The notes beneath the pieces were generated by a model. It had not been told where the DNA came from. It saw only the letters and a list, made by a program, of their open reading frames with translations, and did no database searches. From positions 1 through 45,723 of the forward strand of contig JABJAN010000016.1 of NCBI GenBank assembly GCA_018666135.1: 45,723 nt of DNA, read 5' to 3'. Below, one piece after another: positions 1 through 45,723 of the stretch. Position numbers and translations under genes: made by a program. Origin of the DNA: Alphaproteobacteria bacterium (GTDB lineage: Bacteria; Pseudomonadota; Alphaproteobacteria; Puniceispirillales; Puniceispirillaceae). The number at the start of each line of letters is the position of its first letter. Position 1 is the first letter of the stretch.

Positions 1-1
1 C

Positions 2-607
2 ATGCCGCCTGCGCTAATTGGATATGCAGGAAGCACGGTTAGAGCAGCAGAATTATTTCACAAAACTTTTCCTGAACGCACATTGACTGTTTTGGTGGAT
101 TATTTTGGACAAGAAATTGAGGATGCTATTGCGGTGGCAAACGCTTTTCCAGAATTAGCAAATAAGGGCCAATTAGGCGTTAGAATTGACACCCATGGTG
201 GCAGGTTTGTGCAAGGCTTAGATACTCAGCAATCCTATGCTGTGTTGGACAGAAATGTGCCTGACGCAATTCGTGGATATCGCACAGAACAAGAATTAAA
301 ACATTTAATGGGAACAGGGGTTTCTGCAGCTGCCATATGGCATATGCGTGAGAAGCTAAATGAACGTGGATTTAATAGCGTTAAAATCATAGCATCTAGT
401 GGCTTTAGCCCTGATAAATGCCGGGTTTTTTCTCTAGCAAAAACGCCAGTTGATATCATTGGAACAGGCTCATATCTTCCCTCTAATTGGTCTGATACAT
501 ATGCAACAGCAGATATCATATCTTACAATGGCAAGTCTCAGGTAAAAATTGGGCGTGAATTCTTATTCTCTAATTATTCCTCAAGCTTAGAAGATGGAAA
601 TAAATAA
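2..607 (+). CDS. pncB: nicotinate phosphoribosyltransferase, 3' end (partial)
   Basis: This is the last 201 residues of a reading frame that is open to the left edge, so the true start lies outside the window. The segments VDYFGQEIEDA, IDTHGGRF and FSPDKCRVF, followed by IIGTGSYLP, resemble the C-terminal half of the barrel of nicotinate phosphoribosyltransferases, which convert nicotinate and PRPP to nicotinate mononucleotide in NAD salvage. The active-site His region is not in the window, so the family rests on overall resemblance. The stop codon overlaps the start of nadE by one base (TAATG), implying translational coupling of two NAD-pathway steps. A related phosphoribosyltransferase acting on another base is possible but less likely given this neighbour. 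Confidence 0.75.
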   Translation: MPPALIGYAGSTVRAAELFHKTFPERTLTVLVDYFGQEIEDAIAVANAFPELANKGQLGVRIDTHGGRFVQGLDTQQSYAVLDRNVPDAIRGYRTEQELKHLMGTGVSAAAIWHMREKLNERGFNSVKIIASSGFSPDKCRVFSLAKTPVDIIGTGSYLPSNWSDTYATADIISYNGKSQVKIGREFLFSNYSSSLEDGNK

Positions 608-2295
608 TGACGTCTATTGCCTCGAATAATACTGGAAAATTGGCAATTGCACTAGCGCAGTTAAATCCGCATTTAGGAAATGTAACGGCAAATAAAGAAA
701 AATTAATTTCTGCTTATGCAAAATCATGTAATTTAGGGGCAGATGTTTTAATCACACCAGAAATGTATCTTGCTGGTTATCCGTGTGATGATTTGGTGTA
801 TCGAGATGATTTTATGGCAGAAATTGATGCTGCATTGCATGAAATGGCAGCTCTAACACAGCAGGGGGATGCAGCTCTTATTGTTGGTGCCCCAAGAAAA
901 CAAGATGAGTTTATTTATAACTCGCTTTTTGTTTTAGATGAGGGCAAAATTTGTCACTATTATGATAAAATAAACCTCCCTAATTATGGTGTTTTTGACG
1001 ATAAGCGAAATTTTGAAGCAGGAAAACGTATTGGGCCCATCTCAGTGCGAGGATGGCGACTTGGCATCGCTATATGTGAAGATATTTGGACCCCAGATAT
1101 TTGTGAGACGCTGCAAGAAGCAGGCGCCCAGATCCTTATTTCATTAAATGCAAGCCCGTTTGAAATTGGCAAGCAAGATAAGCGCATGGCAACTGCTATT
1201 TCTAGAATGAGTGAAAATAGCCTACCTATGATTTATCTAAATATGGTAGGTGGTCAGGATGAAATCATTTTTGATGGTAATTCTTTTGCGTTGAATGTTG
1301 GTGGTGAATTAGTGTCCCACTTACCAAGTTTTGCTGAAACCGTATCTATTGTTACAGCGACAACTGAGCTTGGCGTCAATAAACTTACAGGTCAGGTTAG
1401 CAAACCAGAAGAAGGTACTTCTGCGTGTTATAGTGCGTTGATGATTGGCATTCGTGATTATGTTGAAAAAAATAATTTTCCTGGAGTTGTGTTAGGACTG
1501 TCAGGAGGGATTGATTCAGCGCTGGTTGCCGCACTTGCAGCAGATGCAATTGGTCCTGAGAAGGTGGTTGCTATCATGATGCCATCGCAATTCACATCAG
1601 ATATTAGTTTAGATGATGCAAAATCACTCGCTGATAATCTAGGTATTGATTATAAAATCATCCCGATTGGTAATGCAATGAGTGAAATGGATGCCATGCT
1701 AGCCCCTTATTTTATGGGAACAGAAATTGGGGTTGCAGAAGAAAATATCCAATCTCGCTTGCGGGGTTTAACGCTGATGGCTTATTCAAATAAATTCGGT
1801 CCAATGGTGCTGGCTACTGGAAATAAATCTGAATATGCAGCAGGGTATGCAACCTTGTATGGAGATATGTGCGGTGGTTTTGCACCAATTAAAGATGTTT
1901 GGAAAACAACTGTTTTTGAGCTATGCAAATGGCGTAATTTAACGATACCAAGATTATCATCAATTAACCAATTAGCTATTATTCCAGAACGTATCATTAC
2001 AAGACCACCATCAGCAGAATTAAGAGAAGACCAGCAAGATACGGATAGCCTGCCTGAATATGATATTCTTGACCCGATATTGATTGCCTTGACTGAGGAA
2101 ATGGCAGATATAGACACTATTACCAAAAGAGGGTTTAATCGAAGTGATGTTGAAAAGGCTAGTCAACTCTTATTCAGAGCAGAATATAAGCGTTTTCAAG
2201 CAGCTCCTGGTCCCAAAATTACAAGGCGGGCATTTGGCAGAGATAGACGATTGCCGCTAACTTCAGGTTTCAGACCTGCATCTCTTACTGGTTAG
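607..2295 (+). CDS. nadE: glutamine-dependent NAD+ synthetase
   Basis: The 562-residue product amidates nicotinate adenine dinucleotide to NAD+ using glutamine. Residues 10 to about 250 form a nitrilase-type amidase domain: a Glu in ITPEMYLAGYP near residue 52, a Lys in YYDKINLP near residue 121 and the nucleophile C157 in AICEDIW. Residues from about 270 form the ATP-pyrophosphatase synthetase domain with SGGIDS at about 299-304 and the later ATGNKSEYAAGY segment. Length matches the two-domain bacterial enzymes. The start overlaps the upstream nicotinate phosphoribosyltransferase stop, so the two probably share an mRNA. gltX follows 10 bases downstream. Confidence 0.95.
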   Translation: MTSIASNNTGKLAIALAQLNPHLGNVTANKEKLISAYAKSCNLGADVLITPEMYLAGYPCDDLVYRDDFMAEIDAALHEMAALTQQGDAALIVGAPRKQDEFIYNSLFVLDEGKICHYYDKINLPNYGVFDDKRNFEAGKRIGPISVRGWRLGIAICEDIWTPDICETLQEAGAQILISLNASPFEIGKQDKRMATAISRMSENSLPMIYLNMVGGQDEIIFDGNSFALNVGGELVSHLPSFAETVSIVTATTELGVNKLTGQVSKPEEGTSACYSALMIGIRDYVEKNNFPGVVLGLSGGIDSALVAALAADAIGPEKVVAIMMPSQFTSDISLDDAKSLADNLGIDYKIIPIGNAMSEMDAMLAPYFMGTEIGVAEENIQSRLRGLTLMAYSNKFGPMVLATGNKSEYAAGYATLYGDMCGGFAPIKDVWKTTVFELCKWRNLTIPRLSSINQLAIIPERIITRPPSAELREDQQDTDSLPEYDILDPILIALTEEMADIDTITKRGFNRSDVEKASQLLFRAEYKRFQAAPGPKITRRAFGRDRRLPLTSGFRPASLTG

Positions 2296-2305
2296 GATAG
2301 CTTAA

Positions 2306-3649
2306 ATGACATCGCCAAAAGTTCGATTCGCCCCAAGTCCAACAGGACATTTGCATGTCGGAAATTTACGGACAGCATTAGTTAATTATCTATATGCAAA
2401 GCAGGCAGGCGGGCATTTTATGCTCAGAATAGATGATACAGATACACACCGTTCAACACCAGAGTTTGAACAGTCAATCAGATCTGATCTTAATTGGCTT
2501 GGTATTAAGTGGGACAGCGAAGATAGACAGTCAGAAAGACTTGATAGGTATCAGCAGGCTCTAGAGCAACTGATTGCATCTGGAAGAGCCTATCCTTGCT
2601 ATGAAACGCAAGAAGAACTTGGTCTAAAAAGAAAAGCGCAATTAATGTCTGGCAAGCCACCAGTTTATGATAGGGCAGCACTTCGTCTTACGCAGGAACA
2701 AAAAAATGCGTTCGAAAATGAGAATATAAAACCACATTATCGCTTTTTACTAAAACAGGATGAAGTTAAATGGATTGATCTTGTAAGGGCAGAGAGTAGT
2801 ATTCATATGTCCAGTCTTTCTGACCCTGTGTTGCTTAGAGCAGATGGCAGGGTGATATATACACTTGCCTCTGTGGTTGACGATATAGATCATGGCATAA
2901 CAACTATTCTGCGTGGTGAAGACCATGTCACTAACTCTGCTGCGCAAATTCAACTCTTTGAAGCATTGGGAGCAAAACCGCCAGAAATGGGTCATATGGC
3001 GTTGTTAGCAGGAGCTGATGGTCAGGGTTTGTCGAAGAGAATTGGAAGCCTTTCAATTAATCAATTGCGAGAAGAAGGGTTTGAGCCATTAGCCATTATT
3101 GCTCTATTATCTAGAATGGGTACATCCGATCCAATAGAGGCATTTGCTAATATTGAAGAAATAATTCAACAATTTTCGATAAGTAAATTTGGTCGTGCAA
3201 CTGCTAAATTTGACCCTGCTGAATTAAGCCTGATTAATGCTAAAACACTGCAGCAATTAAAATTTGAAGAATTATTGGATAGATTCGCCGAATTAGGCTT
3301 ATCAGAGATTGATGCAGATTTTTGGCATGCAATCAGAGGTAATATTAACAGCTTTCAAGAGGTGGAAGATTGGTGGAAATTATGTCATCAAGAAATGACG
3401 CCAATTATTGAAGATGCAGATTTGTGCCATATTGCTGCTAACACATTGCCAAATCAACAGGTGACCTCAGATATCTGGGGTGAATGGATAGCCGTGATTT
3501 CAGAGCAATCAGGCAAAAAGGGCAGAGCCTTGTTCCATCCGCTTCGTTTAGCACTAACAGGTAAAACACATGGTCCTGAGGTAAAAAATCTGCTTAAATA
3601 TATGGGACGTGAGAGAATACAAAAAAGGTTATCTGGGATGGTGGCATGA
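2306..3649 (+). CDS. gltX: glutamate--tRNA ligase, SKR-type
   Basis: A class I aminoacyl-tRNA synthetase of 447 residues that charges tRNA with glutamate. The HIGH-type motif is PSPTGHLHVGN (residues 10-20) and the KMSKS-type loop is G-L-S-K-R-I at about 241-246. The Rossmann core carries LRGEDHVTNSAAQ. The short SKR loop is typical of the second GluRS paralogue (GltX2) found in many alphaproteobacteria that also have a classical GltX. Whether a second gltX exists elsewhere cannot be seen here, so specificity for tRNA-Glu versus tRNA-Gln is open. Its last four bases overlap the cysS start (ATGA). Confidence 0.93.
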   Translation: MTSPKVRFAPSPTGHLHVGNLRTALVNYLYAKQAGGHFMLRIDDTDTHRSTPEFEQSIRSDLNWLGIKWDSEDRQSERLDRYQQALEQLIASGRAYPCYETQEELGLKRKAQLMSGKPPVYDRAALRLTQEQKNAFENENIKPHYRFLLKQDEVKWIDLVRAESSIHMSSLSDPVLLRADGRVIYTLASVVDDIDHGITTILRGEDHVTNSAAQIQLFEALGAKPPEMGHMALLAGADGQGLSKRIGSLSINQLREEGFEPLAIIALLSRMGTSDPIEAFANIEEIIQQFSISKFGRATAKFDPAELSLINAKTLQQLKFEELLDRFAELGLSEIDADFWHAIRGNINSFQEVEDWWKLCHQEMTPIIEDADLCHIAANTLPNQQVTSDIWGEWIAVISEQSGKKGRALFHPLRLALTGKTHGPEVKNLLKYMGRERIQKRLSGMVA

Positions 3650-4995
3650 GCGAATTGCGCCTTTTTAATACCCTTAGGAAAGAAAAACAGGCCTTTACAC
3701 CAATCACACCAAATCATGTTGGTATATATGCCTGTGGGCCAACAGTTTATGACAGAATTCACGTTGGCAATGCACGCCCACTAGTTTTGTTTGATATTCT
3801 AGTGAGACTTCTTCGTAAGCAGTATAAACAAGTTACCTATGTGCGAAATATTACTGATGTTGACGATAAAATTAACCAACGATCATTGGGTTTGAAGATC
3901 TCGATAGACCAGCTTTGTAAGCAAACAATTTCAGATTTCCATGATGATTGTATTGCTTTGAATGTTGCTACACCTGATGTTGAACCACGCGCAACAGAGC
4001 ATATAAAAGAAATGTTGCAGATGATTGCAACATTAATACAAACAGGTCATGCCTATGAGGCTGCTGGTCATGTGTTGTTTTCAGTGGAGACAATGGCAGA
4101 ATATGGCAAGTTATCTGGCAGAAGCATGGATGAAATGATAGCAGGTGCCCGTGTTGAAGTTGCTAGTTATAAAAAAGCACCTGCTGATTTTGTGTTATGG
4201 AAGCCATCAGATGCTGACCAACCTGGATGGGATAGTCCATATGGGCGCGGAAGACCTGGATGGCACATCGAATGTTCAGCCATGTCTGCTAAATATTTAG
4301 GTGCAGAATTTGATATTCATGCTGGTGGATTAGATTTGATTTTTCCTCATCATGAGAATGAAATTGCCCAATCTTGCTGCGCGCATGAGACACAAAAAAT
4401 GGCACAATATTGGGTTCATAATGGGTATGTTACCGTCAATGGCGAGAAAATGTCGAAATCTACGGGTAATTTTGTGACGGTGAAAGAAGCGCTTTCAAAA
4501 CATCGTGGAGAATCTATTCGATATGCGTTAATGGCAGCCCATTATCGGGCACCATTAGATTACTCAGATGCCCAGGTTTTGGAGTCAAAACAGGCGCTTG
4601 ATAGATTATACCGCGTGGCTGGAGAGGCAATAGCAACAACCCCATCAGCAGAATTTATTGATATTTTGAATGATGATTTAAATACACCACAAGCACTTGC
4701 CTTCCTGCATCAAAAAACCAAAAGTGTAAATAAAGGCACTCATGATGCAGCTGGAGAGATTAAGGCATGTGCCCAATTATTGGGGCTGCTTTCTTATTCT
4801 TCACAAGAATGGTTTCAGTTTGATGATAATATGCAAGATTTAACGATAGAACAGATTGAAAATCAAATAGAAGAACGCAGAATTGCTAGGCTTAATAAGG
4901 ATTTTTCAAAAGCAGATAATATAAGACAGTTATTAGTGCAACAAGGTATAGAATTGCTAGATAGCGCAGATGGCACCAGCTGGCAGCGAAAATAG
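3646..4995 (+). CDS. cysS: cysteine--tRNA ligase
   Basis: A 449-residue class I synthetase that attaches cysteine to tRNA-Cys. The N-terminal IYACGPTVYDRIHVGNARP holds the first zinc-ligand Cys and the HIGH-type motif (HVGN). WHIECSAMSAKYLG and FPHHENEIAQS supply the other zinc ligands and active-site residues. KMSKS is exact at residues 268-272. The C-terminal helical anticodon-binding region contains the usual RxxARxxKDFxxAD pattern. The start overlaps gltX by ATGA, so the two synthetases are translationally coupled. Length is normal for the family and no defect is seen. Confidence 0.96.
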   Translation: MSELRLFNTLRKEKQAFTPITPNHVGIYACGPTVYDRIHVGNARPLVLFDILVRLLRKQYKQVTYVRNITDVDDKINQRSLGLKISIDQLCKQTISDFHDDCIALNVATPDVEPRATEHIKEMLQMIATLIQTGHAYEAAGHVLFSVETMAEYGKLSGRSMDEMIAGARVEVASYKKAPADFVLWKPSDADQPGWDSPYGRGRPGWHIECSAMSAKYLGAEFDIHAGGLDLIFPHHENEIAQSCCAHETQKMAQYWVHNGYVTVNGEKMSKSTGNFVTVKEALSKHRGESIRYALMAAHYRAPLDYSDAQVLESKQALDRLYRVAGEAIATTPSAEFIDILNDDLNTPQALAFLHQKTKSVNKGTHDAAGEIKACAQLLGLLSYSSQEWFQFDDNMQDLTIEQIENQIEERRIARLNKDFSKADNIRQLLVQQGIELLDSADGTSWQRK

Positions 4996-5067
4996 CTAGG
5001 GTTTTAGGTTCATATTTGATAGGAGTGTTTGTATCTTGTATGAGATATCTTAGGAAAGATAAGAAAG

Positions 5068-6693
5068 ATGAATGTGATGAGTGATAATCATATCTGGCTT
5101 TTTGATACAACATTGCGTGATGGCGGTCAGACCAGAGGCGTTGATTTTAGTGTCTCTGATAAAATTGCAATCAGCCAGGCTTTGGATGAATTTGGAATAG
5201 ATTACATCGAGGCTGGATGGCCTGGTGCTAATCCGACAGATGATCAGTTTTTTGAAAATGCACCTACTTTAAAAAAATCTGCATTAGTTGCATTTGGGAT
5301 GACAAGACGTGGTGGCAGGTCTACAGATAATGATCCAGGCTTCAATGCGATTATTAATGCACAAACAGATGCGACCTGTTTAGTAGGTAAAACTTGGGAT
5401 TTTCACGTAAAAACAGCTCTTAATATTTCTCAAGAAGAAAATCTTCGAATGATTACAGAATCCTTATTGGCAGCAAGTAATAAGGGCAGGGAGCCTATGT
5501 TTGACTGTGAGCATTATTTTGATGGATTTAAAGCAAATTCAGAATTTGCATTAGCTTGTGTAAAGGCTGCTTATGATGGGGGGGCGCGTTGGATAATCTT
5601 GTGTGATACAAATGGCGGCACATTGACAGACGAAGTAACAGATATTGTTACTCACACCAAAAAGTTTCTTCCAGAAGCAAATATAGGTATCCATTGCCAT
5701 AATGATATAGGATTAGCAGTTGCTAACTCAATTGCCGCAATCAAAGCTGGTGCAAGACATGTGCAAGGCACCATAAATGGTCTTGGTGAGAGGTGTGGTA
5801 ACGCGGACCTTATCACCCTTATACCAACATTAATGCTCAAACTTGGCTATACTACTTCTATCCCCAATAACAAACTCTCCAAGCTGGTCGGCTTGTCCCG
5901 TATGGTTGATGATAGGCTTAATCTTGTGCCAGATGCTCATGCGCCCTACGTCGGTTCTGCTGCCTTTGCTCATAAAGGCGGCTTGCATGCTTCGGCAGCT
6001 CAGAAAGACCCAAGAACATATGAACATATTCCGCCAGAAACTGTTGGAAATGAGAGATCTTTTGTGATTTCAGATCAGATAGGTAGATCAAATGTTATGG
6101 CTCGTTTTTCGGAAGTAGGAATTGAAATATCTGCAGATGATGTAAGAGTAGAGAAATTAATCAGAGATATTAAAGAAAAAGAGTTTAATGGTTGGTCATT
6201 TGATTCAGCCGAAGCCAGCTTTGAATTGCTTGCAAGGCGCGCATTAGGACAAGTGCCAGAATATTTTACAATTGGTCGTTTCAGAGTAACAGATGAGAGA
6301 CGATTTAACGCCAAGGGAATGTTGGTTGTAGAATCAGAAGCAACAGCAACAATTACCATTGGCGCGCATTCACAGCATGAGGTTGCACTTGGAAATGGAC
6401 CTGTAAATGCAATAGATAATGCTATTCGAAAGGCATTAATACAAGTTTATCCCTCATTAACGGATGTTGAACTAATTGATTTCAAAGTAAGAATATTAGA
6501 ACCACATGAAGGACAAAAAGGCACAGGTGCTGTAACACGTGTTTTAATAGAATTTCGTGATGGGAATGATTTGATCTGGAGAACAATTGGTGTTTCAACC
6601 AATATCATCGATGCCTCTGTAATGGCATTATCAGACGGTATGGTCTGGAAGCTAATGAATGATGGTACTAATGATGTTTCTGCAGATAACTAA
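5068..6693 (+). CDS. cimA: (R)-citramalate synthase
   Basis: A 541-residue member of the isopropylmalate/homocitrate synthase superfamily. It condenses pyruvate with acetyl-CoA to citramalate, the threonine-independent entry to isoleucine synthesis. The catalytic TIM barrel carries [11 protein letters not shown] near residues 12-22, the metal-binding HCHND near 210 and [10 protein letters not shown]. The C-terminal region from about 400 is the LeuA-type dimer/allosteric domain. The pattern [10 protein letters not shown] with GVDFSVSDK favours CimA over LeuA. Two in-frame ATGs (5068 and 5077) are both plausible; AAAGATAAGAAAG lies just upstream of the first. It starts 72 bases after cysS with no clear terminator between. 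Confidence 0.9.
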
Positions 6694-6772
6694 GCAAGCG
6701 CATCTTTAATCACAGAGCATTATGACATTAAGCGCGTCACTATTAATATATTATCTCAATCGAAAGAAATAG

Positions 6773-7642
6773 ATGAATAAGTCGTCTTTTATACTGCTAC
6801 CAGCTCCTGTTATAATTCTATCTAATCCACAATTAGGTGCGAATATCGGGGCTGCAGCACGGGCAATGAAAAATTGTGGCTTTTCAGAACTAAGGCTTAT
6901 AAAACCTAGAGATGGCTGGCCTAATCCTGAGGCTTTGCCAATGGCGGCACACGCCTCAGATATATTAGAAAATGTAACCTTATATGAAGATCTTGCCTCA
7001 GCCTGTTTTGATATAACCCAGCTTTATGCAACAACAGCAAGACCAAGAGAGCTTCAAAAAACAGTATTAAATCCGAGAACAGCCTCTCAGCAGGTAGCGC
7101 GCCACACTAAATTGCAATTACCAAAAACTAATTTGATAACAGAATCACATCAAGATGCTCATGAGCCTTACACTAAGGCAGATAACTCACATGGATATAA
7201 GGCAGCATTTTTATTCGGCTCAGAAAGAGTGGGTCTTACCAATGATGAGATTGTGCTAGCGGATTATATCGTAGAGGCTGCTTTAAACCCAGAGAGTAAT
7301 TCACTTAATCTTGCACAAGCTGTGATGATTATGTGCTGGGAATTTTTGATGGCAACAGGTGACATTGATAATAAACCAGATCTGCCTTTGAAAAAGGAAC
7401 TATCTGAACCTGCAATGAAAAATAAGCAAGAAATTCTAAAAGGGGCAGCTACGCTTGCAGATCAAAGTTATTTTTTTGAACGATTTGATAAGTTATTAGA
7501 AGAAAAAGGTTTTTTTACAGCTGAGGAAAAAGCACCGACGGTAAAGCGCAATTTAAGAAACTTTTTCGTCAAAGCACAGTTAACAAAACAGGAATTACTT
7601 ACCTGGCACGGAATTGTTACCTTATTTAATAAGCAGAAATAG
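6773..7642 (+). CDS. trmJ: tRNA (cytidine/uridine-2'-O-)-methyltransferase TrmJ
   Basis: A SPOUT-family (SpoU/TrmH) methyltransferase of 289 residues. It carries motif 1 (SNPQLGANIGAAARAMKNCGF, residues about 19-39), motif 2 (LFGSERVGLTNDE) and motif 3 (NLAQAVMIMCWE), which build the knotted SAM site. The C-terminal helical extension of about 70 residues is typical of TrmJ, which 2'-O-methylates position 32 of the tRNA anticodon loop. An insertion of about 30 polar residues (near 115-145) separates motifs 1 and 2. The exact target is inferred from the family. It lies 79 bases after cimA and just upstream of rpsD. Confidence 0.88.
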   Translation: MNKSSFILLPAPVIILSNPQLGANIGAAARAMKNCGFSELRLIKPRDGWPNPEALPMAAHASDILENVTLYEDLASACFDITQLYATTARPRELQKTVLNPRTASQQVARHTKLQLPKTNLITESHQDAHEPYTKADNSHGYKAAFLFGSERVGLTNDEIVLADYIVEAALNPESNSLNLAQAVMIMCWEFLMATGDIDNKPDLPLKKELSEPAMKNKQEILKGAATLADQSYFFERFDKLLEEKGFFTAEEKAPTVKRNLRNFFVKAQLTKQELLTWHGIVTLFNKQK

Positions 7643-7651
7643 CTTATTTTC

Positions 7652-7776
7652 TTGACGCAGGAAGCTGATTTGGGTATCCAAAGCTCTATTCCTGGGAAAG
7701 TGGATGTTTGTGGTTATTGTCAACATCCCGGCTCTTTTAGTGAGCACTACCGGGACAAATAAAAAAAGGAAAAATC
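7652..7776 (+). promoter_or_regulatory. rpsD promoter and structured leader (candidate S4 autoregulatory element)
   Basis: A -35-like TTGACG (7652-7657) is followed after exactly 17 bases by a weak -10 TATCCA (7675-7680). The transcribed leader has at least two good stems: GGATGTT pairing with AACATCC across 13 bases (about 7702-7728), and a CCCGG...CCGGG stem just before the purine-rich ribosome site AAAAAAAGGAAAAATC. S4 autoregulates its own mRNA in several bacteria, so a translational operator is plausible. No match to a named RNA family is claimed. Confidence 0.45.
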
Positions 7777-8406
7777 ATGGCTCCAAAAGTCGAACATAAA
7801 CGTCATAACTCCAAACATAAAATTGATCGCCGTATGGGCGTCAATCTTTGGGGAAGAACTAAATCACCTCTTAACGCCCGCTCCTATGCGCCAGGTCAGC
7901 ATGGTCAACGTCGTAAAAAGCCTACTGATTATGGTATTCAGCTTATGGCAAAGCAAAAGCTAAAAGGCTATTACGGTAATATTGGTGAGAAGCAATTTAA
8001 AAAATATTATATTGAGGCTGCTCGTCGTAAAGGAGATACAGGCGAGAATCTTATCGGAATTCTAGAATCGAGATTAGATGCTGTATTATATCGCTCTAAG
8101 CTTGTGCCTACCGTATTCGCAGCGCGTCAGATAATAAATCACGGTCATGTATTATTAAACGGAAAGCGCTGTAATATTGGTTCTGTGATGCTACGCACTG
8201 GTGACGAGCTGCAGATTAAAGATAAAGTAAAGGATATGCCTGCTATTCTTGAAGCTATGGTCTCAACTGAGAGAGAAGTGCCAGAATATGTAGAGGCAAA
8301 TCACGATAATAGAACAGCAAAATTCGTACGTGTTCCTGCATTTGATGAAGTGCCATACCCAGTAATGATGGAACCAAATCTTGTTGTGGAATATTATTCA
8401 CGATAA
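7777..8406 (+). CDS. rpsD: 30S ribosomal protein S4
   Basis: A 209-residue primary 16S rRNA-binding protein that starts 30S body assembly. The N-terminal basic segment ([15 protein letters not shown]) and [17 protein letters not shown] are S4 signatures. The S4 RNA-binding domain spans about residues 95-160 ([29 protein letters not shown]), followed by VPEYVE and the family C-terminus VVEYYSR. It has its own leader and a strong terminator, so it is a stand-alone unit rather than part of an alpha operon, as is usual in alphaproteobacteria. Confidence 0.97.
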
Positions 8407-8428
8407 TGAGTTGATAACACATAAACAA

Positions 8429-8456
8429 AAGGCGCCATATAGGGCGCCTTTTTTTG
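8429..8456. terminator. bidirectional rho-independent terminator after rpsD and grxD
   Basis: GGCGCC and GGCGCC flank a short ATATAG loop, followed by seven T's on the plus strand. On the minus strand the same stem is followed by CTTTTG. It sits between the convergent ends of rpsD and the glutaredoxin gene, so it can serve both. Confidence 0.9.
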
Positions 8457-8480
8457 TGGAGTATTTATAATATGGATAGA

Positions 8481-8825
8481 TTATTGAGGTGATACATCAA
8501 CCCCATGAGTATTAAACATTTCCATAAGCTCACCTGACTCATACATTTCGCGAATAATGTCACAGCCCCCCATAAATTCGCCTTTTACATATAATTGGGG
8601 GATTGTAGGCCAGTCTGAATAGCGTTTTATACCTTCTCGAATTTGGTCATCTTCAAGCACATTTACGCCTCTGAACTGAACGCCAAGATGGCTTAATACG
8701 CCAACCACAGCAGCTGAAAAGCCACATTGTGGAAACACAGGTGTTCCTTTCATAAATAAGACAACATCTTGGCTGTCAATTTCTGATTTGATACGACCTG
8801 AAATGGTGGGGTCAAGATTAGTCAT
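8481..8825 (-). CDS. grxD: monothiol glutaredoxin, CGFS type (Grx4)
   Basis: A 114-residue single-domain monothiol glutaredoxin with the Cys-Gly-Phe-Ser active site at residues 34-37 (FPQCGFS). GTP preceding FPQ, WPTIPQLYVKGEFMGGCDI and a C-terminal acidic helix are the glutathione- and Fe-S-binding features. Such proteins bind a [2Fe-2S] cluster with glutathione, often in a mixed complex with BolA, for Fe-S trafficking and iron sensing. It is the last gene of the purine run, 28 bases after bolA, which supports a Grx4-BolA partnership. Confidence 0.95.
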   Translation of the reverse strand: MTNLDPTISGRIKSEIDSQDVVLFMKGTPVFPQCGFSAAVVGVLSHLGVQFRGVNVLEDDQIREGIKRYSDWPTIPQLYVKGEFMGGCDIIREMYESGELMEMFNTHGVDVSPQ

Positions 8826-8853
8826 TTATACTCACTTTCTTGAAATTATTTAA

Positions 8854-9087
8854 CTAGGATGGAATTTTTGTTTGAAGTGCTAATGCGTGTAACTGTCCGC
8901 CCATTCTTCCGTCTAGGGCTTGATACACCATTTGATGCTGTTGAACACGCGATTTACCAGCAAATGAATGTGATTCTACATAACAAGAATAATGGTCACC
9001 ATCTCCTGCCATATCTTCAATTTTAATAATGGCGTCTGGGAATGTTTTTTTAATTAATTCCTCAATTTCATATGCTTGCATTGCCAT
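8854..9087 (-). CDS. bolA: BolA family protein
   Basis: A 77-residue BolA/IbaG-type protein. The conserved core is DGDHYSCYVESHSFAGKSRVQQHQMVYQAL, with the family's FxGxxxxxRxxxV-like arrangement and a His (H51 region) suited to Fe-S ligation with a monothiol glutaredoxin. The following GGQLHALALQT is typical of the short, Fra2-like alphaproteobacterial form. Its position directly before grxD makes the two a classic pair. A second in-frame ATG six bases in could be the true start. It follows purL by 36 bases on the same strand. Confidence 0.93.
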   Translation of the reverse strand: MAMQAYEIEELIKKTFPDAIIKIEDMAGDGDHYSCYVESHSFAGKSRVQQHQMVYQALDGRMGGQLHALALQTKIPS

Positions 9088-9123
9088 GGTGCTTAATTAA
9101 TCCTTATATTATACAGCGTCTAT

Positions 9124-11334
9124 TTATAACCTATTGCTAAGTCCTGTATCATAACATTGTTTCAGCTCTTTTAAGGATATAATGTCTCCATTGGAGATTT
9201 TCAATTCCTGCTGTGAAATAGAACGACCAATCCTTAAATAAGGGATATTTGCCTGTGCAGCATTCTTAGTAAATTCATCTGCCTTACTTGTGGCAATAAT
9301 GTAGCTTGATTGGTTTTCTCCAAAACACCATGCATGGGTATCTATATTATCTGGCAGAGTTATTTCTGCCCCAATATTGCCAGCTAACATCATCTCGCAA
9401 AGAGCAACCAACATACCTCCGTCAGAAATATCATGCACCGCGTTAATCAGCTGGTTTTTATAGCAATCCAATATTAATTGGCCTGTTTGTAATTCTGACA
9501 TTAAATCAACGGGAGGAGGAGCTCCTTGATTTTCTGCATCAATTCTTCCAGCGATTATTTTTGCATAAACAGTATTTGATAACCAGCCAGTATTTATGTT
9601 TTCATCCTGTCCAACAATGAATAGTTCTGTTTCAGGTGGTATAGCTATTCCAAGGGCTGTTTGCCAGTCTTCAATAACACCAACCATGCCAATAACTGGA
9701 CATGGCTTAATAGCCTTGCCATCTGTTTCATTATATAAAGATACATTCCCTGAAACGACGGGTGTTGATAACTGAGTGCAAGCGTCTTTCATACCAGTGA
9801 CACTTTGAACAAGCTGAGTCATGATTTCTGGCTTTTCAGGATTGCCAAAATTTAAATTATTAGTTACTGCAAGCGGTGTAGCACCAACACAGATTATGTT
9901 GCGATATGCTTCTGCAACAGCTTGTTTGCCGCCAGTATAGGGGTCAGCTTCGACATATCGAGGGGTGCAATCAACCGTAAGAGCAAGCGCTTTATTGGTT
10001 CCATGCACTCTAACAAGGGCTGCATCTCCGCCAGGTCCGATAATAGTATCAGCCATAACATGGCTGTCATATTGCTCGTAAATCCATCGTCTTGAGCATA
10101 GATCTTCTGAGCCAATTAATTTTTTTAAAGCATCAGAAATTTGTATATTTTGTCTTATCTCAGCTGCAGGGATTACATGAAGAAGTTCTGGCTTAAGATG
10201 TGGTCTATCATATTCAGGTGCGTCATCTACAAGTGGTGCAAGCGGAATATCACAGGCTATTTCACCCTCTTTAAGAAGTATAAGCCTATCTGAATCTGTG
10301 ACTTGCCCAATTGGCATAAAATCAAGATCCCATTTGTTAAATATTTGGCGTGCGATTTCAGCCTGACTAGGGTCAATCACCATTAACATGCGTTCCTGAC
10401 TTTCAGACAGCATGATCTCATAAGCCGACATTTCTGACTCTCTTACAGGCACAAGGTCAAGGTCTATTTCCATGCCAAGACCACCCTTTGCAGCCATTTC
10501 AACAGAGGATGAGGTAAGACCTGCTGCCCCCATATCTTGAATTGCCACAACAGCATCAGCAGCCATTAATTCAAGACATGCCTCCATAAGTAATTTGCCA
10601 GTAAACGGGTCACCTACCTGAACTGTTGGTCTCTTGGACTCTGTCTCATCACTAAACTCAGCAGACGCCATAGTAGCACCATGAATACCATCACGACCTG
10701 TTTTGGCACCAACATAGATAACTGGATTCCCAGCGCCAGAGGCAGCAGAGTAAAAAATACGATCACTATGGGCAATGCCAACAGCCATAGCATTTACCAA
10801 AATATTTCCATTATAAGAGGCATCAAACTCTACTTCACCGCCGACTGTTGGTATGCCAATACAATTTCCATAACCACCAATACCAGCTGTCACACCAGAC
10901 ACTAAATGAGGTGTTTTTTCATGATCAATTTGCCCAAATCGAAGGGCGTTAAGCAAAGCAACTGGGCGAGCACCCATGGTAAATACATCTCTTAGGATAC
11001 CACCAACGCCAGTGGCAGCCCCCTGATACGGTTCTATAAAAGAAGGGTGATTGTGACTTTCAATTTTAAATACAACCGCAGTCCCATCTCCAATATCAAC
11101 AACACCAGCATTCTCTCCTGGTCCTTGAATAACCTGTGCGCCGTCTGTTGGCAGCGTTTTTAGCCATTTTTTGGAGGATTTATAGGAACAATGCTCTGAC
11201 CACATTGCTGAGAATATGCCAAGTTCACATAAATTTGGAATTCTTCCAAGATGGGCACACACTCTCTCCCATTCCTCTTTTGATAACCCCATAGCAGCTG
11301 CATTTTCAAACTGCATTTCTGATTGGACACTCAT
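9124..11334 (-). CDS. purL: phosphoribosylformylglycinamidine synthase subunit PurL
   Basis: A 736-residue small-type PurL, the synthase subunit that converts FGAR, ATP and ammonia to FGAM in step 4 of purine synthesis. [20 protein letters not shown] near residues 40-60 holds the conserved His, and [25 protein letters not shown] is the ATP-binding signature. [17 protein letters not shown] and the second-half repeat ([40 protein letters not shown]) are all present. The size implies the three-component enzyme with separate PurQ and PurS, both encoded directly upstream. The start overlaps purQ by ATGA. Confidence 0.97.
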
Positions 11335-12020
11335 GTTATGATAGCCTCAAAAATTGATTGTAATAGTTTTTTGCCATCAGCACTTTTATGACCAGCGCCC
11401 ATTGCCCGTTCTGGGTGAGGCATCATTCCAAGGATTCTTCCGTTAGCTGCACAAATACCAGCTATATCATTTGCTGAACCGTTAGGATTGTCAGAAACAC
11501 CTGTTTCATCCTTGGCATATCGCAAAACAACCTGTCCATTACTCTCAAGGCTGTCCAAGGTCTCTGCATCAGCAAAATAATTACCTTCATTATGGGCAAC
11601 AGGGATGTGCAGTCTTTCATTTATATCAAGAGATTTGGTAAGCTCACATATTGCATTGCCTTCAACAGACAGATTTGTTTGTTTGCATACAAATTTTAGT
11701 GTTTTGTTTTGAGCCAGAAATCCTGGTAATAATCCAGATTCAAGTAGAATTTGAAATCCGTTACATACCCCTAAAATTGCTCCCCCTCTTGCTGCGTGGT
11801 CGTGTAACGCATTCATCACTGGCGCATGCGCTGCCAATGCGCCACATCTCAGATAATCCCCAAACGAGAATCCACCAGGAATAATAGCAAGGTCAACAGG
11901 GTCAAGATAGGATTGTTTATGCCAAATAAGGGCAGGTCTTCTGCCAGTTAGCGCTTCAACAGCGACCATCATATCACGGTCACAATTAGAGCCAGGAAAT
12001 ACGATTATGGCTACTCTCAT
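11331..12020 (-). CDS. purQ: phosphoribosylformylglycinamidine synthase subunit PurQ
   Basis: A 229-residue class I glutamine amidotransferase that supplies ammonia to PurL. The nucleophile is C86 in [11 protein letters not shown]. The His/Glu of the triad are in [10 protein letters not shown] near the C-terminus. FPGSNCDRD and [17 protein letters not shown] are the usual oxyanion and glutamine-binding segments. It overlaps purL by four bases downstream and purS by four bases upstream, so the three subunits are made in a coupled fashion. Confidence 0.97.
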
Positions 12021-12265
12021 GACGGCTCATTAATCTCTATCGTGTAGGTTTCAATAACAGTGTTTGCAAGCAGAGCTTCACACATTTTTGCAGCACGATA
12101 TCTGGCGCGCTCTTCATCATCTGTATCTATTGAGACAGTTATCTGTTTGCCCATTTTGACATCTTGCAAATCATCAAATCCAAGAGAGGATAGTGCCTGA
12201 TTTATAGCTTGTGCTTGTGGATCTAACACACCGGGTTTTTTTTCGATTATAATCGTTACCTGCAT
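12017..12265 (-). CDS. purS: phosphoribosylformylglycinamidine synthase subunit PurS
   Basis: An 82-residue PurS, which dimerises and bridges PurL and PurQ so that ammonia can pass between their active sites. It shows KKPGVLDPQAQAINQALSSLGF, then the VKMGKQITV strand and the conserved CEALLANTVIETY near the end. Length is normal. It overlaps purQ by ATGA, and purC lies 44 bases upstream. Confidence 0.95.
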   Translation of the reverse strand: MQVTIIIEKKPGVLDPQAQAINQALSSLGFDDLQDVKMGKQITVSIDTDDEERARYRAAKMCEALLANTVIETYTIEINEPS

Positions 12266-12309
12266 TCTAGCTCCTATCTTACTCTCTAGTATCTTAAATT
12301 ATTCACTAT

Positions 12310-13047
12310 TTATTTTTCTGCACTTAATGCAGGAAGATGAATAGACATTCTATGTGCGATATCTGTGTAGGATTCAATTAACCCACCAAGGTCACGCCTA
12401 AATCTATCCTTATCAAGTTTTTCATTTGTTTTCATGTCCCATAATCGGCAGTTATCAGGACTAATCTCATCTGCTAAAATTATTTGCGGAAAATCCGTGT
12501 TATTATGAAGCCTGCCAAATTCAAGTTTAAAATCAATCAGTTGAATTTGCATCATAGCAAATATTCCAGAAAGAAAATCAGTTACACGGTAGCTCATAGA
12601 AGTGATCTCATCTATCTCAAACGAGTCAGCAAGCTGCATCATTTCTATATGTTCTCTGGCTATAACAGGGTCACCAAGAGCATCATCTTTTAAACAAAAC
12701 TCAATTAATGTATGAGGTAATGGCTCCCCTTCTGTAAGACCAAGACGCTTACAGATAGACCCCGCTGCAACTTTTCGAATGATTACTTCAACTGGGATTA
12801 TCTCAACTTCTTTTACAAGCTGTTCACGCTCTGAAAGCCGTTTGATAAAATGGTGTGGAATATCTGTTTGATTAAGGGCTTCGAATATTGTGCTGCTTAT
12901 ATAATTATTTAAAATACCTTTGCCTGTCAGCGTATCTTTTTTTTGCGCGTTAAACGCAGTCGCGTCATCCTTAAAATACTGAATAATTGTTCCAGCTTCA
13001 GGCCCCTTAAATAATTTTTTGGCTTTTCCCTCGTAAAGTAGTTCCAT
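12310..13047 (-). CDS. purC: phosphoribosylaminoimidazole-succinocarboxamide synthase
   Basis: A 245-residue SAICAR synthetase, which joins CAIR and aspartate with ATP in purine synthesis. [13 protein letters not shown] is the standard N-terminus with the nucleotide-binding [17 protein letters not shown] and later LIDFKLEFG and [14 protein letters not shown] carry the SAICAR-synthetase signatures. An AGAGG-type ribosome site lies a short distance upstream of the ATG. It sits between purB and purS on the same strand. Confidence 0.97.
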
Positions 13048-13111
13048 ATTTTTCCTCTTTAAAGAGTGCTAATGATATCTGTTTTAGTGATTTGCTTACC
13101 TGAGTGATTAT

Positions 13112-14407
13112 TTATGCCTCAAACACGCGCTCAAAGATGGTGTCCACATGTCGGTTATGCTGTTCTGTATCAAACAAACCTTCAAGTTCTGAAGTGCTTA
13201 AATAGCTACTTACCTCGGAATCAGATTTCATTTTTTCTAAATAACTGCCGCCAGTCTTCCATACTTCCATGGCATGTTTTTGAACCAGGCGGTAAGAATC
13301 TTCGCGACTTACTCCTTTTTGGGTGAGTGCTAATAATATCTGTTGTGAATGAACAAGGCCGCCTAATGCATCAAGATTTGCCTGCATTTGCTCAGGATAA
13401 ATAACCAGCTTTTCAACCACAGAAGCCAAACGAGTAAGGGCAAAATCAAGCGTAACTGTTGCATCAGGAGCAATCATTCTCTCAACAGATGAGTGAGAGA
13501 TATCCCTTTCATGCCATAAGGCTACATTTTCCAGTGCAGGAATTACAGAAGAACGCACGATGCGCGCTAGTCCTGTTAAATTTTCTGTCAGAACAGGGTT
13601 TCGTTTGTGCGGCATTGCAGAAGATCCTTTTTGCCCCGCAGAGAAAAACTCTTCAGCTTCCCGAACTTCTGTTCTTTGTAAATGACGAATTTCAATTGCT
13701 AGATTTTCAATAGAACTTGAGATAACCCCAAGAACGCAGAAAAACATAGCGTGTCTATCACGCGGTATCACTTGGCTAGATACTGGCTCTATCTGAAGAC
13801 CCATTTTTTCGGCTACATATGCCTCAACAGAAGGATTGATGTGAGCGAAGGTACCAACTGCACCAGATATAGCACAGGTGGCTATTTCGGTTTTTGCTGC
13901 CTTAAGTCTTGTTTTATTCCGCTCAAATTCAGCATAAAAACGCGCTAACTTTATTCCAAATGTGGTTGGTTCTGCATGAATGCCATGCGACCTGCCAATT
14001 GTTGGTGTATATTTATGCTCAAATGCGCGCGTTTTTAACGCCGATAAAACTTTATCAATATCCGCAAGTAGCAGGTCTGCAGACCGGGTTAATTGAACTG
14101 ATAAAGTTGTATCCAGAACATCAGATGATGTCATTCCTTGATGAACAAACCGTGCCTCTGGACCAACATATTCAGCAAGGTTAGTCAGAAAAGCAATTAC
14201 ATCATGTTTGGTCTCGCGTTCTATTTCATTGATTCTATCAATGTCGAAAGAGCCTTTTTGCCAAATTATTTTAGCAGCTTCCTTGGGAATTACACCTAAC
14301 TCAGCTTGGGCATCACAGGCATGAGCTTCTATTTCGAACCAAATTTGAAATTTAGATTTCTCAGACCAGATTTCTGTCATTTCTGATCTTGAATAACGGG
14401 GAATCAT
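13112..14407 (-). CDS. purB: adenylosuccinate lyase
   Basis: A 431-residue fumarase/aspartase-superfamily lyase acting twice in purine synthesis (SAICAR to AICAR, adenylosuccinate to AMP). The signature loop GSSAMPHKRNP lies near residue 265, with RFVHQGMTSSDVLDT near 85 and GRSHGIHAEPTTFG near 140. I place the start at MIPRYSRSEM, the usual family N-terminus; an upstream in-frame ATG would add 26 atypical residues. CAGGA lies about 10 bases before the chosen start. As the first gene of the minus-strand run, it probably sets transcription of purB-C-S-Q-L-bolA-grxD. Confidence 0.95.
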   Translation of the reverse strand: MIPRYSRSEMTEIWSEKSKFQIWFEIEAHACDAQAELGVIPKEAAKIIWQKGSFDIDRINEIERETKHDVIAFLTNLAEYVGPEARFVHQGMTSSDVLDTTLSVQLTRSADLLLADIDKVLSALKTRAFEHKYTPTIGRSHGIHAEPTTFGIKLARFYAEFERNKTRLKAAKTEIATCAISGAVGTFAHINPSVEAYVAEKMGLQIEPVSSQVIPRDRHAMFFCVLGVISSSIENLAIEIRHLQRTEVREAEEFFSAGQKGSSAMPHKRNPVLTENLTGLARIVRSSVIPALENVALWHERDISHSSVERMIAPDATVTLDFALTRLASVVEKLVIYPEQMQANLDALGGLVHSQQILLALTQKGVSREDSYRLVQKHAMEVWKTGGSYLEKMKSDSEVSSYLSTSELEGLFDTEQHNRHVDTIFERVFEA

Positions 14408-14538
14408 TACGATATTTTCCTGAATTTTTTTTGTGTATGACAATATCATCTTGCATTGAAAAATGCTATACTGATTACAACCCATGCGGAACTTTATATT
14501 ATTTTTTTGCGATTATTCTTAATTTGGATAGAAAATAA

Positions 14539-14745
14539 ATGATCTTTAGAAAATTAGCCTTAACTGCCTTAAGCTATGCAGTCAGAAACCCTGCGGTTCG
14601 AAAACAGGCCAAAAAACTAGCGGTGAGTGCAGCAGAACAAGCAAAACCTGCATTATTGAGTGGCAGTAGGGTTGCAGGTGAGACTTATCGTAGTTTGAAA
14701 ACTGAACTCAAAACAGGCGTAAGCAATTTCAAAAAAGAAAAATAA
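14539..14745 (+). CDS. small basic hypothetical protein (68 residues)
   Basis: I do not recognise this gene. The product begins with a short amphipathic/hydrophobic segment (IFRKLALTALSYAV), followed by a lysine- and alanine-rich helix-forming stretch and a basic tail ending in FKKEK. There is no clear transmembrane segment of full length and no Cys. It lies alone, divergent from purB and convergent with radC. GATAGAAAATAA precedes the ATG and is a poor ribosome site. Composition (Lys/Ala-rich, helical) would suit a nucleoid- or membrane-surface-associated peptide, but this is speculation. Confidence 0.6.
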   Translation: MIFRKLALTALSYAVRNPAVRKQAKKLAVSAAEQAKPALLSGSRVAGETYRSLKTELKTGVSNFKKEK

Positions 14746-14832
14746 GCCCCCTTTTTTAGCGAGCAAAGTTTGGATACTAACTGTCTAGAAGTATCTGGTA
14801 CCTATTTAGAAATATAGGGCACATTTTTTGAG

Positions 14833-15558
14833 TTATAGAAGTCCGATTGATTTAAAACTTTGGCATTTGTTGCCAGCAATAATCAGGTGGTCATGTAAAT
14901 CAATTTCTACACTTTGAAGTGCCTGTTTTACTCTCTTGGTTAGCATGATGTCTGCTTGGCTTGGGCGCTCGTCGAAGGTAGGGTGATTATGAGCCAGAAT
15001 GATACTTTTAGCATGAAAATTTAATCCCAGTTTTGCAATTTCGCGAGGGTAAATAGCGGTTTGGTTTATTGTCCCAGATGTCATGATTTTACTGTCAATT
15101 AATCTGTTTTGGGCATCCAAAAACAATACCATTAAATGTTCTATTTTCTCATAGGCTAGCTGACTTATGCAATATTCCTGCACTGCCTGCCAATTTCCCA
15201 GTACTGGCTTGTCTTTAACCAGATCTCGTTTCATCCGCTGTTCAATTTCCAAGATAAGTTTGAAATGAATAATCGCAGAATCACCAATACCTTTAATGGA
15301 AGCTAATTCCGATTTATCAGCAGTTATAATATTACTGATATTACCAAATTGTGAGAGTAGTGCTTTAATAATTGGTTTTGTGTCTTTTCTATTATGGATT
15401 CCATATAGAAACATTTCTAGAATTTCAGCATCTGTTAAGCTAGAAGAAGTGCCGGAACTAACTTTAGCACGCATCCGTGCTCTGTGACCTTCATAATAGG
15501 AGGTTGGGTTACCCTCTTTAACAGAAGATTTTGGTTGTTTTGGTTTTGAATTGCTCAT
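14833..15558 (-). CDS. radC: RadC/JAB-domain protein
   Basis: A 241-residue RadC (YeeS-like) protein. Residues 20-110 hold the helix-hairpin-helix-like region, with SIKGIGDSAIIHFK (about 87-100). The C-terminal JAB/MPN domain has the metal-binding pattern H190-N-H192-P with D203. The family's original link to DNA repair is not well supported; the fold suggests a metal-dependent hydrolase. It lies 43 bases after map on the same strand. Length matches the full-length chromosomal form rather than short plasmid or phage forms. Confidence 0.93.
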   Translation of the reverse strand: MSNSKPKQPKSSVKEGNPTSYYEGHRARMRAKVSSGTSSSLTDAEILEMFLYGIHNRKDTKPIIKALLSQFGNISNIITADKSELASIKGIGDSAIIHFKLILEIEQRMKRDLVKDKPVLGNWQAVQEYCISQLAYEKIEHLMVLFLDAQNRLIDSKIMTSGTINQTAIYPREIAKLGLNFHAKSIILAHNHPTFDERPSQADIMLTKRVKQALQSVEIDLHDHLIIAGNKCQSFKSIGLL

Positions 15559-15601
15559 CTATAAAACTATACGCAGATTATATTACTGCAAGGTTAAGTT
15601 T

Positions 15602-16387
15602 TTAATATGGCGGCAAGTTCATACCTTTAGAGGAAAGCGTGAAAATCTCTGCACCAGTTTCTGTTATACCAATGGAATGCTCAAACTGGGCTGATGCACT
15701 TTTATCACGTGTAACCGCTGTCCAACCATCACTTAGAATTTTTGTTTCTGCTTTTCCAGCATTAATCATTGGCTCAATTGTGAAAATCATTCCTGGTTCT
15801 AATAATAACCCTGTTGAAGGGGTTCCAAAATGAAGAACAGTAGGTGCACAATGAAAAACTTTACCAAGACCATGCCCTGTGAAATCCCGAACAACTGAAA
15901 ACCTGTTTTTTTCTGCATATGACTGAATGGCATAACCAACATCACCGAGCCTATTACCAGGTTTTGCGGCTTCAATTCCAAGCATCAAACAATCATAGGT
16001 AATTTCGGTTAATCTTTTAGATTTTACAGGAGGGGAGTCAACGTAATACATACGTGATGTATCTCCGTACCATCCATCCAGAATTACAGTTACGTCAATA
16101 TTTAATATATCACCAGATATTAGCTTTCGGTCACCTGGAATTCCATGACAAACAACATGATTGAGTGAAATACAGGTTGATTTAGGAAACCCTTTATAAT
16201 TGAGAGGAGCTGGAATGGCACCATGCTCAATTATATACTTATGACACATATCGTCTAGCATCTGTGTGGTGACGCCTGCCTTAACATGGGCAGTAATCAT
16301 ATCTAACACATCAGCAGCTAGTGAACCTGCTTTGCGCATTGCTTCAAAAGCCTGTTCATCATGGATTAAAATGTTGGTTTCTCGCAT
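15602..16387 (-). CDS. map: methionine aminopeptidase, type I
   Basis: A 261-residue metallopeptidase that removes N-terminal methionine from new proteins. The pita-bread fold ligands are visible: the two Asp in LNIDVTVILDGWYGDTSRM, the His in FTGHGLGKVFH, the Glu in FTIEPMIN and the last Glu in QFEHSIGIT. NHVVCHGIP near residue 80 holds the other conserved active-site His. Length is typical for type Ia. It is divergent from the CinA-like gene and followed by radC, an order I believe is common in alphaproteobacteria. Confidence 0.97.
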   Translation of the reverse strand: MRETNILIHDEQAFEAMRKAGSLAADVLDMITAHVKAGVTTQMLDDMCHKYIIEHGAIPAPLNYKGFPKSTCISLNHVVCHGIPGDRKLISGDILNIDVTVILDGWYGDTSRMYYVDSPPVKSKRLTEITYDCLMLGIEAAKPGNRLGDVGYAIQSYAEKNRFSVVRDFTGHGLGKVFHCAPTVLHFGTPSTGLLLEPGMIFTIEPMINAGKAETKILSDGWTAVTRDKSASAQFEHSIGITETGAEIFTLSSKGMNLPPY

Positions 16388-16510
16388 AATTACTACCTAA
16401 AAAGAATGATAACATCTATTTGCATTTAAACGACAAAGTTATATAAGCGTTTTATAATTTTCTTCTCAAAACATTATTTTTTTATGAGATATAACAGGAG
16501 TTTCAAGAAA

Positions 16511-17260
16511 ATGGCAAATCCAACGGCTGCAATTTGTGTAATTGGGGATGAAATTTTATCAGGAAGAACTAAGGATAAAAATATTGGATGGATTGCAGAA
16601 CAGCTTTGCGGTCTTGGTATTCAATTAACAGAAGCACGTGTGATTGCTGATGAAAAAAAGACGATTATTCGCCATATTAGGGAATTATCAGATGCAAATG
16701 ATTATGTTTTTACTTCTGGCGGTATAGGTCCGACTCATGATGATATCACAACAGAATCAGTTGCCGCTGCCTTTGATGTTGATGTTGAACGAAACCAAGA
16801 AGCAATGCGCCGTCTTGAGCAGCATTACAAGGGTACAGAGATTGTTCTGAATGAGGTCAGAAAAAAAATGGCAGATATCCCTGCTAGTGCAACATTAATT
16901 GATAACCCGGTTAGTGCAGCACCTGGGTTTCAGCTGAAAAATGTTTATGTAATGGCAGGGGTTCCCTCTATTATGCAATCTATGTTTGAGGGGATTGCTG
17001 TTACGCTGCAAGGCGGCACTATTCCAACGCGTCTTACAGTTCAATGTGCAACTGGAGAGGGAAATGTTGCCCAGATTCTTGAGCAAATAAGTGATCACTA
17101 TGAATCTGTTTCAGTTGGCAGTTATCCTTGGTTTAAACCTGGACTATTTGGAACAGCTGTAGTTCTTACTAGCCTTGATGAAGACCTGGCAGCGAAGGCA
17201 GCAAGAGAATTATGTGAGCTGGTTAGACAAGCTGGCTTTGCAGCAGAAGACGCTGTTTAA
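16511..17260 (+). CDS. molybdopterin-binding/CinA N-terminal-type protein
   Basis: A 249-residue protein with a MoaB/Mog-like fold at residues 5-170: ICVIGDEILSGRTKDKN and the signature TSGGIGPTHDDITTE. The C-terminal CinA amidase domain is absent, so this is the short form often annotated as competence/damage-inducible protein A. Known relatives hydrolyse nucleotide-containing cofactors; a role in molybdopterin handling or NAD/ADP-ribose cleanup is possible but not shown. I chose the ATG at 16511 because AGGAG lies 10 bases before it and MANPTAAICVIGDEIL is the family start; a further upstream ATG adds nine basic residues. Confidence 0.85.
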   Translation: MANPTAAICVIGDEILSGRTKDKNIGWIAEQLCGLGIQLTEARVIADEKKTIIRHIRELSDANDYVFTSGGIGPTHDDITTESVAAAFDVDVERNQEAMRRLEQHYKGTEIVLNEVRKKMADIPASATLIDNPVSAAPGFQLKNVYVMAGVPSIMQSMFEGIAVTLQGGTIPTRLTVQCATGEGNVAQILEQISDHYESVSVGSYPWFKPGLFGTAVVLTSLDEDLAAKAARELCELVRQAGFAAEDAV

Positions 17261-17332
17261 TATGCGTATATAAAATATTTTAAAAGGCAATCTTAACCAT
17301 ATTGCTAGTAAGATATCAGATTAATATATTGC

Positions 17333-18187
17333 TTATCTATCCCACGGTCCTTTTGGCCTTTTTGTGAAGCTAGGAAGCGAACCATTTTTGGCGCTTTTTT
17401 GTAACTTTCGATGATGGTATTTATTACTGGCTTCTGAGCGAACTTGTTTAAATGAGATAGGTGTTGATATATCCCCTGCCGAAATTGTTGGGTCATATTT
17501 ACCAAATAAGGGAACCTGTTTTCGTTTAAAGAATGGGATAAGGCATGCGCCTGCTATAAAACCGCCAATATGGGCGAAATAAGCAACTCCGCCTTCTTGT
17601 GAAAAAGCAGAAGGTGCAGCAGCAAATTGTGTGCCTATCCATACGCCTAACACTACCCATGCTGGAAGGCTGATAAATCGAATAAAGATTAAAATAATCA
17701 TCAAAACTTGCACAGGTGCTTTTGGATGTAACACAATATAAGCACCCAATATCCCGGCAATTCCGCCAGATGCACCAATCATTGGCGTTAATGATTCAGG
17801 AGAAATAATGCTTTGAGAAAAGGCGGCTGCAGCGCCGCAAAGCAAATAAAATAAAATAAATTTGAAATGGCCTATTGATTCTTCAATATTATCGCCAAAT
17901 ATCCATAAATACAGCATATTTGAGCCAATATGAAGCCAGCCACCATGCAAAAACATGGATGTAATAAGTGATAGATAGGGATGAAATAACTGCAATTCTG
18001 ACGGAAGAGTTTGATATCCAAATATAACAGACGGGATAACGCCATATTTTAGAGTCATGAATCTTAATGTAAAACTATCAAGAGATAATTGCCAAAAAAA
18101 TACAAGAACGCATATTATCAAAATACACCAGGATATATATGGCGTTCTGTTTGAAACTAGGCGATCAAATAGAGGTAAGAAAAACAT
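17333..18187 (-). CDS. rhomboid family intramembrane serine protease
   Basis: A 284-residue membrane protein with about six hydrophobic segments between residues 17 and 220. The catalytic Ser is S140 in IGASGGIAG (GxSG) and the catalytic His is H206 in FAHIGGF. The oxyanion-side HGGWLHIGSN (81-90) is also present. A basic, soluble tail of about 65 residues follows the last segment. Substrates are unknown. It lies downstream of tRNA-Leu on the same strand, with a hairpin terminator between, and convergent with the CinA-like gene. Confidence 0.95.
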   Translation of the reverse strand: MFFLPLFDRLVSNRTPYISWCILIICVLVFFWQLSLDSFTLRFMTLKYGVIPSVIFGYQTLPSELQLFHPYLSLITSMFLHGGWLHIGSNMLYLWIFGDNIEESIGHFKFILFYLLCGAAAAFSQSIISPESLTPMIGASGGIAGILGAYIVLHPKAPVQVLMIILIFIRFISLPAWVVLGVWIGTQFAAAPSAFSQEGGVAYFAHIGGFIAGACLIPFFKRKQVPLFGKYDPTISAGDISTPISFKQVRSEASNKYHHRKLQKSAKNGSLPSFTKRPKGPWDR

Positions 18188-18323
18188 AAGATAATCAATA
18201 CCAATTTTAAGGCGTAATAAAAATAGCTGCTGAGTTCTTTTTTTAATAAATCTGTGGCAAGGATATCATAGAGTTGATTTATGATTCCCATTGGATGAAA
18301 TTACACTCATTACACACCAATAT

Positions 18324-18360
18324 AACATAAAAAAATGCGACCACATGGCGCTCTTATGTT
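18324..18360 (-). terminator. hairpin terminator downstream of tRNA-Leu
   Basis: On the minus strand AACATAA pairs with a distal TTATGTT, enclosing an inner imperfect GCG...CGC stem and a run of seven T's just after it. It sits about 40 bases past the tRNA 3' end, consistent with termination before the rhomboid gene. Confidence 0.55.
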
Positions 18361-18399
18361 TTTGATAGAAGATAATTTGGTTTTTTTGGTGATTAAAAC

Positions 18400-18486
18400 T
18401 GGTGGGGACACCCGGACTTGAACCGGGAAGACTTATCGTCGGCAGATTTTAAGTCTGCTGTGTTTACCAAATTTCACCATGCCCCC
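18400..18486 (-). tRNA. tRNA-Leu (anticodon UAA)
   Basis: The 87-base minus-strand sequence begins GGGGGCA and ends TGTCCCCA-CCA; the seven-base acceptor stem pairs fully with one G-U. The anticodon arm reads CAGACTTAAAATCTG, with anticodon TAA. The T arm GGTTCAAGTCC is standard, and the long variable arm expected of class II tRNA-Leu is present (GACGATAAGTC region). The 3' CCA is encoded in the DNA. Confidence 0.97.
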
Positions 18487-18582
18487 ATTTATAAGATGTA
18501 CTGCCTTTTCTTCTACAATATCTTCTACAATGTGAATAGCAATTATTACAAGCCTCTTTCTAAATTGGATGTAATTTTTCTT

Positions 18583-19188
18583 TTATTTATCAAAGCCGCC
18601 AAGCAAACGGGCACGATGTATAAAAGCATTTTTTGCCTTTTTAGGTGATTCTGGATGAAATTTTAACTGTTTGGGGGTGCCACGAGGTTTTGGAAAAAGC
18701 CTCCCAGCTTCCATCTCAGAAAATCCAGCAATCTGTGTTGCTTCAATCCAAGCAGCCATCTTGTCAGCGCGTTTGATAGATTGACGAACAGCTTCAGGCA
18801 ATATTGCAGGTAACCCAAAGCGAATATGAATCGCATGTTGTAATTTTTCATCAATTTTAGGATATTCAAGACCCAACGCTGATTTTAATGGCGTAATCAT
18901 GTCGCCAATAACATATTCTGGGGCATCATGTAATAGGCAAGCAAGCCGCCATTTATTTGCCAGCATTGGAGCATTCATATGCATGATCTGTTCTACTAGG
19001 ATACTATGCTGTGCAACAGAAAAAGCAAAATTTCCAGATGTCTGCCCATTCCATCTAGCAACACGAGATAAACCATGAGCAATATCCTCAATCTCAATAT
19101 CTAGGGGACTTGGTTCCAGTATATTTAACCTGCGACCAGAGAGCATTCGTTGCCATGCGCGAGGGGATGAATTCGTAGGGTAGACCAT
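18583..19188 (-). CDS. HD-domain hydrolase (YfbR-like)
   Basis: A 201-residue HD-superfamily phosphohydrolase. The metal ligands are visible: H61 in SVAQHS, H87-D88 in CLLHDAPEYVIGD and a later Asp in KRADKMAAWIEA. The order H...HD...D and length resemble the nucleotidase group around YfbR, which hydrolyses deoxynucleoside monophosphates; the real substrate is not visible. It lies 97 bases upstream of tRNA-Leu on the same strand and divergent from the coiled-coil membrane protein. Confidence 0.85.
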   Translation of the reverse strand: MVYPTNSSPRAWQRMLSGRRLNILEPSPLDIEIEDIAHGLSRVARWNGQTSGNFAFSVAQHSILVEQIMHMNAPMLANKWRLACLLHDAPEYVIGDMITPLKSALGLEYPKIDEKLQHAIHIRFGLPAILPEAVRQSIKRADKMAAWIEATQIAGFSEMEAGRLFPKPRGTPKQLKFHPESPKKAKNAFIHRARLLGGFDK

Positions 19189-19416
19189 TTGCCATTTTTT
19201 AATGTTAAGCTAAAAGAATTCTTTTCAAGCAATCTGACTAAAATGTAAATAGACACTGCTTTTTTTTCAAAAATATAAAGCCCAATAATATCAAAAATAA
19301 AACTATTTTATACACATTTAATTCTTCGGCTTGGCGATAGCCACTATTTCCTATATCTACTCGTAATGTCTTTTTCTTTTAATAGAGACGGCTGCATTTT
19401 ACATATGGGTTGACCA

Positions 19417-20118
19417 ATGGATTTTTTTGAAACCAGAGAGCGCTATAGAAGACGAGAATATAGAATTTATGTTAGTCTATTAATTCGTCTGGTTGCTGTT
19501 GCATTTGTGCTTTGGCTTGGCTGGCAATGGGGTAATTATGATCAAAAGAAATTATATGAAAATGTCAGTGATGAGTTAAATCAAACTCAAGCAGAATTAT
19601 ATAACCTGAACGAAAAGATGAGGAGCTTAATTCAGGAGAAAAAACAGCTTGCTGCTGAAAAAACAGTTTCTGACCTCGATTTGAACGGCTCTGGTGAGAT
19701 TTTATCAAAATCAATTAAATTTTTATTGGAATCAGATGTTTCTTTAGAACAGATACATCAATCGTTATTGGCTATTTCATCTCCGATAAATTGTAGAAAT
19801 TTGGAAGTAAAAAATTTAGCAGTCGCAACTGAGCTATATACTGGGAAGGAATCCAATTTATCCCTTTTTCAAGGCGGGTTGCGGGTTCATATTGACGGTC
19901 AACCCTTTTCTCAAGGCAACAAGACTAACCCCTGGTTTGATCCAGATAAGGAAATACAAGTTAGATTGGTATATCTAGGCGGTCAGAAAATTGTAACTGG
20001 AAAACTGCCTATGAAAGTGATTGTGCCAGCCGAAGACTGGCTGTTGAAAGCGCATGTCACTGAATCTAATCTTCGCGGATATGTTGGAATTACATTTGAG
20101 AAATGTAGCGCTAGATAA
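19417..20118 (+). CDS. membrane-anchored coiled-coil protein of unknown function
   Basis: I do not recognise a family with confidence. The 233 residues divide into a basic N-terminus (ETRERYRRREYR), one transmembrane segment at about 22-40 (LLIRLVAVAFVLWLGWQWG), a coiled coil at about 46-85 with regular leucine spacing, and a C-terminal domain from about 95 rich in beta-strand-like sequence, with a conserved-looking Cys pair at either end of it (NCRNLEV and FEKCSAR). The charge pattern suggests the C-terminal domain is periplasmic. The layout recalls DUF6776-like proteins. Both flanks are AT-rich gaps of about 229 bases, so it is probably monocistronic. Confidence 0.8.
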   Translation: MDFFETRERYRRREYRIYVSLLIRLVAVAFVLWLGWQWGNYDQKKLYENVSDELNQTQAELYNLNEKMRSLIQEKKQLAAEKTVSDLDLNGSGEILSKSIKFLLESDVSLEQIHQSLLAISSPINCRNLEVKNLAVATELYTGKESNLSLFQGGLRVHIDGQPFSQGNKTNPWFDPDKEIQVRLVYLGGQKIVTGKLPMKVIVPAEDWLLKAHVTESNLRGYVGITFEKCSAR

Positions 20119-20346
20119 ATAATATTTTTTTAAAATACAGTAACGAAATATTACGCATTGTAACTCAACACATTGTTATCAATAGTAATATACTTAAAAA
20201 CGCTATAATTGGAGTCTTGTGAAATAACATCTGTTTATGATTAATTAGCGTATAAAATTAAAACAGAAATTCTAATAAAAACTAAAATTTATTAAAAAAA
20301 TCAACATATGTTATTTGTATATCTCTTGCATATTGGAATAGGTTAA

Positions 20347-21084
20347 ATGAGCCATTATTTTATAACAGGTGCTAGTTCTGGTATTGGATACGCATTGGCT
20401 GTTGCACTGGCAAAAAACGGAAATCATGTAAGCGTGGTTGCAAGAAGAAAAGACAGATTACAACAGTTAAAAAATGATTTTCCTAAAATAAATATATTTT
20501 CTGCTGACGTAACGGATTCTGTGAAAATGCAGCAGGTAATTGAGGAATGTATATCCCACTCAGGCATGCCTGATTGCGCAATCTTAAATGCAGGTAAATA
20601 TACCCCTCTGGGAGGAGATCAGATAGATGTATCTGAATTCTGCGACCATATGATGGTAAATTATATGGGGGTTATTCATGCGCTTAATAGCTTCGTGCCC
20701 AATTTTAAAAACAGGGGTTTTGGACATATCGTTATTATGGGCTCTACCGCAGGATATCGGGGACTGCCCAAATCTGCTGCTTATGGACCGACGAAAGCAG
20801 CACTCACAAACTTAGCTGAGGCGTTATATTTAGATTTATCTGCTTATTCTATCAAAGTTCAATTAATTAGCCCAGGCTTTGTTGAAACTGACGCAACTGC
20901 TGTAAATGAGTTTAAAATGCCCCAGTTGATGTCTTCAGAAGATGCTGCAAAGCAAATCATAAAAGGATTGGATAGTAATCGGTTTGAGATATGTTTCCCA
21001 TCTAGATTTGCTTTTGTGATGAAAATTCTTAAGCTATTACCTTATTTTATTTATTTTCGTTTAATTAAGTGGGCTACAAAATGA
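20347..21084 (+). CDS. short-chain dehydrogenase/reductase
   Basis: A 245-residue classical SDR. The NAD(P)-binding motif is TGASSGIGYA (residues 7-16), the catalytic Ser is in GSTAGYRG and Tyr-Lys in YGPTKAA. Basic residues after the second strand (ARRKDR) favour NADPH. The hydrophobic, basic C-terminus (FVMKILKLLPYFIYFRLIKW) may attach it to the membrane, which would suit a lipid substrate. It is translationally coupled (ATGA) to the SnoaL-like gene. The pair faces the DUF3833-Cfa-DUF1365-FAD operon, a set of families that co-occurs in many proteobacteria. The substrate is not known. Confidence 0.9.
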   Translation: MSHYFITGASSGIGYALAVALAKNGNHVSVVARRKDRLQQLKNDFPKINIFSADVTDSVKMQQVIEECISHSGMPDCAILNAGKYTPLGGDQIDVSEFCDHMMVNYMGVIHALNSFVPNFKNRGFGHIVIMGSTAGYRGLPKSAAYGPTKAALTNLAEALYLDLSAYSIKVQLISPGFVETDATAVNEFKMPQLMSSEDAAKQIIKGLDSNRFEICFPSRFAFVMKILKLLPYFIYFRLIKWATK

Positions 21085-21524
21085 CAGACTCAGAAATCCA
21101 AAATGTAATGGAAGCATATGGTGATCTATTTTCAAGATTAACCATAGATGATTTAACCGAGTTAGGAGCGTTGGTATCTGACGATATTGTTTTTTCCGAT
21201 CCGTTCAACCTTACCTATGGAAGAGAAAAATTTGTGAATATATTTGCTCATATGTTTAAGGTTATGGAGCAACCTCAATTTAAAATTCTGGATATGTGCT
21301 ATTCTAATCGTGCAGGATATTTGAAGTGGCAATTAACGGGTAAGGTTAAAAAATGGCAACAAATTCCGATAGATATAACGGGTATGTCAGAAATCACGAT
21401 TAACGGGAATGGAAAAATCATAGCGCATTATGATCATTGGGATAGCGCTAGCCAATTATTGCGGTTTATTCCAGTTTTAGGGGCTCCAATACGCTGGCTT
21501 TTAAAATTATTTAGGATGAAATGA
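21081..21524 (+). CDS. nuclear transport factor 2/SnoaL-like protein
   Basis: A 147-residue single-domain protein with the NTF2/SnoaL cone-like pattern: an N-terminal helix (YGDLFSRLTIDDLTELGALV), then DDIVFSDPFNLTYGREKFVNIFAHMF and a terminal beta-sheet region with EITINGNGKIIAHYDHWD. Proteins of this kind are small-molecule isomerases, cyclases or binding proteins. I use the ATG at 21081, which overlaps the SDR stop by ATGA, rather than an in-frame GTG 12 bases upstream. It ends 20 bases from the end of the opposing DUF3833 gene. Confidence 0.85.
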   Translation: MTDSEIQNVMEAYGDLFSRLTIDDLTELGALVSDDIVFSDPFNLTYGREKFVNIFAHMFKVMEQPQFKILDMCYSNRAGYLKWQLTGKVKKWQQIPIDITGMSEITINGNGKIIAHYDHWDSASQLLRFIPVLGAPIRWLLKLFRMK

Positions 21525-21543
21525 CATTTTAAATGTTTCTATT

Positions 21544-22068
21544 TTATTTTCTATCTGCTGCAGATAAAGGAAACTCAGATGTTGACTGACTTGTTTTGAT
21601 AAAGGTGATAAAGACTTCACCAAGCAACAGCCCAAATTTTTTAACCTTTGCGTTATTCAGCATTATCAATGGGGATTGCTGAATCATCACATCTTCAAAT
21701 TTAACTTTAATTTTTCTACTAAACAGTGTCAGGTTGAAATAATAGTTCCAGCTTAATTGGGCATCTGTTAATTTGCCTACTGCTTGTCCACATACATCTT
21801 TGCAGAATCCAACATATGTATTCTGGTCAGATTTAGTAATTTGCCACTGTCTGTATTCGTTTTCACCATCATCAAAACTAAAATACTCATCAAGCAAAAA
21901 CCCATCTTTGGTTGTTTGTCCATCAATAGATACGTTAAAGCGTCTTCTTACAGAACCAAATCTATCTATAAAAACGCCTGTTGCTTCAATCCTGCCATCA
22001 AAAAATTCTTCAGGCATAAATGTCTTAGATAAAGTGGCTTCAGAATATTTGCTAGCTAATGAGTTCAT
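21544..22068 (-). CDS. DUF3833 family protein
   Basis: A 174-residue protein matching the DUF3833 pattern: EEFFDGRIEATGVFIDRFGSVRRRFNV near the start, FDDGENEYRQWQI and LSWNYYFNLTLFSRKIKVKF in the middle, and FGLLLGEVFITFIK near the end. Relatives are usually small lipoproteins with a signal peptide; here the protein starts at MNSLASKYSEATLSK with no hydrophobic leader or lipobox. I read the upstream in-frame codons and found no credible signal-encoding extension before a stop. Function is unknown; the family travels with Cfa-like and DUF1365 genes. It is the last gene of its operon, 128 bases after cfa. Confidence 0.85.
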   Translation of the reverse strand: MNSLASKYSEATLSKTFMPEEFFDGRIEATGVFIDRFGSVRRRFNVSIDGQTTKDGFLLDEYFSFDDGENEYRQWQITKSDQNTYVGFCKDVCGQAVGKLTDAQLSWNYYFNLTLFSRKIKVKFEDVMIQQSPLIMLNNAKVKKFGLLLGEVFITFIKTSQSTSEFPLSAADRK

Positions 22069-22196
22069 CGTTTGTCCAAACCATATAATATCTTTTTGTA
22101 CGCATGGGATATATAATTGGTTCTCTAATAGACTGAAATATGCGAATCATACGATAAAGCGAGAGTGTATTATAGGAATAGCTATAGTAATGACGA

Positions 22197-23393
22197 TTAG
22201 TTTTTATGGGATAGCATTATCTGTTTAACATCTATGTTGCCAGCCCTGAATCCGCCTTCGCAATAGGCTAAATATAGCTCCCACATTTTAAAAAAACGAG
22301 CATCAAAATTTTTATCAATTGCCAGTTTTGGCCAGGCTTTAATAAACCTGTCTCGCCATTTTAACAGCGTCTTAGCATAATCCAAACCAAACCCGTAGCA
22401 CTCATTCATTTGCAGACCTGCCTCTCCAATAGGGCTTTCAAGCGCGGATAGACAAGGCAGCATTCCTCCTGGAAATATATAGCGTTGAATAAAATCAGGA
22501 TTGCTTCTATATCTTGGAAATTGGTCATCACTAATTGTAATCATTTGCAGCGCTGCTCTGCCGCCATCATTGAGAGAGGTGCCTATTTTATCAAAATAAA
22601 TGGGCCAATATTGCTCTCCTACAGCCTCGAACATTTCAATAGAGATGATTTTGTCAAATTTCTGATTTAAATCTCGGTAATCTAAAAATTTAAGGTCAGT
22701 CTGATCAGTTAACCCTTGGTCTGCTATTCGTTGTTTTGTAAATTCATATTGCGCATTGGAAATGGTAATTCCAGTTATATGTGCATCATATTCTTGGGCT
22801 GCAAATTCCATAAACCCACCCCAGCCACAGCCAATTTCTAGCACGCTATCGCCAGATTTGATGCCAGCAAGTTCAGCAATTTTTTTATATTTATTTTGCT
22901 GGGCATCTTTAAGGGTTTGTTTTTCAGAATCAAAAATAGCGGATGAATAGGTCATTGATGAATCCAGCCATTCTTTATAAAAAGAATTGCCAAGATCATA
23001 ATGATAAGAGATGTTTTTGCGAGATCCTGATCTGCTATTCTTATTTGTTAGATGAACTAGTTTCATCATCATTTTTTTAATAAACCCTTGAGCAAGGTTA
23101 TCGTTTAAAAAGTCAGAGTGCTGAGAACTTAATTCGATTAACGCGGCGATTTTATTACTTTCAATCTCGCCTGCCATATATGCTTCACAAAACCCAATCT
23201 CGCCATTATGCAGTAGCTTTTTGATGCCAACTGGCGAGCTCAGAATTAAATCTGCACTCGGACCTTTGCATCTACCTGTGTAGTATATAATATCGCCATC
23301 TGGATAGGTTACTTGGAGTTCTCCAAACTCTAATTGTTTGAAAAGTTTTTTTAGTGCCTTAATGCGAATGCTGGTAATTAGCTTGCTAGTCAT
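22197..23393 (-). CDS. cfa: cyclopropane-fatty-acyl-phospholipid synthase family methyltransferase
   Basis: A 398-residue SAM-dependent methyltransferase acting on unsaturated acyl chains of membrane phospholipid. An N-terminal lipid-binding region (residues 1-115) precedes the YHYDLGNSFYKEWLD signature at 130-143. The SAM-binding motif is LEIGCGWGGF (185-194), and the C-terminus has the expected YCEGGFRAGNIDV. Homologues either make cyclopropane rings or, in furan-fatty-acid pathways, add a methyl group across the double bond; the sequence alone does not separate these. It overlaps the DUF1365 gene by ATGA. Confidence 0.92.
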   Translation of the reverse strand: MTSKLITSIRIKALKKLFKQLEFGELQVTYPDGDIIYYTGRCKGPSADLILSSPVGIKKLLHNGEIGFCEAYMAGEIESNKIAALIELSSQHSDFLNDNLAQGFIKKMMMKLVHLTNKNSRSGSRKNISYHYDLGNSFYKEWLDSSMTYSSAIFDSEKQTLKDAQQNKYKKIAELAGIKSGDSVLEIGCGWGGFMEFAAQEYDAHITGITISNAQYEFTKQRIADQGLTDQTDLKFLDYRDLNQKFDKIISIEMFEAVGEQYWPIYFDKIGTSLNDGGRAALQMITISDDQFPRYRSNPDFIQRYIFPGGMLPCLSALESPIGEAGLQMNECYGFGLDYAKTLLKWRDRFIKAWPKLAIDKNFDARFFKMWELYLAYCEGGFRAGNIDVKQIMLSHKN

Positions 23394-24220
23394 TCGTCAC
23401 CGTTCTGAATACGTGATTGAGTGATTGAAAGTTCTTTTGGTGCTGGTCTTGGATAATAAGTGCATTTCTTCCAAAATAATTTAATCGCTTCTAAGTGGAT
23501 TGATAATAATGGTCTTAATGGGAATTGTCTATTAAGAATCATCAATTTTATGATGTCATTTGTTGTTAAAGGATGGAATTCCCCTCTCATTGTCGCAGTT
23601 AGGGCAGGCATTCTTTCTATTAAAAAACGAACAATCACCGAAAATTTATTTCCACGTGTTTTATATGAGAGAATATACTCCCCATGGTTAGGAAAGAATG
23701 GAGAAACATGCATATTTTTCAAGGCGATGTGCGTTGCTGATGGATTGCAGCTATCAATCACAGCGACATAGCTATGCGCATCCCCAAACGTATTATGAAC
23801 CTCATACACAATAAAGCAGTCTTTACCCGTATTATCCTCACATATAAATACCGAAATTGGATTAAAGGTTAAGTTCAGAATTCTTGGAAAGGTAAGCAGA
23901 GAAATACGTTTTATTTCGGTATTTGGTAGATAATTTTTTGCCAATTCTCTTATATAATTTGCCAGCGAAGCAGGATTTTTACATTTTTTTTGTGGCTGCT
24001 TTTTAGAGGCTGTTTTTGCTCTATATGCTTTTCCATAATCAGACTGGTGGAAAGATAATAAATTAAATTTATCGACTGAGAATAACCTGCTTTGTTGATT
24101 GGCATCGTTTAATTTATCCAAATCAATCATAATAGAAAGCCCAGACCGAAACAGATAATGAGACGGGGTTCCATGCCTTGTATGCGTGATAGTAGAAGGT
24201 GCTAGTCTAATAGCATGCAT
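23390..24220 (-). CDS. DUF1365 domain-containing protein
   Basis: A 276-residue DUF1365 protein. LLTFPRILNLTFNPISVFICED, VHNTFGDAHSYV and VSPFFPNHGEYIL are its recognisable stretches. Genes of this family nearly always stand next to a FAD amine-oxidase-like gene and a Cfa-like gene, as here, and a member is linked genetically to furan fatty acid formation in Rhodobacter sphaeroides. The biochemical activity is uncertain; oxygenase, desaturase partner and acyl-chain binding have been considered. It is flanked by a 14-base gap to the FAD gene and a four-base overlap with cfa. Confidence 0.9.
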   Translation of the reverse strand: MHAIRLAPSTITHTRHGTPSHYLFRSGLSIMIDLDKLNDANQQSRLFSVDKFNLLSFHQSDYGKAYRAKTASKKQPQKKCKNPASLANYIRELAKNYLPNTEIKRISLLTFPRILNLTFNPISVFICEDNTGKDCFIVYEVHNTFGDAHSYVAVIDSCNPSATHIALKNMHVSPFFPNHGEYILSYKTRGNKFSVIVRFLIERMPALTATMRGEFHPLTTNDIIKLMILNRQFPLRPLLSIHLEAIKLFWKKCTYYPRPAPKELSITQSRIQNGDE

Positions 24221-24234
24221 ATATAAAATTCCTT

Positions 24235-25566
24235 TTATGTTGCAACTATTTTTTCCTGCTTATTCTGCCATAATTGCAATAAATGTGGTGCGTGGCACGC
24301 CTCGGTAGGAGTATCCCATGGAATCGATATATCAAATGATTTCGCAATTGCAACAGCAGATAATATACCATCTTCATGAAATCCGTATCGTGTCCATGCA
24401 CCGCAAAAATAAGTGTGTGATGGTCCTTGAATTTCATTTAATGTATTTTGTGCTTCTATTGCGTTTTGATTAAAAATTGGGTGAGAATAGGAAAATTCTC
24501 GATGTGGATTTTCAATTGGTGACGTTGAGAAAGGGTTTAAAATTACAAATAACGGAAATTTTTCTGGCAGAGATTGTAATTTATTCATCCAATAAGTAAC
24601 ACATAACTGTTTTTGGGCATTCTTGTTGGATAAATAATTCCATGCAGACCATGCCGCTTTTCTTTGGGGCATATAAGATGCTTGCGAATGCAAAATAACC
24701 TTATTCTCCTGAAATCCAAATTGACTTAATATATCATGCTCATCTTGACTAGCATCATTTAGCAAAGCAAGACTTTCATTCGCATGGGCTGCTAAAATTA
24801 TTTTATCAAAATACTGTGGTGCTTCTCCATCAATAAAAATAGTAACCCCGTTCTCAGAGCGCTGGATTTTGTTGATTGACACATTACATCTTGCTTTTTT
24901 TCCTAAGTGGCGGATGATTTTTGATACGTAGTTCCTTGAACCTCCTGTTACTGTTCGCCAGGTTGGTCGACCAGAAAAATCCAATAATTTGTGATTATTC
25001 ATAAATTTAATAAAAGAGCGTGCAGGAAATTGCATAACCGTTTGAGCAGGGCAAGACCAAATAGCTGCTGCCATTGGCAGTAAATGATTATCTATAAACA
25101 CTTGTCCCATTCGCATTCTAATCATCAGCTGTTCCAGGGTTTCACCATGCGGACCCGATTCTACCTCGTTAGATGCTGTTTTATAAAACCGAAAAAGGTC
25201 TCTTAATAATCGCCAATAGCTTGGTTTTAGCCAGTTTAAAGGCTGTGCAAACAAACCTTTTAATGAACCAGCATATTCAAAACTTCTATTCGACAAAGAA
25301 AGACCAAATGACATGTTTGTCGCTTGTGTTTCCACATCTAAAGCATCAAATAAGCCAATAAGATTTGGATAATTAAGGCTATTATAAACGATAAAGCCGC
25401 TATCCACGGCAACAGGGCTAGCATCAGTGTTTTCTTTTACTTCAACAGTATGTGCGTGCCCTCCAAATCTAGACTCTTTTTCGAACAGCATAACGTCATG
25501 TTCTTTATCAAGCAGCCAAGCTGCGCTTAATCCTGAAATTCCTGACCCGACTACGGCAATACGCAT
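24235..25566 (-). CDS. FAD-dependent amine-oxidase-like oxidoreductase
   Basis: A 443-residue flavoprotein. The dinucleotide-binding motif is VVGSGISGLSAAW (residues 5-17), followed by the second FAD contact FEKESRFGGHAHTV. Near the C-terminus FCGAWTRYGFHEDGILSAVAIAKS is the flavin-binding end typical of amine oxidase/carotenoid desaturase-like enzymes. This subgroup is the usual first gene ahead of DUF1365 and Cfa. By family it may desaturate a methylated acyl chain (UfaD-like), but that is inference. It begins 62 bases after the pdeM stop with no terminator visible, so read-through from the repair genes is possible. Confidence 0.9.
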   Translation of the reverse strand: MRIAVVGSGISGLSAAWLLDKEHDVMLFEKESRFGGHAHTVEVKENTDASPVAVDSGFIVYNSLNYPNLIGLFDALDVETQATNMSFGLSLSNRSFEYAGSLKGLFAQPLNWLKPSYWRLLRDLFRFYKTASNEVESGPHGETLEQLMIRMRMGQVFIDNHLLPMAAAIWSCPAQTVMQFPARSFIKFMNNHKLLDFSGRPTWRTVTGGSRNYVSKIIRHLGKKARCNVSINKIQRSENGVTIFIDGEAPQYFDKIILAAHANESLALLNDASQDEHDILSQFGFQENKVILHSQASYMPQRKAAWSAWNYLSNKNAQKQLCVTYWMNKLQSLPEKFPLFVILNPFSTSPIENPHREFSYSHPIFNQNAIEAQNTLNEIQGPSHTYFCGAWTRYGFHEDGILSAVAIAKSFDISIPWDTPTEACHAPHLLQLWQNKQEKIVAT

Positions 25567-25628
25567 TTTCTGCCCTTTTCATAATTTAAAGTCTATTTGA
25601 ACTCTTATAATGTAGTGTCTTATCTATT

Positions 25629-26378
25629 TCATTTACATAAATTTGCAACATCGATAATGTGATAAAGTTTTGTTTTATGACAAAAATATAATTCAGGGGC
25701 ATGTGAGAACAAATTTGATATCGCCATATGTTTGATGTTTAACCCTCCGGTAAAGACACCAAATGCAGGCAGTATCATGCGGGTTTTATCTAATATGAAG
25801 CATTTGGAAGTTACGCTTCCTGCGCGTAATCGCAGCTTTGCTTTTGGATGGTAGTGCCCAATAATCTGCCCCTGCAGAGGAGCTTCCATAGAATCAGTGC
25901 TATCTGTCACTAGCTGATGCCTTAATTCAATTTTATCAATATAAAATTCATCGCATTGCAGACCTTCAAGAAAATTAGGAAGCGATGGGTCATGATTGCC
26001 TAAAACCCAAACAATATTTTTAGATTGTGTTAATGCCAGAAGTTTATCTTTATAAAAAGAGGCAAGAGTATGTGCTACCCGTGCTGAATGAAAACTATCT
26101 CCTAGGAAAATGCACCTTTCTATTATGGCATGATTGAGAGCATTTTCCAACCTGAGTAGGGTTTCTTGAGTGTCATATCCAGGCAGTGGAGTGGCAGATG
26201 ATTGAGAGAAGGCTTTTTCAAGATGCAAATCGGCTATGATAAGGGTTTTGCTAGCACAATGATAACAGGAGCCATCGGCATATAACCAAAATTTTTGATT
26301 ACAGAAGGTTATTTCTGCTTTTTGCGTATTTGATTGGTGTGATTGATAATTTGAATTATCTGTTGGCGGAAGGGTCAT
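25629..26378 (-). CDS. pdeM: ligase-associated metallophosphoesterase
   Basis: A 249-residue calcineurin-like phosphoesterase. The metal-site motifs are D50-L-H52 (IADLHLEKAF), GD at 93-94, GNHD at 127-130 and GHYH at 174-177. This is the MPE component of the bacterial Lhr-MPE-Exo-Lig repair cluster, in which it is thought to act on nucleic acid ends or phosphodiesters. The first 20 residues are polar and poorly conserved looking. It is encoded 14 bases after the helicase on the same strand, with exonuclease and ligase just beyond on the opposite strand. Confidence 0.92.
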   Translation of the reverse strand: MTLPPTDNSNYQSHQSNTQKAEITFCNQKFWLYADGSCYHCASKTLIIADLHLEKAFSQSSATPLPGYDTQETLLRLENALNHAIIERCIFLGDSFHSARVAHTLASFYKDKLLALTQSKNIVWVLGNHDPSLPNFLEGLQCDEFYIDKIELRHQLVTDSTDSMEAPLQGQIIGHYHPKAKLRLRAGSVTSKCFILDKTRMILPAFGVFTGGLNIKHMAISNLFSHAPELYFCHKTKLYHIIDVANLCK

Positions 26379-26392
26379 CTCATTAATAATAT

Positions 26393-28831
26393 CTAACTTA
26401 TTTCATTTACTAGGTCATATTCTAATTCTTCTAGCATTGTTTCAAGTGCAGATGACATAACAGATTCGCGACCAACTTCAAGTAGTAATGGAACCGCAAG
26501 GGCAGAAATACGAGATAAGGCAACATGGGTAATTTTATTTTCGAATCTTGTAAGAAGTGTTGCAAGCCGATGAATATCTGTAAGCCCTCTGGCAGAATCT
26601 TGTCTGGTGGCTTGCAGAAGAATGTGGTCTGGCTGATATTTCCGTAATACATCATAAATCAGGTCAGAATTAATAGTAACCTGTTTGCCTGTTTTCTGGG
26701 TGCCTGGGATATTTTTGTCAATAAGACCAGAAATAGTTGCAACCTGCCTGAAAGATCGTTTTAACATTGTGGATTCTGCCATCCACTCCTCTAACTCATC
26801 TCCTAAAATATCTGGGCTAAATAGCTCAGCAGGGTTGCTTACAGGCAGTAAAGACCAAATGGCGATAGCATAATCTGTTGCAACAAATCCTAGTGGTTTT
26901 AGACCTGCGCGCTCCATTCGCCTTGTTATTAACATGCCAAGAGTTTGATGGGCATTCCGCCCCTCAAATCCATAGGCAACAAGGTAATATCTCTCTCCCC
27001 TTGGAAAGGTCTCTACCAAAAGAGAATCTAAGTCTGGTAATTTTGAGTAATTTTTCTGAATAGCAAGCCAGTCTTTCACTTGATTTGGCAGGCTATCATG
27101 CATTTCAGTTGATTGCAGTATATGTCTGACAGTTTCTGACATATCTGCTGTTAGAGGTAATCTGCCACCTGCATAGGCTGGCACTTTTGGCTCTTTTGCG
27201 CTGGTAGGCTGAACAATTACGTGCATCTTTTGAATTTCAACAAAAGCAACAACGCGTCCAGCAAAAATAAAACTATCTCCTGGACGCAAGGACTGGATAA
27301 AATATTCTTCAATTTCACCAAGAGCAGGACCTCGTGAAAATCGTACTTTCAACGTGCTGGTTTCAACGATTGTGCCGATATTCATACGCCATCTAGTTGC
27401 CACTGCGCGGTTGGTAAGACGATAAAGCCCATCTATGCCTTTTACGATCCGCCTGAATTGTTCATAATGTTCAAGCGCATATCCACCTGTACTAACAAAT
27501 TCTAACATTTGCTCAAAAATGTCTCTGTGAAGGTCTCGATAGGGGGGTGCTGTGCAAATTTGTTGATATAAATCATCCGCACTAAAAGCACCAGAAACCG
27601 CTCGTCCAACGATAAATTGTGCCAATACATCCAGACTTCCTGAATATTCATGCAGGCTATCTAATTTACCTTTTTTGATATTTTCCTTGGCAGCTACAGC
27701 CTCAATAACTTCAAATCTATTGGTAGGTACTAAAATAGCTTTCGACGGCACCCCGAGTTGGTGACCAGCTCTGCCAATACGTTGGATAAGCCGCGAGGTT
27801 CCCTTAGCAGCGCCAACTTGAATAACAAGGTCGATATCTGCCCAATCAATGCCAAGATCAAGAGATGATGTGGCAACAACCGCATCTAGTGAGCCCTCAG
27901 ACATTGCTTTTTCAACTTTTCTGCGCTGGCTTGCATCCAGAGAGCCATGATGAAGTCCAATATGCAAATGATTGCTATTTTCTTTCCATAAAGATTGAAA
28001 TAATATTTCTGCTTGGGCTCTGGTATTAACAAATATTAAACTAGTCTTATGAGTTGAAATCATCTCATAGATATCGGTAACAGCAAAATCAGCAGAGTGA
28101 CCTGCAAAAGGAATTTTATTTATTTTTGGACAGTAAATCTCCAATTCCATTTTTTTATCAATTTTAGGAGCAACAATTGCCACTTTATCAGCTTCAGGGG
28201 CAAGCCAGTTTGCTATTTGTTCTGGGGCTGCAACAGTAGCGGATAATCCTGTAAAAGTGGCGTCTGGGGCTACATTTCTGAGCGAAGAAAGTGATAAAGA
28301 TAATAAATCACCTCGTTTATTTCCAATTACCGTATGAATTTCATCAATAATAATAGCTTTTAGATTTATAAAATAGGTGTGTGCTTCTGGCCATGCTAGC
28401 ATTAATTCCAGAGATTCAGGTGTGGTAAGAAGAATATCAGGCGGCGCGGATTTCTGGCGGTTGCGTTTGCTTGCTCTTGTGTCCCCAGTCCTAGTCTCAC
28501 AGCTAATGTTAAGCCCCATTTCTGTTATGGGTGTTTGAAGGTTTCTGTGCACATCAACGGCAAGTGCTTTTAAAGGTGATATATATAATGTGTGCAATGA
28601 GCGCTTAGTTTGTTCAGCCTTATTTTTTGTATCTGCAGATAAGTTGCTTTGTCTGTTACTTAAGGAAATTAAGCTAGGCAAGAAGCCAGAAAGCGTTTTA
28701 CCAGAGCCTGTTGGTGCAATTAGTAAATGAGAGATACGCTTTTTTGAGTAGGAGATTAACGATAGCTGATGCGGGTAAATCTGCCAGCCTTTAGAAAAAA
28801 ACCACTCTTGAAATAGGGCAGGTAAACTCAT
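26393..28831 (-). CDS. ligase-associated DEXH-box DNA helicase (Lhr-core type)
   Basis: An 812-residue SF2 helicase. Walker A is APTGSGKT (39-46), the Walker B DEIH box is at 163-166, motif III is SAT (197-199) and motif VI is QRIGRAGHQLG. The C-terminal Lhr-type region (winged helix and beta-barrel, with FSRGPALGEIEEYFIQSLRPGDSF) completes the Lhr-core. Family members translocate 3'-to-5' on single-stranded DNA and unwind DNA or RNA:DNA hybrids. It heads the minus-strand arm of the repair cluster; its 5' end shares a 123-base divergent promoter region with the GST-exonuclease-ligase arm. Confidence 0.95.
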   Translation of the reverse strand: MSLPALFQEWFFSKGWQIYPHQLSLISYSKKRISHLLIAPTGSGKTLSGFLPSLISLSNRQSNLSADTKNKAEQTKRSLHTLYISPLKALAVDVHRNLQTPITEMGLNISCETRTGDTRASKRNRQKSAPPDILLTTPESLELMLAWPEAHTYFINLKAIIIDEIHTVIGNKRGDLLSLSLSSLRNVAPDATFTGLSATVAAPEQIANWLAPEADKVAIVAPKIDKKMELEIYCPKINKIPFAGHSADFAVTDIYEMISTHKTSLIFVNTRAQAEILFQSLWKENSNHLHIGLHHGSLDASQRRKVEKAMSEGSLDAVVATSSLDLGIDWADIDLVIQVGAAKGTSRLIQRIGRAGHQLGVPSKAILVPTNRFEVIEAVAAKENIKKGKLDSLHEYSGSLDVLAQFIVGRAVSGAFSADDLYQQICTAPPYRDLHRDIFEQMLEFVSTGGYALEHYEQFRRIVKGIDGLYRLTNRAVATRWRMNIGTIVETSTLKVRFSRGPALGEIEEYFIQSLRPGDSFIFAGRVVAFVEIQKMHVIVQPTSAKEPKVPAYAGGRLPLTADMSETVRHILQSTEMHDSLPNQVKDWLAIQKNYSKLPDLDSLLVETFPRGERYYLVAYGFEGRNAHQTLGMLITRRMERAGLKPLGFVATDYAIAIWSLLPVSNPAELFSPDILGDELEEWMAESTMLKRSFRQVATISGLIDKNIPGTQKTGKQVTINSDLIYDVLRKYQPDHILLQATRQDSARGLTDIHRLATLLTRFENKITHVALSRISALAVPLLLEVGRESVMSSALETMLEELEYDLVNEIS

Positions 28832-28954
28832 GCAAGTTCCTGAAATTTTATAATTACTGTATTATCCATCTCTTAACTCATAACTAGATCTTGGTAAAAC
28901 TTATGCATAATATATATATATAGATAAAGTAACTACATCTAAAAAGGATAGATA

Positions 28955-29647
28955 ATGATAGATTTGTATTACTGGCCTACCCCAAATGGTCATAAAATAA
29001 CAATAGCTTTAGAAGAAATGGGTCTGCCATATACTATTCAATATGTAGATATATCTAAAGGAGAACAATTTAATTCAGAATTTCTTCGTATTTCGCCTAA
29101 TAACAAAATGCCAGCAATAATTGACCATGACGGCATTGATGGAAAACAGACAAGTATCTTTGAGTCTGGCGCTATTTTATTATATTTATCACGTAAAACA
29201 GGACAATTTATGCCATCTGATATGGCTGGGCAAACACGAGTTTGGGAATGGCTGATGTGGCAAATGGCAGGTTTTGGGCCAATGCTGGGTCAGGTGCATC
29301 ATTTTAACCACTATGCCCCAACTAAAATTGAGTATGCGATAGAAAGATATGTAAATGAAGCAAAACGCTTATATCAGGTGCTAGAACAGCAATTATCCTA
29401 TGCTGAGTTCGTAACAGGAGCTGAATATACCATTGCAGATATGGCTATATTGCCATGGACAAAAAGTTACGAAAGGCAGGGAATAGACATTGCAAATTTC
29501 CCAAATATTGTCGCATGGCGGGAGATGCTACATAATAGGAAAGCAATTCGTAAAGCCTATGAAATTGGTGATAATAAACAAACAGATCTTCGCCAATTAA
29601 GCGGAGAAGAATGGCAAAAGTTGTTTGGAACAACAAAGCCTGAATAG
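28955..29647 (+). CDS. glutathione S-transferase family protein (YfcG/Nu-class-like)
   Basis: A 230-residue GST. Residues 1-80 form the thioredoxin-like domain with MIDLYYWPTPNGHKI and FLRISPNNKMPAI; the TPNGHKI and ISPNNK(I/M)PAI strings are typical of the YfcG/YghU (Nu-class) group, which has glutathione disulfide reductase and peroxidase activity. The helical domain carries YTIADMAILPWT. An AAAAAGGATAGATA ribosome site precedes the start. It is not a standard member of the ligase cluster but stands first in its plus-strand arm, 48 bases before the exonuclease, so co-expression is likely. Reduction of lipid or thiol peroxides would fit the neighbours. Confidence 0.92.
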   Translation: MIDLYYWPTPNGHKITIALEEMGLPYTIQYVDISKGEQFNSEFLRISPNNKMPAIIDHDGIDGKQTSIFESGAILLYLSRKTGQFMPSDMAGQTRVWEWLMWQMAGFGPMLGQVHHFNHYAPTKIEYAIERYVNEAKRLYQVLEQQLSYAEFVTGAEYTIADMAILPWTKSYERQGIDIANFPNIVAWREMLHNRKAIRKAYEIGDNKQTDLRQLSGEEWQKLFGTTKPE

Positions 29648-29694
29648 GTCTGACCATATGTTTGGCATAGTTTTAAGGTGTTCTACCTCCTATC

Positions 29695-30711
29695 ATGATA
29701 GATACAAGCTGGCTAAAAATTTCTAAATCTGGATTATATATTGTTCCAGCAAAGGCGCATATAGACCCTGTGCGTTCAGTGAATACTGCTATTATCACCC
29801 ATGGTCATGCTGATCATGCGCGCGCGGGGCATAAGCATGTGATTGCAACACCTCAGACACTTGAGATAATGGCAGTAAGATATGGCGCTAACTTTGCTGA
29901 ACAGAAAACAGCTGTTAAATATAATCAAAAAATTCAGCTTGCAGGCGTTAATCTAACTTTAATTCCCGCTGGTCATGTGCTTGGTTCTGCTCAAATTGCT
30001 ATGGAATACGCTGATACTAAAATAATTGCAGCAGGAGATTATAAACGTAAATCAGATCCAACCTGTGCGCCATTTCAAGTTGAAAAATGTGATGTATTTA
30101 TAACTGAAGCGACCTTTGGCTTGCCTGTATTTTCTCATCCAACGCCAGAGGCAGAAATTCAAAAGCTGCTTGAGGTTCAGCAGCTATTTCCAGAGCGTTC
30201 CGTTATAATTGGGGCTTATTCTCTTGGTAAAGCGCAACGCATAATCGCTTTATTGCGAGCAGCTGGTTATGAAGACACGATTTTTATCCATGGGGCAATG
30301 AAAAAGCTATGTGAGTTATATGTATCATTTGGTATTGAACTCGGCAGCTTGCAAACAACCCCAATAGGCAGAATTGATAATCAACAGATTTCACTTGCGA
30401 ATAAATTTATATTAGCGCCGCCATCAGCAATGGGGACAAAATGGGCGCAAAGACTGTGTGACCCTCTTGTTGTTTCTGCTTCTGGTTGGATGCAGGTAAG
30501 ACAGCGCGCTAAACAAGGTGGTGTGGAGCTGCCTCTTGTGATTTCTGATCATGCGGATTGGAATGATATATTGCGAACCATAAAAGAGGTTGAGGCGTCT
30601 GAGGTTTGGGTCACCCATGGCAGAGAAGATGCCATTATTCATGCCTGCACTCAAATGGGATTAGCTGCCAAGGCTCTATCACTGATTGGATATGAGGATG
30701 AGAGCGAATGA
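29695..30711 (+). CDS. ligase-associated DNA exonuclease (metallo-beta-lactamase/beta-CASP)
   Basis: A 338-residue metallo-beta-lactamase fold nuclease. The zinc motif HGHADH is at residues 36-41, with later ligands in PAGHVLGSAQ, AAGDYKRKSDP and the C-terminal VISDHADWND and VTHGRED. The middle portion is the beta-CASP insert. This is the Exo component of the Lhr-MPE-Exo-Lig cluster, a metal-dependent nuclease thought to trim DNA ends before ligation. Its stop overlaps the ligase start by ATGA, a direct coupling of trimming and sealing enzymes. Confidence 0.94.
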   Translation: MIDTSWLKISKSGLYIVPAKAHIDPVRSVNTAIITHGHADHARAGHKHVIATPQTLEIMAVRYGANFAEQKTAVKYNQKIQLAGVNLTLIPAGHVLGSAQIAMEYADTKIIAAGDYKRKSDPTCAPFQVEKCDVFITEATFGLPVFSHPTPEAEIQKLLEVQQLFPERSVIIGAYSLGKAQRIIALLRAAGYEDTIFIHGAMKKLCELYVSFGIELGSLQTTPIGRIDNQQISLANKFILAPPSAMGTKWAQRLCDPLVVSASGWMQVRQRAKQGGVELPLVISDHADWNDILRTIKEVEASEVWVTHGREDAIIHACTQMGLAAKALSLIGYEDESE

Positions 30712-32300
30712 AGATTTTTGCAGATTTACTCCATTCATTATTATACGCGCCTCAACGTTTAGTAAAACAGGCCTATCTTGTTGAATTTATCAAAAATACA
30801 CCAGATCCAGATAGAGGCTATGCGCTATCTGCCCTCACAGGCGAATTATCAATTCAAGGCGTTAAAGCAGGGCTCATTCGCAAAATTGCTTATCAAAAAT
30901 GTGACCCAGTTTTATTTGACTTATCTTATGATTTTGTTGGGGATTTGGCTGAAACCACAGCTCTAATCTGGCCAAATACGACTAGGCAGGTCTCTGGGAT
31001 AAGAATTAGCGATATCATTAGCAAACTGAAAACGGCAAACAGAATAGATGCAGGCACATTAGTGCAAGAGTGGCTTGACCAATTGCCAGAATCACAAAGG
31101 TGGGCATTATTAAAGCTGTTAACAGGAGGGCTTAGGGTAGGCGTTTCTGCACGTATGGTTCGGCTTGCATTAGCGCAGAGCTATCAAATTGATGTTAATG
31201 AAATAGAGCAGATTTGGCCTTTGATTGAGCCTCCTTACTTAGAGTTGTTTAACTGGTTAGATGGTAAAGCAGATAAGCCAGATGCTGCAGGACGAGCTGT
31301 TTTTCGTCCGATGATGCTTGCTCATCCTCTTTTGGAGTCAGAAATTGCGGAGATGGACTTTGCCTCTTTCCAAGCAGAATGGAAGTGGGATGGCGCCCGC
31401 ATTCAATTAGTGTCAGGAAGCGATGGAGTACGCATATTCTCAAGGTCTGGTGATGATATTTCAGGTACCTTTCCTGAAATAGCAAAGCCACTTTCATGGC
31501 ACGGCGTTATAGATGGAGAATTATTAGCAGGTAATCCCAATAAGATCGGAAGTTTTCAACAATTACAGCTTAGACTTAACCGCAAAAAACCCTCTGTCAA
31601 AATGATATCTGAAACCCCAGTTTTTATGAGAGTATATGATATTCTATTTGATAATAATATAGATGTCCGCGAACATCCGCTAGAATATCGAAGAGAGGTG
31701 CTTGAAGCCCAGATGAAAACAGGTCTTAAAACCTGCTATCTTGATCTATCCCCGATACTAGCAGATGCCAGCCTTGCCAATTTACAAACGTGGCGTCAAC
31801 AATGTAGAGCAGGAGGGCTAATAGAAGGTGTGATGCTAAAAAACAAAACAAGCAGCTATCAAGCAGGACGAATTAAGGGGAGTTGGTTTAAGTGGAAGAG
31901 GGACCCTCTTACCGCAGATTTAGTTATTTTATATGCACAGCGGGGTCATGGAAAGCGGTCATCATTTTTTTCTGATTTCACTCTTGGTGCTTGGGGTGAG
32001 GGCAGTGAATATGATGCACAAACTTTGCTTCCAGTTGCGAAAGCTTATTCTGGATTTACTGATGATGAACTTAAAAAACTTGATAAATTTGTAAGAGAAA
32101 ATATCATTCAAAAATTTGGTCCCGTAAGGGAGGTTGAAAAAACTTTGGTAGTAGAGATAGCGTTTGATTCAGTACAATATTCCAAACGCCATAAATCTGG
32201 CATTGCAACTAGATTTCCTAGGTTTAAAGCAATTCGATGGGATAAGCCTGCAAGAGATGCAAATTCGATATCAGATTTAATTGCTATGATAGATATATAA
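30708..32300 (+). CDS. ATP-dependent DNA ligase (repair-cluster type)
   Basis: A 530-residue ATP-dependent ligase. The adenylated lysine is K226 in motif I (EWKWDGAR). Motif III-like VYDILFD, motif IV (LIEGVMLKNK) and motif V (WFKWKRDP) follow, and a C-terminal OB domain carries the VVEIAFDSVQYS segment. Residues 1-200 are the helical DNA-binding domain also found in archaeal and eukaryotic ligase I-like enzymes. The replicative NAD+-dependent LigA must be elsewhere. Its partners are the coupled exonuclease upstream and the divergent helicase and phosphoesterase. It seals nicks in DNA repair, possibly after crosslink or oxidative damage. Confidence 0.95.
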   Translation: MKIFADLLHSLLYAPQRLVKQAYLVEFIKNTPDPDRGYALSALTGELSIQGVKAGLIRKIAYQKCDPVLFDLSYDFVGDLAETTALIWPNTTRQVSGIRISDIISKLKTANRIDAGTLVQEWLDQLPESQRWALLKLLTGGLRVGVSARMVRLALAQSYQIDVNEIEQIWPLIEPPYLELFNWLDGKADKPDAAGRAVFRPMMLAHPLLESEIAEMDFASFQAEWKWDGARIQLVSGSDGVRIFSRSGDDISGTFPEIAKPLSWHGVIDGELLAGNPNKIGSFQQLQLRLNRKKPSVKMISETPVFMRVYDILFDNNIDVREHPLEYRREVLEAQMKTGLKTCYLDLSPILADASLANLQTWRQQCRAGGLIEGVMLKNKTSSYQAGRIKGSWFKWKRDPLTADLVILYAQRGHGKRSSFFSDFTLGAWGEGSEYDAQTLLPVAKAYSGFTDDELKKLDKFVRENIIQKFGPVREVEKTLVVEIAFDSVQYSKRHKSGIATRFPRFKAIRWDKPARDANSISDLIAMIDI

Positions 32301-32308
32301 AAAAGAGT

Positions 32309-32458
32309 TTAGGCTTCTTTTTTGTGACGCCTGCATCTCTGGGAACAATAAATCACATTTTCCCAGTCTTTCGACCATTTTTTGCGCCATGTAAATGGTT
32401 TTTTACATACAGCACATAGCTTTTCAGGCAGGGTAGATTTTTTCCTCATTTTTCCCAT
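32309..32458 (-). CDS. DUF2256 small zinc-ribbon-like protein (49 residues)
   Basis: A short minus-strand frame encodes a 49-residue basic protein with two Cys pairs: [15 protein letters not shown] and [10 protein letters not shown]. This C-x2-C...C-x3-C spacing with PFxWRKKW is characteristic of DUF2256 proteins, which often adjoin photolyase- or cryptochrome-related genes in other bacteria. A metal-bound ribbon is likely; the function is unknown. An internal ATG at residue 4 (32449) is an alternative start. It ends eight bases beyond the convergent ligase stop and is last of three minus-strand genes beginning at the YcgN-like gene. Confidence 0.85.
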
Positions 32459-32513
32459 TATATTTTATACCAAATCAGGTGCTTTGTGTTTCGAAGACGA
32501 TAAATATTCATAT

Positions 32514-32690
32514 TTAGGATGGAATGGTATCTGCTTCAAAGCGCAATGTGCACTCCCCCTTAATTACTTGCGTAAACAAGGATTCCTTGCATTTTGTCCA
32601 AGACATATCAGCCATTCCACTCATATCACGCCACATAAATGCAATTACAAACAAGCTCATTAAAATTATCAACAGCCATCTTAAATCCAT
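32514..32690 (-). CDS. small single-pass membrane protein, unknown (58 residues)
   Basis: A short minus-strand frame with an excellent ribosome site (TGAGGAGAAAGAA) immediately before its ATG. Residues 1-3 are MDL, a hydrophobic segment (WLLIILMSLFVIAFMW) spans 5-20, and a 38-residue polar tail follows with Cys at 34 and 47 (WTKCKES and KGECTLRF). The tail composition suggests a disulfide or metal site on the periplasmic face. I recognise no family. It sits 59 bases after the YcgN-like gene and 55 bases before the DUF2256 gene, both also cysteine-rich. Confidence 0.7.
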   Translation of the reverse strand: MDLRWLLIILMSLFVIAFMWRDMSGMADMSWTKCKESLFTQVIKGECTLRFEADTIPS

Positions 32691-32749
32691 TTCTTTCTCC
32701 TCATTTTAAATAAATAAATCATCCCTATTTAAGGCAACCAGCCAAAGGT

Positions 32750-33208
32750 TTACTTTGCCAATATCTCATCCCAGTCAATTATATGCTCTAACAGGTCATC
32801 TTCATTTTCAAGGTCTGTTTCAGGGATAACCCGTTGGGCAACTGAATTACCAGATTCACGAGTGCTGTTTTTGTTGCCTGTAATTAAAGGGTGCCAGTCT
32901 GGAAGCTGATTACCATTATGGATAAGCTTGTAAGAACAACTATCTGGCATCCAACTTAATGGGGCAAGATTAGAGGGAGTCAAAATGATACAATCAGGCA
33001 CATAAGATTTACGTGTTTCATACTGGCTGCACTGAGCTGTTTGGCAATCAAGCAATTTACAACTCACATCTGTGTAATAGGTCTCATCAGTATCCACATC
33101 TTGCAGTTTTAAAACACAACATTTACCACATCCGTCACATAGTAATTCCCATTCCTCACGGCTCATTTCAGTTAGTGATTTTTGTTTCCAGAAGTCAGAA
33201 TTATCCAA
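32750..33208 (-). CDS. YcgN/UPF0260-family cysteine-cluster protein
   Basis: A 152-residue protein with a dense N-terminal Cys cluster: C24, C27, C30 and C31 in LLCDGCGKCC, then C50, C55, C60 and C73. This pattern defines the UPF0260/YkgJ-type putative zinc- or iron-binding proteins. FWKQKSLTEMSREEWELLC and LAPLSWMPDSCSYKL match the YcgN branch, and the acidic C-terminus (IPETDLENEDDLLEHIIDW) is also typical. Function is not established. It is divergent from mnmC across 117 bases and is followed by two small genes on the same strand. Confidence 0.9.
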   Translation of the reverse strand: MDNSDFWKQKSLTEMSREEWELLCDGCGKCCVLKLQDVDTDETYYTDVSCKLLDCQTAQCSQYETRKSYVPDCIILTPSNLAPLSWMPDSCSYKLIHNGNQLPDWHPLITGNKNSTRESGNSVAQRVIPETDLENEDDLLEHIIDWDEILAK

Positions 33209-33325
33209 TGTTCATATATCCTTATGCTGCCCTAAATATTGATAAGCATGTTGTGTAAACAAATTCATACGTGGTATTAGCCTTATTCAGTGCTTCAGCT
33301 TACTCTATCTATATAAAAAGAACGA

Positions 33326-35182
33326 ATGACACAAAAAACAATTAATCATCCATCATTACCAGTTTACAAAATGCCAGTGCCTGATGCAAAGATTTCAGAT
33401 GGTGTGCTTCGTTCTAGGCGATTTAAGGATATTTATTTCTCCTCTGAAGATGGCCTTGCAGAAACACAACATGTATTTATTAAAGGAACTAATCTTAACA
33501 GCTTAATAGGCTGCCGCTCGCAACTGACCATTGCTGAAACAGGGTTTGGAACAGGGTTGAATTTTTTGGCAGTGCTTGATTTGCTTGAAAAATCAGGTTC
33601 AGATTGTCGTATTGATTATATTAGTTTTGAAGCCTACCCTCTGGATGCAGAGGTGGCATTTGAAGCGCGCAAACCCTTTGCGGATATTCAAACGCAAAGC
33701 AGGCAGTTAAAACACGCTTGGCCTGAAAGGTGGGCTTGTGCGCATCACCGATTATTTTTGCAAGATAAGGTACATTTGCATCTGCATTATGGTGATGCGC
33801 TTGCTTCTATGCAGGCACTTGATTTCAAAGCAAATATTTGGTTTCTTGATGGGTTTTCACCAGCAAAAAATGCAGCATTATGGTCTGAAGAGCTATTCTT
33901 TCAGGTGGCTCGATTATCTTCAGCAGACGCAAGGCTTGCTAGTTTTTCAGTGGCATCAATTGTTAAGAAAGGACTGCAAAATTCTGGATTTAAGATAGAA
34001 AAAAAGCAAGGGTTCGGCAAAAAAAGGGAAATGCTAACAGCTGTTTTAAAAAGCTCAGATGTAGTTGGAAAAAATATTATAAAGGATAAAAATGTTGTCA
34101 TAATAGGAGGAGGTATTGCAGGCGCTAGTATGGCAGCAGGATTGCGCGCTGTTGGCATTCCTCATATTATCTTGGAAGCTGCGCCCAATATTGCCGCAGG
34201 GGCATCAGGTAATCCTGCTGGGTTGCAGACCCCACAATTAATGGCAGCACCGCATCCATCAATGCAAATGTCATTATCCTGCTTTTCTTACGCACGCGCG
34301 TTAGCAATGCAAGAAGATGTTGTTTTGGATAGGGGTGTTATCAGCCTGAATTATCCTGAAAAACAGGGGAAGAGACAGCAAAAAATGGTTGCTCAGTCTT
34401 GGCCAGAGATGTTGGTAGAGGCAGTTGATGCAACTCAAATATCTAATTTGGCTAATCTTGATATTCAGCAAGAAGGCTATTTTCAATCTGTTGGTCACCT
34501 CATATCCCCGGCAAAATTAACACAGCAACTACTCTCAAAAAGTGAGGTTATTTGCGGTGTTACTATTAGTAAATTAGAAAAATGTGAAGATATGTGGCAA
34601 GTGGTAACAGATGCAGGAGACGAATTTTTGGCAACTGATATTATTTTGTCAGTTGGTGCTGGATTACCCCAATTTTTAGAAAAATATAAGCTGCCTAGTT
34701 TAAACTTACAGGTTACCTCAGGGCAATTAAGTTTTCTGCCAGAAAACACAGAATTTAGCCAATTAAAATCAAGTGTGCAATTTGGTGGTTATCTAACCCC
34801 TATGATTGATGGCATGCAAATTTTGGGGGCTAGTTTTGATTTATCAGGTTCGATGGAGATTACAGATGATGCGCATCTGCATAATATTAGTCTTTTGCCA
34901 CAATCACTGCAAATGAAGATGCCAGCTGTGGATTCTTTAAATGGCCGTGTCTCGCAACGTCTGGCTAGTCAGGATAGGGGACCATTAATGGGTGATTGGT
35001 ATGATAATATTCATCTTTTTAGCGCTCTTGGTTCAAGAGGTCTTACCAATGCGCCATTGCTCGGATTAATGCTCGCTAGAAAGATAGCAAGACGACCAGT
35101 TGGATTTGATAGAGATATTCTACGTATTTTAGACCCGCATCGATTTTCAATGCGGGTTACTAGAACGAAATCCAGAAATTAA
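33326..35182 (+). CDS. mnmC: bifunctional tRNA modification enzyme MnmC
   Basis: A 618-residue fusion that finishes the mnm5(s2)U modification at the tRNA wobble position. Residues 1-250 are the SAM-dependent MnmC2 methyltransferase with TGFGTGLNF near 72-80 and IWFLDGFSPAKN. Residues from about 255 are the FAD-dependent MnmC1 oxidase with VIIGGGIAGAS, and the closing ALGSRGLTNAPLLG. Its partners MnmE and MnmG are not in the window. A perfect eight-base-pair hairpin lies within its final codons. The gene ends 15 bases from the convergent SDR. Confidence 0.95.
   Translation: MTQKTINHPSLPVYKMPVPDAKISDGVLRSRRFKDIYFSSEDGLAETQHVFIKGTNLNSLIGCRSQLTIAETGFGTGLNFLAVLDLLEKSGSDCRIDYISFEAYPLDAEVAFEARKPFADIQTQSRQLKHAWPERWACAHHRLFLQDKVHLHLHYGDALASMQALDFKANIWFLDGFSPAKNAALWSEELFFQVARLSSADARLASFSVASIVKKGLQNSGFKIEKKQGFGKKREMLTAVLKSSDVVGKNIIKDKNVVIIGGGIAGASMAAGLRAVGIPHIILEAAPNIAAGASGNPAGLQTPQLMAAPHPSMQMSLSCFSYARALAMQEDVVLDRGVISLNYPEKQGKRQQKMVAQSWPEMLVEAVDATQISNLANLDIQQEGYFQSVGHLISPAKLTQQLLSKSEVICGVTISKLEKCEDMWQVVTDAGDEFLATDIILSVGAGLPQFLEKYKLPSLNLQVTSGQLSFLPENTEFSQLKSSVQFGGYLTPMIDGMQILGASFDLSGSMEITDDAHLHNISLLPQSLQMKMPAVDSLNGRVSQRLASQDRGPLMGDWYDNIHLFSALGSRGLTNAPLLGLMLARKIARRPVGFDRDILRILDPHRFSMRVTRTKSRN
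35133..35157. repeat. inverted repeat in the 3' end of mnmC
   Basis: ACCCGCAT (35133-35140) and ATGCGGGT (35150-35157) form a perfect eight-base-pair stem with a nine-base loop, inside the last codons of mnmC. There is no T-run on either strand, so it is not a standard intrinsic terminator. It could stop convergent transcripts or protect the mRNA 3' end. Confidence 0.6.
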
Positions 35183-35197
35183 AATTTTAATATAGAT

Positions 35198-35926
35198 TTA
35201 TGAAGTAATATAGCTTCTTGCTTTAACAAGCTCGCCATGGTGTGGGCAATCATCTCTCATTAAGGCAACAAACGCAGGCGCAATATCTTCTGGTGTTGGC
35301 AGAGATAATGGGTCTTCACCTGGAAATGCAGCAGCGCGCATGGATGTTCTAGTGCCGCCAGGATCAATCATATTAATTTTCATCTCAGTCTGTTCATTTT
35401 CTGCAGCCCAAGCGCGTCCCATTGCTTCAACACCTGCTTTTGAAACTGCATAAGCTCCCCAATATGGGCGCGGACCTACTGCCGCAGCAGAAGACATAAG
35501 AATTACGCGAGCAGCAGGGGATACCCGTAATAATGGATCAAAACTGCGTATTTGATGCCAAACAGCTGTGAGATTTACAAGAATAGTCTGATCCCAAGCA
35601 TCTGCTTCAATGTGAGGCATAGGAGACATTTGTCCAAGCTGTCCTGCATTAGCAATAAATCCATCAAGTCTACCCCATTTATCATGTATGGCTTTTGCCA
35701 GTCGGGGAATTGCTGGCAGGTCTGTTGAATCTAGCTCAACGATAGTTGCTTTACTTCCTGCATTTTGAATTTCGTCATCTACTTCTTCAAGAGCACCTGT
35801 TGTTCTGCCAGTAATAATTAGTTCTGCGCCTGCATTTGCACATGCTATCGCAGCAGCACGGCCTATTCCGCGACTAGCGCCGGTAAGTAAAATTATTTTA
35901 CCATTAAGCGGTTTTTCAGATACCAT
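35198..35926 (-). CDS. SDR family oxidoreductase adjacent to purF
   Basis: A 242-residue classical short-chain dehydrogenase. The cofactor motif is TGASRGIGRAAA at about 13-24, the catalytic Ser is in LMSSAAA and Tyr-Lys in YWGAYAVSKAG. I place the start at MVSEKPLNGK: AAGGAG lies nine bases upstream, and a longer frame would only repeat purF codons. It overlaps the purF 3' end by 11 bases in a different frame. The purF-SDR order recurs in alphaproteobacteria, but no substrate is known. It is the last gene of the long minus-strand run. Confidence 0.92.
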   Translation of the reverse strand: MVSEKPLNGKIILLTGASRGIGRAAAIACANAGAELIITGRTTGALEEVDDEIQNAGSKATIVELDSTDLPAIPRLAKAIHDKWGRLDGFIANAGQLGQMSPMPHIEADAWDQTILVNLTAVWHQIRSFDPLLRVSPAARVILMSSAAAVGPRPYWGAYAVSKAGVEAMGRAWAAENEQTEMKINMIDPGGTRTSMRAAAFPGEDPLSLPTPEDIAPAFVALMRDDCPHHGELVKARSYITS

Positions 35927-37361
35927 CTTTCTTACTCCTTGAAATAAAATCACGACTTGGTGCGATAGGATAATCGCCTGTAAAGCATGCATCGCAATAT
36001 TGAGGCGCATCTTTATTGCGCTTGTTCTCACCCATTGCCCGATACAAACCATCAATTGAAATGAAGGCAAGACTATCTGCTTCAATCTCATTTCGAATAT
36101 TATCTAAGTTTAGTTTTGCAGCAATTAAATTTTCTTTATCAGGTGTATCTACCCCATAAAAGCATGGATTTATGGTTGGCGGACTTGCAATACGCATATG
36201 AACAGACTTAGCGCCTGCCTCTCTCATCATTTTTACGATTTTACGTGAGGTGGTTCCTCTGACAATAGAATCATCTACCAAAATGATATCCTTGCCAGCG
36301 ATTATTTCTGTATTGGCATTATGCTTCATCATTACGCTGGAGGAACGGGCATCTTGTGATGGTTGTATAAAGGTTCTACCTACATAATGATTTCGGATAA
36401 TGCCTAACTCGAATGGAATGCCGGATTCTTCTGCGTAACCAAGAGCCGCGGGAACCCCTGAATCAGGAACAGGAATTACCAAATCAGCTATTATATGAGA
36501 TTCACGCGCTAATTCAGCACCAATCATTTTGCGAGCGCCATACACAGACTTTCTTTCAATTACAGAATCCGGTCTAGAAAAATAAATATATTCAAATATA
36601 CAAAAACGGCTGTTTGTTTTTTCTGAAATGCGTATTGAGCGAACGCCATTTTTATCAATCAACACCATTTCTCCAGGATCGATATCCCGCACATAGCTTG
36701 CCCCAATAATATCCAAGGCACATGTCTCAGAGGTAAGAATATAAGATTGGTTTAATTGTCCAAGAATTAAAGGGCGAACGCCAAGAGGATCACGAACGCC
36801 TATCAGCATATCTTTAGTCAGCGCAACAAGTGCATATGCACCTTCAATCTGAAGCAATGCTTCTTTTATTCTTTCTTCAGGTTTACTTCTTCTAGAGCGG
36901 GCAACAAGATGTATAATGGTTTCTGTATCCGTAGTTGATTGAAACAGACTGCCAGTATCAACAAGCGTACGTCTAACTCTTTCTGCATTGGTAAGATTGC
37001 CATTATGAGCGATTGCAAATTCACCAAAAGCAAGCTCTGTTAAAAACGGCTGGATATTGCGAAATTCGGATTGCCCTGTGGTTGAATAGCGATTATGACC
37101 TATCGCTGAATAGCCTGCCAATTCATCCATTTTCATAGAAGAGGCGTTAAAGTTTTCGCTTACATGCCCAAGACCGCGTTTTTCATTAAATTGGTTTCCA
37201 TCAAAGGTTACCATTCCTGTGGCTTCTTGACCTCTATGTTGAAGTGCGTGTAGGCCAAGTGCTGTAAGAAGATGGGCTTCTGATGAGCCGAAAACTCCAA
37301 ATACAGCACATTCTTCTGATAGTTTATCCTCTTCAAACAGGTGGTGTTTGGTTTCGCTCAT
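35916..37361 (-). CDS. purF: amidophosphoribosyltransferase
   Basis: A 481-residue enzyme for the first committed step of purine synthesis, converting PRPP and glutamine to phosphoribosylamine. After a 17-residue leader (removed in this class) comes the N-terminal nucleophile C18 in EECAVFGVFG. HNGNLTN and TDTETIIHL complete the glutaminase domain. The phosphoribosyltransferase domain has the PRPP loop IILVDDSIVRGTTS. A Cys in NPCFYGVD and others near the C-terminus (YCDACFTGDYP) are consistent with the Fe-S-type enzyme. It follows cvpA by two bases, the classic cvpA-purF order. Confidence 0.97.
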   Translation of the reverse strand: MSETKHHLFEEDKLSEECAVFGVFGSSEAHLLTALGLHALQHRGQEATGMVTFDGNQFNEKRGLGHVSENFNASSMKMDELAGYSAIGHNRYSTTGQSEFRNIQPFLTELAFGEFAIAHNGNLTNAERVRRTLVDTGSLFQSTTDTETIIHLVARSRRSKPEERIKEALLQIEGAYALVALTKDMLIGVRDPLGVRPLILGQLNQSYILTSETCALDIIGASYVRDIDPGEMVLIDKNGVRSIRISEKTNSRFCIFEYIYFSRPDSVIERKSVYGARKMIGAELARESHIIADLVIPVPDSGVPAALGYAEESGIPFELGIIRNHYVGRTFIQPSQDARSSSVMMKHNANTEIIAGKDIILVDDSIVRGTTSRKIVKMMREAGAKSVHMRIASPPTINPCFYGVDTPDKENLIAAKLNLDNIRNEIEADSLAFISIDGLYRAMGENKRNKDAPQYCDACFTGDYPIAPSRDFISRSKKDGI

Positions 37362-37363
37362 GG

Positions 37364-38089
37364 CTAATTTAGGTCTCTTTCTTGAAGATTTACAGCAACT
37401 GGGTTTTTATCAGATCTGGCAGTATCAGTATCAGTATCAGTGTTAGTATTAGTATCTGCTGAATCAGGTGGGCTTGCCCTTAAGTCGAGCAGGGAAGAAT
37501 TTGCAGATGTAGAGGAGAAGTCTTTATCTGATATTTCTGGCATATTTCTAGATTGTATTTCTGGCAGGGATAACTTATCAAATTGTCGTTGAATTGAAGC
37601 TGGTAAAACAGGTTTTGCAGAATTAATCAAGAAAAGCGAAAGTTGCGCAGTATTAGAGCGTTTTACGCTGGCAGGAATATTTTTCTCACCATCATATAAA
37701 ACCACCAATGTTAAATAAAATAAGGATACAATTACAAAACCCCTTGCAAGACCAAAAAATACGCCCATGCCGCCATCTAATGCGCCTAATCCTGCTTGTG
37801 ATAATTTAGGGGAAACAACACTTGCAAAAACAAACCAAACGATAAAGGCGCCAAGGAATGGTATTAAAAGAGACAAAGGAATAATAAGGCTGTTAATAGG
37901 GACAATATTTTCTATCATTGGGGCTAAAACAGGGGATGCTAATTTAGCAATGAAAATAGCAACAAACCAGCCAACTAAGCCTAAAAATTCACGTGTCATG
38001 CCGCGTATGGTTGAAAGCATTGCAGATATAAATAATATCACAATGGCAAGATAATCGACATAATTTAAACTAGTGAATTCCATTACCAT
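37364..38089 (-). CDS. cvpA: CvpA family membrane protein
   Basis: A 241-residue protein with about four transmembrane segments in residues 10-130 (YLAIVILFISAML, GLVGWFVAIFIAKL, IPLSLLIPFLGAFIVWFVF, FFGLARGFVIVSLFYLTLVVLY). GMTREFLGLVGW and the FGLxRG motif are CvpA hallmarks. Homologues affect envelope integrity and colicin V export. Residues 170-241 form a low-complexity tail rich in Ser, Asp, Asn and Thr, including alternating Asn-Thr/Asp-Thr repeats encoded by a hexanucleotide repeat. It is followed two bases later by purF and preceded by radA. Confidence 0.92.
   Translation of the reverse strand: MVMEFTSLNYVDYLAIVILFISAMLSTIRGMTREFLGLVGWFVAIFIAKLASPVLAPMIENIVPINSLIIPLSLLIPFLGAFIVWFVFASVVSPKLSQAGLGALDGGMGVFFGLARGFVIVSLFYLTLVVLYDGEKNIPASVKRSNTAQLSLFLINSAKPVLPASIQRQFDKLSLPEIQSRNMPEISDKDFSSTSANSSLLDLRASPPDSADTNTNTDTDTDTARSDKNPVAVNLQERDLN
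37420..37455. repeat. hexanucleotide tandem repeat in cvpA
   Basis: Six tandem six-base units lie head to tail: CAGTAT three times, CAGTGT once and TAGTAT twice. Read on the minus strand they encode alternating Asn/Asp-Thr in the CvpA C-terminal tail. Because the unit is a multiple of three, length changes would keep the frame and only alter tail length. Confidence 0.9.
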
Positions 38090-38129
38090 TTATCTTTTAT
38101 GTAAGGTTCAAGATATAGCGAATTTATAA

Positions 38130-39500
38130 TCACGATATCCCGCCAAGAATGTCAATAAAATCAGATAAATTTTCTGAGTAAGATAAATCTAAGCTCAGAT
38201 TAAGATTGGTTTTTTTTCTAGGTTTTGGCAAAAATGCTTTTTCAAAGCCAAGTTTTTCTGCCTCTTTTAGCCGCTGCTCTATTTGGGATACTTGTCTTAT
38301 CTCAGCAGATAAAGCAACCTCTCCAAAAAACACGGACCTGCTGGGAAGCGGCCTTGTGGTTACAGAAGATATAAGAGCCGCGGCAACAGCAAGATCAGCA
38401 GCTGGTTCTTGAATTTTCATGCCGCCAGCAACATTTAAAAATATGTCACGCCCAGATAAGGGTAGTCCGCACCGTGCCTCTAACACAGCAGTTAACATTG
38501 CAAGTCTGCTAGAATCCCAGCCAACTACATTTCTTCTTGGGCTGGCAAGTGGGGAGGGAGCAACAAGTGCCTCAATTTCAACTAATAAGGGACGGCTACC
38601 CTCAATTCCTGCAAATACTGCTGTACCTGCAACCTCATTTTTACGTTCTGCTAAAAACAACTCAGAAGGATTGGTTATTTGTTGCAATCCAGCTGCTGTC
38701 ATTTCGAAAACGCCAATCTCATCTGTAGCGCCAAATCTATTTTTAATGCCACGTAATATGCGGAAATGGTGGCTTCTATCTCCTTCAAAATGAAGCACAC
38801 AATCCACCATATGTTCTAAAACGCGTGGACCAGCAATAGCACCATCCTTAGTGACATGTCCTACGAAAATAAGAGCAGTATTACTTGTTTTGGCGGCTTG
38901 GATTAATTCTTGGGCAGCAGCGCGAACTTGGCTTACGGTGCCAGGAGCTGAATCTAGCGCAGGCAGATACATTGTTTGTATTGAATCAATAATAATAAGT
39001 TCAATCTCTGGACTTCGTCTTATTGTCTCTGCAATATCGCTTGCGTTAGTTGCAGTGGCTATGCCTATTTTTGCATCCTTAATACCTAATCTTTGTCCAC
39101 GCAGACGGACTTGGTCTGCTGATTCCTCACCTGTTATATATACTGTTTGTTGATTATTTTCAGAGAGTTTACACACAAGTTGTAATAATAATGTTGATTT
39201 GCCAATGCCTGGATCTCCGCCAATTAATAAAACTGATCCTGGTACAATTCCTCCTCCAGTAACTCTATCAAATTCAGAAATACCGCATTTTAAACGTTTC
39301 ATAGCTGGTTTTGAGTTTTCAGTTTCTAGGGGAGAAAAATCAATTTTGCGTCCAGATTTTGCAGATTTGGCAAGGCTTGGTCTGCTGCTTATTTGTTCTT
39401 CAACAATGCTATTCCAAGCCCCGCAAGACTCACATCTGCCTGCCCATTTCGGCGCTACAGACCCACATTGTTGACAGTGATATTGGGTATTTTTTGCCAT
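38130..39500 (-). CDS. radA: DNA repair protein RadA
   Basis: A 456-residue RecA-related helicase that drives branch migration in recombinational repair. The N-terminal zinc finger uses C9, C12, C23 and C26 (HCQQCGS...GRCESCGAW). Walker A is GGDPGIGKST with K101. The RadA-specific KNRFG motif is in GIKNRFGATDEIGVF. The last 150 residues are the Lon-like domain. Its start overlaps the mlaF stop by one base (TAATG), coupling it to the lipid-transport ATPase, and cvpA follows. Confidence 0.97.
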   Translation of the reverse strand: MAKNTQYHCQQCGSVAPKWAGRCESCGAWNSIVEEQISSRPSLAKSAKSGRKIDFSPLETENSKPAMKRLKCGISEFDRVTGGGIVPGSVLLIGGDPGIGKSTLLLQLVCKLSENNQQTVYITGEESADQVRLRGQRLGIKDAKIGIATATNASDIAETIRRSPEIELIIIDSIQTMYLPALDSAPGTVSQVRAAAQELIQAAKTSNTALIFVGHVTKDGAIAGPRVLEHMVDCVLHFEGDRSHHFRILRGIKNRFGATDEIGVFEMTAAGLQQITNPSELFLAERKNEVAGTAVFAGIEGSRPLLVEIEALVAPSPLASPRRNVVGWDSSRLAMLTAVLEARCGLPLSGRDIFLNVAGGMKIQEPAADLAVAAALISSVTTRPLPSRSVFFGEVALSAEIRQVSQIEQRLKEAEKLGFEKAFLPKPRKKTNLNLSLDLSYSENLSDFIDILGGIS

Positions 39501-40327
39501 TAATTGATGATTTCTGACGGTGCCGTTTTCTCTATTTTAGGAGCAGTAGAAGTAAGTGGACCATAGGGTCTGCCATTTACAAATTGGTCGACTTCAGGGA
39601 TACCAGTTTGATGCATATCTGCAACAGGACCACACCAGATGATACTTCCATGGTGTATCATTGCAACTTTATCTGCTATTTGACGCACAGATGCCATATC
39701 ATGCGAAATGGTTAAGGTGGTAGCCCCCAGCCTTTTGACTGAATTTAAAATTAAATCATTAATCACACCAGACGTAATTGGGTCTAGTCCAGATGTTGGC
39801 TCATCAAACAGTAATATTTCTGGTTTATCTGCTATCGCCCTTGCTATTGCGGCTCGTTTTTGCATTCCACCTGATAATTCAGCTGGGTATAAGTCTAATA
39901 CCCGCGGTGCAAGTCCAAGTTGGTCAATAATATCTCCAGCGATTTCTCGTGCTATTTTACGGTTTAACTTTTCCTTCTGGCGTAGTCTAAATGTAACATT
40001 CTCCCAGATTGGAAGAGAATCGAAAAGCGCACCAAACTGGAATGTCATGCCAAATCTATTTAATAAATTTTCATGTTCTGAGCGACTTTGCCCAAGTGTT
40101 TCTTGCCCATCAACTTTTATAGAGCCTGAATCAGCGTGTATAAGTCCAATAAGGCATTTTAAGGCTACTGATTTACCGCAACCTGAGGTGCCAATTAAGC
40201 ATAATGATTCCCCATTTTTAATAGCTAAATTAAAATTATTAAGCACGACGTTCTGACCAAATTGCTTATATAAATTTGAAATATCTATTTTATTGGGTTC
40301 TGTTTTTTTATTGCTCATTATGGTCAT
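39500..40327 (-). CDS. mlaF: phospholipid-transport ABC ATPase (MlaF-like)
   Basis: A 275-residue ABC ATPase. Walker A is GTSGCGKS (46-53), the signature is LSGGMQKRAAIAR and Walker B is ILLFDEPTSGLDP. FQFGALFDSLPIWENV is the characteristic MlaF/Ttg2A Q-loop region. With the permease encoded upstream it would power phospholipid movement between membranes to maintain outer-membrane asymmetry. The 5' end overlaps mlaE by ATGA and the 3' end overlaps radA. No MCE (MlaD) gene follows, unlike the usual mlaFED order. Confidence 0.93.
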   Translation of the reverse strand: MTIMSNKKTEPNKIDISNLYKQFGQNVVLNNFNLAIKNGESLCLIGTSGCGKSVALKCLIGLIHADSGSIKVDGQETLGQSRSEHENLLNRFGMTFQFGALFDSLPIWENVTFRLRQKEKLNRKIAREIAGDIIDQLGLAPRVLDLYPAELSGGMQKRAAIARAIADKPEILLFDEPTSGLDPITSGVINDLILNSVKRLGATTLTISHDMASVRQIADKVAMIHHGSIIWCGPVADMHQTGIPEVDQFVNGRPYGPLTSTAPKIEKTAPSEIIN

Positions 40328-41097
40328 CCAAAAAACAATGCTGTAACGGTGTAGTTAGCAATTAGAATTAAAATAGAGGCAGATACAACTGCATTTGTCG
40401 TTGCTTTGCCAACACCTTCTGCCCCACGACCAGAATGATAACCATGGTAACACCCCATAAGTGCAATGATAAAGCCAAATATAGCAGCCTTTATTAGCCC
40501 AAGAAGTACATCATCAAATTCTAAAAACTCTAATGTTCGGGATAGATAGGTTGAAGGGTTAAACCCAAGTCGGTAAACCCCTACTAAATAGCCTCCAAAC
40601 ACGCCAATAATGTCACCAATCAGAACTAATATAGGAAGACAAATTGTCCCCGCAATCAAACGAGGCCCAACCAGATATTGCATTGGACGAGTTGACAATG
40701 TGTCAAGGGCATCAATCTGGTCTGTAACCCGCATCGTTCCAATTTCAGCAGCAATAGAGGCGCCAATTCTGCCGGCAACCATTAAGCCAGCCAACACAGG
40801 ACCAAGCTCTCGTGTTACAGATAGCACAACAACTGTTGCGACCGTATCCTCTGCGGAGAAACGTGCGAACCCAGTATAGCTTTGAAGGGCGAGAACCATA
40901 CCTGAAAATAGCGTGGTTAGCCCAACAACTGGTATGGAGTAGTAACCAATATCAATTAATTGTCTTACAATTTGCCGTCCATAAAAGGGCGGCACTAAGC
41001 CCCAACGCAATGCTAATGCGATAAATAATGTTATGCTGCCTATCATTCTACATAACGATAATAGGCTTGCTCCAAGTGATTGAACAAAACGCATCAT
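40324..41097 (-). CDS. mlaE: phospholipid-transport ABC permease (MlaE-like)
   Basis: A 257-residue MlaE/YrbE permease with about five to six hydrophobic segments. VGLTTLFSGMVLALQSYTGF, SVTRELGPVLAGLMVAGRIGASIAAEIGTMRVTDQIDAL and GYHSGRGAEGVGKATTNAVV are the strongly conserved family stretches. It forms the membrane channel with the ATPase encoded immediately downstream (ATGA overlap). A two-ATG start (MM) is preceded by GAGGAC. It lies 83 bases after alr on the same strand. Confidence 0.94.
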   Translation of the reverse strand: MMRFVQSLGASLLSLCRMIGSITLFIALALRWGLVPPFYGRQIVRQLIDIGYYSIPVVGLTTLFSGMVLALQSYTGFARFSAEDTVATVVVLSVTRELGPVLAGLMVAGRIGASIAAEIGTMRVTDQIDALDTLSTRPMQYLVGPRLIAGTICLPILVLIGDIIGVFGGYLVGVYRLGFNPSTYLSRTLEFLEFDDVLLGLIKAAIFGFIIALMGCYHGYHSGRGAEGVGKATTNAVVSASILILIANYTVTALFFG

Positions 41098-41180
41098 TCA
41101 TGTCCTCATCTACTGATGTTGTAACACTTAATCTTCTATCATGTTGCCTGCTAATAAAGCTACATAATAGACAATCTCAC

Positions 41181-42311
41181 TTAAGAATATACACGTTTTG
41201 GTCTAGTTCCAAGGCTTGTTAGAACCTCATAGCTGATAGTAGACAAATCAAATGCCATATCTGATGCAGAATAATGTGTGCCAAGCAGGCAAACCTGTGA
41301 TGTCTTATTTAAATCTGTTTCTGAAATATCGGTGACATCAATCACAAAACTATCCATTGAGATACGACCAACTGGCTTACAGATATTTCCCCCTAGATTA
41401 ATTTTTCCACATGCCTGTAATGCTCGTCTATATCCATCTGCATACCCAGCACCAATAGTGGCAATACGCATCTGTTTATCGGCAGTAAAGTCAGCACCAT
41501 ATCCAACTTGTTCCCCTTTTTTAATGCTGCGTATCTGTAAGATAGGAGCAATCCATTGAAGAATAGGCTGACATGCAAAATCTGCATTAGGGCTGTCTTG
41601 ATACCCATATAGCGCTATGCCAGGTCTGGTAATGTCAAAATGATATGCATCATTAAGCAGAATACCATGGCTAGCAGATAGTGAAAGTGGCAGTGATGGT
41701 GTGTATTTGGACATTTCTAAAAAACGTATTCTATGGTGCTCATTTGCGTGATGAGATGGCATATCAGAACAGGATAAATGGCTCATAACTGCTTTGATAT
41801 CTAACGCTCCTGAATAAGAAGCAATTGTGCTATCTAGCCAAATTTCTAATTCTGCTGCAGAAATGCCAAGTCGGTTCATGCCAGTGTCAAGTTGAAGCCA
41901 GACAGGAAAAATTCGATTAATTTTTCGAGCATAATCACGAGCTGTTTCTATTTCTGAAACCTGCTTTAATGCAGGAATGATCTGATATTGATAATATGAA
42001 TCAAGCTCATATGCTTGAAGCCCATCAAAACAAATGATTTCTGGTTTTGAATGATCTGTGTCTGTCGAGTCTAAAAAACGCCGCAATTGGATTGCTTCAT
42101 CCATTGTAGCAACACAGAATATGTTGCATCCAGCATCAATCAGGCTTTGTGTTGTTGCAAACATTCCGTGTCCGTACGCATTTGCCTTTACAACACTTGC
42201 CGTTCTGCAATGTGGTGCTGATTTAGCATCAAGCCAACGCCAGTTGCGCTTTAACTGTTCTAAATCAATGTGAAAGGCTGATAGGTCAGAAGCCACAGAT
42301 TTATCCTCCAT
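41181..42311 (-). CDS. alr: alanine racemase
   Basis: A PLP-dependent racemase making D-alanine for peptidoglycan. The PLP lysine is in VVKANAYGHG (K42 of the 376-residue reading) and the second catalytic base is Tyr271 in VGYGADF. RPGIALYGY and GRISMDSFVIDV are also standard. Start choice is uncertain: the ATG at 42311 has no ribosome site, whereas a GTG at 42296 stands eight bases after a perfect GGAGG (itself within the first codons of the longer form). The shorter 371-residue product is therefore likely the real one. It follows dnaB across a 116-base gap holding tandem repeats. Confidence 0.94.
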   Translation of the reverse strand: MEDKSVASDLSAFHIDLEQLKRNWRWLDAKSAPHCRTASVVKANAYGHGMFATTQSLIDAGCNIFCVATMDEAIQLRRFLDSTDTDHSKPEIICFDGLQAYELDSYYQYQIIPALKQVSEIETARDYARKINRIFPVWLQLDTGMNRLGISAAELEIWLDSTIASYSGALDIKAVMSHLSCSDMPSHHANEHHRIRFLEMSKYTPSLPLSLSASHGILLNDAYHFDITRPGIALYGYQDSPNADFACQPILQWIAPILQIRSIKKGEQVGYGADFTADKQMRIATIGAGYADGYRRALQACGKINLGGNICKPVGRISMDSFVIDVTDISETDLNKTSQVCLLGTHYSASDMAFDLSTISYEVLTSLGTRPKRVYS

Positions 42312-42331
42312 ATGAGTGGTATATGAATAAC

Positions 42332-42376
42332 ACAGTCATTTTAAATACAGTCATTTTAAAAAACAGTCGTTCTATA
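42332..42376. repeat. three tandem 15/16-bp repeats between dnaB and alr
   Basis: ACAGTCATTTTAAA followed by one or two A/T bases occurs at 42332-42346 and 42347-42362, and a diverged third copy beginning ACAGTCGTTCTATA starts at 42363. The array fills the space just upstream of the alr start and could bind a regulator or be simple slippage. Confidence 0.85.
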
Positions 42377-42427
42377 CCTTGTAATTTTATACTAGCATAA
42401 AATGGGATGATATTTTTAAGATAGCTA

Positions 42428-43933
42428 TCAAAAATTATCTGGAAGGTAGTCTGGTGATATAGGGTCTTGGAATTTTGTAAGGCGACTCTCAAAATGTACA
42501 GTGACTGTTCCTACTGGTCCGTGACGTTGCTTTGCAATTATAATTTCAGCAACACCAGCTGTTTTTTCTAATCTCTTTGTCCAATTATCATACCGCTCAT
42601 TAAACTTCTCTGTTGTTTCGGTATCTTTTTGTTCTGGCTCGCCTTTGGATAAATAATATTCCTCACGATACACAAACATGACCAAATCCGAATCCTGTTC
42701 AATAGAGCCAGATTCACGCAAATCAGCAAGATTGGGTCGTTTATCATCACGTTGTTCAACAGCCCGCGATAATTGTGACAATGCCAGAACTGGAATATCA
42801 AGCTCTTTTGCAAGTGCTTTTAGAGAACGCGTAATATTGGAAATTTCTTGGACTCGGTTTTCTGGTTTTAAGCCAATTTGCGCTTGCAAGAGCTGCAGAT
42901 AATCAACCACGATAAGACCAAGACCGGAAGTCCTTTTCATGCGCCTTGCACGGCTTGCAAGCTGACTTATGGATAGGGCTGGCGTGTCATCAATGAAAAA
43001 GGGCGCCATATTAATTTCACGATTAGCATCAACCAGTTTGTTAAATTCATCTGTTTTTAACTTGCCACGTCTAATCTTTTCAGAATCAAGTTCCGAGCGC
43101 TCAGATAAAATTCTAAGACCTAGCTGCTCAGCTGACATCTCGAGTGAGAAAAAGGCAACTGGTGCAGCTACCTCATCTGTTCGTGTGGTTGTTGCTGCAT
43201 GAAAAGCGATATTTGTTGCAAGCGCTGTCTTTCCCATTCCAGGGCGACCTGCAAGAATAATAAGATCTGATTTATGCATTCCGCCCATTAAGTTATTTAG
43301 ACCAGTAAGACCAGTGGATAAACCAGATAAATGACCATCAGAATTAGCTGCAATTTCGGCTTGTCGGATAGTTTCTGTTAACACCGAAACAAAAGGTCGA
43401 AGGCCTGTTTCAGCCATATCATTTTCAGCTAAATTAAATAAATATTGCTCTGCTGCTTCGATTTGGCGAAATGCAGAATTATCAATATCTGGCTGGCTAG
43501 CATCCTTAATAACCGTGTCAGAAATACGAATAAGCTCTCGTCTTAAATAGTTATTATGGATTAGCTGTGCATAATCAGGCGCATCAGAAATCGAAATGAC
43601 GCCATCGATTAAATCACCTAGATAAGAATCAACATCTTCTTCAATTACAAATGTATCAGTGCTAAACATCGCTTTCAGCGTTACATGATTAGCAACCTGA
43701 CCTCGCATAATTAATTTTGAGGCTGCTGCAAATATTTTTCCATGTAAGGTATCAAAAAAATGCTCAGGTCGAAGTAAATCATTTGTCTTATCAAACACCT
43801 GATTATCATAAAGTAAGGCACCAAGATAGTTTTGCTCTGCCACTATATTATTAGGAAGTTCCCGAATAGCACCAGCACTGCCATCTGCTCTTGGAAATAA
43901 CGCCACATTTTTTTCAGAAGAATTATCGCTCAT
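42428..43933 (-). CDS. dnaB: replicative DNA helicase DnaB
   Basis: A 501-residue hexameric helicase that unwinds the fork. The N-terminal primase-interacting domain spans 25-130 (AEQNYLGALLYDN, RPEHFFDTLHGKIF). The RecA-like domain has Walker A GRPGMGKT at 229-236, PVAFFSLEMSAEQL, the DYLQLL Walker B and LALSQLSRAVEQRDDKRP. No intein or insertion is present. Its promoter region contains two abutting DnaA boxes and an 18-bp palindrome. It is separated from rplI by an intrinsic terminator, so it begins a new transcription unit. Confidence 0.97.
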   Translation of the reverse strand: MSDNSSEKNVALFPRADGSAGAIRELPNNIVAEQNYLGALLYDNQVFDKTNDLLRPEHFFDTLHGKIFAAASKLIMRGQVANHVTLKAMFSTDTFVIEEDVDSYLGDLIDGVISISDAPDYAQLIHNNYLRRELIRISDTVIKDASQPDIDNSAFRQIEAAEQYLFNLAENDMAETGLRPFVSVLTETIRQAEIAANSDGHLSGLSTGLTGLNNLMGGMHKSDLIILAGRPGMGKTALATNIAFHAATTTRTDEVAAPVAFFSLEMSAEQLGLRILSERSELDSEKIRRGKLKTDEFNKLVDANREINMAPFFIDDTPALSISQLASRARRMKRTSGLGLIVVDYLQLLQAQIGLKPENRVQEISNITRSLKALAKELDIPVLALSQLSRAVEQRDDKRPNLADLRESGSIEQDSDLVMFVYREEYYLSKGEPEQKDTETTEKFNERYDNWTKRLEKTAGVAEIIIAKQRHGPVGTVTVHFESRLTKFQDPISPDYLPDNF

Positions 43934-43940
43934 TCAACCA

Positions 43941-43958
43941 ATATAAAAGCTTTTATAT
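43941..43958. promoter_or_regulatory. perfect 18-bp palindrome in the dnaB promoter region
   Basis: ATATAAAAGCTTTTATAT is exactly self-complementary, lies 8 to 25 bases upstream of the dnaB ATG and contains TATAAA on the coding strand, so it may include the -10 element. A dimeric regulator or an mRNA 5' hairpin could use it. Confidence 0.6.
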
Positions 43959-43970
43959 CTAATTCCTAGC

Positions 43971-43988
43971 TGTGAATAATGTGGATAA
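43971..43988 (-). promoter_or_regulatory. two directly abutting DnaA boxes upstream of dnaB
   Basis: On the minus strand the sequence reads TTATCCACA immediately followed by TTATTCACA, both exact matches to the TTATNCACA DnaA box, in the same orientation with no spacer. They lie 38-55 bases upstream of the dnaB start and would overlap or flank a -35 element, so DnaA could activate or repress dnaB. Confidence 0.75.
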
Positions 43989-44000
43989 CTAGAATAAGTC

Positions 44001-44029
44001 AAAAAAAACCAGCCTATAATAAGGCTGGC
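44001..44029 (-). terminator. rho-independent terminator after rplI
   Basis: On the minus strand CCAGCCT and AGGCTGG flank a six-base loop and are followed by eight T's. It lies about 60 bases after the rplI stop and just before the dnaB promoter region, isolating the ribosomal operon from dnaB. Confidence 0.9.
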
Positions 44030-44086
44030 ATTATTAAAGTATCTAACAAGAAAGGTTTTTTATCACAGGGTTTTTAGCCTGAATTT

Positions 44087-44704
44087 TTATTCTGTATCCT
44101 GTGTGTCATCTAAAATAGAATCGTCTGCAATAGAGTCATCTGCATCTGATGTTTCCGTGTTTTCTTTATGTAATTGAACAGCTGGTATTTCAACATTATC
44201 ATCTTCATCAAGATTAGAAATAACGGCCTTACCAGATTGTAATTGTGTTTTTGCTTCTTCAAGAGAACGCGCAATATTCACAATGATTTGCTTGGTTACT
44301 TCTCCATGAAGTGTCAATCGTATTGAAAAAAGCCCAAGTGTTTTGATAGCAGAATCCATAACCACGTTTTTCTTATCTACATCGAAACCAGCCTGTTTAA
44401 CTGCTTCTGCTATGTCACGAGATGTTACAGAACCGTATAATTGGCCCATTTCTGAAGCAGCGCGGACAAGATTAACAGTCAGATCACCAATTGAATCTGA
44501 TAAAATTTCAGCTTGCTTTCTGTCATCAGCATTGCGTGCTTCAATAGCGGAGCGCTCTGCTTCAAATTTAACTAAATTTTGTTTATTGGCACGTAATGCT
44601 TTGCCACGTGGAAGTAAAAAATTGCGGGCATATCCTGGTTTAACATTTACAACATCACCAATTTTTCCAAGTTTTTCAACTCGTTCTAAAAGTACGATTT
44701 CCAT
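44087..44704 (-). CDS. rplI: 50S ribosomal protein L9
   Basis: A 205-residue L9. The N-terminal domain (MEIVLLERVEKLGKIGDVVNVKPGYARNFLLP) is a clean family match, followed by the long connecting helix and the C-terminal rRNA-binding domain (GSVTSRDIAEAVKQAGF, ITLHGEV-like region). The protein is about 55 residues longer than E. coli L9 because of an acidic, Asp/Ser/Thr-rich tail (residues about 165-205), a type of extension common in alphaproteobacteria. It is the third gene of the rpsF-rpsR-rplI operon and has a terminator behind it. Confidence 0.96.
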   Translation of the reverse strand: MEIVLLERVEKLGKIGDVVNVKPGYARNFLLPRGKALRANKQNLVKFEAERSAIEARNADDRKQAEILSDSIGDLTVNLVRAASEMGQLYGSVTSRDIAEAVKQAGFDVDKKNVVMDSAIKTLGLFSIRLTLHGEVTKQIIVNIARSLEEAKTQLQSGKAVISNLDEDDNVEIPAVQLHKENTETSDADDSIADDSILDDTQDTE

Positions 44705-44718
44705 TATTTAATCTCCCT

Positions 44719-44973
44719 TTAAACAGATGCGTAAGGCATTAAAGCTAAAAAGCGTGCCCGTTTAATGGCGGTTGATAATGCACGTTGTTTTTTGGCAGAA
44801 ACAGCGGAGATTCGTGAGGGTACAATTTTACCACGTTCAGATGTGAATCTTGTAAGAAGTTTTACATCCTTATAATCTATTTTTGGCGAATTTGGACCTG
44901 AGAACGGACAAGATTTACGTCGTCTATTTTGCGGGCGGCGTACAGCTTCTCTTGTGATTTCTAATTGTGTCAT
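44719..44973 (-). CDS. rpsR: 30S ribosomal protein S18
   Basis: An 84-residue S18, which pairs with S6 on the 30S platform. [64 protein letters not shown] is unmistakable. I use the ATG at 44973, seven bases after AGGAG; an upstream TTG in frame is less likely. It starts two bases after the rpsF stop. Confidence 0.97.
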
Positions 44974-44975
44974 AA

Positions 44976-45395
44976 TCAAGCTCCTGTTTCTGCTGTCGCA
45001 TCATGCGATTCTGAGTTGTGAGGTGTATCACGGCGCTCGCCTCTGTCAGAGCGTGGGCGCTCAGAGCGTTCTGGCTTTACCTGCATCATTATAGAAGGAC
45101 CTTCTTCTACTTCTTCGATTGATATTGTCATAAAACGAAGAATATCTTCGTTTAATCCCATGATACGTTCGAATTCATTAAGTGTTGTAGGTTCTGTTTC
45201 GATATTAAGAAGAATATAATGTCCTTTGCGGTTCTTTTTGATGCGATATGCAAGAGAGCGAAGTCCCCAATATTCACGCTTTTTAATAGAACCACCATCA
45301 TTTTCAATGATAGCGCAAAATTCATTCACTAATTCTTCGACATGTGTCTGTGACACATCTTGGCGCGCGATAATCACGCATTCATATAGCCTCAT
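44976..45395 (-). CDS. rpsF: 30S ribosomal protein S6
   Basis: A 139-residue S6. [15 protein letters not shown] is the family N-terminus, with [19 protein letters not shown] in the middle. The last 35 residues are a charged Arg/Glu/Asp-rich tail ending in [10 protein letters not shown], longer than in E. coli. The start at 45395 follows GAGGAG by six bases; an in-frame ATG 45 bases upstream would add unrelated residues. It is the first gene of the operon and is preceded by a structured leader. Confidence 0.96.
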
Positions 45396-45417
45396 AATGC
45401 TCTCCTCATGGCTAATC

Positions 45418-45492
45418 GTCTCCCAGTTAAGGGAAAACAAGCCAGCACCGCTGCTGGCAAGGGAGTCTGATTCTATGTGGATTTACACATAG
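45418..45492 (-). promoter_or_regulatory. structured rpsF leader with two hairpins (candidate S6/S18 operator)
   Basis: On the minus strand, a perfect stem CTATGTG/CACATAG (45473-45492) is followed by an outer CTCCC/GGGAG pairing (45461-45465 with 45420-45424) enclosing a perfect seven-base-pair hairpin GCCAGCA-GCGG-TGCTGGC (45441-45458). It ends about 25 bases before the start codon. S6:S18 is known to repress its own operon by binding leader RNA in many bacteria; I do not see a definite copy of that consensus. Confidence 0.5.
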
Positions 45493-45679
45493 ATCACACG
45501 GTAATCTCACGGTATTGGACGGAACAATGCAACAAGTAGGAGCAATTTGCAAGATGCTTAGCAAAAAAAGGCTCTTCACCGTAAAAGGCAAATGAGGTAC
45601 ATAAAATATTTAGAATAGAAGTGGGATTTTAAAAAATAATATTTCAGGCAGTAAAAAACTATAAGTTAGGATTAAAATA

Positions 45680-45723
45680 ATGAACGTACCTGTTGCATTT
45701 TTATTTCCAGGTCAAGGCTCACA
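45680..45723 (+). CDS. fabD: malonyl-CoA--ACP transacylase, 5' end (partial)
   Basis: The final 44 bases begin an open frame, MNVPVAFLFPGQGSQ-like up to the window edge. FLFPGQGS is the conserved N-terminus of FabD, which loads malonate on acyl carrier protein for fatty acid synthesis. AGG about 10 bases upstream may be the ribosome site. It is divergent from rpsF across about 285 bases; a fabD beside rpsF-rpsR-rplI is common in alphaproteobacteria. The catalytic GHSLG lies outside the window. Confidence 0.85.
   Translation, partial: MNVPVAFLFPGQGS

Follow-up and report, generated by a model that had tools for sequence, protein, structure and literature searches.

Why should two binding sites for the replication initiator DnaA stand end to end directly before the replicative helicase gene? 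The question is raised by the window, by which we mean the whole 45,723-nt stretch of alphaproteobacterial DNA analysed here, whose minus strand reads TTATCCACATTATTCACA at 43988-43971, that is, the co-oriented DnaA boxes TTATCCACA and TTATTCACA joined with a 0-bp spacer. An earlier note on this DNA had reported this abutting pair and its place 38-55 bp 5' of the dnaB start codon (ATG at 43933), and both the sequence and the coordinates are exact. It had also described dnaB (42428-43933, minus strand, 501 aa) as the partner of the helicase loader, which is mistaken, as the gene encodes the replicative helicase itself; its product is 84-91% identical to DnaB of the same genus and 61-70% identical to that of the rest of the window's family (f1). 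The upstream neighbour is rplI (ribosomal protein L9, 44087-44704, minus strand), named from its sequence and the gene order, with rpsR (44719-44979) and rpsF (about 44976-45440) lying further upstream. A terminator scan and RNA folding place a predicted intrinsic (rho-independent) terminator of this rpsF-rpsR-rplI operon at 44001-44029 on the minus strand, with a stem-loop (44029-44008; -14.3 kcal/mol, z -4.2) followed by a T-run just upstream of the boxes, which agrees with the earlier description of a region isolated by a terminator.

Single matches to the box pattern TTATNCACA occur in the window at about the level expected by chance (4 vs 2.8), as had been supposed, and genome-wide they are not enriched either (97 vs 85 for a reversed control pattern), and for this reason we did not take single boxes as evidence. 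The perfect abutting pair, on the other hand, occurs only once in the 1.77-Mb SAR116-type genome, where 0.0027 copies are expected from the box density, so the claim that an adjacent pair exceeds chance holds. Both boxes of the pair are real, but the pair is not the conserved element; it makes up units 2 and 3 of an array of three tandem 9-mers at 43997-43971 (minus strand), reading TTATTCTAG, TTATCCACA and TTATTCACA without spacers. Unit 1 (43989-43997) is degenerate here, with four mismatches to TTATCCACA, but it is of the TTATCCCCA type in relatives, and its 9-bp register and its distance from the ATG match those of the relatives' first unit (the array starts at -64 in the window and at -62 to -65 in most relatives). 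Unit 2 (43980-43988) is a perfect box in a conserved register, and unit 3 (43971-43979) matches TTATNCACA exactly and differs from TTATCCACA at one position, so that units 2 and 3 form a cluster of DnaA boxes in the sense of 9-mers that differ from TTATCCACA at about two positions at most. When both strands of the 45.7-kb window were scanned with a position matrix whose training set excluded the window's genus, the array was the best of approximately 91,000 positions, scoring 17.7 bits against 3.8 for the next.

Searches with DnaB assign the host genome to the SAR116 group of marine Alphaproteobacteria, and we compared the dnaB upstream regions of close relatives, of most genera of the order, and of about 75 further members of the class (mostly one genome per family). 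Such a comparison had been proposed for the two boxes and their spacing, and it turned out differently for the pair and for the array. The exact perfect pair is found in two of 151 genomes, with the second copy at an unrelated gene, and was therefore rejected as the conserved unit, whereas conservation of the array at dnaB spans the order and, in part, the class. The second copy (L058 2006-2023; G072:C6:53405-53422) sits some 39 bp ahead of an HxsD-like ORF that adjoins a radical-SAM gene, and it probably arose there by chance.

Within the order, the dnaB promoters of family f1 and of a second family (f2) share the array with the consensus TTATCCCCA, TTATCCCCA and NNNTTMACA. Sister species in the window's genus carry TTATCCCTG, TTATCCTCG and then either TTATCCACA or TTTTCCACA; the strong unit shifts and the register stays constant. 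More generally, strong and weak units swap places between species, perfect TTATCCACA units are found at varying positions of the array (L028, L035, L037, L038 and L074), and almost every relative has a unit 1 or a unit 2 with 0-2 mismatches. The final ACA of unit 3 is invariant in 49 aligned arrays, although the alignment procedure favours such matches. In a test of periods from 6 to 21 bp across 43 f1 promoters, the best pair of units was obtained at 9 bp, with a mean mismatch of 3.4 compared to 7.9 in shuffled sequences and 5.1-7.5 at all other periods, and the 9-bp period is also preferred in f2 and, more weakly, in family f3. A spacer scan with a fixed core pattern found a 0-bp spacer in 34 of 44 f1 and f2 promoters and each other length in at most three (shuffles, 0.04). 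The shuffles in these comparisons are approximate dinucleotide shuffles, and genomes within one genus are not independent. A held-out genome that had been kept outside the training set (G070) carries TTATCCCCG followed directly by TTATCCACA between rplI and dnaB. By both the period and the spacer tests, the array is wholly absent from the AT-rich family f4 (L084-L096, L110-L112, and L115-L119), which belongs to the same order, and any control based on the array must therefore be dispensable.

Beyond the order, 15 of 75 genomes have a 0-bp pair upstream of dnaB, compared to at most two for any other gap and 0.05 in shuffles, even though these families are far apart and their intergenic DNA is otherwise unlike that of the window. 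In these genomes, an inverted TGTGGATAA box often comes after the zero-spacer pair, as in TCCCCGNNNTTCACAGGCTGTGGATAA (L162, L172, L182, L183, L207, and L208), and together they would make up a predicted mixed cluster of direct and inverted DnaA boxes at dnaB. Several Roseomonas-type genomes (L015 and L017-L022) instead have TTATCCACAGTGATCCACAG-like pairs upstream of dnaB with a 10-bp rather than a 9-bp period. The array is also nearly specific to dnaB in the genomes compared. The pattern TCCCCRNNNTTCACA has 70 matches in 144 genomes of the class, and 10 of them fall on the dnaB strand no more than 250 bp upstream of that gene, where 0.003 would be expected. When the f1 and f2 genomes in which dnaB was found are scanned with the array model, nearly all have their top match at dnaB, although dnaB sites match this model by construction. 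The secondary matches are weak and scattered, and the sole near rival, itself weak, falls inside an unrelated region of G061. Those that we followed up as candidates (L151 and L153-L156) were set aside, as they lie mostly within unrelated genes and look like noise.

The array also has a regular relationship to the promoter. Upstream of dnaB, an extended -10 element (TTGCTANNNT) mostly ends 5-7 nt before the ATG, and in nearly all cases 4-9 nt before it, and because the hexamer ends so near the start codon, the dnaB mRNA is probably leaderless. Counted from the end of unit 3, the -10 comes after 24-25 bp in 27 of the 47 promoters and after 45-46 bp in six, and the step of about 21 bp between the two classes corresponds to two helical turns; three f2 members, at 50-51 bp, are about half a turn out of phase, and several arrays (L040, L042, L043, L045, and L080) lack a clear -10 where one is expected. 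The box cluster thus keeps a conserved place relative to the -10, as would be looked for in a promoter regulated by DnaA. If transcription starts at or next to the ATG, the centre of unit 3 falls at about -41, or at about -62 in the species with longer spacing, as is usual for class II and class I activators, respectively. For the window, we infer that TATATT (43945-43940, minus strand) is the -10, as 25 bp separate it from unit 3 and 6 nt from the ATG, and it can be read against the relatives' spacing of 24-25 bp; the automatic fit picked TTTTAT, 3 bp further upstream and 22 bp from unit 3. A sigma-70 promoter scan of the coding strand at dnaB gave nothing above chance, and a conserved -35 element was not detected, with TTGACA matched at 2.70 of 6 positions compared to 2.47 in shuffled sequence. 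The f2 genomes (L074, L076-L079, and L152) differ in the order of these elements. Their operon terminator lies between the array and the -10 of dnaB, with the array between rplI and the terminator, and the f2 array should therefore be transcribed by the upstream operon, unlike that of f1. The array is kept in f2 despite this intervening terminator.

Taken as a whole, the comparison leads us to favour, with reasonable though far from complete confidence, the view that the array serves DnaA as an operator within the dnaB promoter and that it activates dnaB. In this model, DnaA protomers would bind the array head to tail, with TTATCCACA-like 9-mers as the strong units and TTATCCCCA or NNNTTMACA as the weak ones. 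As no -35 element is conserved, we propose that DnaA would recruit RNA polymerase to the extended -10, such that a leaderless dnaB mRNA would be switched on when active DnaA is abundant, and helicase supply may thereby be coupled to initiation. What can be seen directly in the genomes is the array with its conservation, zero spacing, near-specificity to dnaB, and phase to the -10; the binding of DnaA, its activating effect, and the timing are predictions of the model. The DnaA of the host genome keeps the motif GGRDHTT, which we take to be the box-recognition motif of the protein, and the probable origin of replication carries TTATCCACA boxes, both of which indicate that the box code is the standard one. 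The code of the units also fits DnaA, as perfect TTATCCACA units recur, the weak units contain TCCCCA, and inverted TGTGGATAA boxes are found outside the order. TCCCCA is the W-box of Caulobacter, which is weakly bound by DnaA (PMC4285127).

The main competitor to activation is repression of dnaB by DnaA on the array, for instance through a block to polymerase at the -35 region at high levels of active DnaA. The upstream position of the array can also accommodate repression, DnaA is capable of acting as an activator or a repressor (PMC8203912), and in the short-spacing class the end of unit 3, 24-25 bp before the -10, abuts the -35 region. However, nine species have the array 45-51 bp upstream of the -10 and so outside the core promoter, a position that fits an activator better, and there is no conserved -35 left to block. 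Experimental work on other bacteria points the same way: the direct targets tested so far in Caulobacter (hdaA, gcrA, ftsZ, and mipZ) are activated by DnaA (PMC3193534), and a DnaA mutant of M. tuberculosis with reduced binding to the dnaB promoter under-expresses dnaB (PMC7738170). We therefore regard repression as unlikely, although it deserves to be kept in mind.

Other readings would separate the array from the promoter or from DnaA. Many species have only NNNTTMACA as unit 3, and by the measure of E. coli the majority of units are weak, which would suit another regulator with a motif resembling the DnaA box, but this is hard to reconcile with the perfect TTATCCACA units that recur at varying positions, with the inverted TGTGGATAA box that often joins the pair outside the order, and with the DnaA binding known at dnaB elsewhere; a neutral relic is excluded by the conservation of the 9-bp period across families, and we would give little credence to either form of this idea. 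The earlier note had offered titration of DnaA as an alternative to control of the helicase supply, and of the two, promoter control is favoured by the conservation, the phase to the -10, and the near-specificity. A site that titrates DnaA or sets its nucleotide state (similar to datA or DARS) and merely happens to lie beside dnaB would be in keeping with the compact clustering of the boxes. Yet such a site does not need the same position at dnaB in different species or a fixed phase to the promoter, and the array has just three units, accompanies dnaB in each family in which it was found, and mostly keeps two fixed distances to the -10 that are two helical turns apart, leaving this explanation very improbable. 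Still less probable is a roadblock, in which DnaA on the array would stop read-through from rpsF-rpsR-rplI into dnaB. The f1 array does lie directly 3' of the operon terminator, and that of f2 between rplI and the terminator, but an efficient terminator is already there, and a roadblock would not account for the helical phasing to the -10.

The activating operator that we favour has precedents in part. Control of dnaB by DnaA is already known from Caulobacter and mycobacteria. In Caulobacter crescentus, likewise an alphaproteobacterium, the DnaA regulon includes the dnaB and dnaQ promoters, with DnaA-dependent transcription and predicted boxes upstream of dnaB (Hottes et al. 2005, via PMC8203912), although the review through which we make this comparison gives no box sequences or spacing. 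Among mycobacteria, DnaA binds upstream of dnaB in vitro in M. tuberculosis and in vivo in M. smegmatis (PMC7738170), but these belong to a different phylum from the SAR116-type genome. The double DnaA boxes of E. coli are co-operative close pairs at promoters of replication and nucleotide genes, and the examples given do not include a dnaB site (PMC11317965). They are spaced by 2-3 bp (an 11-12 bp period), a distance that E. coli DnaA favours and whose alteration disrupts binding (PMC11317965), and this counts against the operator reading of an array with a period of exactly 9 bp; gaps of 2 or 3 bp occur in at most two of 44 promoters in the order and in none of the 75 others. The W-boxes of Caulobacter, contained in the weak TTATCCCCA units here, are said to require co-operative binding with stronger sites (PMC4285127, PMC4468827), but together with the G-boxes they are located in oriC, with a strong TGATCCACA form, and not in a transcription promoter. 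We found no description of a spacer-free, three-unit, promoter-phased array in the searchable literature, outside of which most subscription papers lie, making an earlier account possible; the conserved spacer-free and promoter-phased architecture therefore appears to be the new element.

It is conceivable, though we would sooner doubt it than assert it, that the zero-spacer array represents a distinct and ancient mode of DnaA transcription control in alphaproteobacteria, used there in place of origin opening, in which protomers would stack at 9-bp intervals not foreseen by spacing rules of the E. coli type and helicase supply would be tied to active DnaA throughout the class. If the activating-operator reading is right, the initiator would directly set the supply of the helicase that it must load, both in streamlined and mostly uncultured ocean bacteria and in Caulobacter, and the link between initiator and helicase would be an old alphaproteobacterial trait. 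The array also provides a sharp motif with which candidate dnaB promoters under DnaA control could be spotted in lineages that are unsequenced or uncultured.

We also considered the dnaB locus as the origin of replication itself but rejected it, as the site lacks a hemE/dnaA neighbourhood with AT-rich context and a probable oriC was found at hemE. Near dnaA, where an array was also sought, there is no well-matching box (L120). The probable origin of the host, beside hemE (L057 3060-3330; G000:C102:9060-9330), has four perfect DnaA boxes at G000:C102:9083-9305. None of its boxes abut; two recur at a 22-bp period, and TTTTCCACA and TTATCCACA are 3 bp apart. Because the same genome has this 3-bp spaced pair at its probable origin, the conserved 0-bp spacing at dnaB is a clean case in which to test the packing of DnaA protomers on DNA when the protein acts as a transcription factor.
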